Part shown: positions 1-64,000 of the stretch, piece by piece
Position numbering within the stretch: the first letter of the stretch is position 1
Layout: each line of letters opens with the position of its first letter
From: Alphaproteobacteria bacterium
GTDB lineage: Bacteria; Pseudomonadota; Alphaproteobacteria; UBA9219
DNA: 64,000 bases
Direction: 5' to 3'
NCBI GenBank assembly: GCA_026225415.1
Contig: JAMFSS010000009.1
Span: 62,001 to 126,000 of the forward strand
Made by a program: the position numbers and the translations under genes
Notes under the pieces: model-generated
Told to the model about the DNA's origin: nothing
Database searches by the model: none
The model's input: the letters and a program-made list of their open reading frames with translations, nothing else

Positions 1-1702
1 AGACATCAACCACATCGAAAACCTGGTGGAAATCTTCGGCCTTGTATTTATCGCCCAAAAATTCTTGTGCGGGACGCGCATACCACGCGTCTGCGCCATC
101 GACGTCAAACGCCTTGGCGATATTTTCCATCACTGTTTTGTCGCGCAAGAGTTCGCCGGTCGTTTTGTTAAGGAACAAGGCAATCGGCACGCCCCAGGCG
201 CGTTGGCGGCTGATGCACCAATCGGGGCGGCTTTCAATCATGCCGCGGATACGGTTTTCGCCGATGGCGGGCAACCATTTGGTTTCGGTGATCGCTTGCA
301 GCGCCGTTTCGCGCAAAGTTTTTTGGCTGTCTTTGATTTTCACATCCATCGCAATAAACCATTGCGGCGTGGTGCGGAAAATCAACGGCGCTTTGGAACG
401 CCATGAATGGGGATAGGAATGTTTGATGTTGCGTTTGGCCAGCATCGCATTTGCTTCCAGCAATGCCTTGATAACCACGCCGTTGGCCTCGCCCACTTTA
501 CCGTCGGGTTTATAAACGTACAAACCGACAAAACCTTTGACGTTGGGCAGATAACGGCCATCATCGCCGACGGTATCCGTGAATGCGATTTTATATTGTT
601 TGCCGAGATTGAAATCATCCTCGCCGTGACCCGGCGCGATATGCACAAAGCCGGTACCGGCATCGGTTGTGACAAATTCGCCGAAATACAGCGGCACATC
701 ATAATCGAAGGCGCCTTCGCTGCCTTCGCGGCCACGGAACGGATGTTGGCTGATAGTGCCGGCCAGATCAGCCGGCTTTAACACCGCCAGTTTCGTCGCG
801 CGGGCGATTTTTGAATCTGCCAAGAAAGTTTCATAGAGACTGTCAGCGATAACAAGCGTTTCGCCGATTTTCGCCAAACCGCCTTCGGCATTTTCTTCGA
901 CGCGCAAAATGGCATAATCAAAATCGCCATAAGCAATCGCGCGGTTCGCGGGAATGGTCCAAGGCGTGGTGGTCCAGATGGCAACGCTTGCGCCTTCCAA
1001 TTCTTTACGCGTGGTTTTCACAACCGGAAACTTCACCCACAAAGTCGTGGAGGTGTGATCCGCATATTCAATTTCCGCTTCGGCCAAGGCGGTTTTTTCG
1101 ACCACCGACCACATCACTGGCTTCACGCCCTTATACAACAATCCGTTTTCGACAAATTTATACATCTCGCGCAAAATGCGCGCTTCGGCCTTTGCCGTCA
1201 GCGTCATATAGGGATGATCCCAATCGCCGACCACGCCAAGGCGTTTGAACTCCCTGACCTGTTCTTCTTTCCAATGTTGGGCAAAGGCGCGGCATTCGGC
1301 GCGAAATTGCAAGACCGGCACTTCGTCCTTGTCCAAACCTTTGGCGCGATATTGTTCTTCGATCTTCCATTCGATCGGCAACCCGTGACAATCCCACCCC
1401 GGCACATAGGGCGCGTCGAAACCGCGCATTTGTTGGCCGCGATTGATGATGTCCTTCAAAATTTTGTTCAGCGCATGACCGATATGGATATTGCCGTTCG
1501 CATAAGGAGGGCCATCATGCAGAATGAACTGTTCGCGGCCTTTGGATTGGGTACGGAGTTGGCCGTGAAGGTCGATTTTTTCCCAATAAGACAACAGTTC
1601 GGGCTCTTTCTTGGGCAACCCGCCTTGCATCGGGAAATCCGTCTGCGGCAGGAACACGGTGTTTTTATAGTCTTTTTTGGCGTCGGCCTTGGTGTCGGTC
1701 AT
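1..1702 (-). CDS. ileS: Isoleucine--tRNA ligase (5' part; C-terminus outside the window)
   Basis: Charges tRNA-Ile with isoleucine in the cytoplasm and edits misactivated valine. The reading frame runs open from an ATG at 1700-1702 (minus strand) to the window edge, giving about 567 residues of a family that is usually about 930 long. The class I signature is clear: HDGPPYANG at residues 62-70 followed by HIGH at 73-76. Downstream come the CP1 editing-domain signature WTTTPWTIPANRAIA and, close to the edge, DAWYARPAQEFLG, which precedes the DVWFDSG region in homologues. The KMSKS loop and the anticodon-binding and zinc domains lie outside the window. The next gene on the left cannot be seen. 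Identification is certain; only the extent is limited by the window. Confidence 0.97.
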   Translation of the reverse strand, partial: MTDTKADAKKDYKNTVFLPQTDFPMQGGLPKKEPELLSYWEKIDLHGQLRTQSKGREQFILHDGPPYANGNIHIGHALNKILKDIINRGQQMRGFDAPYVPGWDCHGLPIEWKIEEQYRAKGLDKDEVPVLQFRAECRAFAQHWKEEQVREFKRLGVVGDWDHPYMTLTAKAEARILREMYKFVENGLLYKGVKPVMWSVVEKTALAEAEIEYADHTSTTLWVKFPVVKTTRKELEGASVAIWTTTPWTIPANRAIAYGDFDYAILRVEENAEGGLAKIGETLVIADSLYETFLADSKIARATKLAVLKPADLAGTISQHPFRGREGSEGAFDYDVPLYFGEFVTTDAGTGFVHIAPGHGEDDFNLGKQYKIAFTDTVGDDGRYLPNVKGFVGLYVYKPDGKVGEANGVVIKALLEANAMLAKRNIKHSYPHSWRSKAPLIFRTTPQWFIAMDVKIKDSQKTLRETALQAITETKWLPAIGENRIRGMIESRPDWCISRQRAWGVPIALFLNKTTGELLRDKTVMENIAKAFDVDGADAWYARPAQEFLGDKYKAEDFHQVFDVVDV

Positions 1703-1856
1703 TGCTATCCCTTTGTTTGACCGTAACAATATCACCGCTTGGCAGGGGGACAAAGCACGAAATGATTCTTTTTAAAATGCGCCCGGCCAGTCATTGCGCA
1801 ACTAAAAACACTGGCCTATAGTCAAAACATGTTGCAGCGCAATATTTGAGGAAAAA

Positions 1857-2972
1857 GTGCCCAGTGCACGAATGATACGCGGTTTTTTTGCCGCATCGGC
1901 TTTTTTATCCCCCAGCGTGGCTTGTGCCGCAACGGACGACCGCACTGCCCCCATCGTCACCGCGCAAAAGCCGTTCATTGCGCCCAAAAAACCCGATACC
2001 ACGGATGATGATGCGAATGCGGATTCATCGGCCATCAAATCACCGGATGATAAAGACGAAAATTCATCGCTGGATATCAGTGGCGATTTCAGCCTGAGCG
2101 TCGGCAATGATGTCGGCGGCAAACCGACTGGCACCGGCGTGCAGACTTCGGCATCCGTGGAAGTGACCAAAGCAACTGCGTCCGGCATGTTGGGGTTAAA
2201 CCTTGGCACCAATATTGTTTCCGTGAATGTGCCTAATCCGTTGGGTGCCGGCTCTAACGATCTTTATCAATACGGCACGACAAATCTGACGGTGATTGCT
2301 TTGAGCTACACGACGCCCAAGGGAAGCCTGACAGTCGGTGTTATGAATCCCCAATGGGGCCCGCCGAATATCAGCCTTGATGATTATATCGAAAATCCCA
2401 TTCTGCAACCCCTCAACGCCTTTGCATGGGTCAGCGTTGCCGGTATGCGGATCAGCCGCAAGATACAGGCAGACAATACCACCCTTACGGCCACCGTAAC
2501 GGCGGGCGATGAATTGGGTCGTGCCACGCAAGGGTTGACTTACATGGCGTCGATAGATGTTGAAAAGGGCAGTTGGGTTGCCAGCTTTGTGGATTATCAC
2601 CGCGCCCGCGACGCCGATAATGCCGCCGAACAATTGGCAAATTTTTATTTGAGCTACAATTACGCAACGGGCAGACAGAAAATTCAGATTACCGGCAATG
2701 GGGGTATCGACAAAAACCCCATCGATGACAAAGCCGGTGTTTACAGATACGCGGTTGCGTCCGTAACCGACACAATAAGCCTCAGCAAAATGTTTTCCAT
2801 CTATGGCGCGATTATGGGCGGTAGGCGAAGCCAGACGCCATCCATTGTGTATATCGAAAGCGGTTTCAGCTTTAGGCCATCGGACGATGATGACAAATCC
2901 ATCAAGCTGAGCGTCACGCGCGGATTTCCATCCAGCATGCGTTTATCGGTTGCAGCGCATTTACCGCTTTAA
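1857..2972 (+). CDS. Exported beta-rich protein, probable outer-membrane barrel, unknown function
   Basis: I do not recognise a specific family. The 371-residue product begins at a GTG preceded by GAGG five bases upstream; an ATG five codons later would also fit. Residues 1-24 look like a signal peptide (basic start, hydrophobic FFAASAFLSP, small residues before the likely cut after ACA). A low-complexity Asp/Ser/Lys stretch (residues 40-70) is followed by about 300 residues of alternating polar/hydrophobic strands rich in Gly, Ser, Thr and Tyr, without cysteines after the signal, and the protein ends in a hydrophobic LPL. That pattern suggests an outer-membrane beta-barrel, which is inference. 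Its stop codon interlocks with that of ribF (shared TTAA at 2969-2972). Confidence 0.75.
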   Translation: MPSARMIRGFFAASAFLSPSVACAATDDRTAPIVTAQKPFIAPKKPDTTDDDANADSSAIKSPDDKDENSSLDISGDFSLSVGNDVGGKPTGTGVQTSASVEVTKATASGMLGLNLGTNIVSVNVPNPLGAGSNDLYQYGTTNLTVIALSYTTPKGSLTVGVMNPQWGPPNISLDDYIENPILQPLNAFAWVSVAGMRISRKIQADNTTLTATVTAGDELGRATQGLTYMASIDVEKGSWVASFVDYHRARDADNAAEQLANFYLSYNYATGRQKIQITGNGGIDKNPIDDKAGVYRYAVASVTDTISLSKMFSIYGAIMGGRRSQTPSIVYIESGFSFRPSDDDDKSIKLSVTRGFPSSMRLSVAAHLPL

Positions 2973-3883
2973 AGTTTTTTCGCGGCCAGAATATCTTGCG
3001 CGATTTGCGCCTTGAGCGCATCGAGGCTGTCGAATCTCTGTTCAGGGCGAAGGAAATGGAGCAGCGAGAATTCCCATTCCTGCCCATAAATCTCTTCGTT
3101 GAAATCGAACAGATGCGCTTCGAGGTTTTCAGTCTTGCCATCGACAGTAGGACGCACACCGACATTGGCAACGCCGCGCCAGGTTTTGCTTTCCCCTACT
3201 TTGTTGGCCTGCACAGTATAAACACCGAATTTGGGGCGCAGATAATCACCCAGTTGGATATTGGCCGTGGGCACGCCAAGAATGCGGCCCCGTTGTGCAC
3301 CTTTGATAACAACACCCGTCATCGACCAGCCGCGCCCCAGAATATGGGCGGCCTTTTCCACTTCACCGTGTGTCAGAAGCTCGCGAATGCGTGATGAGGA
3401 ATAAGCCATACCATCGCCCGACAACGCGATTTCCTGTACGCCGATTTTGTGCGGTTGTGCCCACGCCGCCAGTTTCTGCATCTCGCCGATCCGGTTATGG
3501 CCGAAGGTGAAATCTTGCCCCGCGATGAGAAATGCCGCGCCCAGTTTTTCATGCAAAATCTTTTCGACAAAATCCGGCGCGGTTATTTGCGCGAAGGCGG
3601 ATGTGAAGGGGCAAACGACCACATCATCGATGCCGCATTTTTTTATCAATCTTTCCTTGATAGCCGAGGGCGTTAAACGGAAAGGTGCCGCCTGTGGCTG
3701 AAACAAATCGCGCGGATGCGGTTCGAACGTCAACACATAGGCGGGCACGCCCATCATGCGCGCTTGCGCAACAGCAGCGGTTAGCAACAACCGATGGCCG
3801 CGATGCACGCCATCAAAATTACCGAGCGCGAAAACAGCGCCCCGTTTGTGGTTTTGGCCGGTGTAGGAGTCGAGCAGAATCAT
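2969..3883 (-). CDS. ribF: Bifunctional riboflavin kinase / FMN adenylyltransferase
   Basis: Makes FMN from riboflavin and then FAD from FMN. The 304-residue length is normal. The N-terminal nucleotidyltransferase half carries GNFDGVHRGH (residues 21-30), FEPHP (53-57) and YSSSRIRELL near 161-170. The C-terminal kinase half carries GRILGVPTANIQ (199-210), with the PTAN motif that binds phosphate and magnesium, then FGVYTV and GVANVGVRPTV. In many proteobacteria ribF lies beside ileS and lspA; here it is near ileS but separated by an unrelated convergent gene. Start ATG at 3883. Its last codons overlap the convergent upstream gene by 4 bp. Confidence 0.97.
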   Translation of the reverse strand: MILLDSYTGQNHKRGAVFALGNFDGVHRGHRLLLTAAVAQARMMGVPAYVLTFEPHPRDLFQPQAAPFRLTPSAIKERLIKKCGIDDVVVCPFTSAFAQITAPDFVEKILHEKLGAAFLIAGQDFTFGHNRIGEMQKLAAWAQPHKIGVQEIALSGDGMAYSSSRIRELLTHGEVEKAAHILGRGWSMTGVVIKGAQRGRILGVPTANIQLGDYLRPKFGVYTVQANKVGESKTWRGVANVGVRPTVDGKTENLEAHLFDFNEEIYGQEWEFSLLHFLRPEQRFDSLDALKAQIAQDILAAKKL

Positions 3884-3955
3884 GTGAGATATGTAAAGAG
3901 TATTTGGGCTGCATCTGATATAATCCCTCTCTATTCACTTATGCAACAGGCTCCC

Positions 3956-4885
3956 ATGTCTTTTACCCTTGCGCCCCATGATTTTTACACGCTGCCGGAT
4001 GGTGGGCGTATGCGTTATGCGCGCATAGACCCTGCGGGCGAGCCCAAGGGGACGGTTTTGATTGTTCCCGGGCGTCGCGAATTTATCGAAAAGAAAATCG
4101 CCGAAACGGGGCCTGATTTACTGGGTTTGGGCTATCGGCTGCTTATCGTCGAACCGCGCGGCCAAGGGCTGTCGTCGCGGTTTCTGGGCGGCGATTTATT
4201 CCAACGCGACCATATTGATGATTTTTCCACACATCTGGAAGATCTGCGGGCGTTCTATCGGGATGTTGCGCAACCTTCCACCGTGGGCGATCTGGTCGTT
4301 CACGGCCATTCGATGGGCGGACATTTGTTGCTGCGCTGGTTGGCCGAAGATAAACCCGCCGTGACGGGCGCCTTTGTCACCGCGCCGATGCTGGCTTTGG
4401 CAGGAATGGCGGCGCATTTGATCGCCTATGGTATGAGTTATGCCAGCGTGCGTTTGTTAAAACATGAAACGCATTACGCGCCGCATCAGCATGATTATGG
4501 CGGCGATGATTGCGTGTTTGAGAAAAATCCCCTGACACAGGATGCGGAGCGTTTTAAAATTATCGAAAATTATTTCACCGCGCATAAAGATTTGACAGTC
4601 GGCGGCGTGACATGGGGTTGGTTGTTGGCCGCTTTGCGGTCGATGCAACAAACACATGGATCGCATTATCTGTCTAATGTCGCAGTACCGGTTTTGGCAT
4701 TGGTGGGCGACAAAGACCAGGTGACACCGGCCAATGAAATCGGTACTTACCTCAACTTTATCCCGCGCGTGCGCACGCATGTCATTCCGGATGCGCGGCA
4801 TGATTTGTTGAATGAGGTCGAATCTGTGCGGCAGGAATGTTGGGGCTATATCGGCAAATTTCTGACCGACACTATTACGGGTTAA
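3956..4885 (+). CDS. Alpha/beta hydrolase, monoacylglycerol lipase / lysophospholipase type
   Basis: Serine hydrolase of the PldB/COG2267 group, expected to cleave acyl esters of glycerol or lysophospholipids; the substrate cannot be told from sequence. From the ATG at 3956 the protein has 309 residues. The nucleophile elbow is GHSMG (Ser119), the acidic residue probably lies in LVGDKDQVTP, and the catalytic His in PDARHDLLNE near the C-terminus. An in-frame ATG at 3941 is possible, but 3956 has ACAGG at a better distance, and a TATAAT hexamer at 3919-3924 would place a transcript start just before both. No signal peptide is seen, so a cytoplasmic enzyme is likely. Its 3' end overlaps the convergent transpeptidase gene by 11 bp. 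Confidence 0.88.
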   Translation: MSFTLAPHDFYTLPDGGRMRYARIDPAGEPKGTVLIVPGRREFIEKKIAETGPDLLGLGYRLLIVEPRGQGLSSRFLGGDLFQRDHIDDFSTHLEDLRAFYRDVAQPSTVGDLVVHGHSMGGHLLLRWLAEDKPAVTGAFVTAPMLALAGMAAHLIAYGMSYASVRLLKHETHYAPHQHDYGGDDCVFEKNPLTQDAERFKIIENYFTAHKDLTVGGVTWGWLLAALRSMQQTHGSHYLSNVAVPVLALVGDKDQVTPANEIGTYLNFIPRVRTHVIPDARHDLLNEVESVRQECWGYIGKFLTDTITG

Positions 4886-5381
4886 GAATGTGCACCGCGG
4901 AGTCCTTTGTCGCTTCACGGATGACCGTCAGTAAATTTTCTAGTGACAAAGTCACACATCCGGCGGATGGCGCAAAATCATCGGGCGCAAGATGCAGGAA
5001 AATCGCGCTGCCTTTCCCCGCAATCACCGGCGCGTCATTATACCCCAGCATAAAAACGATGTCGTATCGATGATCGTCACGCCATAATTTTTCATTTAAT
5101 GTGGCGTAGGGTAATTTTACATGTTCATTATAATGCGGATCCTCCGAAATATCACACCACGCATCATCTTGTTGTATGGGATTCATATCCAAGGCGACAT
5201 CAGGACGCGGCATGCGGTCGGCGCGGAAAAAACCCTGACGCAACGGCCAACGCCCCGCGGGCGTGTATCCATCGCCTTCGCGTTTATCGGCTGCGCTTAT
5301 AATGCCCTTGCGACCGACAGCACAGCGAAATTCTTTATCGCCCCATAAGGCCAGATTTGGCGTTTTAACAATTAAATCCAT
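4875..5381 (-). CDS. L,D-transpeptidase (YkuD domain) family protein
   Basis: A 168-residue protein consisting almost only of a YkuD-type catalytic domain of the COG3786 branch, which remodels peptidoglycan by forming or exchanging 3-3 cross-links. The catalytic signature is visible as HLAPDDFAPSAGCVTLS, with His130 and the nucleophile Cys142, in place of the usual HG-x14-S(H/R)GC. The early DGYTPAGRWPLR segment is also typical of this branch. No signal peptide is evident from the ATG at 5381; a GTG at 5423 would add 14 residues without creating one, so export is unresolved. Confidence in the fold is high; whether it acts on the host wall or on another substrate is not known. Confidence 0.85.
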   Translation of the reverse strand: MDLIVKTPNLALWGDKEFRCAVGRKGIISAADKREGDGYTPAGRWPLRQGFFRADRMPRPDVALDMNPIQQDDAWCDISEDPHYNEHVKLPYATLNEKLWRDDHRYDIVFMLGYNDAPVIAGKGSAIFLHLAPDDFAPSAGCVTLSLENLLTVIREATKDSAVHILNP

Positions 5382-5460
5382 GTATTTGCCCGTATTGATC
5401 TTAAGCAGATTGAAAATCGACACCAGAAGAGAGTATCATAATGCAGCAAAGGTGAACATC

Positions 5461-6378
5461 ATGATCTATACGCAGTCAGACCTGTTAAAACTTCTTCACG
5501 ATACACGCGCCGTATCGATCTGGAACCGCGACAAGGGTCCCGTCTTTTGGTATGCCGCCAATGTGCCCGGCCCGTTTTATGTGAACACCGAGATGGTGAT
5601 TGGCGCATCCATCGCCGAAAAAATGTTGCGCGAGATTACCGCGATTGTCGCCGGCACCATCGATACACAGGCACGATCCTTGCAATTGCATCATTTGATT
5701 ATGGATGCATATAAAACGAATCCAGCCTGGCAGAAACTTATCGCGACAATGCTGGATCGCGCCCGCGCGGAATGGACGACGCATGATTTTACGATGATAT
5801 CGGGCGGCGAGCGGCGCGACTGGTTATTCTCCATCCCCTTTGCGCATGCCGCCGACATGCCGCATTTGTATTTGTTTAAAAACAAAACCCATTATTGCGG
5901 CCAGCATGTCAAAAAGGGTGAAAAAGTTTTGCATGTTTCCGACCTTATCAACAATGCCGCCAGCTTCTTTGATTTATGGCAACCGGCTTTGAATGATTTG
6001 GGTTTGGGGTGCAGCGGGAATTTGTGCGTCAATCTGCGCGGTGAAAACGGGTTAAAACGTTTGAATGAAGCCAAGCAGAAAACAGTGGCACTGGTGACGA
6101 TAGACCGCGAATTTTTTCGCCTGTTGCATGCGGATGATCTTATCGACCGCGCCACGTTTGAAGAAATCGCTGTTTTCTTTGGGTCGGCACAGGATTGGGC
6201 AGCGCTTTATTTAATAGGCAATCCGCAACTTTTCGCCATCGACACATGCGATGCCAAATCATTCGAACGGTTGCGGTTTTTTATCAGCCACGACCCGTGG
6301 CATTTGCGCCCCAAGCATGAAGTGTTTTTCACGGCGATGTCGGACGCGATTAAAATGCGCGCCAGCAAAGCAGCTTAA
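5461..6378 (+). CDS. Phosphoribosyltransferase-like protein (orotate PRTase-related fold)
   Basis: Unassigned 305-residue protein. The segment GPVFWYAANVPGPFYVNT near the N-terminus resembles the start of orotate phosphoribosyltransferase-like proteins, and KGEKVLHVSDLINNAASF (about residues 155-175) has the layout of the PRPP-binding loop, VLVVDDVxTTGxS, but lacks its paired acidic residues. The C-terminal third has no similarity I can name. I therefore infer a PRTase-like fold with an altered PRPP motif, perhaps a non-canonical or regulatory member. The start at ATG 5461 has AAAGGTG upstream; an open frame extends further left but would overlap the divergent transpeptidase gene. It is followed by another unknown gene in the same direction with its own promoter. 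Confidence 0.6.
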   Translation: MIYTQSDLLKLLHDTRAVSIWNRDKGPVFWYAANVPGPFYVNTEMVIGASIAEKMLREITAIVAGTIDTQARSLQLHHLIMDAYKTNPAWQKLIATMLDRARAEWTTHDFTMISGGERRDWLFSIPFAHAADMPHLYLFKNKTHYCGQHVKKGEKVLHVSDLINNAASFFDLWQPALNDLGLGCSGNLCVNLRGENGLKRLNEAKQKTVALVTIDREFFRLLHADDLIDRATFEEIAVFFGSAQDWAALYLIGNPQLFAIDTCDAKSFERLRFFISHDPWHLRPKHEVFFTAMSDAIKMRASKAA

Positions 6379-6401
6379 ACGCCGTTAACCATACAATTTT
6401 C

Positions 6402-6431
6402 TTGCCTATCGACTGGGGCAGTCTTTATTAT
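6402..6431 (+). promoter_or_regulatory. Predicted sigma-70 promoter
   Basis: TTGCCT (6402-6407) and TATTAT (6426-6431) are separated by 18 bases, a good housekeeping promoter. It lies in the 80-bp gap before the 553-residue unknown gene at 6459. A TTAACCAT motif sits just upstream at 6385-6392. Prediction from sequence only. Confidence 0.5.
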
Positions 6432-6458
6432 TTATTCGAATAATAAGAAGGATTTTTT

Positions 6459-8120
6459 ATGACCGATGCCCGCGCTTTAAATAATATTTTGCATTTATTA
6501 TCCCCTCTTGATGATGCGCATATTCATGTTGATGTGCGTGAAGATTATGTGATGGAAACATCCATTGGATGCTTCAAATTGGCTTATTCCCCTGCCACCC
6601 ATTGCATGGCGTTGTTTTATGCGCGGCATCCCGATGATCTGGCTGCCTGTGACGATGAAACGGGTGCGCATGGCATTGCGCACAAAGATCACCTGACCCT
6701 TGTTAAAATGTTTCCGGTCAACCACGATATCCATGCCAAATGGAACAGCCAGGACAAGCGCCAACAATTCGAACTAAGCTGGGTCAGACGCGATCTGGCG
6801 GCGATGGCGCATGACATGCCGCGCATCCTGTTCCGCGAAGCCAATTTGCACCGCATCGACGAACGCACGCAAAGCTCCGTGTTCGTTGCCTATAAACAAA
6901 AACCATCAACCCTTGTGGATGGCGAATATAGTTTTGATATTGTCACAAAGACGGATGACAATTTCCGCTTAACCGGGATCGAATCCCCTCATGCCTCCGC
7001 TTCCTCATCGCCGGAAATTCGTCGAAGCTTATGGCTGAAGCTTTTCCGCGCGGCGGGCGCTTTCCTAAGCCGCCGCCATCATATCAACAGCTTCCCTCTT
7101 CAAAGCCACGATCCTATTACAGAAGAAAACCATACCTCGTTTAAAAAAGAAACTTTGGCGGATGTCACCGCAGCCGATCACGCCGTAAGATTACAACAAA
7201 TATGGGATGGGGTTGACCCTGTGCATTGGCGTGAGTCCAAGCTTTTGCCCGTTTACCGCGCAGGCAATGCCGTCCGTAAGAAGCTTGCGGATATTGGCGA
7301 AATGACCCGCAAAGACCCGGAAGAATTTTTGCGCCATATGGGGACGCAGGCAACGCATCTTTTTATTGATGGTTTCGCTTCGGTTCTTCTTTCGACCTTT
7401 ATCGATAAGGTCGGTGATTTCGGCGAAAAAGAAAAACGCGGCCAGGTTCCGGCAGAGTGGCACAAAATTGTCAGCAAAGGTTCGCGGCGATTGGTAACGA
7501 TTGATTCCGCCTTGCATAGAAATTTTATTCATCCCGACCCCAATCATTTCGGCGATTTGCGGTGGGTGAATCCGGATGAGCATCTGTGTAATTTCACAAC
7601 GGAAAACCACACTCTTTTGCCGATTGACCCGGCGCGTACCGCTAGCAATTGGACAAAGAGTCTTTTTACATCGCCTTATGCCAGTGCGTTTGATTATCAC
7701 GGCGAAGGTTATGTGGTTTTATCGCCTGCAGATTCCAGCAAGGTCAAAATCATGGCGATGCAAACATCGCATGGCGTAATGGCTTATTACGTGCCGGAGA
7801 CATTGACCTTGTATGCTTATTACAACCAACCAGATTATGAAACGCCCGATAGAAAATTGCCCGCCGATGCTGGCGATTATTTGCGAGCGGGTACGGTCTT
7901 GCGGTTCGATTTGAAAGACCGAAAATCTTTGATGACGCCAATGCCCTTCGAAGATTTCCAAAGCGAAATGCGCCGCGGTGCCCATGCGCCCGATCTTGTG
8001 TTGCCATCGGCCGATGCGCCAAAAAAGGATGTGATGAATGTGTTGAATATTCAGCCCGCGTTTCCGCTGCCAAACAAGGATGCGGCAGTGACGGTCAAGG
8101 ATGGCCCCAAGGCAGCGTAG
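6459..8120 (+). CDS. Hypothetical protein, 553 residues
   Basis: No family recognised. ATG at 6459 with AGAAGGA eight bases upstream. No signal peptide or membrane segment is apparent, so it is probably cytoplasmic. The N-terminal 170 residues (rich in His and Asp, with DDAHIHVDV) and the C-terminal 180 residues look globular. Between residues 180 and 240 is a Ser/Arg/His-rich linker that includes SPHASASSSP. The tail after residue 510 is Ala/Pro/Lys-rich and probably disordered. It has its own promoter and stops three bases before the stop of the convergent dioxygenase gene. It follows the PRTase-like gene in the same direction, but the spacing of 80 bp with a promoter argues against a tight operon. 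Confidence 0.7.
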   Translation: MTDARALNNILHLLSPLDDAHIHVDVREDYVMETSIGCFKLAYSPATHCMALFYARHPDDLAACDDETGAHGIAHKDHLTLVKMFPVNHDIHAKWNSQDKRQQFELSWVRRDLAAMAHDMPRILFREANLHRIDERTQSSVFVAYKQKPSTLVDGEYSFDIVTKTDDNFRLTGIESPHASASSSPEIRRSLWLKLFRAAGAFLSRRHHINSFPLQSHDPITEENHTSFKKETLADVTAADHAVRLQQIWDGVDPVHWRESKLLPVYRAGNAVRKKLADIGEMTRKDPEEFLRHMGTQATHLFIDGFASVLLSTFIDKVGDFGEKEKRGQVPAEWHKIVSKGSRRLVTIDSALHRNFIHPDPNHFGDLRWVNPDEHLCNFTTENHTLLPIDPARTASNWTKSLFTSPYASAFDYHGEGYVVLSPADSSKVKIMAMQTSHGVMAYYVPETLTLYAYYNQPDYETPDRKLPADAGDYLRAGTVLRFDLKDRKSLMTPMPFEDFQSEMRRGAHAPDLVLPSADAPKKDVMNVLNIQPAFPLPNKDAAVTVKDGPKAA

Positions 8121-8123
8121 TCA

Positions 8124-8831
8124 TTACTTATTTTTTGCCGTTACCACCAGCACATCGCGATAGGCTGGCTGGGAAATGTCGAGCGGCGTGACTGCCGTGA
8201 CGCCATGATAAACGCGATTATCATCGACCAAGGCGGCATCCATCGCCCCTGTCAGCGTAAAACTGCCGATCTCGTTACGGTTTAAATCATGAATGCTTGT
8301 CATGCCACTTTGGATGTTCTGGCGGCGGATCATCAACACCAAAACATAATCGCGCCCATCGCGATGCATGCCTTCGGGTGTTGGCTGGCCTTGTTCGCCC
8401 GCATGGGCTTCAATGCGAAACTGATGCGTTTCGATATGCCAGTTTTTGGCCGATGGATTAAACTGGCTAAACGCGTCATGACAAAAACGTAAGATTTTTT
8501 GCATGCTGTCGCTATCGCCGATAGTGTCGCGCATCGGTTCGAACCAACGTTCAATACCGCCATTGACCGGATTGTAATCAAGGCTTTGGTAATGCGGTTG
8601 ATGCGGCTGGCGGGTGATGGCCTCATTTTTCGCCTGATAAACGGCATAACGTCTTTTGCGGTAACGGCCTTGGTCGGCCATATAGGTATCGGTTTTCAGA
8701 TCGTTCCAGCTGTCGGCAAAAACATCCCAATCAGCTGGCGACACAGATAGCAATTGGCGCATGTCACCGGATGGCACAAAGGCAAAGCCGTTTTGCAGGA
8801 ATGTTTGTGTGATGTTTTCGGGAAGAGGCAT
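8124..8831 (-). CDS. 2-oxoglutarate/Fe(II)-dependent dioxygenase, 2OG-Fe_Oxy_2 (amino-acid hydroxylase) family
   Basis: Predicted non-heme iron oxygenase of the PF10014 group, whose characterised members hydroxylate free amino acids such as L-isoleucine. From the ATG at 8831 it has 235 residues, the normal size. The iron ligands are visible: His156 and Asp158 in PTPEGMHRDGRDYV, and His209 in NRVYHGVT; Arg225 in PAYRDVLVV is placed to bind 2-oxoglutarate. The family is scattered and its substrates vary, so I assign the enzyme class but not the substrate. It lies between an unknown convergent gene and tRNA-Lys on the same strand, with no biosynthetic partner nearby. Confidence 0.85.
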   Translation of the reverse strand: MPLPENITQTFLQNGFAFVPSGDMRQLLSVSPADWDVFADSWNDLKTDTYMADQGRYRKRRYAVYQAKNEAITRQPHQPHYQSLDYNPVNGGIERWFEPMRDTIGDSDSMQKILRFCHDAFSQFNPSAKNWHIETHQFRIEAHAGEQGQPTPEGMHRDGRDYVLVLMIRRQNIQSGMTSIHDLNRNEIGSFTLTGAMDAALVDDNRVYHGVTAVTPLDISQPAYRDVLVVTAKNK

Positions 8832-8850
8832 AATTTTATTTCTAACAGCC

Positions 8851-8872
8851 CGCCTTCGCAAAAGCTACGGCG
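8851..8872. repeat. 22-nt imperfect palindrome, copy 1 of a dispersed hairpin element
   Basis: Imperfect palindrome with CGCC at one end and GGCG at the other around an AAAA centre. It matches 16 of 22 positions of the element at 49639-49660. Four of the six differences form two compensating stem pairs (positions 2/21 and 6/17); the other two lie in the loop. It lies between the dioxygenase start and the hairpin following tRNA-Lys. Confidence 0.5.
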
Positions 8873-8876
8873 CGGC

Positions 8877-8903
8877 ACTTTCAAACGCTTCGCGTTTGAA
8901 AGT
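8877..8903 (-). terminator. Hairpin immediately 3' of tRNA-Lys
   Basis: Perfect 12-bp inverted repeat (ACTTTCAAACGC with a 3-nt loop) that touches the last base of the tRNA CCA end. Position suggests a terminator or 3' processing signal for the tRNA transcript. There is no T-run after it on the minus strand, so intrinsic termination is not certain. Confidence 0.5.
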
Positions 8904-8978
8904 GGTGGGCGATCGGAGGCTCGAACTCCGGACCATGTGATTAAGAGTCACGTGCTCTACCAACTGAGCTAATCGCCC
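8903..8978 (-). tRNA. tRNA-Lys (anticodon CUU)
   Basis: Read on the minus strand it folds as a complete cloverleaf of 76 nt: a seven-pair acceptor stem starting GGGCGAT and closing ATCGCCC, D arm GCTC-AGTTGGTA-GAGC, anticodon loop CTCTTAA giving anticodon CTT, and T arm CGGAG-TTCGAGC-CTCCG. Discriminator A is followed by an encoded CCA. The outermost anticodon-stem pair (C-A) is a mismatch; the other four pairs are intact. It reads AAG (and AAA by other isoacceptors elsewhere). A strong hairpin follows directly. Confidence 0.97.
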
Positions 8979-9299
8979 TCACTATCTCCTGCCAAACCAG
9001 AATCGCTTGCTTGCAAGCGTGGTGTGGAGGCGGGTTCGTAAAACAAATAAGGGGGAATGTCTAGGATATTTAGGGATATAGGGTCTGAATTAAAAAGTCC
9101 TTTGCCGCCCTATCCGCCCCACCGTCTTAACGGGGTAGAGAACACCACCTTTAGGACGGCAACCAAAACGTCAATAAAACAACCGATCCCTTCGCAGTTG
9201 CGGAATCGAAATAGTTGAAATTGCATACAAATCCTAATCGAATTTTTAATTATTAAAGACATACTGGTCATGTTAACGATTGGATATCAGGAATCATAA
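8979..9299. other. 320-bp intergenic region with nested inverted repeats
   Basis: No open frame worth calling. It holds a perfect 7-bp inverted repeat CGCTTGC-tt-GCAAGCG (9004-9019) just upstream of the tRNA, and a larger nested structure. In that structure TTGCCGCCCTA (9102-9112) pairs with TAGGACGGCAA (9152-9162) with one mismatch, enclosing CCGT/ACGG (9122-9125 with 9130-9133) extended by two G-C pairs past a bulged A. The last 80 bp are AT-rich and end with AGGA before the ATG at 9300, so they probably contain that gene's promoter. Confidence 0.5.
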
Positions 9300-10550
9300 A
9301 TGACCATCAAGGCGAACCTTTCAAGCTTGGCGCGGCATATAGGCCGTCCGCGCAATCTTGTCGCCCTTTTTGTTGGCATTACCGCTTTGTCCGTTTGGGG
9401 CGTTTACGGGATGCAGATTATCTCGACCCTGAACCCCCAATTGGGGCATGAGCTGGAAGTGGCCGCCCACCCTGCCTTGGATGTGTGGATTACCTCGCCG
9501 ATCGCGGACGCCTCACCCATCATCATTTCCACCCCCGCCGGCGTGCGGTTTGAACATGACACCATCACGCTGCCCCAAGGCAGCACCATCAGCGCGCATC
9601 TGGGCGAACAAGACGGCGAAACACCTGAATTGATCGTGGATGGCGACGCGCAGGAATTTACCACCGACGCGCATGGCGATTTCGCCGCGACAGCCGCCCT
9701 GACCGACGGCAAAAAAATTTCGATCCGTCGCGGCTGGATGGTTTTGGCGACGTGGAAAATCCGCATCATGCCCGATACGCCGCCACAGGTCGCGTTGACG
9801 GCTGCACCAGCCATTACCGAAAGCCACAGCGTGCGCGTGGCATACAAGGCAACCGATGATTACGGCGTGACCGATGTCGCGCTTCGTATCACGCCGCGCG
9901 ACCCGATGCCGGGCGCAAATAACACGCCGGTTGATATTGATTTGCCAACAGCATCATCCAAAGAAATTGCCCGCGTCGATTTCGCCGATCTGACCTCGCG
10001 CCCCTGGGCAGGACAAGAAGTACAGATGCAAATTGTCGCGACCAATGAAGCGGGCAAAGAAGGCGTTAGCGATGCGGTTGATTTTACCCTGCCCGAACGC
10101 CGTTTCTATCACCCCGTGGCGCGGTTGTTGGTGGAAGAACGCAAGAAATTGATGTTGCACCCAGATGATGATGGTTTGCGTCAGGAAACAGCGAATATCA
10201 TGGCGGGTATCGCCCATGAAACCGCCGATTTCCATAACGACCCTGTTGTGATGATGGCGTTGCGGTCGGGCGCGGTGCGGTTGGTTTTGGCGCATGACCA
10301 TGACGCTGTTATTTCAGTCAATGATATTTTATGGCAAGCCGCGACGCGTATCGAAGATGGCGCGACGGGCACCGCGCAACATACTTTGCGCGATGCGCAG
10401 CAGGATCTGGCTGATGCGTTACGCCACGGCGCAGGTAAGCAGGAAATTGATATTCTCAGCGACCATTTACAGGCGGCGATGGATGCCTATCTGTCGCACA
10501 TCATCACCCGCCCGAAATCGGCGATGTCCATGCGGGTCAAGGAAGACTAA
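9300..10550 (+). CDS. DUF4175 (TIGR02302) family protein, shortened form
   Basis: Alphaproteobacterial membrane-anchored protein of unknown function. The 416 residues match the N-terminal and middle portions of the family: a membrane segment at about 19-40, VWITSPIADASPIII in the place of the family WITPPAYTGRPP motif, TDDYGVTDVALRI, SRPWAGQEVQMQIVATNEAGKEGVS, LPERRFYHPVARLLVEERKKL, LWQAATRIEDG and LADALRHGAGKQEI. Family members usually run to over 800 residues with a long Gln/Gly-rich C-terminal half; here the frame stops soon after the LxDHLQAAMDAYL helix. Whether this is a natural short form or a truncation is unclear; no remnant of the missing half is seen downstream. Confidence 0.8.
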   Translation: MTIKANLSSLARHIGRPRNLVALFVGITALSVWGVYGMQIISTLNPQLGHELEVAAHPALDVWITSPIADASPIIISTPAGVRFEHDTITLPQGSTISAHLGEQDGETPELIVDGDAQEFTTDAHGDFAATAALTDGKKISIRRGWMVLATWKIRIMPDTPPQVALTAAPAITESHSVRVAYKATDDYGVTDVALRITPRDPMPGANNTPVDIDLPTASSKEIARVDFADLTSRPWAGQEVQMQIVATNEAGKEGVSDAVDFTLPERRFYHPVARLLVEERKKLMLHPDDDGLRQETANIMAGIAHETADFHNDPVVMMALRSGAVRLVLAHDHDAVISVNDILWQAATRIEDGATGTAQHTLRDAQQDLADALRHGAGKQEIDILSDHLQAAMDAYLSHIITRPKSAMSMRVKED

Positions 10551-10565
10551 TATCCGTTTAGGTTT

Positions 10566-10721
10566 TTATGCTGCGTGGATGTCTGCCAGCAAATCCAGCA
10601 ATACCCATTCCAGATTGGCGCGGTTCGCGAGTTCGGAATGTTGGGCAGCGGCAAGGGCGGCTGCATCAGCCTGTTTCGTTTCAAGATATGGTGCGTAATC
10701 GATAACCACAGAACCCCCCAT
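10566..10721 (-). CDS. Possible small protein, 51 residues
   Basis: Short frame starting at an ATG at 10721 on the minus strand and ending in ADIHAA. It is Ala/Leu-rich with an amphipathic helical look (ADAAALAAAQHSELANRANL) and has no membrane segment. The upstream region lacks a good ribosome-binding site. It sits alone in the gap between the shortened DUF4175 gene and the response regulator. It may be real, but codon-level support is limited. Confidence 0.35.
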   Translation of the reverse strand: MGGSVVIDYAPYLETKQADAAALAAAQHSELANRANLEWVLLDLLADIHAA

Positions 10722-10780
10722 TTGTTAATGCCACTATACCATAATTTTTATGGTTAACAAAGGATGAAATTGGTTTCCCG

Positions 10781-11491
10781 TCAGCTATCCGGCCTAAGGC
10801 TATACCCCTCGCCGCGAATTGTAACAAGATAACGCGGGTTTTTGGCATCGGCCTCGATTTTGCGGCGCAATCGCGTGACCTGCACATCAATCGTGCGGTC
10901 ATTGATCGCCTGTCCTGCGGTACTGCTTTCCGCCAAGGCTTCGCGGCTGAGAACCAGTCCGGGCGAAGCCGCAAGGGCGCGCATCAAGGCGGCTTCCATC
11001 CCCGTCAGTGCCACGATTTCGTCGGCGGATTTCAGTTCATCCCGTTCTGGATTGTAAACCCAGCCACCCAGTTTGATTTCTGTTTTAGTGGGCGCGGTCG
11101 GTTTCGGCGCACGACGCAAAATGGCATTAATGCGCAGAAGCAATTCCCGCGGTTCAAACGGTTTCAGCAAATAATCATCCGCGCCCGCTTCCAACCCTTC
11201 GATGCGGTCATCGGCTTCGCCGCGTGCCGTAAGCAACAAAATGGGCAAAGGGCGCGCTGTGGCATCGGCAAGGCGCAGGGAGCGCGTCAGTTCAAACCCG
11301 CTTTCGCCCGGCATCATGACATCAAGCACCATCAGATCAAAGGCGAGGCTTTTAAGTTTGGCGCGCGCATCCTGCGCATCACGCGCCGTTGTCACGATGA
11401 AATTCTGTTCGCCCAGATAACGCGCCAGCAAACCGCGCAGCCTTGTATCATCATCGACGACAAGGATATGCGGGACGAGCGCGAGCGACAC
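10781..11491 (-). CDS. OmpR/PhoB-family DNA-binding response regulator
   Basis: Two-component transcription factor of 236 residues. The receiver domain (1-120) carries the acidic pocket VVDDD (11-15), phospho-acceptor Asp57 in LMVLDVMMP, Thr in LLLTARGE and Lys in YLLKPFEPREL. The winged-helix domain (about 138-232) ends with the family signature VTRLRRKIEADAKNPRYLVTIRGEGY. It resembles the PetR-like regulators common in alphaproteobacteria. Its GTG start directly follows the TAA of ispA (TAAGTG), so the two are co-transcribed and probably translationally coupled. No sensor kinase lies next to it, so its partner must be encoded elsewhere. Confidence 0.92.
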   Translation of the reverse strand: MSLALVPHILVVDDDTRLRGLLARYLGEQNFIVTTARDAQDARAKLKSLAFDLMVLDVMMPGESGFELTRSLRLADATARPLPILLLTARGEADDRIEGLEAGADDYLLKPFEPRELLLRINAILRRAPKPTAPTKTEIKLGGWVYNPERDELKSADEIVALTGMEAALMRALAASPGLVLSREALAESSTAGQAINDRTIDVQVTRLRRKIEADAKNPRYLVTIRGEGYSLRPDS

Positions 11492-12391
11492 TTAGTTCTT
11501 TCTATCGACAACAAAACGCGCGACATCTTCCAGATGTTTCGCGCGACCATCGAACACCGAAAGATGCTGGATAGCCTGTTCGGACAAAAGCTTGGCCTGA
11601 TTGCGGGCGCGTTCCGCCCCCAAAATGGTGACGAAGGTTGCCTTGCCCGCAACGGCATCCCGTTGAACGGGCTTGCCGGTTTCTTCTTCGGTGCCTTCGG
11701 CATCCAGCAAATCATCGATGATCTGGAACGCAAGCCCAAGATCATGCGCATAGGCGCGCAGCGCATTATGTTGTTGTTGCGAGGCCTTGCCTAAAATTGC
11801 GCCAGCTTCGGTGGAGACAGCGATAAGTTCACCCGTTTTCATGCGTTGCAAACGCGTAATCGCGCCGATATCCAGCGAAGTTGTTTCGGCGATTAAGTCG
11901 AGCATTTGACCGCCGACCATGCCATTGGCACCCGACGCCTTGGCCAGCGCCGAAACCAAGCGGCAGCGCACTTGCGGATCTTCATGCGTGCGCGGATCGG
12001 CCAGAATTTCAAACGCGATGGTCAGCAACGCATCGCCCGCCAAAATCGCCGTCGCTTCGTCAAATTTCTTATGCACTGTCGGGTTGCCGCGGCGCAGATC
12101 GCTATTATCCATTGCGGGCAAATCATCATGCACCAGCGAATAGCAATGCACACATTCAACGGCGGCGGCGGCGCGCAACGCGCATTCATCACCCACGCCG
12201 AAAATTTTGGCCGACGACATCACCAGAAACGGACGCAACCGTTTGCCGCCATTCAGGGCGCCATAACGCATCGAGTCGAGCAGCTTGCTTTCGGCATGTT
12301 CGGATTTGGGCAATAACCTGTCCAGCGCGTCTGCGACTGCGGTTGCGGCTTCGGACATAGCGGCGGCAAGATTCGGGCTTACGGAGGGCAT
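11492..12391 (-). CDS. ispA: Polyprenyl diphosphate synthase (farnesyl diphosphate synthase type)
   Basis: Condenses isopentenyl diphosphate with allylic diphosphates to make farnesyl (possibly geranylgeranyl) diphosphate for quinones and the undecaprenyl carrier. The 299-residue length is typical. The first Asp-rich motif is DDLPAMDN (89-96), preceded by LNGGKRLRPFL; the second is QIIDDLLD. Residues just before the first motif are VHCYSLVH, consistent with a short-chain (C15) product. It follows xseB, the usual proteobacterial order xseB-ispA; the third gene here is a response regulator instead of dxs. Start ATG at 12391. Confidence 0.95.
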   Translation of the reverse strand: MPSVSPNLAAAMSEAATAVADALDRLLPKSEHAESKLLDSMRYGALNGGKRLRPFLVMSSAKIFGVGDECALRAAAAVECVHCYSLVHDDLPAMDNSDLRRGNPTVHKKFDEATAILAGDALLTIAFEILADPRTHEDPQVRCRLVSALAKASGANGMVGGQMLDLIAETTSLDIGAITRLQRMKTGELIAVSTEAGAILGKASQQQHNALRAYAHDLGLAFQIIDDLLDAEGTEEETGKPVQRDAVAGKATFVTILGAERARNQAKLLSEQAIQHLSVFDGRAKHLEDVARFVVDRKN

Positions 12392-12408
12392 GGGATGACT
12401 GCTTTGTT

Positions 12409-12678
12409 TTAGGTGTTAAAAGGTTTGGTCGACAGGGAACCATCGGCAGAAACCGTGATTTGCTCTATTTTGGCTTGGGCTTCGCGCAACTTGCCTTCGC
12501 AATGGCGTTTCAGCAACGCGCCACGTTCATAGGCCGTGATGGCGTCATCCAGCTTGGCCTTGCCGTCTTCAAGCTGTTTGACCAGCCTTTCAAGTTCAGC
12601 AAGCGCGTCTTCAAAGCTGAGCGCGACGATATCGCTTGGCATAGTTGATGGGAGGATTTTGGCTTTGGATTCTGTCAT
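12409..12678 (-). CDS. xseB: Exodeoxyribonuclease VII small subunit
   Basis: Small subunit of exonuclease VII, which degrades single-stranded DNA together with XseA (not in this window). The core SFEDALAELERLVKQLEDGKAKLDDAITAYERG is the family signature, followed by LKRHCEGKLREAQAKIE. Length from the ATG at 12678 is 89 residues; an upstream ATG at 12699 would give 96 and has AGGG close to it. It is the first gene of the xseB-ispA-regulator operon and is divergent from the SUF operon. Confidence 0.93.
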   Translation of the reverse strand: MTESKAKILPSTMPSDIVALSFEDALAELERLVKQLEDGKAKLDDAITAYERGALLKRHCEGKLREAQAKIEQITVSADGSLSTKPFNT

Positions 12679-12750
12679 GGGCGGGGACTTTAGTATCATT
12701 AACCCTGTTTGGGCAATAAATTTAATCTGTACTTGTTCAGTCCTGATTGA

Positions 12751-12763
12751 TATAACCGCGGCA
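12751..12763 (+). promoter_or_regulatory. Possible -10 element for a leaderless SUF-operon transcript
   Basis: TATAAC at 12751-12756 is six bases from the ATG at 12763, the distance expected between a -10 box and a transcript start. There is no Shine-Dalgarno sequence in the few bases between. No convincing -35 hexamer is seen (TTGTTC at 12733 is too close), as can happen at regulator-controlled promoters. Confidence 0.3.
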
Positions 12764-13215
12764 TGATCCGCCTCAGCCGCCTTACCGATTATGCTGTCGC
12801 CCTTCTATCCTATATGGGGAAAGAGGGAAAGCTGGAATTGTGGGCGGCATCCGACCTTGCCGAACAATCGGGCTTGCCCGCGCCGACGGTTGCCAAAATC
12901 CTGAAACTTCTGGCCAAAAACGGGGTCATTACCGCGCATCGCGGTGCCACCGGCGGGTATCGGCTGGCACGCCCCATCACCGATATTTCGATTGCCGCGA
13001 TTATCGAGGCTATGGACGGTCCCATCGCCATAACCGACTGCGCCGAAGGCAGCGCGCATCAGGGATGCAAGATTGAAAGCATTTGCCCGATGAGCGACGG
13101 ATGGAACAAGGTTAACCGCGCCGTCAGAAAAACATTGGAAGACATGTCGCTGTCCGAAATGAATCTGCATCCTGCCAAAAATTTTGCGGCCAAAAATACT
13201 AGGGTGGGTGAATAA
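12763..13215 (+). CDS. Rrf2-family regulator of the SUF operon
   Basis: Iron-sulfur-sensing transcription factor that heads the suf operon (TIGR02944 type). The 150-residue protein starts [15 protein letters not shown], with a winged-helix domain in the first 85 residues and the recognition region [28 protein letters not shown]. Three cysteines, [11 protein letters not shown] and SICPM (about 88-106), have the spacing used to hold an Fe-S cluster in IscR and relatives. It probably represses this operon when clusters are sufficient, as known for the family. The gene ends one base before the sufB ATG. The start is close to a TATAAC box and may be leaderless. Confidence 0.93.
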
Positions 13216-13216
13216 C

Positions 13217-14680
13217 ATGAATGCTTCCACCAACACGCTCGCCAAGGATTTGGCCGAGCAAAAATACAAGTATGGTTTTGTCACGGCGATTGATTCCGAA
13301 ACCGCGCCGGTTGGATTAAGCGAAGACACCATCCGTTTTATTTCGGCCAAGAAAAACGAACCCGTCTGGTTATTGGAATGGAGGCTTAAAGCCTATCGCC
13401 AATGGTTGAAAATGCGCGAGCCGAAATGGGCCAAGGTGCATCACCCGCCGATTGATTATCAGGCTGCGTCTTATTATTCCGCGCCAAAACAATCCGACAA
13501 ACCAAAAACATTGGATGATGTCGATCCCGAATTGCTGGCGACTTACGCCAAGCTGGGCATTCCGTTACAGGAACAGGAAATTCTGGCCGGTGTGCAGGAA
13601 CGGCGCGTGGCGGTTGATGCCGTGTTTGACAGCGTTTCTGTTGCCACTACTTATAAAAAAGAACTGGAATCTCACGGCATACTTTTCTGCCCTATTTCCG
13701 AAGCGGTACAGACGCACCCGGAATTGGTGCAAAAATATCTGGGTTCTGTCGTGCCGGTTTCCGATAATTTCTTTGCGACGTTGAATTGCGCCGTTTTTAC
13801 CGATGGGTCTTTTGTTTACATCCCCAAGGGCGTGCGTTGCCCGATGGAATTATCGACCTATTTCCGTATCAATGCCGAAAACACCGGACAGTTTGAGCGC
13901 ACATTGATTATCGCCGATGAAGGTGCCAGCGTTTCCTATCTTGAAGGCTGCACCGCGCCAAAACGCGATGTGAACCAGTTGCATGCCGCCGTGGTTGAAT
14001 TGGTCGCGCTGGACGATGCCACCATTAAATATTCGACCGTGCAAAATTGGTATCCGGGTGACAAAGATGGCAAAGGCGGCATTTACAATTTTGTGACCAA
14101 GCGCGGCGCATGCCGTGGCGCGCGATCAAAAATTTCATGGACACAGGTAGAGACAGGTTCGGCCATCACATGGAAGTATCCTTCCTGTATTTTGCAAGGC
14201 GATGACTCGGTCGGCGAATTTTATTCAGTCGCCATCACCAACAATCATCAACAAGCCGATACCGGCACCAAGATGATCCATATCGGCAAGAATACGCGTT
14301 CGACCATTATCGCCAAGGGTATCAGCGCGGGGCAGGCAGACAGCACCTATCGTGGGTTAGTGAAAATTCTGCGCACCGCTAAGGGCGCACGCAACAAGAC
14401 GCAATGCGACTCGTTACTGATTGGGGATAAATGCGGCGCGCATACGGTGCCCTATATTGAATCGCGCCAACCGAAAGCACGGGTCGAACATGAAGCGACC
14501 ACATCGAAAGTTTCGGAAGACCAGTTGTTTTATTGCCAGCAACGTGGATTGAACGCGGAAGAAGCAATGGGATTGATCGTCAATGGATTTTGCAGGGAAG
14601 TGTTGCAGGAATTGCCGATGGAATTCGCGGTGGAAGCGCAAAAGCTGGTAAGCATAAGTTTAGAAGGAAGCGTGGGATAA
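13217..14680 (+). CDS. sufB: Fe-S cluster assembly scaffold SufB
   Basis: Core of the SufBCD scaffold on which Fe-S clusters are built. From ATG 13217 it has 487 residues, the usual size. Family segments visible are [63 protein letters not shown], the [20 protein letters not shown] stretch and, near the C-terminus, [21 protein letters not shown]. The start was moved from an upstream in-frame ATG because the homologous N-terminus fits here and AGGGTGGGTG lies just before it. Translation is coupled to the regulator (one-base gap) and to sufC two bases downstream. Confidence 0.97.
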
Positions 14681-14682
14681 AG

Positions 14683-15429
14683 ATGTTGGAAATTAAAAAT
14701 TTGCATGCCGCCATCGGCAACAAGGAAATCCTGAAAGGCATCGACCTGACAATCCCATCAGGCGAAGTGCATGCGATTATGGGTCCGAATGGTTCCGGCA
14801 AAAGCACCTTGTCTTATGTGCTGGCCGGACGCGCGGGATATGACGTTACGCAGGGCAGCGTGATATTTAATGGCAAGGATCTCTTGGCATTAAACACCGA
14901 AGAACGCGCGGCAACGGGCGTTTTTCTCGCCATGCAATATCCCGTAGAAATTCCAGGCGTCACCAATATGATGTTTTTGAAATCCGCTCTTAACGCCATT
15001 CGCAAATCACGCGGCGAGAGCGAATTGGATGCCATGCAGATGCTGAAAGTGCTTCGCGGCAAGGCCAAAGAAATCGGCCTGTCCGAAGAGATGTTGAAAC
15101 GCGCCGTGAATGTCGGTTTTTCCGGCGGCGAGAAAAAGCGTAACGAGATTTTGCAGATGGCGGTATTGGAACCCCTGCTCTGCTTGCTCGATGAAACCGA
15201 CAGCGGTTTGGATATCGATGCGTTGAAGATTGTCGCCGACGGCGTGAATGCGTTACGTTCCCCTGCCCGTTCGATGATCGTTATCACCCATTATCAACGT
15301 TTGCTGGATTACATCAAACCCGACCGCGTGCATGTTTTGGCATTCGGCAAAATCCGCAAGAGCGGCGGCGCGGAATTGGCGCATGAGCTGGAAGCCAAGG
15401 GCTATGCGGATTTCACGGAGGCTGCGTGA
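14683..15429 (+). CDS. sufC: Fe-S cluster assembly ATPase SufC
   Basis: ABC-type ATPase that drives conformational change in SufB-SufD. The 248-residue protein has Walker A GPNGSGKST, the Q-loop region ATGVFLAMQYPVEIPG typical of SufC, the signature SGGEKKRNEILQM and Walker B LCLLDETDSGLDID, with ITHYQR as the switch histidine. The start at ATG 14683 lies two bases after the sufB stop. Its own stop TGA overlaps the GTG start of the HAD gene (GTGA), indicating coupling. Confidence 0.97.
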   Translation: MLEIKNLHAAIGNKEILKGIDLTIPSGEVHAIMGPNGSGKSTLSYVLAGRAGYDVTQGSVIFNGKDLLALNTEERAATGVFLAMQYPVEIPGVTNMMFLKSALNAIRKSRGESELDAMQMLKVLRGKAKEIGLSEEMLKRAVNVGFSGGEKKRNEILQMAVLEPLLCLLDETDSGLDIDALKIVADGVNALRSPARSMIVITHYQRLLDYIKPDRVHVLAFGKIRKSGGAELAHELEAKGYADFTEAA

Positions 15430-16091
15430 CAACAGCTAAAAACCTGATTGTTTTCGACTGGAACGGCACGATTTTGGCCGATACCTCCGCCTGTCTGAAC
15501 GCAACCAATAGCGTTTTGCATAAATTGGGATTGCCCCCAGCGTCACGCGCCCAATATCAACATCATTATACGATGCCGATTGAAAAACTTTATCACGCGC
15601 TGGGCGTGGCACCCGCCTTGCTTGACAGCCATGAAAAAGAGATTCATCCGCTGTGGCACAGCATATATGATGCCGCCCGCATCCGTTTGCGGCGCGGTGC
15701 GAAAGCGATGTTGACGCATATCAGTGCCAATACGAACAAACCAATTATTTTAAGCAACTATGTCACTCACCGTATTGATGCGCAGGCGAAAAGATTGGGC
15801 GTGCGCGAGGCGTTTGGCGAGATTATCGCCTTTCAGATTGGCGATCCGACCTTCCGCAAACGCGGCAAGGGCGCGCATCTGAAAGACTATATGCAAACCC
15901 ACGGCATCACATCCGGCATCATCATCGGCGATACGGAAGAAGAAGTTGAAATCGGCCATGAACTGGGATTAAAAAGCATCGCCCTTACCGATGGCATGTG
16001 TTCGGTGAAACGCTTACGCGCGGCCAAGCCGGATTATCTGGTGCGCAGCCTGTCTTCCATTCCCGCCATCATCCAACAGGTGGCGGCATGA
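15426..16091 (+). CDS. HAD-superfamily hydrolase embedded in the SUF operon
   Basis: Phosphatase-like protein of 221 residues related to phosphoglycolate phosphatases. Motif I is FDWNGT (Asp11, Asn13, Thr15), so the usual second Asp, the general acid, is Asn; motif II is IILSNY, the Lys of motif III lies in FRKRGKGAH, and motif IV is IIIGDTEEEVE. The gene starts with GTG overlapping the sufC stop and ends in an ATGA overlap with sufD, so it is translated together with the SUF scaffold genes. HAD proteins are not a standard SUF component. The Asn at motif I occurs in some HAD subgroups; it may lower phosphatase activity. Substrate unknown. Confidence 0.85.
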   Translation: MTTAKNLIVFDWNGTILADTSACLNATNSVLHKLGLPPASRAQYQHHYTMPIEKLYHALGVAPALLDSHEKEIHPLWHSIYDAARIRLRRGAKAMLTHISANTNKPIILSNYVTHRIDAQAKRLGVREAFGEIIAFQIGDPTFRKRGKGAHLKDYMQTHGITSGIIIGDTEEEVEIGHELGLKSIALTDGMCSVKRLRAAKPDYLVRSLSSIPAIIQQVAA

Positions 16092-17146
16092 GCGTCGCAA
16101 ATTTTATCAACCGCAGCCACCAAGACAAAGAAGGTTGGAAATATACCGATCTTGAAGCGTTACTGAAAACGGCACCTGCGTCCATTGCTATGAATAACAA
16201 TATCGCCGATACGGGCGACCATCCGCGTTTTGTGTTTGTGAATGGCGTTTTTCAATCCAAACAATCGCGTTTTGGCGCAGTACCATCTTGTATATTGATG
16301 GGCGATTTGGCGACAGGCTATAATCTAGTACTGGGCGAACATACTTGTTTAGTGACACAGCCGATTGAGTTTGTGTTTACGGCGGATGAAAACGCGCCGA
16401 ACGAAATAAACATAAAACTGACGATAGAAGTAGGCGCGAACGGGCGCTTGACCTTGCTGGAAAACCATTTGGCGTCGCCCACCATCACGGTTTTGGAAAC
16501 AGAAATTATTTTACATGCCAGCGCGAAATTCGTGCATGGGAAAATCATCCATTCCGGCGGCACACATCTGGCGCGCAGCACCGCGCAAGTGGCCCGCGGC
16601 GGTTATTACAATAATTTTACCTTGATACGCGGCACGCATCTGACCCGCAATGAAATCGATGTTGTTTTGCAGGGCGAAGAAGCCCAGGCCGCGCTGAACG
16701 GCACCATGTTGTTGCGCGGCACCGAACATGCCGATACCACCACACGCATCACCCATGCGGCACCGCATTGCGCCAGCCGCCAGATTTACAAAACTGTTCT
16801 GGATGGCAAATCGCGCGGCGTTTTTCAGGGCAAAATTATTGTCGCCAAAGACGCGCAGAAAACTGATGGCTATCAACTGAGCCGCGCATTATTGCTATCC
16901 GATCAGGCCGAAATGGATGCCAAGCCGGAATTGGAAATTTATGCCGATGATGTGAAATGCAGCCATGGCAGCACGATTGGCGATCTGGATGAGCAAGCCA
17001 TTTTTTATCTGCGTTCGCGTGGGTTAAACGAAGCACAAGCACGCGCTTTGTTGATCGAAGCATTTGTCGCCGAAATGCTGGAAGAAATTCAAATCGAAGC
17101 GTGGCGCGATATTTTCCGCGCCGAAATCGAAAGATGGGCCCAATGA
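16088..17146 (+). CDS. sufD: Fe-S cluster assembly protein SufD
   Basis: Partner of SufB and SufC in the scaffold complex, involved in iron acquisition for the nascent cluster. At 352 residues it is somewhat shorter than E. coli SufD. The N-terminus has EGWKYTDLEALL (W-x-Y-T-x-L is a family landmark), and the C-terminal part has the SufB/D core GVFQGKIIVAKDAQKTDGYQLSRALLLS, KPELEIYADDVKCSHGSTIGDLDEQAIFYLRSRG and LIEAFVAE, which includes the conserved Cys and His. Start ATG 16088 overlaps the HAD stop; the stop overlaps the sufS start (both ATGA). Confidence 0.95.
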   Translation: MSVANFINRSHQDKEGWKYTDLEALLKTAPASIAMNNNIADTGDHPRFVFVNGVFQSKQSRFGAVPSCILMGDLATGYNLVLGEHTCLVTQPIEFVFTADENAPNEINIKLTIEVGANGRLTLLENHLASPTITVLETEIILHASAKFVHGKIIHSGGTHLARSTAQVARGGYYNNFTLIRGTHLTRNEIDVVLQGEEAQAALNGTMLLRGTEHADTTTRITHAAPHCASRQIYKTVLDGKSRGVFQGKIIVAKDAQKTDGYQLSRALLLSDQAEMDAKPELEIYADDVKCSHGSTIGDLDEQAIFYLRSRGLNEAQARALLIEAFVAEMLEEIQIEAWRDIFRAEIERWAQ

Positions 17147-18429
17147 ACGAATCCGCAAGCCCAGTATGCTATGCCGCCGAAGGTGAAATGTTCGCCTGCG
17201 CCGCGCCCACGCGCTTTGCCGTCGACCAATACCGCAAAGATTTTCCGATTTTGGCGCAGAGCATTAACGGACACCCCCTCGCCTATCTCGATAACGGCGC
17301 ATCGGCGCAAAAACCGCGCATGGTGATCGAAGCCATGACGCGCTTTATGGAAAACGACTATGCCAATATCCATCGTGGCGTTTATCAATTAAGCCAGAAA
17401 GCCACCGACAAATATGAAGCGGTGCGCGGCATAGTGCGCCGATTTATCAATGCCGAATATGAAGACGAAATTGTTTTTACCCACGGCGCGACGGAATCCA
17501 TCAATCTGGTCGCGCAAACATGGGGGCGGAAATTTTTAAATTCTGGTGATGAAATCATCATCACCGCCTTGGAACATCACGCCAATATCGTACCGTGGCA
17601 AATGTTGCGCGAGCAAATCGGCATTGTGTTAAAAATTGCGCCGATAACGCCGCAAGGCGAAGTGCGCGTTGAAGACATAAAGGCATTGATAACGCCGCGC
17701 ACGAAACTCATCGGTTTTGCGCATGTATCGAATGTGTTGGGAACGATTTTACCGGTTGCCGACATTTGCGCAATCGCGCGCGCATCCAATATCGTAACTT
17801 TGGTTGATGGATGCCAAGGCATTTGCCATCTGCCGGTTGATGTTCGCGCCTTGGGTTGCGATTTTTATGTGTTTTCCGGCCATAAATTATACGGCCCCAA
17901 TGGCATCGGCATTCTCTATGGCCGTCGCGACATCCTCGCCAGCATGCCGCCCTATCAAGGCGGCGGCGATATGATCGAAAGCGTGACGTTTGAAAAAACG
18001 ACCTATAAAGAAGCGCCCCACCGTTTTGAAGCCGGCACGCCTCCGATTACCGAAACCATCGGTTTGGGCGCGGCGATTGAGTATGTTTCGACCATAGGCA
18101 TGGCGCGGATTGCGCGGCATGAGGATGAAATTCTGGTCTATGCCTCCGAAAAACTTTCGGCCATAGACGGGTTGAAAATCATCGGAACGGCACCACATAA
18201 ATCAGGGATTGTGTCGTTTACCATGAAAGACGCGCATCCCCATGATATCGGCACCATATTGGATAAATGTGGTGTTGCCATTCGCGCCGGGCATCATTGC
18301 GCCCAACCTTTAATGGAGCATTTGGGTTTGGCGGCGACGGCGCGGGCTTCGTTTGGATTATACACGATGCGTGAAGATATCGATGCGCTGGTCGTGGGGT
18401 TGGAAAAAGTGCGGGAGATTTTTGGATAA
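17143..18429 (+). CDS. sufS: Cysteine desulfurase SufS
   Basis: PLP enzyme that removes sulfur from cysteine as a persulfide for cluster assembly. The 428-residue protein carries FTHGATESINLVAQ, ALEHHANIVPW, VDGCQGICHLPVDV, the PLP lysine in YVFSGHKLYGPNG and the active-site Cys in IRAGHHCAQPLMEHLG, typical of group II desulfurases (SufS/CsdA). About 25 residues at the N-terminus with two Cys (PVCYAAEGEMFACAAP) precede the normal start of the fold and have no obvious counterpart in E. coli. Start ATG 17143 overlaps the sufD stop. SufU downstream is the expected sulfur acceptor. Confidence 0.97.
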   Translation: MNESASPVCYAAEGEMFACAAPTRFAVDQYRKDFPILAQSINGHPLAYLDNGASAQKPRMVIEAMTRFMENDYANIHRGVYQLSQKATDKYEAVRGIVRRFINAEYEDEIVFTHGATESINLVAQTWGRKFLNSGDEIIITALEHHANIVPWQMLREQIGIVLKIAPITPQGEVRVEDIKALITPRTKLIGFAHVSNVLGTILPVADICAIARASNIVTLVDGCQGICHLPVDVRALGCDFYVFSGHKLYGPNGIGILYGRRDILASMPPYQGGGDMIESVTFEKTTYKEAPHRFEAGTPPITETIGLGAAIEYVSTIGMARIARHEDEILVYASEKLSAIDGLKIIGTAPHKSGIVSFTMKDAHPHDIGTILDKCGVAIRAGHHCAQPLMEHLGLAATARASFGLYTMREDIDALVVGLEKVREIFG

Positions 18430-18476
18430 GAAATAAAACAATTACCCGTCAACGTAACTATTAAAGGAGAGCAGCC

Positions 18477-18668
18477 GTGAAGAAATTTTTATCTGCAGTG
18501 CGCAGCCTGAATAAAGCCGATATCCGAGAAAGCTTTGCGGCTGCGGCTGGTGCAACTCTTGGAACTAACGCTGTAGGCGCTGGGGCATATTCACTTTTAT
18601 TCGGTGCAGGCACTGGGTTAGCTTTTTTTACCATAAGATTATGCAGCATCACATACAAACCAAATTAG
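18477..18668 (+). CDS. Small membrane protein between sufS and sufU
   Basis: A 63-residue frame starting with GTG at 18477 behind a very good ribosome-binding site (AAGGAGA, six bases away), which supports translation. The first 20 residues are basic (KKFLSAVRSLNKADIRES), and from about 20 to 55 it is Ala/Gly/Leu-rich with one probable membrane helix (YSLLFGAGTGLAFFTI). No family recognised. It interrupts an otherwise tightly packed operon: 47 bp separate it from sufS, and sufU starts four bases after its stop. A role linked to SUF is only suggested by position. Confidence 0.6.
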   Translation: MKKFLSAVRSLNKADIRESFAAAAGATLGTNAVGAGAYSLLFGAGTGLAFFTIRLCSITYKPN

Positions 18669-18672
18669 CCCG

Positions 18673-19134
18673 ATGACAGACGACCTTCGCGACCTCTATC
18701 AGGATTTAATCCTCGACCACGGCAAGCGACCGCGCAATTTCCGCGCCATCGATAACGCCAATCATCACGCCTTAGGGCACAATCCTTTATGTGGCGACAA
18801 GATTGATTTATTTGTCGCGGTGGATGAGGCGGGCATTATTCAAGACGTCGCGTTTCAGGGGAGCGGTTGCGCGATATCGGTCGCATCGGCATCGATGATG
18901 ACAGAAATGCTGAAAGGCAAAACCGAAGCCGAAGCGGCAAAACTTTTTGATTATCTGCATCATTCCTGTACCGGCAAACCTGCCGATGAAACGGGTTTGG
19001 ATGAAGACGCAGTTGACCGCATTAAGGCATTGGCCGGTGTGCGCGATTATCCCATCCGCGTTAAATGCGCGACATTAGCGTGGCATACATTGCAATCCGC
19101 ATTGAAAAGCAAAGCAAAGGTTTCAACCGAATGA
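18673..19134 (+). CDS. sufU: SUF system scaffold/sulfur acceptor SufU (NifU N-terminal family)
   Basis: Accepts sulfur from SufS and passes it to the SufBCD scaffold, or acts as an IscU-like scaffold. The 153-residue protein shows the three conserved Cys: NPLCGDKI, FQGSGCAISVASASMM and IRVKCATLAWHTL. It contains the insertion before the last Cys that is typical of SufU rather than IscU. Its final TGA overlaps the start ATG of sufT. Confidence 0.95.
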   Translation: MTDDLRDLYQDLILDHGKRPRNFRAIDNANHHALGHNPLCGDKIDLFVAVDEAGIIQDVAFQGSGCAISVASASMMTEMLKGKTEAEAAKLFDYLHHSCTGKPADETGLDEDAVDRIKALAGVRDYPIRVKCATLAWHTLQSALKSKAKVSTE

Positions 19135-19490
19135 GCGCGGAACTTCAAACAGCCGATAAAATGGCCGCCGAAATTTCGGATGTGGGCGAGCGCATTATTG
19201 CGGAATTGAAAACAGTGCATGACCCGGAAATTCCGGTGAATATTTATGATCTGGGATTGATTTACAAAGTGGATGTGAACCCGGCAGAGGCAGGCGGTTA
19301 CAGTGTCGATGTGGAAATGACATTGACCACGCCCAACTGCCCCGTGGCCGGACAAATGCCCGCGATGGTGCAAATGGCGGTGGCGCGTGCCGAGGGCGTA
19401 GCGTCGGTTAATGTGAATCTGGTTTTCACGCCGCCTTGGGAAAAAACAATGATGACCGATGAAGCCCGCATGGCTTTGAATATGTTTTGA
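19131..19490 (+). CDS. sufT: SufT / MIP18 (DUF59) family Fe-S maturation factor
   Basis: Auxiliary factor for Fe-S protein maturation, related to the eukaryotic CIA protein Cia2. The 119-residue product contains the DUF59 core VHDPEIPVNIYDLGLIY, TTPNCPVAGQMP with the conserved Cys, and NLVFTPPWEKTMMTDEAR. Start ATG 19131 overlaps the sufU stop; an upstream in-frame start would run through sufU. Found in the same position in many alphaproteobacterial suf operons. Confidence 0.95.
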   Translation: MSAELQTADKMAAEISDVGERIIAELKTVHDPEIPVNIYDLGLIYKVDVNPAEAGGYSVDVEMTLTTPNCPVAGQMPAMVQMAVARAEGVASVNVNLVFTPPWEKTMMTDEARMALNMF

Positions 19491-19506
19491 TGTGAAAGGA
19501 AACAGG

Positions 19507-19866
19507 ATGGACATTCTAACCCTTACGCCTGCCGCCACGACGCGGTTACAGGAAATGATCGCGGGACAAACCCCGAAACCCGAAGCCGTGTTTGTTTCGG
19601 TAAAAAATACCGGTTGTTCGGGCATGAGCTATGATCTGCAATTCCTCAACAGCCTGTCCGATGCGCCCAAATTTGCCGACAGCGTCAAAGTCGGCGATCT
19701 CACCGTGGTGATCGACCCCAAAGCCACCATGTATATTATCGGTTCGCAAATGGATTATCAGACCGGCGCGTTGAAATCCGGCTTTGAATTTATCAACCCG
19801 AACGAAGCCGGTCGTTGCGGTTGCGGCGAAAGTTTTACGGTGGCGAAACCCGTTTCGAAAGCCTAG
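19507..19866 (+). CDS. sufA: A-type Fe-S carrier SufA (HesB/IscA family)
   Basis: Carries assembled clusters or iron to target apoproteins. The 119-residue protein has the family Cys pattern: NTGCSGMSYDLQF early, and GRCGCGESF near the C-terminus (C-x-C). Start chosen at ATG 19507, with AAGGAAACAGG before it; a GTG at 19492 is in frame but less convincing. It is the last gene of the SUF operon. Confidence 0.95.
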   Translation: MDILTLTPAATTRLQEMIAGQTPKPEAVFVSVKNTGCSGMSYDLQFLNSLSDAPKFADSVKVGDLTVVIDPKATMYIIGSQMDYQTGALKSGFEFINPNEAGRCGCGESFTVAKPVSKA

Positions 19867-19903
19867 ACTTCCGACTCGTTTTTCCTTCCCATGAAAGCCC
19901 GCC

Positions 19904-22495
19904 ATGTCCAAAGAAATCCTGCTTGCCGATTACACCGTTCCCGATTTTTTGATTAAAACTGTCGATCTGGATGTTGATATCCGCGACGACCATGCGGTTA
20001 TTTCGTCACGTTTGAAAATCGCGCGTAATGCGAAATCGAAAAAGAAGAACGCGCCCCTCTTCCTCAATGGCGAAGACCAAAAACTGGCCAGCATCACCCT
20101 CAATGGCCGCAAGCTCGGCGCCAAAGAATATAAACTCACCAAGCACGACCTCACCATTCCCAACATGCCGGACAAGGCAACAATTGAGATTGTCAGCACC
20201 CATAATCCGTATAAAAACACGACCCTGTCGGGTTTTTACGCATCCGGCTCGATGCTATCCACGCAATGCGAAGCCGAAGGTTTCCGCCGCATCACCTATT
20301 ACCCCGACCGCCCCGATGTGATGGCGACCTTCAAAGTCACGCTTCATGCCGACAAGAAAAAATATCCGGTGTTATTGGCGAACGGCAATCTGGTTGCCAC
20401 CAGCGACGACGGCACGCGGCATACGGCCATTTGGGAAGACCCATTTCCCAAGCCTTGCTATCTGTTCGCCATGGTTGCGGGCAAATTGGATAAACGCACC
20501 GATCATTTCAAAACCAAATCCGGCCGCGATGTCCTGATCGAAATTTATGTCGAACCCGGCAAAACCAAAGAAACCGATTTCGCGCTGACCGCGCTTAAAA
20601 AATCGATGAAATGGGATGAACAACGTTTCAACCTGGAATATGACCTTGACCGTTTTATGATGGTGGCCACGCCTTTCTTTAATATGGGCGCAATGGAAAA
20701 CAAGGGTCTGAACATTTTCAACGATGCCTGTGTTTTGGGTAGCACCTCAACCGCAACCGACAGCACGATTTCGTTTATCGAACGCGTGGTGGCGCATGAG
20801 TATTTCCACAACTGGACCGGCGACCGCATTACCTGTCGCGACTGGTTTCAATTGAGCCTGAAAGAAGGCCTGACCGTTTTCCGCGAGCAGGAATATATGG
20901 GAAGCGCCAATTCGGTTCCGGTCGAACGGCTGGATGATGTGCGCAGCCTGCGCCGCGCGCAATTTGCCGAAGATGCAGGCGCCATGGCGCACCCTATCCG
21001 CCCCGACCGTTATCAGGCGATTGATAATTTCTACACCTCAACCGTTTACAGCAAGGGCGCCGAAGTCGTGCGCATGATCCAAACCCTTGTCGGGCGCAAA
21101 GGTTTTGATAAAGGCATGGCCCTTTATGTCAAACGCCATGACGGGCAAGCCGTGACATGCGAAGATTTTGTGCGCGCAATGAGCAACGCGAATAAAATCG
21201 ATTTGTCACAATTTCTGGTGTGGTACAAACAGGCGGGCACGCCAATGCTGGATGTCAGCAGCACCTATGACGCCGCGAGCAAAAAATTATCACTGACCAT
21301 CAAGCAATCCTGCAAGCCAACGCCCGGACAGCCGAAAAAACTGCCCCTGCATATTCCGTTTGCGTTCGGGTTATTGGATGCCAAGGGCAAAGACATCTTT
21401 CCCACACGCATCTTGTCACTGAAAAAATCCACCGAGACTTTTGTTTTTGAAAACATCAAAGCCAAACCTGTTTTGTCTTTGCTGCGCGATTTTTCCGCCC
21501 CTGTGCGGTTAACTTACGCTTATCCCGATGCCGAACTTCTGTTCCTTCTGGCGCATGACAGCGACCCGTTCAGCCGTTGGGAAGCCGGCTTCAAACTGGC
21601 CACCAAATATTTGTTAAACCCACCGGATGCGGCCACGGAAACGGCGTTCATTAATGCGTTGGGCAATGTACTGCATGACAAAAAACTGGATGCCGCATTC
21701 AAAGCCAATGTTCTGGCGATGCCATCAGAAAGCGAATTGGGATTGGCATTACAGGCACAGGGTAAATTGATTGATCTGGATGTCTTATACAAAGCGCGCA
21801 AAAATCTGGTGAAGCGCATCGCACAAAAATTATGCGCCGATTTCGCCATTACACATGCGCAACTGGCGAAAACGGTCAAGGACACGGCTGCAGACGGCAC
21901 AAGCATGGGGCAACGTGGTTTAAAAAATCTGTGCCTGTCCTATCTGACGCAAACCGGCGACACGAAAATTATGCAAGCCGTGTTCAAGCAAGCGACCAAG
22001 TCGAAAAACATGACCGACCAGATTGCCGCATTGAACATGTTGGCGGAAACGACTTCACCCCTGCGCGACAAGGCGTTTAAGGCGTTTGAGAAAAAATGGG
22101 GCAAGGTGCCGACCGTTATGGATAAATGGCTGGCGGTGCAGGCGGGCGCGAAACGGACCGATATTCTGAAAACTGTCCAACGTTTGATGAAGCACCCGGC
22201 CTTTACCCTGAAAAACCCCAATCGCGTTTCGGCGTTGATCGGCGTTTTCACCGGAAATATTCTGGGCTTCCACACCAAGGACGGAACCGGATATCGTTTC
22301 ATTGCCGATATGATTATGCAGATCGATCCGATGAACCCGCACAGCGCGGCGGGTCTGACCAAAGCCTTTGCCCGTTGGCGCGATTATGATGCGGGGCGTC
22401 AGGCGAAAATGGTTGCGCAGTTGAAACGGTTGGCGGCGAGCAAAAAACTTTCACCCAATGTGTCAGAAATCGTGGGCAAGAGTTTGAAGAAGTGA
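19904..22495 (+). CDS. pepN: Aminopeptidase N (M1 metallopeptidase)
   Basis: Cytoplasmic zinc aminopeptidase that removes N-terminal residues from peptides. The 863-residue length matches bacterial PepN. Exopeptidase motif GAMENKGLNIFN and zinc-binding HEYFHNWTGDRITCRDW with the third ligand Glu in SLKEGLTVFREQEY are intact. The C-terminal ERAP1-like helical half is present to the end. It lies 37 bp after sufA in the same direction, but it is a separate housekeeping function. Start ATG 19904. Confidence 0.97.
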   Translation: MSKEILLADYTVPDFLIKTVDLDVDIRDDHAVISSRLKIARNAKSKKKNAPLFLNGEDQKLASITLNGRKLGAKEYKLTKHDLTIPNMPDKATIEIVSTHNPYKNTTLSGFYASGSMLSTQCEAEGFRRITYYPDRPDVMATFKVTLHADKKKYPVLLANGNLVATSDDGTRHTAIWEDPFPKPCYLFAMVAGKLDKRTDHFKTKSGRDVLIEIYVEPGKTKETDFALTALKKSMKWDEQRFNLEYDLDRFMMVATPFFNMGAMENKGLNIFNDACVLGSTSTATDSTISFIERVVAHEYFHNWTGDRITCRDWFQLSLKEGLTVFREQEYMGSANSVPVERLDDVRSLRRAQFAEDAGAMAHPIRPDRYQAIDNFYTSTVYSKGAEVVRMIQTLVGRKGFDKGMALYVKRHDGQAVTCEDFVRAMSNANKIDLSQFLVWYKQAGTPMLDVSSTYDAASKKLSLTIKQSCKPTPGQPKKLPLHIPFAFGLLDAKGKDIFPTRILSLKKSTETFVFENIKAKPVLSLLRDFSAPVRLTYAYPDAELLFLLAHDSDPFSRWEAGFKLATKYLLNPPDAATETAFINALGNVLHDKKLDAAFKANVLAMPSESELGLALQAQGKLIDLDVLYKARKNLVKRIAQKLCADFAITHAQLAKTVKDTAADGTSMGQRGLKNLCLSYLTQTGDTKIMQAVFKQATKSKNMTDQIAALNMLAETTSPLRDKAFKAFEKKWGKVPTVMDKWLAVQAGAKRTDILKTVQRLMKHPAFTLKNPNRVSALIGVFTGNILGFHTKDGTGYRFIADMIMQIDPMNPHSAAGLTKAFARWRDYDAGRQAKMVAQLKRLAASKKLSPNVSEIVGKSLKK

Positions 22496-22614
22496 GGCTT
22501 GTGCAAAAGAATCACAGTTTGGCCCGAGATGAAAAATGGGGATTGAATTCATTTCCATCCACGCGAATCGCCTCCTACACTGATTCTCTCGTCAACTGAT
22601 TCGTTCAACTCATC

Positions 22615-23181
22615 ATGGGTGTCCACGTGAAAAAGCTTTCCTCCCTTCTCGCTCTTCTGGTCGGTATTGCCGCCGTTGCTCCGGCGCATGCCGCCGCCTC
22701 CACACCCAACACCATCAACGCCGCCTTTGGCGCCTATGATTTTGATAAAACCGGTGGCCGGCAATCGGTTGATTACCGTTTGGAATATGAATGGGGTCTG
22801 TCTTTGATCCCTTTGATCGACCATGATTGGACGAGCCTTGACCAATGGGTGCAGGTGCATCCCGTTGTTGGCTTTGAAGGAAATGGCGATTTCATGACCT
22901 ATTTCAACGGCGGTTTGGGGGCTGATGTGCCGCTGGGCAGCAAGTTTGTTTTCAGTTGGGATGAAGCGCTCGGCCTCTATGGCCATGGCGACAGCAGGCA
23001 ATCGCTGGGCTCGCCGTTTGAAATGCGCTCGCAGCTTGAGCTGGGCTATAATTTCGACAACAGCATGCGCCTGTCGGCCTATATCAGCCATTTGTCGAAT
23101 GTCGATACCGGCGATAAAAACCCCGGCGCCGAAATTGCCGGCGCTTATCTGCATGTGCCCGTGTCCTGGCTTGCGCACTGA
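22615..23181 (+). CDS. PagL-like lipid A 3-O-deacylase (acyloxyacyl hydrolase)
   Basis: Outer-membrane beta-barrel enzyme predicted to remove the 3-O acyl chain from lipid A. The 188-residue protein begins with a signal peptide (KKLSSLLALLVGIAAVAPAHA). The catalytic signature of the family is present near the C-terminus: YISHLSN with His159 and Ser161, and NPGAE with Glu173. The body is strand-rich with aromatic belts, as expected of an eight-strand barrel. Its stop shares a base with the lpxI start (TGATG), coupling a lipid A modifying gene with a lipid A synthesis gene. The exact start (22615 or a GTG shortly after) is not settled. Confidence 0.82.
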   Translation: MGVHVKKLSSLLALLVGIAAVAPAHAAASTPNTINAAFGAYDFDKTGGRQSVDYRLEYEWGLSLIPLIDHDWTSLDQWVQVHPVVGFEGNGDFMTYFNGGLGADVPLGSKFVFSWDEALGLYGHGDSRQSLGSPFEMRSQLELGYNFDNSMRLSAYISHLSNVDTGDKNPGAEIAGAYLHVPVSWLAH

Positions 23182-23999
23182 TGGCTGCGGCGCGGCTTGG
23201 CATTATAGCGGGTAGCGGCACAGCACCGCGCCGCGTTATCGAAGCCTGCCGCGCGCAAGGCCGCGACTTTTTTGTTTTTTGCCTTGAAGGGCAAGCCGAC
23301 AAAGATATGGCGCATGATGCACCCCATCTTTGGTTGCCCTTGGGCGCCGGAAGCAAATTGCGCGATGGGATACAATCCGAAAAAATCACCGAAATCGTGA
23401 TGATCGGCGCGGTGCGCCGCCCTTCGGTATGGGAACTGAAACCCGACTGGCTGAGCCTGAAAGTCATCGGCCGCATCGGCATGAATATGTTGGGCGATGA
23501 CGGGTTGTTGCGCGCCATCGGCCACGCCATTGAACAGGAAACCGGCGCGAAGGTAATCGGCGCCCATGAAATTCTGGGCGGCATTTTGATGCGCGAAGGC
23601 GTGTTGGGCATTATTTCCCCCGATGCCGATGCCCAGCAAGATATCAAGCGCGGTATAGATGTCGCCCGCGCCCTGGGCAGTGTCGATGTCGGCCAATCGG
23701 TTATTGTGCAGCAAGGTCTTGTTCTGGGCGTCGAAGCCATTGAAGGCACCGATGCCCTTATCGCCCGCTGCGCCGCCCTGCACCGCGGCGGGCCAGGCGG
23801 GGTTTTGGTCAAATGCGCCAAACCGCAACAGGATGACCGGTATGATTTGCCCACGATTGGGGTGGATACCATTGAAATGGCTGCAAAATCAGGCCTGCGC
23901 GGTATCGCTTTGCAAGCCGGTCGCAGCCTGTTGATAGACCGCGACAAAGTGCGGCAATTGGCCGACGAAAAAGGGATTTTCGTTATCGGTGTGAATTAA
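23181..23999 (+). CDS. lpxI: UDP-2,3-diacylglucosamine pyrophosphatase LpxI
   Basis: Hydrolyses UDP-2,3-diacylglucosamine to lipid X, step four of lipid A synthesis; the non-homologous alphaproteobacterial replacement for LpxH. The 272-residue protein has LGIIAGSGTAPRRV at the N-terminus and, in the C-terminal domain, GVDVARALGSVDVGQSVIVQQGLVLGVEAIEGTDALI, GGVLVKCAKPQQD and PTIGVDTI, the most conserved parts of the family. It normally sits between lpxA and lpxB; here it follows a PagL-like gene, while lpxB is 34 kb away in fused form. Confidence 0.96.
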   Translation: MAAARLGIIAGSGTAPRRVIEACRAQGRDFFVFCLEGQADKDMAHDAPHLWLPLGAGSKLRDGIQSEKITEIVMIGAVRRPSVWELKPDWLSLKVIGRIGMNMLGDDGLLRAIGHAIEQETGAKVIGAHEILGGILMREGVLGIISPDADAQQDIKRGIDVARALGSVDVGQSVIVQQGLVLGVEAIEGTDALIARCAALHRGGPGGVLVKCAKPQQDDRYDLPTIGVDTIEMAAKSGLRGIALQAGRSLLIDRDKVRQLADEKGIFVIGVN

Positions 24000-24018
24000 C
24001 GCCTAAACCCCTGATAAA

Positions 24019-24034
24019 TTAACCAAAAACTAAC
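24019..24034 (+). promoter_or_regulatory. CtrA-like binding motif
   Basis: TTAA-N7-CTAAC resembles the alphaproteobacterial CtrA consensus TTAA-N7-TTAAC with one mismatch. It lies 80 bp before the start of the IcmO/DotL-like gene. Short motifs of this type occur by chance in AT-rich gaps, so the call is weak. Confidence 0.25.
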
Positions 24035-24113
24035 GCCAAAAAGAGAGACTTGGGCACCGTTTTTCGTTAAACTGCGCCACGCATTTTGACCTTACTAAAA
24101 AGGGCTGACCGCT

Positions 24114-26546
24114 ATGCCTGTCATTCTCGAGAAAAATCAAGTTGCCCAGCGTACATTGTTCCGCGATGTGCGTCCGATGTCGCAACGGTTTGGCCAATAT
24201 ATTTCCACCGATATTGTCGTCACGACCATAGCCATTGGCACGATCGCGCTTCTGTTCGCGGCGCCGCCACAATTTAGATCCTTTGCCGATCTGGCTGTGC
24301 CGTTGCTGTATTTCTATTTTAAATGGACGCTCAAACGACCCGTCGTGCTGCCTTTTAAAATGCCGCGTTATGCCAATCTGCCTGACCCGCATAATCCCGT
24401 TCCGGGCAAAACGGGGCCGGGGAAATCCGACGGGATTTTGTTTCTGGGCAATGCGTCGGATGATGGCGATGAAGATAATTTCGGCAAAGAAATCTGGTTG
24501 ACCAACAATGACGCCCGTACGCATATTCTGTATCTGGGCACCACCGGCGCCGGTAAAACCGAAGGGTTGAAATCCATGGTCACCAACGCTTTATGTTGGG
24601 GCTCGGGCTTTTGCTATACCGATGGCAAGGCCGATACGGATTTGTGGGCTTCGCTTTATTCGATCACGCGCCGTTTTGGCCGCGATGATGATATTCTTGT
24701 TCTGAACTATATGACCGGCAACTCGGATGATGGATCGACATCCAATTCGATGAATCCGTTTTCTAATGGCTCGGCGTCTTACCTTGCCAATCTTGTCGTC
24801 AATCTGATGCCGGATGCTGGCGGCGATAATGCTATGTGGAAAGAACGTGCCGTTGCGTTGATGTTCGCGCTTATGCCCGCTCTGACCTTCAAGCGCGACA
24901 AGCAAGGCATGTTGCTGGATGTCGGTATCGTGCGCGACCATTTGGAATTGCAGCCCATTATCCGTTTGTCGCGCGACCAAACAATGCCGCAACGCATTCT
25001 GCATGGGCTTGAAGGTTATTTGAACACCTTGCCGGGTTATGTTGGCGCGGCATTCGATGATGACGGCAATGAACGCCCGCCATCGCCCGATCAGCCGATG
25101 TATGACTTACAAGTTGCCCGTCAGCAGCATGGCTATCTGTCGATGCAGTTTACGCGTTCGATGCAATCGCTGGCCGATGAATATGGTTATATTTTCAAGG
25201 CCCAGCTGGCCGATATCGACGTTCTCGATCTGGTGTTGAACCGCCGCGTTTTAGTGGTGTTGATTCCCGCGTTGGAAAAATCGGGCGATGAAGCCGCCAA
25301 TCTGGGTAAAATTGTCGCGTCATGCCTTAAGGGGATGATGGGCGCCACGCTCGGCAACACGGTTGAAGGCGCATGGGAAAGCGCAATCGGCAGCAAGCAA
25401 ACCCATTCCAGCTCGTCCTTCATGACCGTGTTCGACGAAGTCGGTTACTATACCGCCGCCGGTATGGCCGTTATGGCGGCACAGGCGCGGTCATTAGGCT
25501 TTGCGCTTGTGTTCGCGTCGCAGGATTTGCCTTCGATGGAAAAACGTATCAAGCAGGAAGCGAAATCCATCGTCGGCAACTGTAACTTGAAAATTCTGGG
25601 TCGTATTGAAGATCCTACCGACACCAAAGAATTCGTGACCAAACATGGCGGCATGGTGTGGGTCACGGAAACGCGTGGTTTTACCGCACCATCCAATACT
25701 GTGGGCAGTTTGTTTTCGGCCATGCCCTTCCATGATGACCGCGGCGCAAGTTTCCAGGTTCGTCAACGCGTCGATTATGACCATTTGCGCGGCCAGCGCG
25801 AAGGCGAAGCGCATTTGCTGTTCGGTGATTGGGCGCACAAGGTGCAAATGTTTTATGCGGTGCCGGATAAGTCAAAAGCTTTGCGCGTACATCGCTTCCT
25901 GCCGGTTCCGGGTGTCACCAAATCGACCGAAGCGCGTGACCGCGTGATGCTGGAATTGGCGTCGCGCCTGAAAGACCCTTCATGGACGGCGGCGGGCGTG
26001 GCCGATGTGCGCGAAATGCCGGAAATCAATGTTATGGCGGATGCCGTTAAAAAAGCTTCGGCCAACAAAAATTCTGCATTGGAAATGGGCGCGATGAGCG
26101 TTGCCGCCACGGCCAAAATGCCGTCGGTGCCCAAAGTTATGGACGGCGAGCCAGAGCAACCTGCGGCGGCTGCGCCCAAAACCTATGGCGTTTCCGATAA
26201 TTTTGACAGGTTTGACGCGCCGGATGGCCGCCAAAATCCTTATAGCACTGGCGAAATGTATGATCCCGATATCGCAGCGCTGCGCGCCACGTTGCCGCCG
26301 CTTTATGAAGGTGATGAATTCGCGATCGATGAATTGGAACGCGCACCCGGTTATGCGGTCAACAAAGGCGCGCCCGCCTTTGCCGGTACGGATGCCGATC
26401 TGTCCGCCATTTTGCCAAGCTTTGGCGACAGCGAAGACACCGAAGAATTCAGCGCGATCGAATTGCCGGAAGAAATCAAGGCGGCTTTGGCGCAATCTGC
26501 GCAGCAGATGAATGAAGGCTTGCGCGGCAAGACAGACCGCAAGTAA
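24114..26546 (+). CDS. IcmO/DotL-type type IVB coupling ATPase (T4CP)
   Basis: Inner-membrane ATPase of the VirD4/TraD class, closest to DotL (IcmO) of type IVB secretion and to IncI TrbC-like coupling proteins. In these systems it recruits substrates to the secretion channel. The 810-residue product has two membrane segments (about 33-50 and 58-70), Walker A GTTGAGKT (142-149) and Walker B FMTVFDE (Asp441-Glu442) preceded by a Ser-rich stretch. SQDLPSMEKRI, ILGRIEDPTDTKEFV and the FGDWAHKVQMFYAVPDK region follow. The tail after about residue 610 is Ala-rich and then acidic (EFAIDELE, GDSEDTEEFSAIELPEEI), the place where Legionella DotL binds adaptor proteins. No other dot/icm gene is seen nearby. 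Confidence 0.85.
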   Translation: MPVILEKNQVAQRTLFRDVRPMSQRFGQYISTDIVVTTIAIGTIALLFAAPPQFRSFADLAVPLLYFYFKWTLKRPVVLPFKMPRYANLPDPHNPVPGKTGPGKSDGILFLGNASDDGDEDNFGKEIWLTNNDARTHILYLGTTGAGKTEGLKSMVTNALCWGSGFCYTDGKADTDLWASLYSITRRFGRDDDILVLNYMTGNSDDGSTSNSMNPFSNGSASYLANLVVNLMPDAGGDNAMWKERAVALMFALMPALTFKRDKQGMLLDVGIVRDHLELQPIIRLSRDQTMPQRILHGLEGYLNTLPGYVGAAFDDDGNERPPSPDQPMYDLQVARQQHGYLSMQFTRSMQSLADEYGYIFKAQLADIDVLDLVLNRRVLVVLIPALEKSGDEAANLGKIVASCLKGMMGATLGNTVEGAWESAIGSKQTHSSSSFMTVFDEVGYYTAAGMAVMAAQARSLGFALVFASQDLPSMEKRIKQEAKSIVGNCNLKILGRIEDPTDTKEFVTKHGGMVWVTETRGFTAPSNTVGSLFSAMPFHDDRGASFQVRQRVDYDHLRGQREGEAHLLFGDWAHKVQMFYAVPDKSKALRVHRFLPVPGVTKSTEARDRVMLELASRLKDPSWTAAGVADVREMPEINVMADAVKKASANKNSALEMGAMSVAATAKMPSVPKVMDGEPEQPAAAAPKTYGVSDNFDRFDAPDGRQNPYSTGEMYDPDIAALRATLPPLYEGDEFAIDELERAPGYAVNKGAPAFAGTDADLSAILPSFGDSEDTEEFSAIELPEEIKAALAQSAQQMNEGLRGKTDRK

Positions 26547-26577
26547 ACTGATGGCCTGACCTTAAACGGAGGCCGCC

Positions 26578-27288
26578 ATGACTGCTCGCATTCTGTTCGC
26601 CGTTCTTTTTGCCCTGTCTTTTGCCGCACCTGCTTTGGCGGAAGAAACCAAGCCAGACGATATCGTCGCGTTTGATCTTTCTGCCGAAGATTGGGTCACA
26701 ACCAAAACCGCGCATGTCACCGTCAATGTCGAAGCCGCCGTCAGCGCAACCAATGCCGGTTCAATGCGCGAGGATATGGCCAAGGCCGTGGGCGACGCCG
26801 CCAAAGGCGATTGGCGTTTAACCAATTTTACCCGCACGCAGGATTCCACCGGTTTGGAGCATTGGAGTGTTTCCTTTGACTCGCGCTTGCCGGAATCCGC
26901 GCTTAACAGCTTGCCCGATTCTTTGAAGAAGGCCAGCAAGGCGGGCATGCAAATGTCCGTGGGCGATATTGACTTCAGCCCGACTTTGGATGAAACCGAA
27001 GCCACCCGCGCCGGTTTACGCGCCCGTCTGGTGAAAAACGCCGTGGAACAGGTGGCAACCCTTAACACCAGCCTGCCCGGACGCAGTTACCGCATAGCCC
27101 AAATCGCTTTTGATAGCGCCGGCGCCATTGTCGAACCGCGCATCCTTAAACGGCCTATGATGATGTCCGCTATGGCTGTCTCTGCGCCTTCATCTGAAGG
27201 GGCAGGACAGGAACATGCCCAGAAAATGACGATGACCGCGCATGTTGTTTATGCGGCCATCGCCCCTACTGCGGCTCATAATCAATAA
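26578..27288 (+). CDS. Exported protein, possibly SIMPL (DUF541)-like
   Basis: A 236-residue product with a clear signal peptide (ARILFAVLFALSFAAPALA, cut before EETKP). The mature part resembles the SIMPL/DUF541 layout loosely: strand TAHVTVNVEAAV, a helix with an Ala-rich face, then VGDIDFSPTLDETEATRAGLRARLVKNAVEQVATLN and a strand YRIAQIAFD. This assignment is tentative. It lies 31 bp after the IcmO/DotL-like gene with a purine-rich leader (ACGGAGG), so the two may be co-transcribed and this protein may act in the periplasm beside that ATPase. No Cys residues. Confidence 0.55.
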   Translation: MTARILFAVLFALSFAAPALAEETKPDDIVAFDLSAEDWVTTKTAHVTVNVEAAVSATNAGSMREDMAKAVGDAAKGDWRLTNFTRTQDSTGLEHWSVSFDSRLPESALNSLPDSLKKASKAGMQMSVGDIDFSPTLDETEATRAGLRARLVKNAVEQVATLNTSLPGRSYRIAQIAFDSAGAIVEPRILKRPMMMSAMAVSAPSSEGAGQEHAQKMTMTAHVVYAAIAPTAAHNQ

Positions 27289-27349
27289 GGTTGCGACAAT
27301 TACGGGATAAATGCTATGTCGTCTGACCTATTTCATTACGGTTAGCCGC

Positions 27350-28267
27350 ATGTTCCTCAAGCCTATTCATATCATCCCCACCGACACCCATGTCGATTTC
27401 GTTGCCAAGCGCTGGTGGGCATTCAGCGTGACCATTCTTCTGGTCATCATCACGGTTATTTCCTTGTCCGTCCGGGGATTAAATCTGGGCATCGATTTTG
27501 AAGGCGGCATTCTGATCGAAGCCAAAGCCCAGCAGACCGTGGACACCGCCGCGTTGCGTGATGAACTTGCCACGCTTAATCTGGGTGAAGTCACCATACA
27601 GCAATTCGGCGCGCCGACCGATGTATTGATCCGCATCCAACGTCAGGCAGGCGACGAAGCCGCGCAGATGACCGCCATCCAATCGGTGCGCGATAAATTG
27701 GGAACAGATTACGAATATCGCCGCGTGGAAGTCGTGGGGCCGACGGTTGGCAAGGAACTTTTACATGCCGGTATTCTGGCGACGATTCTGGCAATGGTCG
27801 CGATTTCCGTTTATGTCGGAGTGCGTTTTGAATGGCAATTTGGTTTGGCCGCCCTTATCGCGACCTTCCACGATGTGTTGACCACCGTCGGCCTATATTC
27901 CGTTTTGCATCTGGATTTCAATCTGACCGCGGTGGCAGCGTTGCTGACGCTGGCAGGTTATTCGATCAATGACACGGTTGTGGTTTTCGACCGCATCCGC
28001 GAAACCATGCGCCGCCAGAAGGTGAATGATCTGCGCACCATCATCAACGCCTCTGTTAACCAAACCTTGTCGCGCACGACCATGACGGCAGGCGTTACCT
28101 TGCTGGCGTTGCTGCCTTTGGTTTTTATGGGCGGCCCTACTTTGATTAATTTCTCCGCCGCCCTGACATGGGGTATTTTTGTCGGCACTTATTCATCTAT
28201 CTATATGGCATCCGCCCTGCTGCTTTACATGCCATCCTTGCGCCGGATGGAAACACCTTCTAAATAA
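27350..28267 (+). CDS. secF: Protein translocase subunit SecF
   Basis: Proton-driven accessory subunit of the Sec translocon, works with SecD. The 305-residue protein has six predicted membrane segments, the periplasmic D1 signature GLNLGIDFEGGILIEA and the D4-D6 signatures LTLAGYSINDTVVVFDRIRE and NQTLSRTTMTAGVTLLALLPL. The start at ATG 27350 gives the normal N-terminus; an ATG at 27311 would add 13 residues. In most alphaproteobacteria secD precedes secF; here the upstream neighbours are an exported protein and an IcmO/DotL-like ATPase, so secD must be elsewhere. Confidence 0.96.
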   Translation: MFLKPIHIIPTDTHVDFVAKRWWAFSVTILLVIITVISLSVRGLNLGIDFEGGILIEAKAQQTVDTAALRDELATLNLGEVTIQQFGAPTDVLIRIQRQAGDEAAQMTAIQSVRDKLGTDYEYRRVEVVGPTVGKELLHAGILATILAMVAISVYVGVRFEWQFGLAALIATFHDVLTTVGLYSVLHLDFNLTAVAALLTLAGYSINDTVVVFDRIRETMRRQKVNDLRTIINASVNQTLSRTTMTAGVTLLALLPLVFMGGPTLINFSAALTWGIFVGTYSSIYMASALLLYMPSLRRMETPSK

Positions 28268-28286
28268 ACCAATCAAAGAGCTTATA

Positions 28287-28469
28287 ATGTCTACTTATGA
28301 TTATGACCCTCGCACCGGCGGCAATAGTTATACGCTAATCGCATCTGTTGGAGAAAAACTTGTTACACCTATTAAAGAACCAATGCCCAATAAACAGGCA
28401 GCCCGCAATAATCTTCGCGGTAAACATGAGCTGCATGCATCCACGCCGCGCCCTGAAAACTCTCTATAA
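28287..28469 (+). CDS. Small hypothetical protein, 60 residues
   Basis: Starts MSTYDYDPRTGGNSY at ATG 28287, with AAAGAG six bases upstream. Hydrophilic, basic, no membrane segment, no Cys, probably disordered toward the C-terminus (Pro/Arg/Asn-rich). It lies 19 bp after secF in the same direction. No family recognised; reality is supported only by the ribosome-binding site and position. Confidence 0.4.
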   Translation: MSTYDYDPRTGGNSYTLIASVGEKLVTPIKEPMPNKQAARNNLRGKHELHASTPRPENSL

Positions 28470-28615
28470 CCCTTTATGGGCAGGCCTGCTTTGCTGCGCT
28501 GCACAAACACGCGTGAAATAAAAAGCCGATTTGTTTCGAATCAGTCGCTTTAATTTTGATTTATTTTAAAAAAGCCATTAGCCATAGGCTCATAACAACT
28601 AACCAAGAGCCCCTT

Positions 28616-30091
28616 ATGTTTTTAGGTATCGATGTCGGCACATCCGGCGTCAAAGCCATTTTGACTGATGCACAATCCAATCTTGTGGATCAGCAAACGA
28701 TTCCTTTGGCAATTTCTCGCCCACACCCTTTATGGTCAGAACAAAATCCAGAAGATTGGTGGCAGGCTACCCAGGACGCCATCGACCAAATCAAAAAAAG
28801 ACAACCTGAGGCTATCGCCAAAGTGCTTGCGATCGGCCTGGCCGGACAGATGCATGGCGCCGTCATTCTTGATAAGAGCAATACCGTTATACGGCCTGCC
28901 ATTCTGTGGAATGACGGAAGGTGTGAGGAAGAATGCCGCATCCTGGAAACAGCCGTTCCTGATGCCCGACAAATCACCGGCAATATCGCGATGCCGGGAT
29001 TCACAGCACCCAAGCTTTTGTGGATCGCGCGGCACGAACCGGAAAATTTTTCCAAAATACACAAAGTCCTTCTCCCCAAAGATTATATCCGCTTCCGTTT
29101 TACCGGCTCTTTCTTCAGCGATATGTCGGATTCATCGGGAACCTTGTGGCTCGATGTTGCGCATCGCCGCTGGTCGGACAAAATGCTGGCGGCCTGCAAT
29201 CTGACGCAAGCGCAGATGCCGGAATTGCGCGAAGGCTCGGAACAAGCCGGTATCCTTACACCCGATCTGGCTCAACGCTGGGGCATGTCCGAAAAAGTTA
29301 TTTTTGCCGGTGGCGCGGGCGACAATGCGGCGGGTGCCGTGGGTATCGGTGCGCTTGGCGAAGGGCAGGCATTTATTTCTTTGGGCACATCGGGCGTTTA
29401 TTTCGCGGGCACAAACAAGTTCCGACCCCGCCCCGAACGGACAGTCCATGCTTTTTGCCACGCCATACCCAACACATGGCATCAGATGGGCGTTATCCTT
29501 AGCGCCGCCAGCTGTATAAAATCGGCTGCCAGCTTTCTGGGTGCCGAAAGCGATCAGGAATTGGCCAAGCTGGTTGATGAATCTAATTTGAATTTGAATA
29601 ATCCCGTTATCTTCCTGCCTTATATGTCCGGCGAGAGAACGCCCCATAACAATCCGTCGGCATCCGGCGTGTTTTTTGGCCTCACTCATGAAACAACCCG
29701 CGCCGATTTGGTGCAAAGCATTCTGGAAGGTGTCGCCTTTGCCTTTGCTGATTGCCAATCCGCTTTGGCGGAAGCCGGAACGGATGCCAATGATATTATG
29801 CTGATTGGCGGCGGCGCGCGGAACCCCGTTTGGGGAGCCCTTATCGCGGCGGCTTTGGATAAACGAATCCTCTATGTCGCCGACGGGGATCAAGGCCCTG
29901 CCTATGGCGCGGCAAAACTGGCACGAATGGCTGCAACCGGCGAGGATGTTAACCATGTGGCGGCATGTCCGAAAGTGCTTAAAACTGTTGTCCCGGACAT
30001 GAAACTAAAAACGTACTTGCACCCCAAACTAGAAAAATATAGAAACATTTACAACCAGTTATGCAGCATATATTCCAACACAGCACATTGA
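28616..30091 (+). CDS. xylB: Xylulokinase (FGGY family)
   Basis: Phosphorylates D-xylulose to xylulose 5-phosphate. The 491-residue protein starts MFLGIDVGTSGVKAILTD (phosphate-1 loop), has HPLWSEQNPEDWW, IGLAGQMHGAVIL, RPAILWNDGRC, the ADP-binding FAGGAGDNAAGAVG and FISLGTSGVYFA, and the second ATP loop LIGGGARNPVWGALIAAAL. These match the xylulokinase branch rather than glycerol or gluconate kinases (MHG and WND motifs). The in-frame ATG at 28556 is not favoured. No xylose isomerase or transporter lies nearby; a HAD phosphatase and galE follow. Confidence 0.92.
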   Translation: MFLGIDVGTSGVKAILTDAQSNLVDQQTIPLAISRPHPLWSEQNPEDWWQATQDAIDQIKKRQPEAIAKVLAIGLAGQMHGAVILDKSNTVIRPAILWNDGRCEEECRILETAVPDARQITGNIAMPGFTAPKLLWIARHEPENFSKIHKVLLPKDYIRFRFTGSFFSDMSDSSGTLWLDVAHRRWSDKMLAACNLTQAQMPELREGSEQAGILTPDLAQRWGMSEKVIFAGGAGDNAAGAVGIGALGEGQAFISLGTSGVYFAGTNKFRPRPERTVHAFCHAIPNTWHQMGVILSAASCIKSAASFLGAESDQELAKLVDESNLNLNNPVIFLPYMSGERTPHNNPSASGVFFGLTHETTRADLVQSILEGVAFAFADCQSALAEAGTDANDIMLIGGGARNPVWGALIAAALDKRILYVADGDQGPAYGAAKLARMAATGEDVNHVAACPKVLKTVVPDMKLKTYLHPKLEKYRNIYNQLCSIYSNTAH

Positions 30092-30108
30092 TAGGAATGG
30101 AGCACTAG

Positions 30109-31140
30109 ATGTCACAAATACTGCACTCAAAGTTAAATGGTGTCCTTCCTTGCACTATACTCGGCATGTTTGATTTCGATCTCACGCTTGTCTCCAAAGA
30201 CGACCCAAAAAATCCCGATCATTCCCCTATTAAGCGACATCATTATACGGATTTACGCGATTTCAGCGATCGTGTTGGCCGCACAGTCATCTTGACGGCG
30301 CGTGGCGAAAAAAGCGTTCTCAATTATTTCGGCGAGCATGTAGCAGATTGCGGTCGCATGCCAAAAGTTACACTGGCTTCGAATTCCGGCCATTTATGGC
30401 ACAAGCTCGACCGTCCGAACCCCGGCGAACATAACATCATTAATATTCCTGGTTATAGCCGCACACAATTGCTGACCCTGACCGCCGAAATACATCATCT
30501 GGTCACGCAGATGAAAAGCGAATTCCCCAGCCTCATCACCGCCGCCGATCAGCGCGAATTATGCGGCGCATGGGTTGCGCTTATCCCGGGCTCGCAACAA
30601 AGCGATATTTTTACGGCCTTCTTAAACCGCGCCGAAGAATTGAAAGCCGCATTGCCGAAAGAAATTGGCGACAACATTCATTTTTCCAAAAAATATTGGG
30701 ATAATGAATGCGACGATAACGGCAATCAGGTCACTAAGGGTTATACCGACCTTATTCCCGTCGGCATGGATAAAGGCTTTACCTCGCGCAAGCTTTATGA
30801 ACATTACGCCGCGCAAATTGACGGCGATCCTTTCTTGATCCTTGCCGGCGATTCCAGCCCCGACTATAAAATGATGACATCATTGGCCGATATCGTGCCG
30901 GAAAACCGCCGCCTGTTCATTAGCGTCGGCGAAGGCCTCTGCGGCCTCGATAAAATTTACGCCGATACGCGTGACGGCAAAGGCTTGCTCGATATCGTAC
31001 TTAAGGGCGACGCTAGCCGCGCGGTTAGCGCACAAGCGGACTCCGTTAATCAGATGCATGATTTTCTGACGATGGCCGGTGTCCAAGCGACTCCTGCCCT
31101 GCGCCACATGCCGCAGCAACGCGGTTTGCGTCACGGCTAA
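30109..31140 (+). CDS. HAD-superfamily (IIB-like) phosphatase
   Basis: Predicted phosphohydrolase of 343 residues. Motif I MFDFDLTLVS has both catalytic Asp (22 and 24), motif II is VILTARGE, Lys of motif III is in GMDKGFTSRKLYEHY, and motif IV is LAGDSSPDYKMM. The large insertion between motifs II and III (about residues 80-235) is a C2-type cap, as in trehalose- or sucrose-phosphate phosphatases, so a sugar-phosphate substrate is plausible. It starts 17 bp after xylB and is followed by galE, which agrees with sugar metabolism. Start ATG 30109; the stop is at 31138-31140. Confidence 0.75.
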   Translation: MSQILHSKLNGVLPCTILGMFDFDLTLVSKDDPKNPDHSPIKRHHYTDLRDFSDRVGRTVILTARGEKSVLNYFGEHVADCGRMPKVTLASNSGHLWHKLDRPNPGEHNIINIPGYSRTQLLTLTAEIHHLVTQMKSEFPSLITAADQRELCGAWVALIPGSQQSDIFTAFLNRAEELKAALPKEIGDNIHFSKKYWDNECDDNGNQVTKGYTDLIPVGMDKGFTSRKLYEHYAAQIDGDPFLILAGDSSPDYKMMTSLADIVPENRRLFISVGEGLCGLDKIYADTRDGKGLLDIVLKGDASRAVSAQADSVNQMHDFLTMAGVQATPALRHMPQQRGLRHG

Positions 31141-31199
31141 GCTGCTTTCACGTTCACCTGATATTGCATTAATTTTTGCGCCAGTGCATAACTAATGCC

Positions 31200-32246
31200 A
31201 TGCCCTCCTCCATTATCATATCCGGCGGCGCCGGTTATATCGGCAGCCATGCAGCCTATGCCTTGCAGGCGTCGGGCTATCTGCCTGTCATTATCGACAA
31301 TCTTGCCACCGGTAATGAATGGGCGACGAGTTTTGGCGTTTTTGAACGAGGCGATATCGGCGATGCCGATTTCGTCCGCGCGGTTTGCGAAAAACATCAG
31401 CCCATCGCCGCGATGCATTTCGCCGCCTTTATCGAAGTGGGCGAGTCTGTCCACAACCCGGCCAAATATTTTGACAATAACCGTGACAAGGCTTCGCGTT
31501 TTTTCAAAACGCTGAATAATTGCGACGTTAAGAAAGTGGTGTTTTCCAGCACCGCCGCCGTGTATGGCGAGGCCGCCGAAGTCGGCGCGATTTCCGAATT
31601 TTTCCCGACCAAGCCCATCAATCCTTATGGCCAATCCAAACTGGAAGCCGAAGCGTTTTTGCGCATGCTGGATTCCAACGGCATGCGGTCGGTGACGTTG
31701 CGTTATTTTAATGTTGCCGGTGCCGCGCCCGCCAATGCCCAAATTGGCGAAGCGCATATCCCCGAAACGCATCTTATCCCGCGGCTGGTTTTGCCATTGA
31801 TCGGCACGCCGCCGGATATTCTGGATGCGCTGGGCTTAAAAAATGGCTTTACCATTTATGGTGATGATTATCCGACACCGGATGGCACCGCTGTGCGCGA
31901 TTATATTCATGTGATGGATCTGGTTGATGCGCATATCCGCGCGTTGGATTATTTGTTGCATGACGGAGAAACGGATATTTTCAATTTGGGCAGCGGCAAA
32001 GGTTTTTCGGTCAACGAGATTATCGACGCAACGCGGATTGTGTTGGAACGCCCCGGCTTTGCACCCGGACGCGCGGCGCGGCGCGAAGGCGACCCGGCAA
32101 CCCTGATCGCCAGCAACCGCAAAGCGGCCAAGATTTTGGGGTGGAAACCCGCGCGAACATTGCATGATATTATCGATGATGCGGCCGCATGGCACAAATC
32201 ACCGCATTATACCGCCGCCATACGGGCAAAGCTTGGAAAAGCCTGA
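31200..32246 (+). CDS. galE: UDP-glucose 4-epimerase
   Basis: NAD-dependent SDR enzyme interconverting UDP-glucose and UDP-galactose for surface polysaccharide synthesis. The 348-residue protein has the Rossmann motif SGGAGYIGSHAAYAL, HFAAFIEVGESV, VFSSTAAVYGE with the catalytic Ser/Thr, Tyr-x-x-x-Lys in PYGQSKLEAE, and RYFNVAGA and TPDGTAVRDYIHVMDL, which are specific to GalE. Start ATG 31200; a TTG further up is in frame but has no support. Confidence 0.95.
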   Translation: MPSSIIISGGAGYIGSHAAYALQASGYLPVIIDNLATGNEWATSFGVFERGDIGDADFVRAVCEKHQPIAAMHFAAFIEVGESVHNPAKYFDNNRDKASRFFKTLNNCDVKKVVFSSTAAVYGEAAEVGAISEFFPTKPINPYGQSKLEAEAFLRMLDSNGMRSVTLRYFNVAGAAPANAQIGEAHIPETHLIPRLVLPLIGTPPDILDALGLKNGFTIYGDDYPTPDGTAVRDYIHVMDLVDAHIRALDYLLHDGETDIFNLGSGKGFSVNEIIDATRIVLERPGFAPGRAARREGDPATLIASNRKAAKILGWKPARTLHDIIDDAAAWHKSPHYTAAIRAKLGKA

Positions 32247-32267
32247 GCCACATCTTATAATGCGCCC

Positions 32268-32618
32268 ATGAAACAGCCCCTGCCCATTTATGCCGCAGCC
32301 GACCGTGATGCGGATACCCTATCACCGCATAGCAATGTCGCGGTTAAAACGCGCCCCGCCACCAAAAAACCGGCGATGTATAAAGTATATCTGTTGAACG
32401 ATGATTACACGCCGATGGAATTTGTCGTGCTGGTTCTGGAAACTTTTTTTAACAAAACCAACGAAGATGCGACCCGCATTATGCTTGAGGTTCACCAAAG
32501 CGGTTTAGGGCTGTGCGGTATTTTTACCTTTGAAGTTGCGGAAACCAAGGTTGCGCAGGTGCAGGCCGCGGCGCGTCAGGCGCAGCATCCGTTGCAATGC
32601 ACGATGGAGAAGGAATAA
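32268..32618 (+). CDS. clpS: ATP-dependent Clp protease adaptor ClpS
   Basis: N-recognin that delivers N-degron substrates to ClpAP. At 116 residues it has an unstructured head (1-37) and the core [43 protein letters not shown], with the NDD binding-pocket residues intact. clpA, its usual neighbour, is not present here. Start ATG 32268, 21 bp after galE. Confidence 0.96.
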
Positions 32619-33085
32619 CCTTTGGTTTGATGTTTGGTCTTTATTTCATTGGGTTGTTTCCTTTCTCATTATTTATTTCCTTTGTCCTTCGTTTTCCTTG
32701 GCAAAAAGAGATGCTCCCATGGGTTCCCCACCCGCAAAGGCGGGGACGTACAACATCCGGATCGATCGACACCGTCACCCTGCTTCCGGACGCAGGAAAG
32801 GACCGTTACCTCGACCCGTCACCTCTCCTTGATACTCTGTATCCGGAGGGTAAGGGATATATCCTATATTAGATGTGGGAAAAATACAAGATTTATTTTT
32901 AAAGAAAACAAGAATTAATTTCTTCAAAACTTTGGGATGTCCTCACCTGCAAAAACTGAGGCTTACGCCTCAAGAGCGTAAGCCTTAGTTTTTGCTTCCG
33001 CGGAGCTGTAACTGCCGTTTTTCCGGCAAGTTGAGTTCCACGCCCAGAGGGAGAGGAAATTCTTTCGTGTGGCAAGTAGAGGTTC
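32619..33085. other. 467-bp non-coding stretch between clpS and sdhAF4
   Basis: Open frames here are short, low in quality and overlap the clpS end. The first part is T-rich; a middle part contains CCCGC-aaag-GCGGG (near 32740) and two TCCGGA palindromes about 30 bp apart. The latter part carries the strong hairpin at 32949-32995. I see no RNA gene or mobile element remnant that I could name. Confidence 0.5.
32949..32995. terminator. Bidirectional hairpin terminator
   Basis: Two 20-nt arms (32949-32968 and 32976-32995), identical except for one G-T pair, with a 7-nt loop. One arm begins GCAAAAACT and the other ends AGTTTTTGC, so each strand's transcript ends in a U-run. It lies between convergent clpS and sdhAF4. 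Confidence 0.7.
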
Positions 33086-33235
33086 TTAAAAATCGCTGAC
33101 CCGGCCATTCTTTTCCCAATCGCCATAACGCGTGGGTTCGGGGCCTTTGGCGCCGCCAAATTCTTCGGCTTTGGCCGCAGGCGTTAGGTTCTTAACTTTT
33201 ACAGGTTCTTTTTGTTCAATTTTTTCGTTTTCCAT
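33086..33235 (-). CDS. Succinate dehydrogenase assembly factor 4 homologue (DUF1674)
   Basis: A 49-residue gene. The C-terminal half, [20 protein letters not shown] followed by SDF, is the hallmark of DUF1674/SDHAF4 proteins, which in mitochondria bind the flavinylated SdhA subunit and promote succinate dehydrogenase assembly. The N-terminal half is Lys/Glu-rich. Start ATG at 33235 follows AAGAGAT on the minus strand; stop at 33086-33088. The gene is monocistronic, divergent from rpe, and not beside sdh genes. Confidence 0.88.
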
Positions 33236-33317
33236 ATCTCTTTTTTAACCCCTTATTTATAACCTGCCAATAGTTTGTTACTATCGCCTGTCCGCATTGA
33301 CCAGCCTCGGTTTTTCC

Positions 33318-33968
33318 ATGATCCGCATCGCGCCATCCATTCTCTCCGCCGATTTTGCCAAATTGGGCGAGGAAATCCGTGATATCGATGCCGCAGGCGC
33401 GGATTACATCCATATCGATGTTATGGACGGGCATTTTGTGCCGAACCTGACCATTGGCCCCGCCGTGGTCAAAGCCTTGCGCCCCCATAGCAAGAAAATT
33501 TTCGATACGCATTTGATGATATCGCCAGTCGACACTTTTATCCGCGATTTTGCCGAAGCGGGGTCCGATATCATTACCGTCCATCCCGAAGCGGGCGCGC
33601 ATTTGCACCGGACGTTACAGCTGATTAAATCATGTGGCAAAAAGGCGGGCGTTGCGTTGAATCCCGCCACGCCGTTATCGGCCATCGAAAATGTCATGGG
33701 CGAAGTGGATTTGATTTTGGTAATGAGCGTTAATCCGGGTTTTGGCGGACAGGCTTTTATTACCTCGCAGCTTGATAAAATTCGCGCCCTGCGCAAACAG
33801 ATTGACGCGATGGGCAAACAGATCGATCTGGAAGTTGATGGCGGCATTGATGCCACAACAGCGAAACAGGTTATTGCTGCGGGTGCCACTGTTTTGGTGG
33901 CGGGCACCGCAAGCTTTAAGGGTGGTTGTGCCAATTACGCGGCGAATATAGCGGCGCTTCGCAGTTAA
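33318..33968 (+). CDS. rpe: Ribulose-phosphate 3-epimerase
   Basis: Pentose-phosphate pathway enzyme interconverting ribulose 5-phosphate and xylulose 5-phosphate. The 216-residue TIM barrel has [55 protein letters not shown] and EVDGGID with metal ligands His and Asp in place. Start ATG 33318. The heparinase-like gene begins 11 bp later, an order common in alphaproteobacteria, where purH then follows; here purH is missing. Confidence 0.97.
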
Positions 33969-33979
33969 CAAGGGGTTGC

Positions 33980-35578
33980 ATGACGCAGGCAACCAAATTA
34001 ATCGGAAAAGTACGGCGCAGCGTGCAGAGCGTCGCCTATGGCAATCCGCTATATCAAAAGATTCTGGCATCCGGTGAAACACCGACGCGCTTGCATTTCA
34101 CGCCTTCCGACCCGTGGCCGGGCGATGCCAATGCCGGACAGGCTTTGATGTCGAGCCAGCAATCGATGTTCGAGCGTTCGGAAAGTACAGCCCTGCGCCA
34201 TGCCGCAACCGCCTTGCGCAATTTGCGCGCCGTTGGCACCGATGCCGCGCGTGTCACCAGCCTGCGTCTTATCGGCAATTGGTTGCATCAATTTGATGGC
34301 TGGCACGAAACGGAATGGCTGGCGGGGCATTTGGGTTCGCGCATCGCGGCATGGATTGGGTTTTACGATTTTTACGCCAGCGCAGCACCGCCCGATTTCA
34401 CACCGGCGCTGGCCGCCAGCCTGCACCGGCAATGGAAACATTTGTTGCGCACCATATCGCCAAATTTAAAAGGCGTGGAGGCGGTACAAGCAGCGCGCGG
34501 ATTGATTTATGGCGGTTTGAATTTTCCCGATGGCGACAAGGCGTTGGGGTTGGCATGCGATTTGTTGCAACGGCAAATGGCGGCGGAAATTTTGCCGGAT
34601 GGCGGACATATATCGCGCAATCCTGCGACGCAATTGCATATCCTGCGGCATCTAGTGGATATCCGTAATATCTTCAATCTGGCCGATATACGTTTGCCGG
34701 AATCGATTGGGGTGGGTTTGGGCGCAATGATACCGGCGTTGAAATTTTTCCGGCATGGCGACGGCGCCTTATCGTTGTTCCATGGTGCGGTGGAAGAAAC
34801 GCCTTTGTTGATTGATGCGGTGTTGACGCAAGCCACGATGCGTGGGCGCGTTCTGCGCCGCCTGCCTGAAACGGGGTATGAGCGCATGATGGCTGGCCGC
34901 AGCCTGTTGATGGTGGATGCCGCATCGCCGCCGCCGCGCGCCTTTGGCGATCAGGGTCATGCAGGGTTACTAAGTTTTGAATTCAGCCATGGCCGCGAAA
35001 GGATTATCGTGAATTGCGGCGCGGTGCCGATGGGATCGGCGCAATGGCGCACCGCCTGTGCCGCGACCGCCGCCCATTCAAGCCTTACCGTTGCCGATAC
35101 CAATGCGTGCGACATTGGTGATGAAGGTGGCATTGCGGGCACTGTGCAAACTTCCGCGCAGCGTTTCGAAGAAGGTGGCGCGCATGGTTTGGAAATGGCG
35201 CATGACGGTTATCGCGGGCAGTTTGGTCTGGTACATAACCGCATCCTGCGTTTATCAGGTGACGGCGAAACATTGATGGGGCGGGATGTTTTACACAATG
35301 AAGGCGGCCATAAAACCCCGCAGGAATTTACGCTGCGCTGGCATTTGCACCCCACCGTTCAGGTGTCCCTGTCGCATGGCGGGCAAACGGCGTTATTGCG
35401 CACCGCTTCGGGTGGGGGTTGGCGGTTGCGGGTTGAAAATGGCGCATTGGCGATGGAGTCGAGCATTTATTGCGGCGGCATCGCTCCGCGCCGCACGATG
35501 CAGATTAAATGCACCGGTATGACCGATAGCGGTCATACCGCCGTGACATGGAGTTTAACGCGGGAACGCAAAGCTTAA
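33980..35578 (+). CDS. Heparinase II/III-like protein
   Basis: A 532-residue protein of the alphaproteobacterial heparinase II/III group, which lies downstream of rpe in many genomes. Visible family features: LRNLRAVGTDAARVTSLRLIGNWL, WLAGHLGSRIAAWIGFYDFYA, LPDGGHISRNPATQLHILRHLVDIR (conserved His and Arg), SLFHGAVEET, ETGYERMMAGRSLLMVDAASPPP, and the beta-rich C-terminal HSSLTVADTNACDI. The actual substrate is unknown; a role in handling surface polysaccharide is usually supposed. No signal peptide is visible. Start ATG 33980 with AAGGGG before it. Confidence 0.85.
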   Translation: MTQATKLIGKVRRSVQSVAYGNPLYQKILASGETPTRLHFTPSDPWPGDANAGQALMSSQQSMFERSESTALRHAATALRNLRAVGTDAARVTSLRLIGNWLHQFDGWHETEWLAGHLGSRIAAWIGFYDFYASAAPPDFTPALAASLHRQWKHLLRTISPNLKGVEAVQAARGLIYGGLNFPDGDKALGLACDLLQRQMAAEILPDGGHISRNPATQLHILRHLVDIRNIFNLADIRLPESIGVGLGAMIPALKFFRHGDGALSLFHGAVEETPLLIDAVLTQATMRGRVLRRLPETGYERMMAGRSLLMVDAASPPPRAFGDQGHAGLLSFEFSHGRERIIVNCGAVPMGSAQWRTACAATAAHSSLTVADTNACDIGDEGGIAGTVQTSAQRFEEGGAHGLEMAHDGYRGQFGLVHNRILRLSGDGETLMGRDVLHNEGGHKTPQEFTLRWHLHPTVQVSLSHGGQTALLRTASGGGWRLRVENGALAMESSIYCGGIAPRRTMQIKCTGMTDSGHTAVTWSLTRERKA

Positions 35579-35669
35579 GCTTGGCACTAACTGCCGCCCT
35601 CGGGGGTAAAAAGGGGTCAAACATTCCCAGCGATTCACTTCAATACATTGATTCATAAGATATTTTATT

Positions 35670-35685
35670 TGGCACGACTCGTGCA
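35670..35685 (+). promoter_or_regulatory. Sigma-54 (RpoN) promoter of the flgFGAH operon
   Basis: TGGCACG-ACTC-GTGCA matches the consensus TGGCACG-N4-TTGCA at every fixed position but one, with the invariant GG and GC in exact -24/-12 spacing. The predicted transcript start near 35697 is about 40 bp before flgF. Sigma-54 control of rod/hook genes is known in Caulobacter and other alphaproteobacteria. Confidence 0.8.
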
Positions 35686-35735
35686 TTTAAGAACCCGTGG
35701 GATACCATAAAGTGTCCGGTTTAACGGGGTTGAAT

Positions 35736-36494
35736 ATGTCCAGTACGGGTTTAGTCCTTCTTTCCAGCCAAATGACCTTGATGCGGTCGGTGGATATTGT
35801 CGCCAACAATATCGCCAATGCCAGCACGACCGGCTTCAAGCGCGAAGGCATCCAGTTCGACACCTATATCCAACACGCTATGTCGGGCGGCAACAGCGCC
35901 AGCAACGGCAACACCAATTTTGTTTATGACCGTGGCACCTACCGCGACACATCGGCCGGATCCGTGACATCCACCGGCAATCCGCTTGATCTCGCCATTC
36001 AGGGCAAAGGTTATTTTCAGGTACAAAATGCGCAAGGCGTGACCCAATTTACCCGCGATGGCGCGTTTCATCTCGACAACCAGGGCCAAATCGTTTCTTC
36101 GAGCGGCATGCCCGTCCTCAGCGATGGCGGTCAGGCGATCATCCTGCCCGACGATGCGCGCGACATCACCATTTCCGGCGACGGTTTCATTACGGCGCAG
36201 GTCGGCACCGGTTCCGCCCGCGCCCAATTGGGCAAGCTTGGCGTCGTGACATTTGACAATGACGAAGCGGTTGTGCCCGCAGGCGGCAGTTTGCTGACCA
36301 CGACGCAAACGCCAACCCCATCGACGGGCAACAGCATCATGCAGGGCGCCATCGAAAACTCGAACGTCAATTCGATTACGGAAATGACCGATTTGATCCG
36401 TATTCAACGGTCTTATGAACAAGCCACCAATCTGGTCGGTCAGGAAAATTCGCGCCTGAGCGACGCTATCGATAAATTATCGCAAACATCGTAA
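35736..36494 (+). CDS. flgF: Flagellar basal-body rod protein FlgF
   Basis: Proximal rod component of the flagellum, exported by the flagellar type III system. The 252-residue protein has the N-terminal motif SVDIVANNIANASTTGFKREGIQF and the C-terminal SIMQGAIENSNVNSITEMTDLIRIQRSYEQA common to rod/hook proteins, with the FlgF-type DLAIQGKGYFQV core. Start ATG 35736; GTG at 35712 is an alternative. First gene behind the sigma-54 promoter at 35670. Confidence 0.95.
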   Translation: MSSTGLVLLSSQMTLMRSVDIVANNIANASTTGFKREGIQFDTYIQHAMSGGNSASNGNTNFVYDRGTYRDTSAGSVTSTGNPLDLAIQGKGYFQVQNAQGVTQFTRDGAFHLDNQGQIVSSSGMPVLSDGGQAIILPDDARDITISGDGFITAQVGTGSARAQLGKLGVVTFDNDEAVVPAGGSLLTTTQTPTPSTGNSIMQGAIENSNVNSITEMTDLIRIQRSYEQATNLVGQENSRLSDAIDKLSQTS

Positions 36495-36509
36495 TTATGA
36501 GGTCGTGAT

Positions 36510-37298
36510 ATGAGAGCACTCGCCATCGCATCAACCGGTATGTCAGCGCAACAGCTGAACGTCGAAGTTATCTCGAATAACATCGCCAATGCCTCCACCA
36601 CGGGCTTCAAATCCTCGCGTGTTGAATTTCAGGATTTGCTTTACCAGAATATGCGCACCGTGGGTTCGGCTTCGTCGGACAGCAACACGATTGTTCCATC
36701 GGGTTTGCAAGTCGGTTTGGGTGTCATGCCCGCCGCCACATACCGCATCAATACCCAGGGCAATCTGAGCAGCACCGGCAACACGCTGGATATGGCGATT
36801 AACGGTCGCGGTTTTTTCCAGGTGCAAATGCCTGATGGCACGACATCCTATACACGTTCCGGCGCGTTGCAGTTGAACGCCAGCGGCCAGATTGTGACGG
36901 CAGACGGTTACACCGTTATCCCAAGCATCACGGTGCCGACAACGGCCACAGCCGTTACCGTTAATGCCAGCGGTCAGGTTATCGCCACCATTGCCGGACA
37001 AACGGCAACGCAAACGCTGGGTCAGCTTCAGCTGGCCAATTTCATCAACCCCGTCGGCCTGGAATCGATTGGTAACAATTTACTGAAACAAACGGATGCG
37101 TCGGGTTCGCCCACCACGGCAAACCCCGGCACGTCGGGTTTCGGCACGATGGTTCAGGGTTCTTTGGAAACATCCAATGTCGATATCGTGACGGAAGTCA
37201 CCAATTTGATCACGGCACAGCGCGCCTATGAAATGAATTCCAAGGTTATCAACACCGCCGATCAGATGTTGACGACCGCCAACCAGATGAAAACTTAA
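36510..37298 (+). CDS. flgG: Flagellar basal-body rod protein FlgG
   Basis: Distal rod protein. At 262 residues it has the family length. Motifs: MRALAIASTGMSAQQLNVEVISNNIANASTTGFK at the start (split as ASTGMSAQQLN and NNIANASTTGFK), LDMAINGRGFFQV, GSLETSNVDIVTEVTNLITAQRAYEMNSKVI at the end. It begins 15 bp after flgF. Confidence 0.96.
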   Translation: MRALAIASTGMSAQQLNVEVISNNIANASTTGFKSSRVEFQDLLYQNMRTVGSASSDSNTIVPSGLQVGLGVMPAATYRINTQGNLSSTGNTLDMAINGRGFFQVQMPDGTTSYTRSGALQLNASGQIVTADGYTVIPSITVPTTATAVTVNASGQVIATIAGQTATQTLGQLQLANFINPVGLESIGNNLLKQTDASGSPTTANPGTSGFGTMVQGSLETSNVDIVTEVTNLITAQRAYEMNSKVINTADQMLTTANQMKT

Positions 37299-37311
37299 AG
37301 CAGGTTAGGTC

Positions 37312-38286
37312 ATGAAGAAAACCACCCGCATCCTCTACGCCGCCTGGATGGTTATTGCTTGCAGCGCCGCGTCATCGACGCCCTGCATCGCCAATTCTGC
37401 CGTGACCATCAAGCCCGATGTAGAAATCAACCGCTATGCGGTGCGGCTCAGCGATCTGTTCGCCGGCGTTCCCGTCGAAATCGACCGCGATATCGCCCAA
37501 GCCCCCGCCCCTTGCAAACCCGCTTTGTACAACGAAATGGTGTTGAACAAGCTGGCGCAAACCTATCGTCTGGATTGGCAGGCGCAACCCAATGCCGACC
37601 ATATAACCGTCACATCCTCTTGTACCAAGATCAGCAATGATATGGTGCGTGATGCCGTTATCGCCAAAATCAAAGCCGACAGCAGCACGAAAGATCGCGT
37701 TTTTGATGTCGTTTTTGACGCGCGCAATATGGAAATTGATTTGCCTTCCAATCAGGCTCCGGATTTTAAACTGGAAAATTTTACCTATGACCCGACCAAC
37801 AAACAATTCCGCAGTGATTTAACCGCACAAACGCCGCGCGGCCCCTACATTCAACCCATCACGGGCCATGTGATGGTCAAACGGAGCGTGCCTATTCTGG
37901 CGCACCGCGTGGAAGCCGGCACCACAATCGCCGTCAGCGATCTGGATTGGGTGCAGGTTCCCGAAGAACGCGTCACCTCCGATGTCGTGACCGAAGCCAC
38001 ACAATTAATCGGCCGCGAATTGCGCCGCGACACAGCCGAAGGCGATTTGCTGCGGGCACATGACGTTATTCCACCCCGCCTTGTGACACGTGGGTCTTTG
38101 GTAACCCTGAAAATCGAAACGCCCTTTATTAGCATCACCTCGCAAGGCAAATCGCAAGAGGATGGCGCCGAAGGTGAAGTGGTACGCGTCACCAATACCC
38201 AAAGCAACCGCATCGTTGAAGGCGTTGTCACCGGGCCCGGCGTGGTTGAAATTCGTACGGCGCAAAAATTGGCTTCAGCACAGTAG
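37312..38286 (+). CDS. flgA: Flagellar P-ring assembly chaperone FlgA
   Basis: Periplasmic chaperone for FlgI P-ring assembly. The 324-residue protein has a signal peptide (about 1-28, with AAWMVIACSAASSTPCIA) and a C-terminal SAF/FlgA domain: GHVMVKRSVPILAHRVEAGTTIAVSDLDWVQVPEERV, ELRRDTAEGDLLRAHDV, GSLVTLKIETPFISITSQGKSQEDGAEGEVVRVTN and NRIVEGVVTGPGVVEI. Longer than E. coli FlgA because of an extra N-terminal domain, as is common in alphaproteobacteria. The flgI gene is not in the window. Confidence 0.92.
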   Translation: MKKTTRILYAAWMVIACSAASSTPCIANSAVTIKPDVEINRYAVRLSDLFAGVPVEIDRDIAQAPAPCKPALYNEMVLNKLAQTYRLDWQAQPNADHITVTSSCTKISNDMVRDAVIAKIKADSSTKDRVFDVVFDARNMEIDLPSNQAPDFKLENFTYDPTNKQFRSDLTAQTPRGPYIQPITGHVMVKRSVPILAHRVEAGTTIAVSDLDWVQVPEERVTSDVVTEATQLIGRELRRDTAEGDLLRAHDVIPPRLVTRGSLVTLKIETPFISITSQGKSQEDGAEGEVVRVTNTQSNRIVEGVVTGPGVVEIRTAQKLASAQ

Positions 38287-38295
38287 GAGACTGTC

Positions 38296-39048
38296 ATGAC
38301 CAAAATATCTTATAAAAATATTCTGCTTACCACGGTGACGCTGTTGTCACTATCGGCATGCAACGCCTATGACCGTGTATCGGAAATTGGCGACCAGCCC
38401 CACATGTCATCGATCGAAGACCCCACGCATGCAACCGGCTATGTGCCGGTTAAAATGCCAATGCCCGCGCCTTCGTTAAACGAACGCGAAGCCAATTCCT
38501 TATGGGAAACAGGGGGCCGCGCCTTCTTCCGTGATCAACGTGCCGGACGCGTGGGCGATATTCTGACGGTTGTCGTCACCATCAATGATCAGGCGCAGAT
38601 CGCCAATGAAACGCAAAGATCGCGCGCCAATTCGGATTCCGCAAACCTGACCAATTTTCTGGGTCTTGAAAGCAAGTTGAACACCGTCTTGCCGCAAGCC
38701 GTTTCCCCCGCCAGCCTTATTGGCATGGGCAGCACCACCAGCAATGACGGCAAAGGATCGATTGCCCGTCAGGAACAAATCGATTTACGCGTGGCAGCCA
38801 CCATTATTCAGGTTTTGCCCAACGGCAATCTGGTTCTGGAAGGCAAACAGCAAGTCGGCGTCAATTATGATATGCGCGAATTGGATATCAGGGGGATTAT
38901 TCGCCCACAAGATGTCGCCGCCGACAATACCATTACCTATGACCAGATCGCGGAAGCGCGTATCAATTACGGCGGCAAGGGTACCATCGGCGATGTTCAA
39001 CAGCCTCGTTATGGCGACCAATTGTTCGACATCTTGATGCCTTTCTAA
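38296..39048 (+). CDS. flgH: Flagellar L-ring lipoprotein FlgH
   Basis: Outer-membrane ring protein of the flagellum. The 250-residue protein begins with a lipoprotein signal ending in LSAC (Cys22). Family segments: NSLWETGGRAFFRDQRAGRVGDILTVVV, ASTSR-like region replaced by SRANSDSANLTNFLGLES, and LPNGNLVLEGKQQVGVNYDMRELDIRGIIRPQDVA, SYDQIAEARINYGG-like end and a C-terminal YGDQLFDILMPF. Last gene of the operon, followed by a hairpin terminator. flgI and flgJ are absent here. Confidence 0.95.
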   Translation: MTKISYKNILLTTVTLLSLSACNAYDRVSEIGDQPHMSSIEDPTHATGYVPVKMPMPAPSLNEREANSLWETGGRAFFRDQRAGRVGDILTVVVTINDQAQIANETQRSRANSDSANLTNFLGLESKLNTVLPQAVSPASLIGMGSTTSNDGKGSIARQEQIDLRVAATIIQVLPNGNLVLEGKQQVGVNYDMRELDIRGIIRPQDVAADNTITYDQIAEARINYGGKGTIGDVQQPRYGDQLFDILMPF

Positions 39049-39059
39049 CAACTTTAACG

Positions 39060-39106
39060 CGCAAAAAGGCTGTTTCCTTGATAAAAAAGGAAATAGCCTA
39101 TTTGCG
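39060..39106 (+). terminator. Hairpin terminator after flgH
   Basis: Arms 39060-39079 and 39087-39106 pair over 20 nt with two mismatched or wobble positions and a 7-nt loop. The arms begin CGCAAAAAGG and end CTATTTGCG. Layout and arm length are like the hairpin at 32949. Confidence 0.6.
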
Positions 39107-39193
39107 TGAACCTCTTTCCCCTTAAATTTTATCAAAAATTAAGAAGATATTCCCTAGAATATGTAGGTTCGAACCCGTGTGAGTTTTATCCTT

Positions 39194-40858
39194 ATGACGA
39201 CACCCACCGATCTTGGTGATTTGCTAACTGCCGCAGGCGACATCGCCTATGAGTGGGATTTGCATAGCGACAGCATGGTATGGTTTGGCGCATGGCAGAA
39301 AGTTTTTGCGGCTGGCCGCGCGCCTTTGGATTCCCAATCCCTTTATCACGCCTTGCATGCCGATGACCGTTCGGTTGTTTTCAGCGGCGAAATCAAAACC
39401 ATTGACAGGCAATTCCGCGTTACCCAGCCGGACAACAGCGTTATCTGGATTCATGAACGCGGCACAACCGAACTGGATGATGCCAACAAGCCGGTGCGCC
39501 AAAGGGGCGTTTGGCGCATTATCGATCAACCGGCGCAAGCTTCCGCCAACGCCGAAGCACAACATCGCGACGGGTTGACCGGCTGTTTCAAACGCCGCGC
39601 GTTGCAATCGCAAATGTCGCGCGCCATCGAAAATGCCAAGCTGGCGAAACGTGTCGGCGCCTATCTGGTGGTTGCCGTCGATAAAATGTCTTTCGTCAAC
39701 GAAGCGGCGGGCACCGATGCCGGCGATGCCGTTTTGCGCGGCGTGGCCACGCGTTTGGCGCAACTGATCCCGACACGCGCCATATTGGGGCGCGTTGGCG
39801 GCGATGTGTTCGGCATTCTTTTGCCCGAGCCATTGGGCAATGATCTGCATTCATTGGCGGAACGTATTATTCAGGATTTCCATAATTCGCCGGTTATCGC
39901 CGCCCATTCGCCGTTGCATATCACCGTTTCCATCGGCGGCGTGCGTACGCCAAGCGTGGCGCAAAGCTCCAACGAGGCGATGATTTATGCCGAACAGGCA
40001 TTGCACATGGCGCGTCAGCGCGGACGCAACAACTTTGTCGAATATATAGACAGCCCCGAACGGGCACAGGAAAACCGCCAGCTGCTTGAACTGGGCGAAC
40101 GCATCAAACGCGCCTTTAAGAATGACGGATTCCGTTTGGCTTATCAGCCCATCGTTTGCGCGGAAACGGCGGAACCCGTTTGTTATGAAGCGCTGGTGCG
40201 CATGTTTGGCGATGATGGCAAGCCGATTTCAGCCGCTTTGTTTGTGCCGATGATCGAACAAATGGGTTTGGCGCTCGAACTGGATAAAATGGTTATGGAT
40301 ATGGCGGTGCGCGATATGGAAGCGGTGCCGGGCCTAAGCCTTGCCGTGAATATTTCCGGCCTTACCGCATCGCAATCCGATTGGCCGGAATATATCCGCC
40401 ACATTCTGGAACCGCGCCCCGATGTGGCGCAACGTTTGGTGGTGGAAATTACCGAAACGGCGGCTTTGGTCAATATTTCGGAAACCCAGCGTTTTGTGCA
40501 AACGGTGCGCGATCTGGGCGGCCGTGTTTCTTTGGATGATTTCGGCGCGGGTTCAACCTCCATCCGTTATTTGCGCGAACTTGGTTTGTCGATCATGAAA
40601 ATCGACAAGGATTTGTTGAAAGACATTATCGGCAACCGCGAACAGCAGCATCTGGTTTCGGTGTTGATCGATCTGGCGCGTGGCCTTGGTATCCAAACCG
40701 TGGCCGAAGGCGTGGAAACACAGGAAGTCGCCGATTGGCTACGCGGCGCCAAGGTTGATTACATGCAGGGTTATTTCTTTGGTAAACCTGCATTGGAAAG
40801 GCCGGAAGTCGCGGCGCCCACATCGCCCGAGCCACGCGCCCAAGCGGCACGTAACTAG
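39194..40858 (+). CDS. PAS-GGDEF-EAL protein, predicted c-di-GMP phosphodiesterase
   Basis: A 554-residue c-di-GMP signalling protein. An N-terminal PAS-like domain (about 10-115, with WDLHSDSMVWFGAW and IWIHERG) is followed by a GGDEF domain whose signature is GGDVF (202-206), so cyclase activity is probably lost. The EAL domain keeps the catalytic set: CYEALVRM, NISG, VVEITETA, LDDFGAGSTS, IMKIDKDLL and VAEGVETQE. It should therefore degrade c-di-GMP, with the GGDVF domain perhaps as a GTP sensor. It follows flagellar genes, agreeing with a motility role. ATG 39194 was preferred to GTG 39179; neither has a strong ribosome site. Confidence 0.92.
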   Translation: MTTPTDLGDLLTAAGDIAYEWDLHSDSMVWFGAWQKVFAAGRAPLDSQSLYHALHADDRSVVFSGEIKTIDRQFRVTQPDNSVIWIHERGTTELDDANKPVRQRGVWRIIDQPAQASANAEAQHRDGLTGCFKRRALQSQMSRAIENAKLAKRVGAYLVVAVDKMSFVNEAAGTDAGDAVLRGVATRLAQLIPTRAILGRVGGDVFGILLPEPLGNDLHSLAERIIQDFHNSPVIAAHSPLHITVSIGGVRTPSVAQSSNEAMIYAEQALHMARQRGRNNFVEYIDSPERAQENRQLLELGERIKRAFKNDGFRLAYQPIVCAETAEPVCYEALVRMFGDDGKPISAALFVPMIEQMGLALELDKMVMDMAVRDMEAVPGLSLAVNISGLTASQSDWPEYIRHILEPRPDVAQRLVVEITETAALVNISETQRFVQTVRDLGGRVSLDDFGAGSTSIRYLRELGLSIMKIDKDLLKDIIGNREQQHLVSVLIDLARGLGIQTVAEGVETQEVADWLRGAKVDYMQGYFFGKPALERPEVAAPTSPEPRAQAARN

Positions 40859-40867
40859 GTTCCAGAA

Positions 40868-41263
40868 TTATTTTTCTTCGTCATCCGGTCTTTTGGGCTT
40901 CTGCAAATCCTTGGCCACAGCAGGATCATGCAAAAGCACATCGATGCGATGCGCAATCGCAAAAGTTTCATCGGCGACGAAACGTAATTTTGGCACATGG
41001 CGCAACAACACCGCCTTACCCACCGCATGGCGATAGAACCCACTGCTGTCATTCATCGCGCGAACGGTTTCTTTTAACTTGAGCCCACCCAATGGCATGA
41101 CATAGGCCGTGGCGTTTTTCAGATCGGGGCTGACGGATACTTCGGTGACTGTGACTGTTGGCGGATTGAGCCCTGTGGGCCACGGCACATCGCCACGCAT
41201 CAACACCGCCGCCAGCGCGTGACGAATTTCTTCGCCCACCCTTAATTGTCTTTGAGTCCGCAT
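40868..41263 (-). CDS. rbfA: Ribosome-binding factor A
   Basis: Cold-adaptation factor for 30S subunit maturation. The 131-residue protein has RQLRVGEEIRHALAAVL, VTVTEVSVSPDLKNATAYVMPLGG and LRHVPKLRFVADETFAIAHRIDVLL, the family KH-type core. Start ATG 41263 with GGTGG before it; an in-frame GTG upstream adds three residues. Its usual partners infB and truB are not here. The convergent EAL gene ends nine bases away. Confidence 0.95.
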   Translation of the reverse strand: MRTQRQLRVGEEIRHALAAVLMRGDVPWPTGLNPPTVTVTEVSVSPDLKNATAYVMPLGGLKLKETVRAMNDSSGFYRHAVGKAVLLRHVPKLRFVADETFAIAHRIDVLLHDPAVAKDLQKPKRPDDEEK

Positions 41264-41325
41264 ATCAACCACCGAAAAATCTGTACGGAAGCAGGATACT
41301 CAATTTTCATGACAAACGCTATATT

Positions 41326-41471
41326 TAGGGTATGTCCTCAATTGAATAAGTTTGCGGTGAAAATTGTGATTTTTCTTGATTTTGTGCGCAGCGTACGCCT
41401 TTGTACGTGAGCAACAAAATCAAGAAAAAGCGCAATTTGCGCCCAAAATCATTCAATTGGGGCATGCCCTA
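41326..41471. repeat. 146-bp imperfect inverted-repeat element (MITE-like)
   Basis: The whole segment is one long imperfect palindrome. The ends TAGGGTATGTCC and GGCATGCCCTA are near-exact reverse complements, then CAATTGAAT pairs with ATTCAATTG. The inner arms, TTTTTCTTGATTTTGT (41370-41385) and ACAAAATCAAGAAAAA (41414-41429), are perfect complements around a centre of about 28 nt that contains GCGTACGC. It carries no frame. It sits between rbfA and the terminator of the exported Pro-rich gene. No target-site duplication is obvious. Confidence 0.65.
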
Positions 41472-41474
41472 GAT

Positions 41475-41512
41475 AAAAAACCGCCTGCCTCTTGGTTACA
41501 GAGAGGCAGGCG
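41475..41512 (-). terminator. Rho-independent terminator of the exported Pro-rich gene
   Basis: Perfect 11-bp G/C-rich stem (41482-41492 with 41502-41512) and, on the minus strand, a following run of six T (41475-41480). Classic intrinsic terminator. Confidence 0.9.
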
Positions 41513-41536
41513 TAGTTTCTCACCAGAACGGCTGTA

Positions 41537-41887
41537 TTAGCGGATATGGACGCCCAGATTGACTCCAACAGGCGCCGGTTGAACATAAGTCGGCGCGGGC
41601 TGCACATAAACGGTTTGTGGAGGCGCTTGTTCGACAATAACAGGTGCGGGTTGCGGTTGTGCCACAACATAGCCGGGTTGCGCGACCACAACGCCGGGCT
41701 GTGTCACGATATAGCCGGGAGCCGCCACATAATAATGCATGCGTGGATCCCAAACCCAACCGCGCGGCGCATGGCCACGGTGATAATAATGCCCATCATA
41801 CCAACGTGCCTGCGCAGGCGTTGCAATCGACAGACCAACCAAAGCGATGAAGGCGAGCGCAAAGATTCTTTGTAAAGTGGTTTTCAT
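41537..41887 (-). CDS. Exported Pro/Val/Gln-rich protein
   Basis: A 116-residue secreted protein. Signal peptide KTTLQRIFALAFIALVGLSIATPAQA is followed by an aromatic and His-rich segment (RWYDGHYYHRGHAPRGWVW) and then a repetitive region: PGYIVTQ, PGVVVAQ, PGYVVAQ heptads, followed by Pro/Gln/Val runs with TYVQPAPV. The mature N-terminus resembles small RcnB/YXWGXW-type envelope proteins only in composition. Start ATG 41887 with AGGAGA six bases away is secure. It ends at a strong terminator. Function unknown; envelope location inferred. It follows mreB on the same strand at 114 bp. Confidence 0.8.
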   Translation of the reverse strand: MKTTLQRIFALAFIALVGLSIATPAQARWYDGHYYHRGHAPRGWVWDPRMHYYVAAPGYIVTQPGVVVAQPGYVVAQPQPAPVIVEQAPPQTVYVQPAPTYVQPAPVGVNLGVHIR

Positions 41888-42001
41888 CTCTATCTCCTGC
41901 AAAAGGGGCGACTCGCTGTCGCAATGTCTATACTCGACCCTACCTATGAATAAAGGCAGGATTATGGAGGAGTGGAGGTCGTTTAAAGGCGCCGGAAGCC
42001 G

Positions 42002-43048
<1,047 letters not shown>

Positions 43049-43241
43049 CTACCCGAATTGTGGGACAATTGAAAAAGCAGGATTAAGAGGGACTTTCTGA
43101 CACCGTAACAGCTTTTTCGCAAGGGGAAAGAAAGTCATTTTAACCATAGCGGCCAAGTTAAAAATCTATCTTGCCGAAATAAAGGCAAAGCCCCTAAGAT
43201 GTTGCAGATATTTCGTTCGGCAAAAGATTTGGAGACACGCG

Positions 43242-43412
43242 ATGACGCATAAAATCCCGACCCTCATTATTGTTGAAGGCTCACCCTGTGAAGCCATAGA
43301 ACTGGCCTTTCCGCGCAAGCGTGATGAGAACGGCCAAGAGATCGACAGCGAGTTCTGGTTATCGCGCCCCAACCCAAAGCCAGCCGCATCAACCGATTTT
43401 ACGCCGCGTTAA
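43242..43412 (+). CDS. Small hypothetical protein, 56 residues
   Basis: Starts [21 protein letters not shown] at ATG 43242; GGAG is nine bases upstream. A short hydrophobic strand is followed by a charged segment with [16 protein letters not shown] and a Pro-rich end. No family known. Its stop interlocks with the rph stop in a shared TTAA (43409-43412), which also occurs at four other gene pairs in this window and mildly supports its reality. Confidence 0.5.
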
Positions 43413-44125
43413 ACCGCCAGTGCGGCATTCTGCTTCACGGTCAATTCGGCAATGCCTTTTTGCGCCAGCTTCAACATCGCGTTGAATTGATCTTCGGTAA
43501 AGGGCGCATGTTCCGCCGTTCCTTGAATTTCGACAATGCCCCCTGCCCCCGTCAGAACGAAATTGGCATCGACTTCGGCGGTGGAATCTTCGGCGTAATC
43601 CAGATCAAGCACCGGCTGGTTTTGATAAATGCCGCAGGAAATCGCCGCAACGGAAGTTGCCAGCGGATTAACCGTCAACCGACCCGTCTTCATCAAAAAA
43701 CGGCACGCCAGCGCCAGCGCCACATAGCCGCCGGTGATCGACGCGCAGCGCGTGCCGCCATCGGCTTGAATCACATCGCAATCAACCTTGATTTGAATTT
43801 CACCCATTGCCTTGCGATCTACTACGGCACGTAAACTGCGCCCGATAAGGCGTTGAATTTCCTGTGTGCGGCCTGACTGTTTGCCCTTGGCTGCTTCGCG
43901 ATCCATGCGGTCATGCGTGGCGCGTGGCAACATGCCATATTCAGCCGTGACCCAACCCAAGCCGGTATTGCGCAAAAAGGGTGGCACTTTTTCATCGACG
44001 CTGGCGGTGCATAAAACATGCGTGTCGCCACATTTCACCAAACACGACCCTTCGGCATATTTGGAAAATCCCGTTTCAAACGAGAGAGAACGAAGTTGAT
44101 CAAGGGCACGATTGGAGGGGCGCAT
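43409..44125 (-). CDS. rph: Ribonuclease PH
   Basis: Phosphorolytic 3'-5' exoribonuclease that trims tRNA precursors. The 238-residue length is standard. Motifs: [67 protein letters not shown] (visible in parts), [23 protein letters not shown] and [32 protein letters not shown]. Start ATG 44125. rdgB, its common neighbour, is not seen. Confidence 0.97.
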
Positions 44126-44219
44126 GGGATATGCCTATAGTTAGAAGTTTGATTCTGCTCTCTTTAGCTGGTTCCGGCAAAACAAGCAAATTAACCATAT
44201 ATTTGATTTGAAGGTTTTT

Positions 44220-44247
44220 TTGTAAGTTATTAGATTTGATATATAAC
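44220..44247 (+). promoter_or_regulatory. Predicted sigma-70 promoter
   Basis: TTGTAA (44220-44225), 16-nt spacer, TATAAC (44242-44247), in an AT-rich gap 25 bp before the ATG of the 118-residue unknown gene. Confidence 0.45.
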
Positions 44248-44272
44248 CTACAAGAAATAACGCAGGCAAAAA

Positions 44273-44629
44273 ATGAGCATCGAAAAGTTTGAAGCTATTC
44301 GCGCGGGCCAACCCATTAGAAAAGAAAACATGCTTGAAATGCTTCAGGCTTGGCGCGCCGCGCATGATGGTTGTGTTCGTGTTTTTATAAGCGCAACGGC
44401 TGAAGCCATTGATGAAACAGCACCACTAATCACGCCTTTGTGTGCTTCTTTTTCTGCGCCTATCATGAAGCTTGAGGATGGCAGACATGATTATTTTGTC
44501 GAAGTAACCCCCGAAGGCGGCGATAAAGATAATATTCAAGCTCTGGCTAAAATTTTGCGTCGTCCGGGCATAACGATTAATAATGCCAATAGATACACAA
44601 CCGAAGGCGCGGCAGAACTTATCCTTTAA
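44273..44629 (+). CDS. Hypothetical protein, 118 residues
   Basis: Unrecognised soluble protein without signal peptide. N-terminus MSIEKFEAIRAGQPIRKENM is helical and charged; the remainder mixes short strands (CVRVFISA, DYFVEVTPEGGD) and helices (NIQALAKILRR). Three Cys are present. It has its own promoter in an AT-rich gap whose composition differs from neighbouring genes. Its stop interlocks with that of the D,D-carboxypeptidase gene (TTAA 44626-44629). Confidence 0.65.
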   Translation: MSIEKFEAIRAGQPIRKENMLEMLQAWRAAHDGCVRVFISATAEAIDETAPLITPLCASFSAPIMKLEDGRHDYFVEVTPEGGDKDNIQALAKILRRPGITINNANRYTTEGAAELIL

Positions 44630-45936
44630 GGCTCAACCGTCAAACAGCTTTTCCCACGTTGCACCAGATAGGCGCAAACGCTTTGCGCTGTGTGCTTATC
44701 CAAAGACATGAGCCGCGCGCGGTACATCGTTAATCCGCCTGCAGAAACTTCCTGAACCTGTGACACGCTGGTCGATAAAAACTGCGGCATGCTGGCCACC
44801 AGCGAAGACAGCGCTTGCTGCCCAATCGCTGCATCGCTGTAGGCGCCAATTTGTATACCCCAATTATTGACGGCAACAGGCGCGGGTGCCGGACGTTGCA
44901 CAACAGGTTGCACGGTTGTTACATCGGCATCGCTTTGCACCGCACGTGGTTGCGCCATGGCCCCACGCGAAGGAAACACAGCCGCGACTTTGGCAGGCAG
45001 CGCGACATAGCCTTCGCTATCGCCGTCGCTGCTATCGCCTTCGCCATTGGCGGGCGCAATGCGTCCATTACGAGCATCGGCTTGGGCTGCGGCAAAGCTG
45101 TCATCCAGCAATTGGGCCATGTGGTTGTCACGCGCAACCGCGCTGCGCCCACCGAATACAACGCCGATCAAACGCAGATCGCCATGTTTGGCCGATGCCA
45201 CCAGATTAAAGCCCGAGGCGCGGATATAACCGGTTTTAATACCGTCCATACCGTCATAACGATCCATCAGATGATTATGATTGTGGTGATAGATACCGGC
45301 ATAGGTAAAACTGTCATGGCTGAAATACGGATAGAAATGCGGATAATGGCGGATCAACGCCGCGCCCAAAATCGCCATATCATGCGCCGTTGTCACCTGA
45401 TCGGGGTCGGGCAGACCCGACGGATTTTGGAATTGCGTGCGCGACATGCCCAGCGCATGCGCCTGACGCGTCATCAGATTGGCGAAACCTTCTTCGCTGC
45501 CGCCCAACGCTTCACCCATTGTCACCGCCGCATCATTGGCGGATTCCGTGACGATGCCCAGAATGACGTCTTCGACACGGATATGTTGCCCTGGATGCAA
45601 CCCCAGTTTCGACGGCGATTGATAGGCCGCATTGGACGACACCGGCAAACTGTCATCCAGATGCAGGCGACCCGACTCCAGCGCCTGAAAGGTTATATAA
45701 AGGGTCATCATTTTGGTGAGCGACGCCGGATGCCGCAGAGAGTCGGAATCTGTCGCATGGATAATGCGGCCCGTTTCGGCATCGATCACAATATCGGAAT
45801 AGCCAGCATCGCTGGCAACACCGGCAAAGTGATGGCGGGTGTGGGCTGTGTGGCGGCGATGTTTGGCTTGCGCCGCATGCGGCACGAAGGACACCGCCAA
45901 CATAATGATTAACAAGATAAATTTGTTTATTTTCAT
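44626..45936 (-). CDS. D-alanyl-D-alanine carboxypeptidase with C-terminal SPOR domain
   Basis: Periplasmic penicillin-binding protein of the DacA/DacC class that trims peptidoglycan stem peptides. The 436-residue protein has a signal peptide (FILLIIMLAVSFVPHAAQA) and active-site motifs SLTK (72-75), SAN (132-134) and KTG (234-236). A Ser/Asp and Pro-rich linker (about 290-350) leads to a SPOR domain (NWGIQIGAYSDAAIGQQAL to the end) that binds denuded glycan at division sites. Fusion of a carboxypeptidase with SPOR is common in alphaproteobacteria. His-rich stretches HRRHTAHTRHH and YHHNHNHL are notable. Confidence 0.94.
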   Translation of the reverse strand: MKINKFILLIIMLAVSFVPHAAQAKHRRHTAHTRHHFAGVASDAGYSDIVIDAETGRIIHATDSDSLRHPASLTKMMTLYITFQALESGRLHLDDSLPVSSNAAYQSPSKLGLHPGQHIRVEDVILGIVTESANDAAVTMGEALGGSEEGFANLMTRQAHALGMSRTQFQNPSGLPDPDQVTTAHDMAILGAALIRHYPHFYPYFSHDSFTYAGIYHHNHNHLMDRYDGMDGIKTGYIRASGFNLVASAKHGDLRLIGVVFGGRSAVARDNHMAQLLDDSFAAAQADARNGRIAPANGEGDSSDGDSEGYVALPAKVAAVFPSRGAMAQPRAVQSDADVTTVQPVVQRPAPAPVAVNNWGIQIGAYSDAAIGQQALSSLVASMPQFLSTSVSQVQEVSAGGLTMYRARLMSLDKHTAQSVCAYLVQRGKSCLTVEP

Positions 45937-46093
45937 GACGACGAAAGGTGGGAGGATTTTTGATTCGACAGCCCCCTATAAGAATCCCCATCCCCAGGTG
46001 ATGCAAGAATTAATTGAAAATTTATTTTTTTCCCTCTATTTCTGTTGCGATGCACAACACCTATAAGTTGTAATTCTTACACGGAGATTGATC

Positions 46094-46495
46094 ATGAGCG
46101 CATCCGCAAATATCCCGCATGATTTCACCAACACCCTGTCACAGGCATGTGAAGAAATGAATGCGTTGACCGCCAATTTCATCGGCGCAGCGACAAAATC
46201 CAACGCCGCCGCATGGCAAGGTTTGGAAGATTTGACCCGTAATATGGGCGGCATTATGCAAGAAACGCTGGCGCGCAGCGCCAACGCATATACGGCTATG
46301 GCAGGCGTAAAATCGCCGCAAGAAGCCGCCGAAACCCATGCCGATTTTCTGAAAGAAAGCTTTGACAGCGCGATGGCCACCAGCGGCAAGCTTTCGGAAA
46401 TTTCGTTGCGCGCCGCGCAAAGCGCGATTCAACCGCTCACCCAACACGCTAACGAAGCAATGGGCGCGATTATGAAGAAAACGAATTCGGCGTAA
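46094..46495 (+). CDS. Phasin family protein
   Basis: Small helical protein of 133 residues that coats polyhydroxyalkanoate granules in characterised members. The alternating helix pattern and MSASANIPHDFTN, ARSANAYTAMAGVKSPQEAAETHADFLKESFD and ALISLRAAQSA-like segments agree with the Phasin_2 family; the KSPQEA motif is especially typical. ATG 46094 follows GGAGATTGATC. No PHA synthase gene is in the window, so granule binding is inferred from family only. Confidence 0.8.
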   Translation: MSASANIPHDFTNTLSQACEEMNALTANFIGAATKSNAAAWQGLEDLTRNMGGIMQETLARSANAYTAMAGVKSPQEAAETHADFLKESFDSAMATSGKLSEISLRAAQSAIQPLTQHANEAMGAIMKKTNSA

Positions 46496-47315
46496 ACGCT
46501 TTGTAATCTATGTAACGGTTGAAGCGGCGGGCTCGCGAAGCGGGCTCGTGTTTTATTTGCGCTTTGAAAGGCCGTCTTTGCTCCAACACTTCCGCTGCGG
46601 AACCGCGAAATCCAAGCGCGCAGATTGTTTCTTCCACATCCGCAGCAATACATTCAACCGCGTAAACGGCAAATCCTTTGGTGGCATCGCTGGGGATAAG
46701 CATTCGGCCATCTTTGGACAAACATAAATTGTCTTTATCAACGTTTTTCAGCTGCGGATTAAGGGCTGCGATCCAATCGAATCCGTAACTTTCCAACGTA
46801 AAAACGATAGTCTTTCTCATATCTTCCGCAATGTCGGGAACAATGCCGACAGTCATGATATCCGCAAAAGTCGCTTGTTCAAATTCTATGGGAAGTCGTT
46901 CGCAGTAAGCTTCGTCTTTTAAACAATTCTCATAAAAGCAATATCGTTGGATATACTCATCCACCATTTTCAGCTTCTGTTTTTCTTTGGCGACATGAAA
47001 CTCCATCTGCTTGTCAATATTGTCGCCAATAATACTGTACTGAAAATGTTTCATCGCGGGCACGACAACGCTCTGATGAATGTGATGTATAAATTTCGGT
47101 AAATTGATGCGGCCAAGCGCCGCTTCATCGGGATAAGATTTCGAGCCCGGTAATATTTCAGCCCCAGGCAATGCCAATTTTACGGGAAAAGTGTAATTTT
47201 GAATGAGCGACGAGATATTGTGATTGACCATCGCCTCTTCCAAGAGAAAAAGGCGTCCGAACGCCGCGCCTCTTATGGGCTGGCCTTCTTCGTTTAAGGC
47301 TGAAAATGCCGACAC
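46470..47315 (-). CDS. Hypothetical protein, 281 residues
   Basis: No family recognised. Frame from a GTG at 47315; an internal ATG at 47231 (MVNHNISSL) could also start it. No signal peptide. The protein is mixed alpha/beta with five Cys clustered in the centre (RYCFYENCLKDEAYCERLP and later ones) and a basic tail (EPASRARRFNRYIDYKAF). Its 3' end overlaps the phasin gene by 26 bp in the convergent sense. Base composition is lower in GC than its neighbours in places. Confidence 0.6.
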   Translation of the reverse strand: MSAFSALNEEGQPIRGAAFGRLFLLEEAMVNHNISSLIQNYTFPVKLALPGAEILPGSKSYPDEAALGRINLPKFIHHIHQSVVVPAMKHFQYSIIGDNIDKQMEFHVAKEKQKLKMVDEYIQRYCFYENCLKDEAYCERLPIEFEQATFADIMTVGIVPDIAEDMRKTIVFTLESYGFDWIAALNPQLKNVDKDNLCLSKDGRMLIPSDATKGFAVYAVECIAADVEETICALGFRGSAAEVLEQRRPFKAQIKHEPASRARRFNRYIDYKAFTPNSFSS

Positions 47316-47426
47316 TATACACCCGCTTAAAAAGTTCCATTGTTAACGAATGACCCTATGTTAGGTCGATTCCGGTGATTATCCAAAACTTTCAGGGGTC
47401 TGGGGCTTAAAAAATCGTTAACGCCT

Positions 47427-47455
47427 CTTGAAACTGTGCTGAACATGGCCTATCT
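47427..47455 (+). promoter_or_regulatory. RpoH (sigma-32) heat-shock promoter of groESL
   Basis: CTTG (47427-47430), 18-nt spacer, CCTATCT (47449-47455) matches the alphaproteobacterial RpoH consensus CTTG-N17/18-CYTAT. It lies about 48 bp before groES. No CIRCE inverted repeat (TTAGCACTC-N9-GAGTGCTAA) is found in the gap. Confidence 0.8.
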
Positions 47456-47502
47456 CCACCATAACAAATGGCGTTAAGCCTTTAACCTTAAGGAGACTAT
47501 CT

Positions 47503-47817
47503 ATGAAATTCCGTCCCCTGCATGACCGCGTAGTTGTTCGCCGCCTGGAAGGCGACACCAAGACCGCCGGCGGCATCATCATCCCCGACACCGCCAAGGA
47601 AAAGCCCAGCGAAGGCGAAATCATCGCTATTGGCGCAGGCGCGCGCGACGAGTCCGGCAAGATCGTTCCGTTGGATGTCAAGGCGGGCGACCGCGTTCTG
47701 TTCGGCAAATGGTCGGGCACCGAAGTGAAAATCGACGGCGAAGATCTGCTTATCATGAAAGAATCCGACATCATGGGCGTGATCGAACTTTCGGGCAAAG
47801 CCAAGAAGGCTGCTTAA
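47503..47817 (+). CDS. groES: Co-chaperonin GroES
   Basis: Heptameric lid for GroEL. The 104-residue protein starts [35 protein letters not shown] in sections typical of the family and contains the mobile loop [16 protein letters not shown] upstream is a strong ribosome site. Encoded directly behind an RpoH promoter and upstream of groEL. Confidence 0.98.
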
Positions 47818-47922
47818 GAAGAACGAGAAGAAGATGAGCAAGAATGAGAAGAAACGAGGCAAGTGAATTATTTTTGTCTTAACCCTCAATCTTTCTCGTC
47901 CTACCTCCAAACCCTAGCTTAA

Positions 47923-49599
<1,677 letters not shown>

Positions 49600-49622
49600 G
49601 CCAACGCCTTACGCTAAAATTA

Positions 49623-49682
49623 AAGGGCTGTGGTTATCCTCCTACGCTAAGGCTTCGGAGGACAGGCCACAGCCCTTTTTTT
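49623..49682 (+). terminator. groESL terminator containing the 22-nt hairpin element
   Basis: AAGGGCTGTGG (49623-49633) pairs perfectly with CCACAGCCCTT (49667-49677), followed by a run of T. Its apical part is a second stem, TCCTCC with GGAGGA, that belongs to the dispersed element at 49639-49660. Confidence 0.9.
49639..49660. repeat. 22-nt imperfect palindrome, copy 2 of a dispersed hairpin element
   Basis: Aligns with 8851-8872 at 16 of 22 positions. The differing stem positions 2/21 (G-C versus T-A) and 6/17 (T-A versus A-T) change together, preserving pairing. It forms the apex of the groESL terminator. Confidence 0.5.
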
Positions 49683-49760
49683 ATTAACCTTAATTAGAAG
49701 TGGAAACACGAATCCAAATAAGATTTAATGGCACAATAAATTTTAAAACTGTGAGTTTAA

Positions 49761-50768
49761 GTGTTTAAATTAAAATCATCGACGTCACATTTGCTATGTG
49801 CCTTCGCAGCCGCTATTTCCGGAATCACGCTCCCCGTTACTGTTGCGCAATCCACCATTGATTTGGCCGACAGCGTCAGAGATATCGATGGGTTCACTGC
49901 CCACCGCATATCGGATAAGTATGTTCAGTCCATATATGTTCGGCAAAGACAAAAATTTCTTAAGGAATCCGGAAAACTCACACAAGCTATTTCTGAATGC
50001 CGACGTGGCATTGTTTGTGACCCGCATATAAAAAGCTTCATTAATATGCTGGATGAAGCCAGCGCAGATCCGAACCCCCTGCATAAAATCGTAATCATCA
50101 ATGCATGGGTTAATTTAAGTGTGGCCTTCCAAAAAGAAGGGGGCGACAATTTATCTCATCGGCCTCTACTAGAAATCTTCACAAACGGCGCTTCCTGCGA
50201 TGGATATTCCCTCCTTAAACTATATGCCTTACGGCATACAGGCTTCGGTAAAACTGAGGCCTTCTGGATGGGCATATTAGAATATCAGAAACCAATTTCT
50301 TTCGAGAGATTGAAGGGTCATGCCGCCGGTCATGCGATTGCAGTCGCAAAAATCGGCACCAAATTCTGGGCGCTCGACTTCTTTACAAATCCGTACCGAT
50401 TTTCAACAAAAGAAGCCGTCATTCAGGATGCCGGAGCAGTTGAAGAATTGTCATCATACGTCAATTATTCCGGAAATTCCCGTTACCCCGATACAGTCAG
50501 ATATCCCGCGCATATCTTAAACGATATGTCACAATATTTTTTGGGAACCGACGAAGCAAAAATTCATAATAATGAAAGCATGAAACGGCTGCCGGCCTTT
50601 GCCCATTTGCCCGATGGTATTTTATCGGCACCCAAAACTATCACGGTGCTGGCGCGACCGGAACAATTCGCCTCGCTGGATACGGCCTATGATTTAAACG
50701 TGCCTTCTGCGCCTGCCACCCCACGCACCGTTCTTGCATCAGCGCGGCAACTTGCCCACGGCACTTAA
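49761..50768 (+). CDS. Transglutaminase-like cysteine peptidase (BTLCP family, periplasmic)
   Basis: Predicted periplasmic cysteine protease of the PF06035/COG3672 family, related to LapG, which cleaves large surface adhesins. The 335-residue protein starts with GTG and has a signal peptide (LLCAFAAAISGITLPVTVAQ). The catalytic triad is visible: Cys146 in NGASCDGYSLLKLYALR, His191 in GHAIAVAK and Asp206 in FWALDFFTNPYR. The C-terminal 100 residues are not part of the domain. No adhesin or LapD-like receptor is next to it, so the target is unknown. Its stop interlocks with the PIG-L gene (TTAA 50765-50768). Confidence 0.82.
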   Translation: MFKLKSSTSHLLCAFAAAISGITLPVTVAQSTIDLADSVRDIDGFTAHRISDKYVQSIYVRQRQKFLKESGKLTQAISECRRGIVCDPHIKSFINMLDEASADPNPLHKIVIINAWVNLSVAFQKEGGDNLSHRPLLEIFTNGASCDGYSLLKLYALRHTGFGKTEAFWMGILEYQKPISFERLKGHAAGHAIAVAKIGTKFWALDFFTNPYRFSTKEAVIQDAGAVEELSSYVNYSGNSRYPDTVRYPAHILNDMSQYFLGTDEAKIHNNESMKRLPAFAHLPDGILSAPKTITVLARPEQFASLDTAYDLNVPSAPATPRTVLASARQLAHGT

Positions 50769-51634
50769 ACCTCGACTAATTCCGCCAAAGATTCAGTCGC
50801 GCCAATCATGCGTGGCAACGCCGACGGTATAAATTTGTTATTCTTCCACACGCCGAATTTATACAGCATGGCGAAATCCATCGGCGCGGATGCAACCCCT
50901 GCCCCGCCCACGCGCTCTGACCCGCGGCGAACATTGTCGATAAGATAGGCGGGAAAACGCGCATCAAAAGCATTGCGGCTGTTTTCACCCACATGACAAA
51001 CCAGCGCCGACAGCAAAGCGGCGACATCGGTTTCGCCCAGCCCAATCATCAAATTCGGTTCGGCCTGTGGTTGCCAATATTCGGTATGGATAACCTTACA
51101 TTCAAAATCATTCTTCTGCTTGACCAACGCTTCCATGCCCAGATGATGCGTGCCGATATGCGCGGGGTGCGCATCATGCGCATGCGGCATGATCACGGCC
51201 TGTGGCGTAGTGTGCGCGATGATGTCGGCGATACGCGCGACCTTTTTTGTCCAAGCGGTATTATCATTGTCACGCGCCCGAACCGTCACATCCGAAAAAC
51301 CGTTTTCAACCGGCAAGGCGCAATCAAAACCCAGAACAGCACAGGCGCGACTTAGTTCTGCCTGTCGCGCCGCTTGCCGTTCCCCATTGCTGCCCAATGT
51401 CACGGCTACATTGATAATTTGCCAACCCAATTCGCGTTTAAGCCGCAAAGCCAATCCGCCCGTCAGACATTCATCATCGGGATGCGGCGATAAAATTAAT
51501 GCGCAGGGTCGCGTGTCGCGCACCGGTAAAGCGTCGGATAAAACAGAAACGGCGACTTCCGGGGTTGCCAGAGGTCGCCGCAAAAGCTGTGTGTATTCGC
51601 GTATAATGTCGGATGCGTTGGCGCCCGACACCAT
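50765..51634 (-). CDS. PIG-L / LmbE family N-acetylglucosaminyl deacetylase-like protein
   Basis: Zinc-dependent deacetylase of the LmbE group. From ATG 51634 it has 289 residues. The metal-binding motif SPHPDDE (49-55) and the downstream HAHDAHPAHIGTHH, which supplies the third ligand, are intact. Such enzymes remove N-acetyl groups from GlcNAc-containing glycoconjugates. It starts two bases after the stop of the DJ-1-like gene on the same strand, so the two form an operon. The substrate is unknown. Confidence 0.88.
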   Translation of the reverse strand: MVSGANASDIIREYTQLLRRPLATPEVAVSVLSDALPVRDTRPCALILSPHPDDECLTGGLALRLKRELGWQIINVAVTLGSNGERQAARQAELSRACAVLGFDCALPVENGFSDVTVRARDNDNTAWTKKVARIADIIAHTTPQAVIMPHAHDAHPAHIGTHHLGMEALVKQKNDFECKVIHTEYWQPQAEPNLMIGLGETDVAALLSALVCHVGENSRNAFDARFPAYLIDNVRRGSERVGGAGVASAPMDFAMLYKFGVWKNNKFIPSALPRMIGATESLAELVEV

Positions 51635-51636
51635 GA

Positions 51637-52200
51637 TTACGCCGCCTGCAATGCTGGTTGTTCGGCGGTGCCAAACAAAATCATCGCGTCGGCAACCCAT
51701 ACGGCATTGTCTTCGCCGTTAGACGTCAACAACATGTCATGTGTTTCCTGCACATCTTCACTGATAACGGCACCCGCCGCTTTCAATTCTTCATGCGCTT
51801 CGACAGGTGCGGCAATCATCATGCCCGCAATACGCGGAGACAAAGCCAGCAACGCAACGCCCGCGCCAATCGCGGCGATGGGTTTGCCCGCTTCAAGGAA
51901 GTGGTTGATGATACGGCGTGTGTGCAAATTGGTTTTCAATTTCGCAATGCCGCGTTCGCCGCCAGGGATGACCAGCATGTCATAATCGGAACCGAGGGCT
52001 TCGCCCAAAGGCGCGTCGACGGGGAAATAATGGCCCCAATGATCTTTTTGCCAGCCATTAACCACGCCATTTTCAGGCGCGACGGTTTTAAATTTGGCTT
52101 TGGCTGTTGTTAAAGCGCGTTGAATTTCTGTCATCTGGTTTTCATCAAAACCGTTAGCGGCGAGGATAGCGATAGATTTACCGGCAAGCATAACATTCAT
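51637..52200 (-). CDS. DJ-1/PfpI-family protein lacking the nucleophile Cys (predicted pseudoenzyme)
   Basis: A 187-residue protein with the DJ-1/PfpI fold: GKSIAILAANGFDENQMTEIQRAL at the start, DYDMLVIPGGERGIAKL with the conserved Glu-containing GGE, and IAAIGAGVALLAL where the family has an A-I-C-H-G elbow. Gly112 replaces the nucleophile Cys and Ala113 the following His, so classical glyoxalase or protease chemistry seems impossible. ATG 52200 was chosen; AGGAG lies 10 bases upstream. It precedes the PIG-L gene with a two-base gap, which suggests a common function. Confidence 0.82.
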   Translation of the reverse strand: MNVMLAGKSIAILAANGFDENQMTEIQRALTTAKAKFKTVAPENGVVNGWQKDHWGHYFPVDAPLGEALGSDYDMLVIPGGERGIAKLKTNLHTRRIINHFLEAGKPIAAIGAGVALLALSPRIAGMMIAAPVEAHEELKAAGAVISEDVQETHDMLLTSNGEDNAVWVADAMILFGTAEQPALQAA

Positions 52201-52537
52201 ACTGTACAAACTCCTGATGATTTACCATTGTGAAAAACGCGCTTTTTTCCGGCGCGGATAATTGTTCTGGTTTCTGAAAGGCCGGTATTTTCGGTCATTG
52301 CCTGAAAGTACCGACGGCGAACGCCTGTGTTGTATAGAAGAATCAACCATTTGGGAAGAAAAGAATTAGTTTCAACCCTCATTGCCGTTTCATCGAAACA
52401 ACGATGCCTGCAAAGGCTCAGAAAGCCATACTTCATCAATGAAATTAATACCAAAATTGACTTTTTGCCTCCACCCTATATGCTGCTAATTATAAGATAA
52501 ATTCATATAACATTTAAAATAATGAAAGGCTTATGAA
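52201..52537. other. 337-bp intergenic region with a possible short upstream frame
   Basis: On the minus strand a short frame (MTENTGLSETRTII..., 33 codons or 85 with an upstream start) ends with a TGA that overlaps the DJ-1-like ATG (ATGA) and covers its ribosome site. It has no good ribosome site itself, so I do not call it a gene. The right half is AT-rich and probably contains the promoter of the gene at 52538. Confidence 0.4.
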
Positions 52538-52909
52538 ATGAGTACAAGAAGTGAAAGAGAGGCAAGCGAGGAAGCCTCTGCTAGAAGGTTGTTTGCTGGA
52601 CTTAATATAGGCATGCTAGTAACTTTCGCCGCAATGTATCAGATGTTTTTTCGTTTACCCCAACAGGAGGCTCAACAGCAAGCACAGGCCGATATTCCAA
52701 TAATCGCTAAAGTAAATGCGGCCCCTGCCGAAGAACAATTCACCAGTGTGAAACGAGAATTAGTGAATGTTTATTGCCCTAGCCAAACAGATAAGGCATC
52801 AGGCCAACCTTATTCTCCCGATCCCACAACCGCGCCAAACGCTGTCGAGTTTAAAAAACAATTTGGCCAATATAACTGTTCTTTCTATATACGCCATTAC
52901 AATCCATAA
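52538..52909 (+). CDS. Small membrane-anchored hypothetical protein
   Basis: A 123-residue product. A charged cytoplasmic head (STRSEREASEEASARR) precedes one membrane helix (LFAGLNIGMLVTFAAMYQMFF, about 18-38), then a Gln/Ala-rich stretch (QQEAQQQAQADI) and a C-terminal domain with two Cys. AAAGG stands upstream of ATG 52538. No family known. The gene lies alone in an AT-rich area between divergent and convergent neighbours. Confidence 0.6.
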   Translation: MSTRSEREASEEASARRLFAGLNIGMLVTFAAMYQMFFRLPQQEAQQQAQADIPIIAKVNAAPAEEQFTSVKRELVNVYCPSQTDKASGQPYSPDPTTAPNAVEFKKQFGQYNCSFYIRHYNP

Positions 52910-52953
52910 TCTTGCGAAGCATTCATTCACATGAATGCCTCGTTTTTGCTCTC

Positions 52954-53232
52954 TCAATGAATCAAAAACTCTCCCCCGCAATAGGTGAACTCGCTGGGCT
53001 TGATAAGCGCCGTACTAGCGACCTTGACGATGTAGAGCCTGCCCTCCAAAGATGTTTCCCAAAATTGCAGGAATTTATGCAGCACAGGAAAGCGTGGCGC
53101 AATGTCCAGTTCCTGCCAGATATAGGATTGCAGCAATTTGGGATGATCGGGCAGGCCATAGATGATTTCCGCCGTTGTCAGGCGGTAATCCTGAAGCTGT
53201 TTGGCAAAATCACTGGGTTTCGCTTCCAACAT
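52954..53232 (-). CDS. usg: Usg family protein
   Basis: Short alphaproteobacterial protein of unknown function (PF06233), often placed near the trp genes. The 92-residue form from ATG 53232 carries the signature YRLTTAEIIYGLPDHPKLLQ then IWQELDIAPRFPVLHKFLQFW and a C-terminal FLIH. A longer frame from 53304 lacks homology in its first part. trpF does occur in this window but 10 kb away, so the usual linkage is broken. Confidence 0.88.
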   Translation of the reverse strand: MLEAKPSDFAKQLQDYRLTTAEIIYGLPDHPKLLQSYIWQELDIAPRFPVLHKFLQFWETSLEGRLYIVKVASTALIKPSEFTYCGGEFLIH

Positions 53233-53334
53233 ACTGATAGTATGCGCAAAAATCGTCAATAAAGCGTTAAAAACAACCACCCCAGAACGCCATGCGCATG
53301 CCATAATCGGGGATTAATTATTTTCCTCTATCGG

Positions 53335-53362
53335 TTGAATATCTCCTGCCTTTTACTATATC
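53335..53362 (+). promoter_or_regulatory. Predicted promoter of ftsH
   Basis: TTGAAT (53335-53340), 16-nt spacer, TATATC (53357-53362), about 60 bp before the ftsH start. Moderate match to sigma-70; no RpoH-type match was seen here. Confidence 0.35.
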
Positions 53363-53424
53363 CTTAACTACGCTGTCGCATAATCAAAGGTCACCCTTTC
53401 GCTGGCCTTAACCCGGGGTATCTC

Positions 53425-55365
53425 GTGAATAACAAAATCGGCAAAAACATCGTCCTTCTGGTTATCATCGGGCTGTTGCTGGCCTCGCTGTTCAACATGT
53501 TTCAAACCAGCGGTAATGCAGGCACACCCAGCTTAATGCCGTTCAGCGATTTCATGCAGCGCGTTTCCGAAGGCAAAGTCGCCGATGTTTCGATCCGCGG
53601 CCCCAATGTGAACGGCCATTTAACCGAAGGCGGCACCGCCTTTTCGACCTATCTGCCGAATGACGCGTCGATCACCGATAAATTACTGGCCAAAAATGTG
53701 AAAATTGTCGCGCAACCCGAAGACCGCGATGCGCCGACTTTCTGGGGCATTGTTATTAATTGGGCACCGATGCTGTTATTGGTCGGCGTTTGGATTTTCT
53801 TTATGCGTCAGATGCAATCGGGCAGCGGCCGCGCGATGGGCTTTGGCCGGTCGAAGGCGCGTATGCTGAACGAAAAATCGGGCAAGATCACCTTTGACGA
53901 TGTCGCCGGTATTGATGAAGCGAAACAGGAATTGCAGGAAGTTGTCGAATTCCTGAAAGACCCGCAGAAATTCCAAAAACTGGGCGGCAAAATCCCCAAA
54001 GGCGTTTTGTTGGTGGGTCCTCCCGGCACAGGTAAAACGCTGACTGCGCGTGCGGTGGCGGGTGAAGCCAATGTGCCTTTCTTCACCATCTCGGGCTCTG
54101 ACTTTGTTGAAATGTTTGTGGGCGTGGGCGCAAGCCGCGTGCGCGATATGTTTGAACAAGGTAAGAAAAACGCACCTTGTATCATTTTCATCGATGAAAT
54201 CGATGCGGTAGGACGTCATCGCGGCGCGGGTCTCGGTGGCGGTAACGACGAACGCGAACAGACACTAAACCAATTGCTGGTTGAAATGGATGGGTTTGAA
54301 GCGAATGAAGGCGTGATTTTGATCGCCGCCACCAATCGTCCCGACGTTCTTGATCCCGCTTTGTTGCGCCCCGGCCGTTTTGACCGCCAGGTTGTGGTTC
54401 CGAATCCCGATATTCTCGGTCGCGAAAAAATTATCAAAGTTCATATGCGCAAAGTGCCTTTGGCTGCCGATGTCGATGCAAAAGTTATTGCGCGTGGCAC
54501 ACCTGGATTTTCTGGTGCCGATCTGGCGAACCTTGTGAACGAAGCCGCTTTGCTCGCTGCCCGTTCCAACAAAACCGCCGTCGGCATGCATGAATTGGAA
54601 ATGGCCAAAGACAAGGTCATGATGGGTGCAGAACGCCGTTCAATGGCGATGACCGATGATGAAAAGAAACTGACCGCGTATCACGAAGCCGGACACGCTT
54701 TGGTGGGATTGAACACGCCGCAAAGCGATCCGTTACACAAAATTACCATCATCCCGCGTGGCCGTGCGCTCGGCGTGACAATGTCTTTGCCGGAACGCGA
54801 CAAATATGCCTCGACCCTCACCGAACTGACCTCGCGCATTGCAATGATGTTTGGCGGACGCGTGGCCGAAGAAATGATTTTCGGCAAAGAAAACGTGACC
54901 ACTGGCGCATCAAGCGATATTTCGCAGGCCACCAATCTGGCGCGTCGCATGATCACCGAATTTGGCATGTCGGATAAATTGGGTCGCGTGCGTTACAGTT
55001 CAAACGAACAGGAAATTTTCCTGGGTCACTCGGTGGCGCAACAGAAAAATGTTTCCGAAGCGACATCGGAATTAATCGACATGGAAGTACGCCGTTTAAT
55101 CGAAGAAGGCGAAAATACCGCGCGCCGCGTTTTATCCGACCGCATTGAAGATTTGCACAAAATCGCCAAAGCGTTGTTGGAATTTGAAACCCTTTCGGGT
55201 GACGAAGTGCGCGCCTTGCTACGCGGCGAAACCATCGTGCGCCCCGAAGACAGGGAGCCACCTGCATCCGTATCCACAAGCGGCAAACGCGGTTCGGTTC
55301 CTTCGGCATCGGGCGACATTCCGTTTGGCTCAGCGCCGCAATCGGCGCGGTCGATCGTGGTGTAA
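53425..55365 (+). CDS. ftsH: ATP-dependent zinc metalloprotease FtsH
   Basis: Membrane-bound AAA+ protease for quality control and for regulating LpxC and RpoH in other proteobacteria. The 646-residue protein starts with GTG, has two membrane segments (about 8-26 and 105-127), Walker A GPPGTGKT, Walker [14 protein letters not shown], the second region of homology [18 protein letters not shown], and the protease motif HEAGH. The C-terminal tail is Ser/Pro-rich. tilS, often upstream, is not here. Confidence 0.98.
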
Positions 55366-55371
55366 TCGCAC

Positions 55372-55863
55372 ATGGCTAAAGACGATAAGAAATCTGGCAA
55401 GAAAAAATCCGGCGGCAAGCTGGGAATGTTTTCTGCCCTTATCATCATTAGCCTTGCCGTTCCCTTTATGATGCCGACGGTTTTTTTGGTGTTGGTCGGG
55501 CTTATCCCAACCTATGTCGCCTTTGCCACCGATAATGATGCGCAAAAATCCGGCGCTGTCTCCGTTGGTGCGATGAATTTTGCGGGCATCTTGCCCTTTA
55601 TCATTGATTTGTGGAGCAAGGGTCAGACAATGACAAATGCCATACAGATTATGGGCAATGCCAATAACTGGCTTATTATTTTGGGTGCGGCTGCCATAGG
55701 CCAAATGGTTGTTTACGCCATCCCCCAAGCATTGGCGACACTGACATTAACGCAAGCGGAATCCCGCGCCAAAGCGTTGCGTAAAAATCTTGATTTGTTG
55801 AAAGAATCTTGGGGCGCAGAGGTTGCCACAACCAAACCCATCGATAAGATTTCAGAGGGCTAG
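55372..55863 (+). CDS. Hypothetical inner-membrane protein
   Basis: A 163-residue protein that begins seven bases after ftsH, hence in the same transcript. A very basic head (KDDKKSGKKKSGGK) precedes three probable membrane helices at about 20-50, 66-82 and 98-122, followed by an amphipathic helix (SRAKALRKNLDLLKESWG). No family recognised. The location suggests a partner or substrate of FtsH, which is only inference. Its last part is overlapped on the other strand by the coiled-coil gene. Confidence 0.7.
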   Translation: MAKDDKKSGKKKSGGKLGMFSALIIISLAVPFMMPTVFLVLVGLIPTYVAFATDNDAQKSGAVSVGAMNFAGILPFIIDLWSKGQTMTNAIQIMGNANNWLIILGAAAIGQMVVYAIPQALATLTLTQAESRAKALRKNLDLLKESWGAEVATTKPIDKISEG

Positions 55864-56350
55864 TGTCTGCTCTAATTATTTGCGATGCACGGCCTTGCGC
55901 CATCGGCATGGGGGCGATAAATTCTTCACCGCGAATGTTTTGACCCACATCCCATAATTTTTCGGCTGTATCACGCGCCAGTTTTTTCCAACGTTCAGCT
56001 TCGACTCCGGCGTGGTTCTGCGCATTTTCCAAATCACGCGCGCGACGCCGCCAAAAATCCACTTGTAAATCCTGTGTCCGCAATTGCGCCTGAACATCGA
56101 CCAATTGCTGTTGCAAATAATCAATATGCGTTTGCAGATGATCGCGTTGCCCAGACAGAAGAGAAATATGCCCGGAAGATTTGCCCGTCATTTGCCCCGT
56201 TAACGCGGCACGCGCCAAATCGCTGAAGCTAAGCCCTTCACGCGCCAGAATTTGCCGCGCTTTTCGCACCGCAACAGCCGCCTCGCTTTCATGACTGGAA
56301 TCCGCCATAGCAAGGATTTTATCAAGCTGTTCGGGAATAAGGTTATTCAT
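55676..56350 (-). CDS. DUF2786-like/coiled-coil protein with uncertain C-terminus
   Basis: A 224-residue frame from ATG 56350. Residues 5-50 (LDKILAMADSSHESEAAVAVRKARQILAREGLSFSDL) resemble the N-terminal helical pair of DUF2786-type proteins. Residues 65-140 form a coiled coil rich in Gln, Leu and Arg. The last 62 residues overlap the oppositely oriented membrane gene (55676-55863) and are Trp/Leu-rich with no resemblance to the rest. They may be a read-through of a frame that lost its original stop, so the true end is doubtful. Confidence 0.5.
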   Translation of the reverse strand: MNNLIPEQLDKILAMADSSHESEAAVAVRKARQILAREGLSFSDLARAALTGQMTGKSSGHISLLSGQRDHLQTHIDYLQQQLVDVQAQLRTQDLQVDFWRRRARDLENAQNHAGVEAERWKKLARDTAEKLWDVGQNIRGEEFIAPMPMAQGRASQIIRADTSPLKSYRWVWLWQPLRPKILSTNQDFYATLWRGIPLALMSVSPMLGGWRKQPFGLWQPHPK

Positions 56351-56474
56351 TATACGATTATATCTATCGGAACGGGCTCGATTCGCCTAGCCTTGTAACA
56401 AGAGGCCATTCCCTCTTGCATAACCCCCTATGAGCATTATAGTCGCCTCTCATCCATCTATTAAGGAATCTCTC

Positions 56475-57872
56475 GTGAAGGCTCTCAACAGTCTGGTTAT
56501 GTCTGGCCGCGAAGTGCTGCCAATCGTCGAAGGCGGCAAAGGTATTGCCGTATCCAACGGCGAAAGTTCCGGCGCATGGGCGGCTGCGGGTGGTATCGGC
56601 ACTTTTTCCGGCGTGAATGCCGACAGCTATGACGACAATGGCAAGATCCTGCCACAAATTTACAAAGGCAAAACACGCCGCGACCGTCATCATGAACTGG
56701 TCGCATTTGGCATTATAGGTGGCATTGCCCAAGCGCAAAAGGCGCACGAAATCTCCAACGGCCAAGGCCGTATCCACATGAATGTGTTGTGGGAAATGGG
56801 TGGCGCAGAACATATTTTGGAAGGCGTTCTGGCAGGCGCCAAGGGCACCATTCACGGCGTCACATGCGGCGCCGGCATGCCGTATAAGGTGGCGGAGATC
56901 GCCGCGAAATTTGGTATTTCCTATTATCCTATCGTATCATCCGCCCGCGCGTTCCGCGCTTTGTGGTTGCGCGCCTATAACAAGTATCGCGATGGTTTGG
57001 GCGGCGTGGTTTATGAAGACCCTTGGTTGGCAGGCGGCCATAACGGATTATCGAACAGCGAAGATCCAAAAATTCCCGAAGATCCGATGCCCCGCGTGGC
57101 AGCCCTGCGCACGCAAATGAACGAATATGGTTTGCAGAATGTGCCCATCATTATGGCGGGCGGCGTCTGGTGGTTATCGGATTGGGAACATTGGTTGGAC
57201 AACCCCGAAATTGGCCCGATTGCTTTTCAATTCGGCACCCGGCCTTTGTTAACGCAGGAAAGTCCCATTTCCAACGCCTGGAAACAGCGTTTGTTGACTT
57301 TGAAAAAAGGCGATGTTTTCCTGAACAAATTTTCCCCGACAGGGTTTTATTCATCTGCCGTCAACAACGCCTTTATCGAAGATTTGCGCGCCCGTTCCGA
57401 ACGCCAAATCGCCTACAGCCACGAACCCGTTGGCGCCCATACTGAAAGTTTCCAAGTTGGTGTCGTCGGCAATCCTGTGTTTTTAACCGCCGCAGATACG
57501 GCACGGAAAAATGCGTGGATTCAACAAGGCTTCACCAAAGTTTTGCGCACCCCTGACAGCACATTGGTTTTTGTCACGCCCGATAATGCGCGGCACATTC
57601 TGGCTGACCAATCCGGCTGCATGGGTTGTTTGTCGGCTTGCGGTTTTTCCAACTGGTCGCAGAATGAAAAAGGCACCACCGGACGCATGCCCGATCCGCG
57701 TTCTTTCTGCATCCAGAAAACATTGCAGAATATCAGCCATGATGGCGATGTTGAAAATTCATTGATGTTCTCTGGCCACAACGCCTATCGCTTTGCGCAG
57801 GATCCGTTTTACGCCAATGGTTTTGTGCCGACGGTCAAGCAATTGGTGGAACGCATCGCATCGGGGTATTAA
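56475..57872 (+). CDS. NAD(P)H-dependent flavin oxidoreductase / nitronate monooxygenase family
   Basis: FMN-binding TIM-barrel protein of the 2-nitropropane dioxygenase family. The 465-residue form from GTG 56475 fits homologues, which start with (K)ALKxGGREVLPIVEGGKG; here VKALNSLVMSGREVLPIVEGGKGIAVSNG. FMN-binding GVTCGAGMPYKV, VVYEDPWLAGGHNGL with the catalytic His, and MAGGVWW are seen. A C-terminal Cys cluster SGCMGCLSACGFSNW is a distinctive part of this subgroup. An ATG at 56430 is possible. AAGGA precedes the GTG. Its physiological substrate is unknown. lpxB-GT starts five bases later, which suggests a shared transcript. Confidence 0.85.
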   Translation: MKALNSLVMSGREVLPIVEGGKGIAVSNGESSGAWAAAGGIGTFSGVNADSYDDNGKILPQIYKGKTRRDRHHELVAFGIIGGIAQAQKAHEISNGQGRIHMNVLWEMGGAEHILEGVLAGAKGTIHGVTCGAGMPYKVAEIAAKFGISYYPIVSSARAFRALWLRAYNKYRDGLGGVVYEDPWLAGGHNGLSNSEDPKIPEDPMPRVAALRTQMNEYGLQNVPIIMAGGVWWLSDWEHWLDNPEIGPIAFQFGTRPLLTQESPISNAWKQRLLTLKKGDVFLNKFSPTGFYSSAVNNAFIEDLRARSERQIAYSHEPVGAHTESFQVGVVGNPVFLTAADTARKNAWIQQGFTKVLRTPDSTLVFVTPDNARHILADQSGCMGCLSACGFSNWSQNEKGTTGRMPDPRSFCIQKTLQNISHDGDVENSLMFSGHNAYRFAQDPFYANGFVPTVKQLVERIASGY

Positions 57873-57877
57873 TCCCC

Positions 57878-60181
57878 ATGAAGACACCTGTGTATTTCAT
57901 TATAGCAGGTGAAGCTTCGGGTGATTTACTGGGCGCGCGGCTGATGCGCGCGATGAAAGCCAAACAAGATAATGTGCGTTTTATCGGCATCGGCGGCCCG
58001 CAGATGGAAACCGAAGGGCTGAAATCTATCTTTCCCTATACCGAATTGATGCATTTCGGCGTTGTAGAAATTCTACGCCATATTCCGCATTTGTTGAAAC
58101 GCATTAAACAGACAGTGCGGGCGGTTATTCGGTCACAACCCGATGCGTTGATTACCATCGATTCGCCCGGCTTTACTTTCCGCGTCGCCAAACAGGTGAA
58201 AAAACTATCATCGATAAAAATTCCGCTTATCCATTATGTCGCGCCCACTGTCTGGGCATGGAAACCGGGACGCGCCAAAAAAATTGCGCAGTATCTTGAT
58301 CATTTGCTGGTCGTTTTGCCGTTTGAGCCGCCTTATTTCACGTGCGAAGGGTTGGCCTGCACCTTTGTTGGCCATTCGGTTGTTGAAGGCAATGCTGCAA
58401 AAGGCAATGGCGAAACCTTCCGCGCCGCGCACCATATTCCCGCCGATGCGCCGTTGCTGACTGTCTTGCCCGGAAGTCGTCACGGCGAAATTGCGCGGCT
58501 TATGCCCGTATTTCACGACACCCTCAAAATTCTGCGCCAACGGCATCCTGATTTGCATGTCGTTATCCCCGCCGTCGCCCATTTAAAATCGCACATCGCA
58601 CAGGTGACAGGCGATTGGGATTTGCCTGTGTATATCGTTGAAGGCGATACGGAAAAATATAACGCCTTTGCCGCGTCGCGCGTCGCGCTGGCTTGTTCGG
58701 GCACGATATCGCTGGAGCTTGCGTTGGCGCATTTGCCGCATATTATCGCTTACAAAATAAATAATCTGAGCGCGATGATCTATCGCCGTTTTATCCGCAC
58801 GCCTTATGTGAATTTGATCAACATCATGCAGGGCAAAAGGGTTGTGCCGGAATTTCTGCAGGAAAATTGCACGCCGGAAAAACTGGCCAACGCGATGGAT
58901 GTATTGTTGCGCGACGAAGCCACGCGGTTGGCACAAATTAAAATTCTGGCATCCACGGCAGAATGGTTGGGACAAGGGCAATTCGTTCCATCCGAACGCG
59001 CTGCGGAAACGATTTTAAACGTCACACGCAAACACGAACCCCCTGCCCTGCCCACCATTTTGCAGGTCGTTCCAGCCCTTGTCACAGGTGGGGTCGAACG
59101 CGGCACGATTGAAACCGTTGCCGCCTTGGTCAAAAATGGTTTTCGCGCCGTTGTCGCTTCATCCGGCGGGCCGATGGTGCAAGAAGTTGTGGCGGCGGGT
59201 GGCACACACATCACATTGCCGCTGAAATCCAAAAACCCCTTTACCATCTGGCGCAATATCGCACGATTATGCCGCGTTATCCGCACTGAGAAAATCGACA
59301 TTATCCATGCCCGCAGCCGCGCCCCGGCATGGAGCACGTATTTCGCCACCAGAAAATGCCATATTCCCTTTGTCACAACTTTCCACAGCGCCTATGGCGC
59401 AGGATCGAAAATAAAACGGCTTTATAATTCCGTTATGGCCAAGGGCGAACGCGCCATTGCCATTTCCGACTTTGTCGCTGATTACGCCGAGAAAACATAC
59501 AATGTATCGAGAAATATCATGCGTGTTATCCCGCGTGGCGTCGATATCGCGCAATTCGATCGCACGAAAATAGACGCATCGCGCATCGAAAATCTACGCC
59601 GCGCCTGGAATATTAAAGCGGGAACGCCGGTTATTTTAATGCCCGCGCGCGTCACAAGATGGAAAGGCCAATCGGTATTAGTGCAGGCCTTGGCACAAAT
59701 CAAACGCCGTGACTTTATATGCATCATTGTCGGCGGTGGCAAAGACACAAGTTATGGTCAGGAAGTGGCGCAAAAAATTAAACAGGCAGGCCTTGATACA
59801 AACATCGCCCTTATGGATACCTGCCGCGATATGGCGGCTGCCTATTGTTTGGCCGATATGGTGATTGTGCCTTCTATTCGTCCCGAAGGTTTTGGCCGCG
59901 TGGTGATCGAGGCACAGGCGATGGGCGCGCCAGTGATAGCCACCAATCATGGCGGCGCGCGCGAAACTGTGATTGAAGGTGAAACCGGCTGGCTGGTTGA
60001 ACCGAACAATGCCGCCGCATTGGCGCAATCGATCGATGCGACGCTTAATCTGTCGCCCAAAGCGCGGCAGGATTTGGCCGCGCGTGCCATTGCCCATATC
60101 CGCGCCCATTTCACCACGGATACGATGACATCAAAAACCATCGCGGTTTATCGCGAATTATTGCAAAAAGAGACGATTTAA
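57878..60181 (+). CDS. lpxB: Lipid-A-disaccharide synthase (LpxB) fused to a GT4 glycosyltransferase
   Basis: A 767-residue two-domain enzyme. Residues 1-385 are LpxB, which joins UDP-2,3-diacylglucosamine and lipid X: AGEASGD (10-16), RFIGIGGPQME, HYVAPTVWAW, VLPFEPPYF, LPGSRHGEI, SGTISLELAL and NIMQGKRVVPEFLQ. After a short linker (about 386-392), residues 393-767 form a GT-B family 4 glycosyltransferase: LQVVPALVTGGVERGTIE, RSRAPAW, PRGVDIAQFD, MPARVTRWKGQ and RPEGFGRVVIEAQAMGAPVIAT with the E-x7-E motif. No stop or frameshift is seen at the junction. The second domain could add a sugar to lipid A or to the inner core. It is five bases after the flavin oxidoreductase gene; lpxI is elsewhere. 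Confidence 0.93.
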   Translation: MKTPVYFIIAGEASGDLLGARLMRAMKAKQDNVRFIGIGGPQMETEGLKSIFPYTELMHFGVVEILRHIPHLLKRIKQTVRAVIRSQPDALITIDSPGFTFRVAKQVKKLSSIKIPLIHYVAPTVWAWKPGRAKKIAQYLDHLLVVLPFEPPYFTCEGLACTFVGHSVVEGNAAKGNGETFRAAHHIPADAPLLTVLPGSRHGEIARLMPVFHDTLKILRQRHPDLHVVIPAVAHLKSHIAQVTGDWDLPVYIVEGDTEKYNAFAASRVALACSGTISLELALAHLPHIIAYKINNLSAMIYRRFIRTPYVNLINIMQGKRVVPEFLQENCTPEKLANAMDVLLRDEATRLAQIKILASTAEWLGQGQFVPSERAAETILNVTRKHEPPALPTILQVVPALVTGGVERGTIETVAALVKNGFRAVVASSGGPMVQEVVAAGGTHITLPLKSKNPFTIWRNIARLCRVIRTEKIDIIHARSRAPAWSTYFATRKCHIPFVTTFHSAYGAGSKIKRLYNSVMAKGERAIAISDFVADYAEKTYNVSRNIMRVIPRGVDIAQFDRTKIDASRIENLRRAWNIKAGTPVILMPARVTRWKGQSVLVQALAQIKRRDFICIIVGGGKDTSYGQEVAQKIKQAGLDTNIALMDTCRDMAAAYCLADMVIVPSIRPEGFGRVVIEAQAMGAPVIATNHGGARETVIEGETGWLVEPNNAAALAQSIDATLNLSPKARQDLAARAIAHIRAHFTTDTMTSKTIAVYRELLQKETI

Positions 60182-60193
60182 CGGAGCCAAATC

Positions 60194-61075
60194 ATGCCGC
60201 AATCCCCTGCCCCATCTCTAGCCTTACAACACATTTCGGAAATGATGGCTGAATTGCGTGCCTACCAAACACGCCGCATCGTTATTAAAATCGGCGGCAA
60301 TTCCATCGCCGAGGATGAATTTTTTCTGTCAAAAATCGCGCGGCAAATTGTTTTCCTGAACACCAACGGCGTGCGCGTCATTTTGGTTCATGGCGGTGGC
60401 CCGCAAATTGATGATGCCTTGCGCGACAAAGGCATGAAAACATCCAAGGGCAAAGATGGCCGCCGCATCACATCACCCAAAGCCATGCAGGTGGTGGCGC
60501 AAGTGATGAAGCAAATGAATGCGCAGGTCGTAAAGGCATTGGTTGAGGCCGGATGCCCCAAGGACAAAATTTTTGCGGCAGCCAAGCAGCCCAAACCTTT
60601 GGTGATTGCCGAAAGCCTTGACCCGACAGACCCCAAAAATAACCGCAGCGGCCGCCCCCTTTCCGCCACTGCCGCGCCGATTGAACGCGCCCTGAACGAA
60701 GGAAAAATTGTCGTGTTGAATTCCATGGGCATCGGCACCGATGGCAAGACCAGCTACAACATCAATGGCGATGATTACGCGATGATCATCGCCAAATCCA
60801 TCAAAGCCAAACGCCTGATCCTGGTCACCAATGTCGCGGGCGTGCTTGACCGCAATCAGGAACGCATCCCCGTTATCGACCGCACAGCGGCGCAAAAACT
60901 GATCTACGACGGCGTGATCACCGGCGGCATGGTACCCAAAGTCGAATCGGCCTTGTGGGTCGTTAAACAAGGGGTGGGCGGCGTTGCCATTATTGATGGC
61001 TTCAACCCCTGGGCAATTCTTGCCGAGCTCCTTACACATCAAGGGCTTGGCACTCTTTTCCGGGCGCGTTTGTAA
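60194..61075 (+). CDS. argB: Acetylglutamate kinase
   Basis: Second step of arginine biosynthesis. The 293-residue protein has RRIVIKIGGNSIA, VILVHGGGPQIDDALR, GRPLSATAAPIERALNEGKIVVLNSMGIG, YNINGDDYAMIIAKSIKAKRLILVTNVAGVLD and GVITGGMVPKVESAL. The N-terminal helix of about 30 residues before the fold is the one used for the hexameric, arginine-inhibited form. Start ATG 60194, 12 bp after lpxB. Confidence 0.97.
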   Translation: MPQSPAPSLALQHISEMMAELRAYQTRRIVIKIGGNSIAEDEFFLSKIARQIVFLNTNGVRVILVHGGGPQIDDALRDKGMKTSKGKDGRRITSPKAMQVVAQVMKQMNAQVVKALVEAGCPKDKIFAAAKQPKPLVIAESLDPTDPKNNRSGRPLSATAAPIERALNEGKIVVLNSMGIGTDGKTSYNINGDDYAMIIAKSIKAKRLILVTNVAGVLDRNQERIPVIDRTAAQKLIYDGVITGGMVPKVESALWVVKQGVGGVAIIDGFNPWAILAELLTHQGLGTLFRARL

Positions 61076-61088
61076 CGGTGCGATTCAT

Positions 61089-61116
61089 TTGCCGTTAATC
61101 CTTATCGGGGTATAAT
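61089..61116 (+). promoter_or_regulatory. Predicted strong sigma-70 promoter
   Basis: TTGCCG (61089-61094), 16-nt spacer, TATAAT (61111-61116) located 47 bp before the ATG of the beta-repeat protein. Perfect -10 hexamer. Confidence 0.6.
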
Positions 61117-61162
61117 TGAAACGCGGGGTCTTATTGCACCCCTGTCATTCTTTGGTGCCGCT

Positions 61163-62614
61163 ATGACTTTTTCACTCGTCGGTTCATCCGTCCAACCCTC
61201 CGGTGTCGTGACGACCTATAACGTCAACACGGCGCACAAAAAAAATGAAACTTTGGCGACTGCGATCGATATCGGTAATCTGGATGAAGAAAGCTCGACC
61301 GTTTCGATAAGCGACGCCGGAAGCGTGGCCAATAATGCCGTTTCCACGACTTTCACCGCATTGAATGGCACCGCGAGCCTGACACAAGCTTTTTCCAATC
61401 CCGTCGACAAAGCCGCGACACAGTTCCAGCTTTTTGACAGCCAGGGCAACATCATTGCCGATAGCCAAGGCACAACGGCACAACAAGCCGCCTACGCCGA
61501 ATGGCAAGCCGGTTCATTGAACATTACCGCGGGCACCTATACGGCTATCGCGACGCCTTTTGCCGGTTTCGGCACAGCCCTTACCATCAGCAAACAAGAA
61601 CAACAGGGCACAAGCCTGGAAGTGTCCAGCTCATTAACCGGGAGCGACCCGACGGAATATTACAATTTCTCTTTTTCGGGATCCAACCTGAAGCTGGATT
61701 TCGATACGCAATCGGGCGGCGCTTCGCCCCGCGTGCAAATTCTGGACAGCAGCGGCGATGTCGTTGCCGATAATGAAGGCAATGCGTTTACACAGGCGAA
61801 TTATCAGGCGCTGACATCCGGTACGGGGCTGAACACCGTATCGGGGAATTACACCGTAGAGGTTTCGTACCCCGCCAATCAAACGGCGACAACAACCCCG
61901 ACTGTGCCTTATAATTTTCAACTTTATGCTGGCAACAGTTATGCCGTTGCCTACAACACCACAGTTACGACGCCAGCGACAGATAATACGGCCACAGGTT
62001 CCGTCACCGCGGCCAGCAACGCCCAACTCTACACAGTATCGCAATACAACAAAATAAACGCGGCGGCGACCACGGCCGTTAATATCGGTTGGTTACAGGA
62101 AAACAAATCCGCGCTGGATGTTTACAGCCAGCTGACGTCTGTCGACAGCGCCGATTTTTATTCCCTGACATTGCAACAAGGCAACAACCTGAAATTTGGG
62201 TTCAACACAAAGACAACAACTGACCCTTCGGCCTTGCGCGTCCAACTTTACAACAGCACCGGCACACAAATCATTGCCGACAGCGCAGGCACGCCGGCAC
62301 AGCAAGCAGCCTATAAAGCGCTGACGACCACCAATGGCCTGACAGCCGGCGCGGGCAACTATCTTGTTAAAATATCCTATGCCGCCAATGCGCCCAAAAC
62401 GGCGCAAACCTATGAATTCGGAATTTATTCGGGTACAGGCTATAACGCATTGTACAAAACGACGGCTTCGCCACAAACGATTGCCAATGCGATTACGGCG
62501 GGAACTTATGGCGGCGGGACAAGCAGGTCATCTGCCATCGCCTCTTATCTCACAGCCGAAGCGAATAGTGATACCGACACCAGCCTGTCAACCGCGTTAC
62601 AGGCTTTTATTTAA
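61163..62614 (+). CDS. Protein with three tandem PPC-like beta domains
   Basis: A 483-residue protein without signal peptide or Cys, rich in Thr, Ala, Ser and Gln. It contains three related beta-sandwich repeats, at about 35-142, 150-266 and 303-435. Each repeat shows the pattern V-Q-L-x-(D/N)-S-x-G-x-x-I-A-D-x-x-G-(N/T) followed by an Ala/Gln helix (AQQAAYxxL) and a strand (AGNYxVxIxY). This resembles bacterial pre-peptidase C-terminal (PPC) domains. Absence of a signal, low Cys and acidic repeats suggest export by a type I or flagellar route, which is inference. The gene has a good promoter and is not clearly part of the argB operon. Confidence 0.7.
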   Translation: MTFSLVGSSVQPSGVVTTYNVNTAHKKNETLATAIDIGNLDEESSTVSISDAGSVANNAVSTTFTALNGTASLTQAFSNPVDKAATQFQLFDSQGNIIADSQGTTAQQAAYAEWQAGSLNITAGTYTAIATPFAGFGTALTISKQEQQGTSLEVSSSLTGSDPTEYYNFSFSGSNLKLDFDTQSGGASPRVQILDSSGDVVADNEGNAFTQANYQALTSGTGLNTVSGNYTVEVSYPANQTATTTPTVPYNFQLYAGNSYAVAYNTTVTTPATDNTATGSVTAASNAQLYTVSQYNKINAAATTAVNIGWLQENKSALDVYSQLTSVDSADFYSLTLQQGNNLKFGFNTKTTTDPSALRVQLYNSTGTQIIADSAGTPAQQAAYKALTTTNGLTAGAGNYLVKISYAANAPKTAQTYEFGIYSGTGYNALYKTTASPQTIANAITAGTYGGGTSRSSAIASYLTAEANSDTDTSLSTALQAFI

Positions 62615-63798
62615 GCCTTCTTCACGAGATCGTCGATTAACCAGCCCTGAAACACCGAAACGCCCATTTCGCGCCCCACCGCCAAGGCGCGGTCGTTATC
62701 GCATCGGAAAAAGATCAATTTATCGGACGGGATTTGCGCCAACGCCTTGCGAATGACGGGGTCGTTCAGCTGTAACAAACGGTCTTTCGACACATTCAGC
62801 TTGAGGGCATCCACCGGGAAAGACCCCAGATTGAGATAGGGCACCATATCCGGCGTCACGCTGTCGATGGCAACGCGGAACCCTTCATGCCGCAGGGCGT
62901 CAATCGCGCTGAGGGTCAGCGAAAAATCCTGGAACAAATCACCGCGATGCAATTCAAAACAAATCAGGTGCCGCTGGTCGCGGGGTACGCTGTGCACAAA
63001 TTGCGTAAAGACCGCGCCCATAATGGACGCAATCGACAGATTGAGATGGATGACGCGGCCCGCGATCGTGCCGTAATTCACCGCCAGTTGCGCGAGCAGC
63101 TTCTGATCGAGAATACCGCAGATGGAGAAAAAGAAGTGTTCGGACGCGACCACTTCCAGTTTGGGAAACCGCTCGCGGCGTAAATCTTCGAAACTGATGA
63201 AATATTCTTCGCCCGCCGGTTCCCACCCCGTTTTGGTGTCACGATAAATATGTTGGGTACGGCCATAACGGCGCAAATCGATTTCGCCCAGCAACTGTTC
63301 GATCTGATCGACATTTTTGGCCGTCAGACGGCCTTTGGTGTCATCAATACCGCCGACACTATGCCCTACGTTGGATGCGACGCGCACCGTATCGATATAA
63401 TGGTTGGCCCGTTCGCGCAAAGCCGCATAATTTTCCGGCAGGATATAACTCAAAAGAAATTGATGCTTGCTGTCGCTATGTTCGGTCAGCGCCGCTTCGA
63501 TCGCCTTGGTCGCCACATGGGTTGTGTCATCGGGTTTTTCCCAAATGATAAACGCATCGCCACTCGACATTTCAAAATAAGTGCCTTTGGTCGCTTGCGC
63601 AAAAATCTGTAATTTTTGTTGCGCCGCTTCCAATGCACCGCGCGTTTTGGTCAAACTGTCAATCGCGCCCAAAACAAAATTTAATACGAGGCTGGGAACA
63701 GAGGCGCGGTGCAAATGGCGCACACGCATGATGAAATCCTGTTCGCGCACAAGATCGGCGGGGGTAGCGTTGTTATCTGAAAATTCCCAAACGCGCAT
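62611..63798 (-). CDS. EAL-related protein with degenerate catalytic residues
   Basis: A 395-residue protein whose C-terminal half aligns with EAL domains in layout but has lost the catalytic signature. The expected EIT(E) strand is LICFELHRGD, DDFG is replaced by IDSVTPDMVPYLNLG, and the K-I-D strand becomes ALKLNVSK, while no E-A-L motif is seen. It is therefore probably a c-di-GMP-binding or protein-binding pseudo-phosphodiesterase. The N-terminal half (about 1-150) is unassigned. It follows trpF on the same strand at 41 bp and may be read through from it. Its stop interlocks with the beta-repeat gene. Confidence 0.7.
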   Translation of the reverse strand: MRVWEFSDNNATPADLVREQDFIMRVRHLHRASVPSLVLNFVLGAIDSLTKTRGALEAAQQKLQIFAQATKGTYFEMSSGDAFIIWEKPDDTTHVATKAIEAALTEHSDSKHQFLLSYILPENYAALRERANHYIDTVRVASNVGHSVGGIDDTKGRLTAKNVDQIEQLLGEIDLRRYGRTQHIYRDTKTGWEPAGEEYFISFEDLRRERFPKLEVVASEHFFFSICGILDQKLLAQLAVNYGTIAGRVIHLNLSIASIMGAVFTQFVHSVPRDQRHLICFELHRGDLFQDFSLTLSAIDALRHEGFRVAIDSVTPDMVPYLNLGSFPVDALKLNVSKDRLLQLNDPVIRKALAQIPSDKLIFFRCDNDRALAVGREMGVSVFQGWLIDDLVKKA

Positions 63799-63839
63799 TC
63801 GCTCTTCCTCAACTTCCCCTTCAGTATCACCCTATCGGG

Positions 63840-64000
63840 TTAAGAACTTGTTGCCATAGCATGGGATTTTATAAGGAAATCCTTGATTTTCTGGGGGTTT
63901 TTGTCGCCCGGCGCGTCTTCAACGCCCGAAGACACATCCAAAATGCGCGCCCCGGTTACCGCGGCAGCCTCGGCAATGTTATCGACAGTCAACCCACCCG
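63840..64000 (-). CDS. trpF: Phosphoribosylanthranilate isomerase (3' end only)
   Basis: Last 53 codons of the gene; it continues beyond the window. The translation GGLTVDNIAEAAAVTGARILDVSSGVEDAPGDKN in segments matches the C-terminal TIM-barrel end of TrpF (GGLxxxNV and VDVSSGVExxPGxKD motifs). It converts phosphoribosylanthranilate to the carboxyphenylamino intermediate of tryptophan synthesis. The rest of the gene, and any trpB and trpA, are outside. Confidence 0.92.
   Translation of the reverse strand, partial: GGLTVDNIAEAAAVTGARILDVSSGVEDAPGDKNPQKIKDFLIKSHAMATSS

What the first reader, a model, noticed from the sequence alone, without database searches (positions are those of the whole stretch)
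24114..27288. Solitary IcmO/DotL-type coupling ATPase in a housekeeping neighbourhood
An 810-residue type IVB coupling protein with both ATPase motifs intact lies between lpxI and secF, with only an exported protein of unknown function next to it. No dot/icm, tra, relaxase or integrase genes are present. It may be the hub of a split chromosomal type IVB system, or an ATPase with an independent role. The acidic 200-residue tail could bind adaptors or substrates.
Basis: partly seen in the sequence, partly recalled or inferred. Interest (0 to 1): 0.7.

Follow-up and report, generated by a model that had tools for sequence, protein, structure and literature searches.

The report
Coupling ATPase of dispersed secretion machine
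The gene looks isolated but is the substrate-loading motor of a near-complete type IVB (Dot/Icm-like) secretion machine whose genes, still clustered in relatives, are scattered over seven places on this bacterium's chromosome; the machine is a known kind, but its dispersal and an extra conserved subunit seem undescribed.

Summary
In detail: window 24114-26546 encodes an intact 810-aa type IVB coupling ATPase, 40% identical to Legionella DotL/IcmO, between lpxI and a SIMPL-domain protein plus secF. "Solitary" is wrong at genome level. The same genome carries single-copy DotM, DotN, DotO, DotI (x2), DotH, DotG, a DotF-like protein, IcmC/TraQ-like, an IcmD-like protein by position, DotD, DotC, DotB and IcmT, plus a type IVb pilus set, in six further chromosomal loci. 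In three relatives these genes form one cluster with IncI-like gene order. In most relatives dotM, then a small membrane protein, directly precede dotL. So dotL left an ancestral cluster in the window's genus, and that arrangement is stable there. No MOBP relaxase was found in this genome. Best reading: the ATPase hub of a dispersed chromosomal T4BSS, probably a protein-delivery machine of Micavibrionales (epibiotic-predator order; assignment inferred). T4BSS presence in Micavibrionales has been reported once. The dispersal, the linked pilus genes and a new candidate coupling-complex subunit (about 160-207 aa, predicted PH-like domain plus TM helix, no family match) were not described in the papers I read. 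DotA/TraY and IcmS/IcmW could not be searched genome-wide.

The parts
24114..26546 (+). dotL/icmO: type IVB coupling ATPase, 810 aa
   Evidence: phmmer to PDB 6sz9 DotL E=4e-131; NCBIfam TrbC 2e-109; single copy in genome, ortholog in 29 of 59 searched genomes, all in the same order
24210..24335 (+). N-terminal membrane region of DotL (residues about 33-74, two predicted helices)
   Evidence: helices in an AlphaFold model that is poor overall but has pLDDT about 80 in this stretch; hydrophobic sequence
24537..24560 (+). Walker A, GTTGAGKT, residues 142-149
   Evidence: aligned to GSTGSGKT of DotL; 7 of these 8 positions invariant in 35 orthologs
25419..25439 (+). Walker B, FMTVFDE, residues 436-442
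   Evidence: aligned to YMCILDE of DotL; D441 and E442 invariant in 35 orthologs
25914..26543 (+). C-terminal tail, residues 601-810, low complexity, mildly acidic, poorly conserved across the order
   Evidence: alignment; charge count
26292..26327 (+). conserved tail motif LPPLYEGDEFAI (residues 727-738), candidate partner-binding motif
   Evidence: recurs in most family-f1 orthologs inside an otherwise variable tail; function inferred
26460..26522 (+). conserved C-terminal helix ELPEEIKAALAQSAQQMNEGL (residues 783-803)
   Evidence: conserved in family f1, helix 786-803 in the model; function inferred
26578..27288 (+). SIMPL (DUF541) exported protein downstream of dotL; genus-level neighbour, not a T4BSS component
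   Evidence: Pfam SIMPL E=4e-6; adjacent to dotL only in the window's genus

Best explanation
The ORF is dotL/icmO, the coupling ATPase of a near-complete chromosomal type IVB secretion system whose genes have been scattered to seven loci. As in Legionella, DotL is expected to form a hexameric inner-membrane ATPase with DotM and DotN. In this order the small membrane protein encoded between dotM and dotL in relatives would join them, and the DotL tail would hold the partners. The complex would load substrates into the DotO/DotB-powered, DotI-DotG-DotH-DotC-DotD envelope channel. Shown: homology of each part, single copies, contiguous cluster in relatives, stable dispersal in the genus. Inferred: assembly, co-expression, and that the substrates are mainly proteins delivered to a neighbouring cell (prey or host), since no MOBP relaxase was found and the lineage appears to be an epibiotic-predator order. 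The pilus genes linked to dotDCB probably serve contact, as the thin pilus does in IncI mating.
For: DotL identity. DotH, DotB, DotO, DotC, two DotI, DotM, DotN, IcmC/TraQ, DotG, DotD and pilus genes, DotF-like and IcmT (63) in the same genome. Contiguous collinear cluster in G014, G024 and G025. dotM upstream of dotL in 62 of 80 loci; lpxI-dotL-SIMPL-secF only in the genus. No PF03432 relaxase in this genome.
Against: DotA/TraY and the IcmS/IcmW chaperones were not seen in the stretches read and could not be searched genome-wide. Other relaxase classes (MOBF, MOBQ, MOBH and so on) were not tested, so a DNA-transfer role is not excluded. No effector was identified. The AlphaFold model of DotL was too poor (pLDDT 55) to add structural support.
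Confidence: 0.85

Rival explanations
1. The dispersed system is still a conjugation (IncI/MPF_I-type) machine that moves DNA, with the relaxase elsewhere or of another class.
For: Gene order in relatives matches the IncI tra order (own knowledge; component equivalences partly in PMC6112013), and IncI-type pilus genes (PilN, PilO, PilQ- and PilR-like, TcpQ) sit next to dotDCB. Small MOBP relaxases occur in 6 of 10 genomes searched.
Against: No MOBP relaxase in this genome or in G013, G024, G025, which keep the T4BSS. The relaxase hits are in short ORFs (243-516 aa, mostly under 320) and in none of the dot cluster stretches I read. In the tree the protein groups with Legionella DotL and away from IncI TrbC. 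The genes are dispersed in the chromosome, not in an element.
Confidence: 0.15
2. DotL works alone in housekeeping (for example with SecF or lipid A functions), independent of a T4BSS.
For: It lies between lpxI and secF, 114 bp after lpxI and 31 bp before the SIMPL gene, on the same strand.
Against: The link to lpxI/secF exists only in one genus. Orthologs elsewhere sit beside dotM and often dotO. The rest of the T4BSS is in the same genome.
Confidence: 0.03
3. The parts are decaying remnants of a former T4BSS and no longer work as one machine.
For: Dispersal can be a step to loss. G028 (100% complete) lacks dotL, and G029 has dotL, M, N, O, H, I but no detected dotC or dotB ortholog.
Against: In this genome the components have open frames without stops, are single copy, and key motifs are invariant across 35 orthologs. 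The same dispersed sites recur in other genus members.
Confidence: 0.08

Closest known systems
Legionella Dot/Icm T4BSS, coupling protein DotL/IcmO and its T4CC (DotL-DotM-DotN-IcmSW-DotY-DotZ; PMC7280309)
   Same: DotL 40% identical over the ATPase core; DotM, DotN, DotO, DotB, DotC, DotD, DotG, DotH, DotI and IcmT homologs present; long DotL C-terminal tail
   Different: Genes scattered over seven loci; IcmS/IcmW and DotA not identified; DotL tail not alignable to Legionella's; a different small membrane protein between dotM and dotL in relatives; linked type IVb pilus genes
IncI/IncM plasmid tra/trb conjugation systems (MPF_I; R64, ColIb-P9, pCTX-M3; PMC6112013)
   Same: Gene complement and, in relatives, gene order; TcpQ/PilN/PilO/PilQ/PilR pilus genes (IncI); thioredoxin-like protein; transglycosylase
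   Different: Chromosomal and dispersed; no MOBP relaxase in this genome; coupling protein about 30-33% identical to TrbC and in a different clade
pT4SSi of Micavibrionales (PMC9418006)
   Same: Very likely the same system: pT4SSi detected in seven marine Micavibrionales by MacSyFinder
   Different: That paper gives detection only; gene dispersal, pilus linkage and the extra coupling-complex gene are not in the passages I read

Membership tests
Type IVB coupling protein (DotL/IcmO/TrbC) | Full-length sequence homology to DotL including N-terminal membrane region and RecA-like ATPase core | tested here: met
   6sz9 E=4e-131, residues 9-600
Type IVB coupling protein (DotL/IcmO/TrbC) | Intact Walker A and B | tested here: met
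Type IVB coupling protein (DotL/IcmO/TrbC) | Groups with DotL in phylogeny | tested here: met
   Monophyletic order clade (97/99) beside Legionella DotL, Bosea and Acinetobacter plasmid proteins (94/99), apart from IncI TrbC (96/96); few outgroups, midpoint root, one long-branch row
Type IVB coupling protein (DotL/IcmO/TrbC) | C-terminal tail binds DotN and IcmSW | not testable with these tools
   tail not alignable to Legionella's; needs biochemistry
Type IVB secretion system | Core channel and ATPases: DotO, DotB, DotG, DotH, DotI, DotC, DotD | tested here: met
Type IVB secretion system | Coupling complex partners DotM and DotN | tested here: met
Type IVB secretion system | DotA/TraY | not tested
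Type IVB secretion system | IcmS/IcmW chaperones (effector systems) | not tested
   no genome-wide search run
MPF_I conjugation system | MOBP relaxase | tested here: not met
   PF03432 absent from G000 at E<=1e-3
FtsK/SpoIIIE or HerA translocase | Best match to FtsK/HerA families | tested here: not met
   FtsK_SpoIIIE only 17.9 bits, below cut-off, against 441.7 bits to DotL

The most novel reading that the evidence does not exclude
An order of epibiotic predatory Alphaproteobacteria uses a chromosomal Dot/Icm-type machine, paired with an IncI-like type IVb pilus and carrying an order-specific coupling-complex subunit (PH-like domain plus TM helix), to inject proteins into bacterial prey.
Probability: 0.3. 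Interest if true: 0.8.

Novelty: new variant of a known kind. Interest (0 to 1): 0.5.

Why it matters
It turns a 'lone' ATPase into the visible end of a near-complete secretion machine that cluster-based annotation is likely to miss: the 2011 genome paper of Micavibrio aeruginosavorus ARL-13 saw no type IV system (PMC3189940), although relatives named Micavibrio carry dotL. If the machine acts on prey, it would be a rare Dot/Icm system aimed at bacteria and a handle on how epibiotic predators feed. It also gives a natural case of a T4BSS kept, and presumably working, without gene clustering, and a coupling complex with a new candidate subunit.

Tried and rejected
An 'empty site' test for dotL's insertion (lpxI directly next to SIMPL-secF without dotL in other genera) gave no such site: secF sits among other genes there, so the ancestral state of the lpxI-SIMPL-secF stretch is unresolved. 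The AlphaFold model of DotL was too poor to use (pLDDT 55). Structure search with the small protein found only weak PH/PTB-like matches (best Foldseek E 0.04; best Z 5.9), which name a shape, not a relative. DotO gave no PDB sequence hit and was identified by homology to the protein at the traU/dotO position of the cluster, its size, and a weak TraC match. Bosea pANAM02, the closest plasmid protein (40%), has no annotated tra genes within 20 kb.

Full report
Observation. Window 24114-26546 (+) is an 810-aa ORF. By sequence it is a type IVB coupling protein: phmmer against PDB gives one hit, Legionella IcmO/DotL 6sz9, E=4e-131 over residues 9-600, with both Walker motifs aligned. NCBIfam gives TrbC (IncI) at E=2e-109 but below that equivalog's cut-off, and Pfam gives two T4CP domains above cut-off. 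FtsK scores 17.9 bits, below cut-off. Neighbours on the same strand are pagL and lpxI upstream and a SIMPL-domain exported protein and secF downstream.

It is not solitary in the genome. The window lies at C1:62001-126000 of a 2.02-Mb, 11-contig genome, G000. Searches of this genome found, each once unless noted: DotH C9:225260-226474 (ORF), followed by DotG (TrbI domain) and a DotF-like protein, directly before secA; DotO/IcmB C1:150542-153535; two DotI C5:102698-104022; DotM C9:141045-142283 with a 160-aa protein beside it, next to parB, parA, rsmG and mnmG; DotN/IcmJ C5:89687-90337 (PDB DotN E=4e-15; NCBIfam E=4e-19), an IcmD-like 130-aa protein by position and an IcmC/TraQ-like 321-aa protein; and C9:about 247.6-264.5 kb with a transglycosylase-like protein, a thioredoxin-like protein, DotD, DotC, DotB, IcmT (86 bits, cut-off 40) and then TcpQ/PilL, secretin PilN, PilO, a PilQ-type ATPase and a PilR-type membrane protein. 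Including dotL this makes seven loci.

The scattered state is derived. In G014, G024 and G025 homologs lie in one cluster: (GcrA-like)-dotI-dotI-dotH-dotG-dotF-like-icmC-icmD-dotN-dotO-dotM-small gene-dotL-(variable genes)-transglycosylase-thioredoxin-like-dotD-dotC-dotB-icmT-pil genes; in G024 the stretch read ends in the first pil gene. Apart from the placing of the blocks, the order follows the traM-N-O-P-Q-R-T-U, trbA-trbC and traH-I-J-K order of IncI plasmids (order from my own knowledge; component equivalences partly in PMC6112013). Among 80 named loci from public genomes, 62 have dotM upstream of dotL; lpxI is the upstream neighbour in five and SIMPL the downstream neighbour in five, mostly the same loci, all close to the window protein. 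In those loci the genes around dotL (suf genes, an aminopeptidase, lpxI, SIMPL, secF) are shared with the window, and the DotM site beside mnmG-rsmG-parA-parB recurs in two other genus members. The dispersal is therefore an old, stable feature of this genus. A member of another family of the order, G029, has dotO-dotM-dotL, dotI and dotH-dotG at three separate places, so splitting appears to have happened more than once.

Distribution. A dotL ortholog was found in 29 of 59 genomes searched, all in the same order; none of the 26 genomes of other orders in the class had one. The named relatives include Micavibrio species and a 'Micavibrionaceae' contig, so I infer the order to be Micavibrionales. 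In a tree of 30 proteins the order's DotL is one clade (97/99), joined with Legionella DotL and with Bosea and Acinetobacter plasmid proteins (94/99), apart from IncI-type TrbC (96/96); only few outgroups were used, one of them on a very long branch, and the root is a midpoint.

How it most likely works. In Legionella, DotL, DotM and DotN with IcmSW, DotY and DotZ make a coupling complex whose parts hang on the DotL tail, modelled as a hexamer (PMC7280309). DotL, DotM and DotN are present here. The window's DotL tail (residues 601-810) is variable but keeps two short conserved elements in its family, LPPLYEGDEFAI (727-738) and a C-terminal helix (783-803), which I read as docking sites; this is inference. 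Between dotM and dotL nearly all relatives encode a protein of about 160-207 aa with a recognisable N-terminal pattern (50 sequences, alignment A2). A confident model of one member (pLDDT 86) shows a six-stranded domain followed by a long helix that should include the membrane segment. It has no consistent Pfam, NCBIfam or PDB sequence match and no plasmid match; structural matches are weak and PH/PTB-like. In this genome it sits beside dotM. It is a candidate order-specific coupling-complex subunit, in the role that DotY and DotZ have in Legionella.

Substrate. No MOBP relaxase was found in this genome, and PMC9418006 describes the pT4SSi class, seen in seven marine Micavibrionales, as lacking a relaxase. 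This favours protein delivery. The recipient (bacterial prey or eukaryote) is not shown. The type IVb pilus genes next to dotDCB suggest a contact function, as with the thin pilus of IncI plasmids (own knowledge).

Limits. DotO was assigned by homology to the protein at the traU/dotO position of the cluster, its size, and a weak TraC match, without a PDB hit.

Novelty. The type of machine is known, and its presence in Micavibrionales was reported once (PMC9418006), though the M. aeruginosavorus ARL-13 genome paper stated there was no evidence of a type IV system (PMC3189940). I found no description of the seven-locus dispersal, the pilus linkage or the small subunit in the literature searched. 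I rate it a new variant of a known kind.

Noticed in passing
G000:C5:84960-89663 (L254:961-5664): A 1567-aa protein with 46 ALTTAQ repeats (PF20080) lies tail-to-tail with dotN; possible surface protein or secreted substrate.
   Followed up: partly
G000:C9:229467-232256 and window 27311-28267: Two of the seven dot loci abut Sec genes: dotH-G-F is followed by secA, and dotL-SIMPL by secF. Chance not tested.
   Followed up: no
G011:C1:16080-18011 and C22:1278-3308: One genome of the family has two dotL copies, each about 64% identical to the window protein; may be two systems or a mixed bin.
   Followed up: no
G029: Has dotL, M, N, O, H, I and icmC but no detected dotC and only distant dotB-like ATPases; loss or missing sequence (95% complete).
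   Followed up: no
G028: A 100% complete genome in the same genus as G024 lacks dotL, so the system can be lost.
   Followed up: no
L207 (Bosea pANAM02) 19974-22676: A DotL-like protein 40% identical to the window's on a plasmid typed non-mobilizable, with no annotated tra genes within 20 kb.
   Followed up: no
window 22615-23181: PagL-like lipid A 3-O-deacylase directly upstream of lpxI; conserved in three of the genus loci.
   Followed up: no

Follow-up and report, generated by a model that had tools for sequence, protein, structure and literature searches.

The 146-bp hairpin upstream of rbfA in the window, i.e. the 64,000-nucleotide stretch of alphaproteobacterial DNA that we analysed, is probably a non-autonomous MITE that is mobilised by IS5-family enzymes and contains an ERIC-type hairpin core, and ERIC would belong to the same superfamily. 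A MITE was among the readings offered by the first-pass annotation of this DNA, and it agrees with the dispersed copies, the non-conserved position, the empty sites with TA duplication in relatives and the IS5-family-like arms that are described below.

According to the mechanism that we propose, the outer ~20-24 bp of each arm would be the terminal inverted repeats of an IS5-family insertion sequence (IS), and an IS5-family transposase supplied in trans would act on the arm ends. The element would insert at TA and duplicate it, and by analogy with its relatives the window copy would have moved likewise. The interior is a conserved imperfect hairpin, composed of the core and two boxes, with its fold kept by compensatory change and one strand favoured. 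Its core may act as a folded single strand, either RNA or ssDNA. One and the same core is combined with several arm types and, in a more divergent version, probably lies inside ERIC of enterobacteria, which would unite them in one superfamily.

Structure and setting of the element

A near-complete hairpin of 146 nt occupies positions 41326-41471, with the ends TAGGGTATGTCCTCAATTGAATAA and TCATTCAATTGGGGCATGCCCTA. Folded as RNA from end to end, it reached -78.8 kcal/mol, compared with -33.3 +/- 3.5 kcal/mol for 200 dinucleotide shuffles (z = -13.0), and none of these 200 shuffles folded equally well. The element had been described as palindromic over its whole length. The end-to-end fold upholds this description, but the palindrome is imperfect, with bulges and mismatches conserved at positions common to several copies. 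Its near-identical ends and its two perfect 16-nt inner arms were confirmed when the sequence was read again. We took as plus strand the strand bearing the GGTGAAAATTG box and the GCGCAGCGTAC core, and the TA-to-TA extent was set after the empty sites of relatives. The parts of the element are listed in Table 1, in which R1, R2 and R3 are covariance models.

Table 1. Parts of the 146-bp element, in positions of the window.
Feature	Position	Strand	Basis
Whole element, 146 bp including TA at both ends	41326..41471	+	Fold; matches of R1, R2 and R3
TA, presumed left copy of target duplication (target T-TA-G)	41326..41327	.	Analogy with two Sphingobium filled/empty pairs
Putative left terminal inverted repeat, type B	41326..41349	+	3/20 mismatches to left end of IS5-family element L337, in register from TA
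Conserved 5' box GCGGTGAAAATTGTGA	41354..41369	+	Near-invariant columns of alignment A2
Variable inner stem, 5' side (inner arm TTTTTCTTGATTTTGT)	41370..41385	+	Letters vary among copies, pairing kept
Core hairpin GCGCAGCGTAC-loop-GTACGTGAGCA, conserved irregularities	41386..41413	+	Core pattern in at least 118 stretches of named genomes and in 35 viral contigs
Variable inner stem, 3' side (inner arm ACAAAATCAAGAAAAA)	41414..41429	+	Letters vary among copies, pairing kept
Conserved 3' box GCGCAATTTGCGCCC	41430..41444	+	Near-invariant columns of alignment A2
Putative right terminal inverted repeat, type B, ending in TA (41470-41471)	41449..41471	+	Sequence reading; arm comparison

The element lies 53 bases upstream of the start of rbfA, which is encoded on the minus strand at 40868-41272 (PF02033, E = 2.8e-23). 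On its other side there is a terminator-like hairpin at 41482-41512, in agreement with the earlier placement between a terminator and the rbfA start. Past this hairpin follow a small protein that matches PXPV weakly and then mreB. No promoter-like site was found in 41200-41650.

Copies in the genome and wider distribution

Four further places in the element's own genome (G000, 2.02 Mb) matched its inner 93 bases by BLAST with 70-83% identity, and had different outer arms. Model R1 was built from 24 copies, 10 of which came from G000 and therefore match by construction. It gave 16 distinct places in this genome at E < 1e-4 and one at 0.012, with the window element as match G000:C1:103331-103468. 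Hence, the genome does hold the further copies for which the first-pass annotation had proposed a search. The element carries no gene, and the 20 loci that were viewed in G000 and its congener G005 sit between or at the ends of open reading frames, several of them overlapping short doubtful ones.

R1 matched 26 of the 114 genomes of relatives and 22 of the 289 genomes in an even draw of the class. This distribution is patchy, as for mobile DNA. Hosts of the core pattern included, among the matches listed, Mesorhizobium, Phyllobacterium, Brucella, Devosia, Sphingobium and Novosphingobium, along with others, and beyond the Alphaproteobacteria Pseudomonas, Vibrio, Providencia, Paenibacillus and Oceanobacillus. 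The viral contigs in Table 1 are counted irrespective of whether they are true phages, and a Mesorhizobium copy had no match in the phage collection. In copies fetched by the pattern the core is fixed by the search itself, so that their sharing of the core is by construction. The flanks paired around the core in 15 non-window copies that were folded singly, less neatly in L090 and L111.

Conserved fold and strand polarity

Compensatory change was studied in alignment A2, which excludes three copies with other boxes (L027, L030, L031) and the duplicate loci L006-L009. Changes on both sides occurred in 34 of the 44 pairs, and 93.9% of the 1054 cells were paired, compared with at most 46% after sliding the partner. 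In total, 187 cells had both-side changes versus 51 in shuffles, and none of 500 shuffles scored as high on any measure of covariation. Mismatches and bulges within the hairpin were fixed in position among the copies of A2. A further alignment, A3, comprised 17 of the 22 extracted copies (L079, L089, L208, L145 and L076 were excluded), and A4 is A3 minus two Providencia copies and two copies from one alphaproteobacterial MAG.

Of 189 clusters, 166 had the better fold on the given strand rather than on its complement, and this number was 167 once a symmetric centre had been substituted; these clusters, from 231 unique segments matching a near-exact core pattern, are mutually related and do not represent independent trials. 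Wobble cells in A2 numbered 87 G-T versus 17 A-C on the given strand, and 22 versus 37 in the complement's own fold. This wobble polarity was absent from A3. Where the flanking genes ran parallel (seven G000 loci, read by hand), three copies were in sense and four in antisense orientation. Since the copies are not co-oriented with their flanking genes, we see no clear sign of a role in host mRNAs, and the strand polarity seems to be a property of the element.

Compensatory change and the preference for one strand fit a folded single strand, either RNA or ssDNA. The structured RNA that had been suggested at first finds partial support in these two features, but the orientation of the copies does not follow that of neighbouring genes. 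Rfam gave nothing at gathering score in 12 loci, and the matches in 14 further loci were limited to rRNA, tRNA, StyR-44 and one case of Acido-Lenti-1, all away from the element; sub-threshold hits were weak microRNA-precursor matches, far below gathering. One table entry in a small-RNA study of Thalassospira (PMC6413936) is a read with two matches to the core, and these are on the complement of the better-folding strand.

Probable relationship to ERIC

We took the layout of the element to be reminiscent of ERIC. A 38-nt ERIC core matched 5375 of 5426 E. coli genomes. No ERIC sequence went into model R2, whose 17 copies included two from Providencia and two from one MAG labelled Alphaproteobacteria; its best match in G000 was the window element (E = 2.5e-6). 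Over 36.8 kb, R2 ranked seven ERIC copies at places 1-7 of 20 matches, and it aligned to one ERIC copy in register through the core and both boxes. In 45 kb of K-12, ERIC was again the top match, but with an E-value of 0.17.

Because R2 included Providencia and alphaproteobacterial rows, the comparison was repeated with model R3, whose 13 copies contain no alphaproteobacterial or enterobacterial sequences (sources were Pseudomonas, two Bacilli, two deltaproteobacterial MAGs, Desulfovibrio, and Bacteroidetes and Acidobacteriota MAGs). R3 found the window element at 41352-41448 with 46.5 bits (E = 5.2e-10 in 64 kb). The 12 further G000 loci were all recovered as the top 12 of 35 matches, five of them only at E 0.1-0.8. 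Seven ERIC copies ranked 1-6 and 8 of 24, at 11.4-20.7 bits and a best E-value of 0.0026. A chance match of R3 within the window reached 16.6 bits; single ERIC scores are therefore weak, and it is the joint ranking of the ERIC copies that counts. Hence, a structured core with boxes that is likely common to both groups was found by a model trained on neither.

ERIC copies were unmatched on the opposite strand by either R2 or R3 at E-values up to 10. Moreover, the given strand folded better in all seven ERIC copies, the same polarity as in the element. ERIC and the window element are likely akin, although their resemblance might be convergent. The element is not ERIC itself: the letters of core and arms differ (GCTTAC/GTAAGT in ERIC versus GCGTAC/GTACGT in the element), and R1, which represents the window's wider group and contains alphaproteobacteria only, did not detect ERIC (best score 10.1 bits, E = 1.2). 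No IS with the ends of ERIC was found; a lone ERIC end on an E. coli plasmid (L347) has no IS annotated there. In our literature search, which reached few subscription papers, no title dealt with alphaproteobacterial relatives of ERIC or linked ERIC-type repeats to IS5 ends.

Long palindromes can self-correct, one arm templating the other. If the inner hairpin were debris within an IS5-type MITE, such quasi-palindrome correction could account for the covariation, and convergence of imperfect palindromes for the likeness to ERIC. Both the failure of R1 to detect ERIC and the lack of wobble polarity in A3 would be in line with this explanation. However, correction would erase the bulges and mismatches, yet these are conserved at fixed places. 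The opposite wobble ratios of the two strands in A2, the in-register alignment of R2 with ERIC and the lack of opposite-strand ERIC matches also speak against it, and we consider debris an unlikely origin of the hairpin.

Insertion sites

On Sphingobium plasmids, two copies occur in some strains but not in others. The first site reads CTTTAAAGC when empty (L291) and CTTTTAGG...CCTAAAGC when filled (L289), and the second site reads GGCGGCTAGGCCG when empty (L294) and GGCGGCTAAGGG...CCCTAGGCCG when filled (L290). Both pairs fit an insertion that duplicates TA. The target duplications and empty sites that the first-pass annotation had named as a check on mobility hence exist in relatives. These results imply that the family moves, and its mobility is well supported.

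For the copy in the window itself, the 10 genomes of the genus yielded no empty site that could be aligned on both flanks. These genomes have different neighbourhoods on the far side, and the TA duplication of this copy is therefore presumed. Across copies, TA was located within 3 nt of both fold-defined ends in only 23 of 147, although such fold-defined ends are noisy.

An element upstream of rbfA was present in two of the 10 congeneric genomes (G000 and G005), with differing outer arms, and in none of the other eight in the stretch inspected. A single copy conserved in place among relatives would have pointed to a local structure, as the first-pass annotation remarked; the genome instead contains about 16 dispersed copies, and the rbfA position is not conserved among congeners. 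It is improbable that the element is a regulatory structure of rbfA, such as a leader RNA or terminator, maintained in place. The short distance to the rbfA start and the presence of the G005 element upstream of the same gene would suit such a role, but the absence from eight congeners, the different outer arms in G005, the location of the copies beside unrelated genes and their mixed orientation (see above) do not.

Outer arms and IS5-family ends

A search of Sphingobium SYK-6 for one arm type, with up to 3 mismatches allowed, yielded 60 matches, many of which form pairs ~146 bp apart. One inverted pair of these arms encloses 852 bp (L297) with an IS5-family transposase in two frames, which has the domains NF033580 (IS5 family), Pfam DUF4096 and DDE_Tnp_1. 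The ends of L297 matched 8 of 233 hairpin copies at up to 4/20 mismatches, versus none of 699 shuffled. A search of relatives for DUF4096, which occurred in 19 of 59 genomes, yielded the 857-bp IS5-family element L337. Its end TAGGGCGTGTCATCAATTGA resembles the window arm from the TA onward (Table 1), and its ends matched 3 of 233 hairpin copies at up to 4/20 mismatches, the window's included, versus none of 699 shuffled. Likewise, the ends of L353 from Rhizobium matched 7 of 238 copies at up to 5 mismatches, versus none of 714 shuffled.

In total, 6 of the 18 IS loci compared (L297, L337, L346, L324, L353 and Kozakia L355) had more arm matches than shuffled controls. The ends of the other 12 IS5-type loci matched no hairpin arm; among these 12, no inverted ends were found for L352, and the inferred ends of L351 and L354 are doubtful. 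One of the two end comparisons, the one that included L337, L346 and L324, took 7 of the 30 DUF4096 loci, those with usable inverted ends, together with L297; the remaining DUF4096 loci had no clear end pair or were repeats of the same element.

Terminal inverted repeats are thus shared with autonomous elements, namely L337 for the arm type of the window and L297, L353 and others for relatives. Comparison supports the outer arms as probable IS5-family ends, with the ends of different IS on different copies. The link of the element to IS5 is supported by sequence comparison rather than experiment. The IS concerned may belong to the IS427 subgroup of ISfinder. Arms vary among copies yet agree within a copy, which IS5-family ends would explain, since one enzyme must see both ends. 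The same IS5-type ends also flank other interiors in SYK-6, in short inserts or fragments of which some have a different palindrome (L304, L305, L311, L312). Inserts with the same ends and other interiors suggest that the enzyme probably has no need of the core, i.e. that the transposase would be independent of it.

The genome G000 had no match to PF13340 (IS5-type)/DUF4096, PF13358 or PF01797, so that no resident mobiliser was found in it. For type A arms, the commonest in G000, no IS was found. A candidate in G001 (L329:90-175), with type A ends ~360 bases from a PF13340/DUF4096 match, proved to be two ends back to back around TAA and was not accepted as an IS. PF13358 (DDE_3), which we take to be an IS630-type domain, was rejected as mobiliser, as it had no match in G000 or most copy-rich genomes, though it was present in G042 and G005.

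Movement through a folded single-stranded intermediate, either RNA that is copied back or ssDNA, with the IS5-like ends borrowed only as landing signals, would use the strand polarity and conserved structure described above, and the core-derived small-RNA reads in a table of the Thalassospira study (PMC6413936) would be compatible with it. Nevertheless, clean TA duplications and matching IS5 ends suffice for the insertions, no partner enzyme was identified among the transposase families searched, and we attach very little probability to this route.

Least probable of all is that a RAYT (Y1 tyrosine) transposase moves the element as a REP/BIME-type hairpin: the element is an imperfect, strand-polarised intergenic hairpin as REPs are (PMC3733652), but PF01797 had no matches in G000 and the copy-rich genomes G007, G017, G022, G024, G028, G029, G031 and G042, and six in G009, which has no copies. 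The REP-like hairpin of the first-pass annotation was judged by a palindrome of 20-40 bp, a GTAG tag and a RAYT gene, and is set aside, since the element measures 146 bp and PF01797 is absent from G000 and does not track the copies. Furthermore, TA duplication, as observed in relatives, is to our knowledge not expected of Y1 enzymes.

Comparison with known repeats

ERIC (also IRU or RU-1) is a 127-bp repeat of enterobacteria and vibrios. A 2007 review (PMC2229807) describes it as intergenic, with a long imperfect hairpin and TA ends with target duplication, and recounts orientation-dependent effects of Yersinia ERIC on mRNA stability. The element is similar to ERIC in its core and box layout, strand polarity, intergenic imperfect hairpin and TA ends. 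With IS5-family IS (NF033580; DUF4096 and DDE_Tnp_1) and the MITEs derived from their ends, it has in common terminal inverted repeats in register from TA. In contrast to those MITEs, it has no shortened transposase gene inside; what fills the interior is a conserved hairpin that is combined with several unrelated types of ends.

In the same review, the movement of bacterial repeats such as ERIC is an open question, and a match to IS ends is named as known only for RUP. This repeat of pneumococcus (IS630-Spn1) resembles the element in being a short repeat with IS-matching ends and TA insertion, but it belongs with the IS630 family rather than IS5, and PF13358 had no match in G000. REP, CGTC-REP, YPAL/RU-2, CIR and Bru-RS are palindromic intergenic bacterial repeats like the element. 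REP and CGTC repeats are described as 20-40 bp, compared with 146 bp for the element, and YPAL as lacking TA ends (PMC2229807). Bru-RS may be a member of the element's family.

We see an even chance that the core is an ancient hairpin module, spread across Alphaproteobacteria, Pseudomonas, Vibrio and Bacilli and also present in ERIC, which survives by exchanging its ends, so that different IS5-family transposases carry it in turn, with the core being kept by selection on one folded strand, either RNA or ssDNA, for an advantage of its own. If the core is shared with ERIC and the ends of the superfamily are IS5-family ends, ERIC-type mobility becomes testable with a named enzyme family. Moreover, the conserved, strand-polarised core offers a well-defined target for functional assays in several phyla.

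Tandem and variant copies

Paenibacillus montaniterrae has five tandem copies, ~185 bp apart, in one intergenic stretch (L104:2380-3290), and tandem arrays at other loci too. One G000 copy (L012; G000:C6:8955-9093) has its central hairpin in the opposite orientation to the boxes, as though the palindrome had been flipped at its tip; R3 matched this copy on the other strand (L219), in keeping with its inverted centre. Five other G000 copies (L004, L005, L218, L226, L227) have the core variant GTAT...ATACGCG instead of GCGTAC...GTACGTGAG, and these gave the weakest R3 scores. Finally, several contigs of G177 gave five core-only matches of 44 bp with equal score, four of them no more than ~80 bases from the start of a contig, perhaps the mark of a multi-copy repeat that breaks the assembly.

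Follow-up and report, generated by a model that had tools for sequence, protein, structure and literature searches.

LpxB is an essential enzyme of lipid A synthesis and an antibiotic target. A long form of the protein (PRK01021 in NCBIfam), of about 610 amino acids, occurs in Chlamydia; its extra part is N-terminal and is not a family-4 glycosyltransferase (GT4). In Escherichia coli, LpxB (TIGR00215, PF02684) is a stand-alone enzyme that forms a C-terminally swapped dimer (PMC5785501). A fusion involving a lipid A enzyme has been described in Bacteroidetes, Chlorobi and Verrucomicrobia, where LpxC is joined to FabZ (PMC3087551).

Here, we describe a gene in which LpxB is joined to a GT4 enzyme, found in a window of 64,000 nucleotides of alphaproteobacterial DNA (contig JAMFSS010000009.1). 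Like the LpxC/FabZ fusion, it joins adjacent genes of the lipid A pathway, but it combines two glycosyltransferases rather than LpxC and a fatty-acid enzyme. The N-terminal half belongs to the same family as E. coli LpxB and has the same catalytic residues, whereas here a second GT-B enzyme is attached to the C-terminus that is swapped in the E. coli dimer. PRK01021 likewise places LpxB inside a longer polypeptide, but the score of our sequence lies far below the cut-off of that model. The first-pass annotation of this DNA knew of no bifunctional LpxB-GT4 enzyme, and in the open-access papers that we searched, we likewise came across none. The parts are of known kinds, and their combination appears to be new.

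The fusion gene (57878-60181, forward strand) is one open frame of 767 codons with an ATG start and no internal stops. The LpxB half, a GT-B lipid-A-disaccharide synthase, spans 57878-59032 (residues 1-385), as supported by PF02684, TIGR00215, the active site and the structural model; the GT4 half, also a GT-B glycosyltransferase, spans 59054-60178 (residues 393-767) and is identified by PF13439 and PF00534. The two are linked by a junction of about seven residues (386-392; 59033-59053), in which direct reading of the DNA revealed no ATG or GTG start and no ribosome-binding site. A domain search of the 767 residues, which had been suggested as a check, found Pfam LpxB at 7-351, Glyco_transf_4 at 404-558 and Glycos_transf_1 at 571-737, each of them far above cut-off. 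Together with TIGR00215 and the conserved residues, it bears out the original claim that a complete LpxB and a complete GT-B glycosyltransferase with the E-x7-E motif are encoded in a single frame. In a single-chain structure prediction (mean pLDDT 93.4, pTM 0.64), DSSP assigns the end of the last LpxB helix to residue 385 and the start of the first GT4 strand to residue 393. Both halves are confidently modelled, the LpxB half mostly with pLDDT above 90, and their predicted placement relative to each other is uncertain, given the pTM.

The N-terminal half scores 361.8 bits against PF02684 in Pfam and 280.3 bits against the lpxB equivalog TIGR00215, above its cut-off of 190.25. The active-site residues of E. 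coli LpxB are E15, S17, D98, R201, T277 and E281, and N316 is part of the swapped C-terminal segment (PMC5785501). Their counterparts here are E12, S14, D95, R201, T276, E280 and N315, and all of these are invariant across the aligned fused and unfused sequences. A Foldseek search matched this half, at 32% identity, to the E. coli LpxB structures 5W8N, 5W8S and 5W8X; the high rmsd against these chains may stem from the swapped C-terminus of that dimer. From its sequence, we predict that this half functions as LpxB and would condense lipid X with UDP-2,3-diacylglucosamine.

The C-terminal half scores 106.9 bits against PF13439 and 126 bits against PF00534, both above the Pfam cut-offs. Its E-x7-E motif is formed by E670 and E678, which are present in all 49 alignment rows with letters at these positions. 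Among the 25 NCBIfam matches listed for this half, no specific equivalog is above cut-off, and its substrate therefore cannot be named from profiles; the PEP-CTERM/XrtA glycosyltransferase model TIGR03088 was rejected at 124.3 bits against a curated cut-off of 409. The nearest solved relative is 7mi0 from Rickettsia africae (Z 45.6, rmsd 2.8 over 374 residues; 38-40% identity), an orthologue of the normally stand-alone alphaproteobacterial GT4. Unlike the GT4 half described here, 7mi0 is a stand-alone chain, and the title of its entry states no function; neither did we find a functional assignment for the stand-alone GT4 in the open-access papers searched (Rickettsia, Brucella core enzymes). 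The C-terminal half is a predicted retaining-type GT4, whose orthologue is a normally stand-alone enzyme found across the class.

Fusion proteins sometimes retain one inactive half, whose role here would be limited to that of a membrane or assembly domain for its partner. That general precedent has no direct support at this locus, and we regard a dead half as very improbable: all of the catalytic residues that we checked are invariant in both halves, and the fusion encodes the sole LpxB of the 2.0-Mb host genome. Both halves also show the same pattern of constraint by codon position. Between the genome of the window (G000) and its relative G006, divergence at codon positions 1, 2 and 3 is 0.27, 0.16 and 0.48 in the LpxB half and 0.23, 0.18 and 0.54 in the GT4 half, which indicates that both are under constraint.

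We carried out a census of 33 genomes of the order, 10 of which belong to genus g1. The two genes are fused in 8 genomes, tandem on the same strand in 20, convergent in 1 (G010) and apart in 2 (G004 and G011), with 2 undecided (G007, at a contig edge, and G017, in fragments). Besides G000, the in-frame fusion was found again in G001, G002, G003, G005, G006 and G008, making up 7 of the 10 members of g1, and, in another family of the order (f3), in G024; G008 is interrupted by contig edges, yet is fused across the LpxB/GT4 junction. All fused relatives have both halves in one frame, with no stop and no start/stop junction. In ten tandem genomes, including G009 of the same genus, the stop of lpxB overlaps with the start of the GT4 gene in the four bases ATGA, and it is this or a close stop/start junction that tandem relatives carry where the fusion has its seven-residue junction. 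The absence of a fusion from G009 and G004, both of g1, implies that it is not required. No LpxB-GT4 fusion was seen outside the order in samples of 385 genomes of the class and 398 of the phylum. A 24,183-codon ‘open frame’ in G100, which overlaps a stretch reading N (8001 of 16001 bases), was not taken to be a gene.

This census bears directly on whether a sequencing or assembly error has joined two separate genes. A one-base indel would suffice for that, and G009 does have two overlapping frames, but the fusion is in frame in eight genomes of the order and its junction sequences differ, so that we consider an artefact ruled out for all practical purposes. The first-pass annotation had raised two ways in which its reading might fail. 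A sequencing error hiding a stop is contradicted by the same in-frame fusion in independent assemblies. Relatives with split genes, its second concern, do exist, but their separate lpxB and GT4 genes are likely to represent the ancestral state.

Some other arrangements were seen during the census. In G010, the GT4 gene, on the opposite strand, separates lpxB from the GT9 gene, as though inverted in place. G023, G027 and G029 each have two GT4 copies, one of them adjoining lpxB, and GT4 copies are found near msrA/msrB-like genes in G004, G023 and G027.

A single origin of all fusions was rejected by the AU test on both the GT4 tree (p 1.3e-14) and the LpxB tree (0.0027), which rules out one clade of all fused sequences. 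In the GT4 tree, the GT4 of genus g1 groups with that of G015 and the class-wide orthologue, and the GT4 of G024 with the other tandem GT4 genes of the order. The AU rejection and these two branches lead us to conclude that the same pair of genes has been fused at least twice, in g1 and in G024. Within g1, a single origin is not rejected (AU p 0.09 and 0.25; 0.26-0.32 on the concatenated halves); the unfused G009 and G004 fall among the fused members, a placement that leaves open whether the genes may have been split again or fused in several events. The LpxB of Holosporales forms a distant clade relative to that of this group.

We propose that lpxB and the GT4 gene started as adjacent genes, translationally coupled through the ATGA overlap, and that small indels then removed the stop and joined the two frames, an order of events that we infer. 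This would have been repeated at least once more with a GT4 gene from a different branch. The relatives display states between separate and fused genes and offer a clear case of overlapping genes becoming one.

In the window, the fusion is preceded at a distance of 5 bases by a nitronate monooxygenase-like gene (56430-57872, forward; PF03060) and followed after 12 bases by an argB-like gene of the amino-acid kinase family (60194-61075, forward; PF00696). The upstream neighbour is common to G001, G002, G003, G005 and G008, and the downstream one to G001, G003, G005, G007 and G009. The lpxI gene (23181-23999, forward; PF06230/PF17930), which supplies lipid X to LpxB, is 34 kb from lpxB here and directly before lpxB in relatives. 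Several relatives of the order have the gene run lpxI, lpxB, GT4, GT9, preceded by genes called dxr/rseP/bamA-like from length and order alone, and in the relatives of families f1-f3 the GT4 gene comes after lpxI-lpxB. Around lpxI in the window, a PagL-like lipid A 3-O-deacylase gene (PF09411) lies directly before it with a 1-base overlap (the pair spans 22615-23999, forward), and a gene at 24114-26546 (forward) encodes an 810-aa protein resembling type IV secretion coupling proteins (NF041447 TrbC, 367 bits, below the cut-off of 800).

The host genome carries WaaA and LpxK genes side by side, has kept LpxI and has several GT9 genes. Near waaA-lpxK, there is also a 687-aa frame (7283-9346 of its locus) in which a GT4-like N-terminal half is followed by about 300 residues of another domain. 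With LpxK and WaaA present, 4'-phosphorylation and Kdo addition most likely take place after the LpxB reaction and before that of the GT4, an order that argues against channelling of the product from one half to the other. Two of the original suggestions fare poorly in this light. The idea of two successive steps by LpxB and GT4 is not supported: these enzymes are present, and outside the order the GT4 orthologue is mostly a separate gene. The idea that the GT4 adds a non-Kdo first core sugar is likewise disfavoured, and Kdo is the expected first core sugar, since LpxK and WaaA are retained.

A related possibility is that the GT4 half acts on the disaccharide made by LpxB, so that one protein would carry out two consecutive steps and yield a lipid A with an extra sugar. 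Some Alphaproteobacteria are known to have a lipid A that carries sugars, and the physical fusion of the halves, its repetition and the overlap of the two genes in relatives would all suit such an enzyme. The retention of LpxK and WaaA does not, nor does the wide occurrence of the same GT4 family in genomes where it has no linkage to lpxB, and we hold this to be quite unlikely.

The distribution of the GT4 across the class carries information on its acceptor. Among 144 class genomes, with GT4 presence scored at E <= 1e-60, the orthologue is found in 97 of the 126 with LpxB vs 3 of the 18 without (Fisher p 1e-6, uncorrected for kinship). It adjoins GT9 heptosyltransferase-like genes in part of the class, and in G070 it follows a fabZ-lpxA-lpxI-lpxB run, with two small genes between. 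We infer an LPS-core acceptor from this co-occurrence and from the gene neighbours. The GT4 half might instead serve another glycan, such as an exopolysaccharide, a glycolipid or a protein glycan, the fusion being a neutral by-product of gene order. In keeping with this, the class-wide GT4 often stands, together with GT9, beside thrS, infC, rplT, pheS and pheT (names assigned by reading the sequences) and not LPS genes; three genomes carry it with no detected LpxB; and its fold neighbours in a structure search include exopolysaccharide, mycothiol and bacillithiol enzymes. The co-occurrence with LpxB and the GT9 heptosyltransferase-like neighbour count against it, as does repeated fusion to the same partner, which argues against pure chance even though adjacency alone makes repeats easier. 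On balance, another glycan seems unlikely.

The GT4 family also takes part in other long frames. In G034, which belongs to a different family of the class, the same GT4 family is joined to its usual partner GT9, and not to LpxB, in one 810-aa frame (6639-9071 of its locus), and in G170, of the same genus as G034, the GT4 lies within a 778-aa open frame.

The explanation that we consider probable is that of a bifunctional protein, LpxB plus an LPS-core GT4, which arose from coupled neighbours and whose benefit lies in supply and placement. The GT4 half would most likely add an LPS-core sugar after LpxK and WaaA have acted, and the likely gain would be fixed 1:1 production and a shared placement at the inner membrane, rather than direct passage of product from site to site. 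That LpxB has at least twice become joined to a glycosyltransferase of one type suggests that synthesis of the disaccharide and a later glycosylation step are functionally connected. It also hints at what a widespread alphaproteobacterial GT4, present in Rickettsia too, may do. In this group of small-genome Alphaproteobacteria, the fusion probably ties the supply of lipid A to outer-membrane sugar assembly at a later step.
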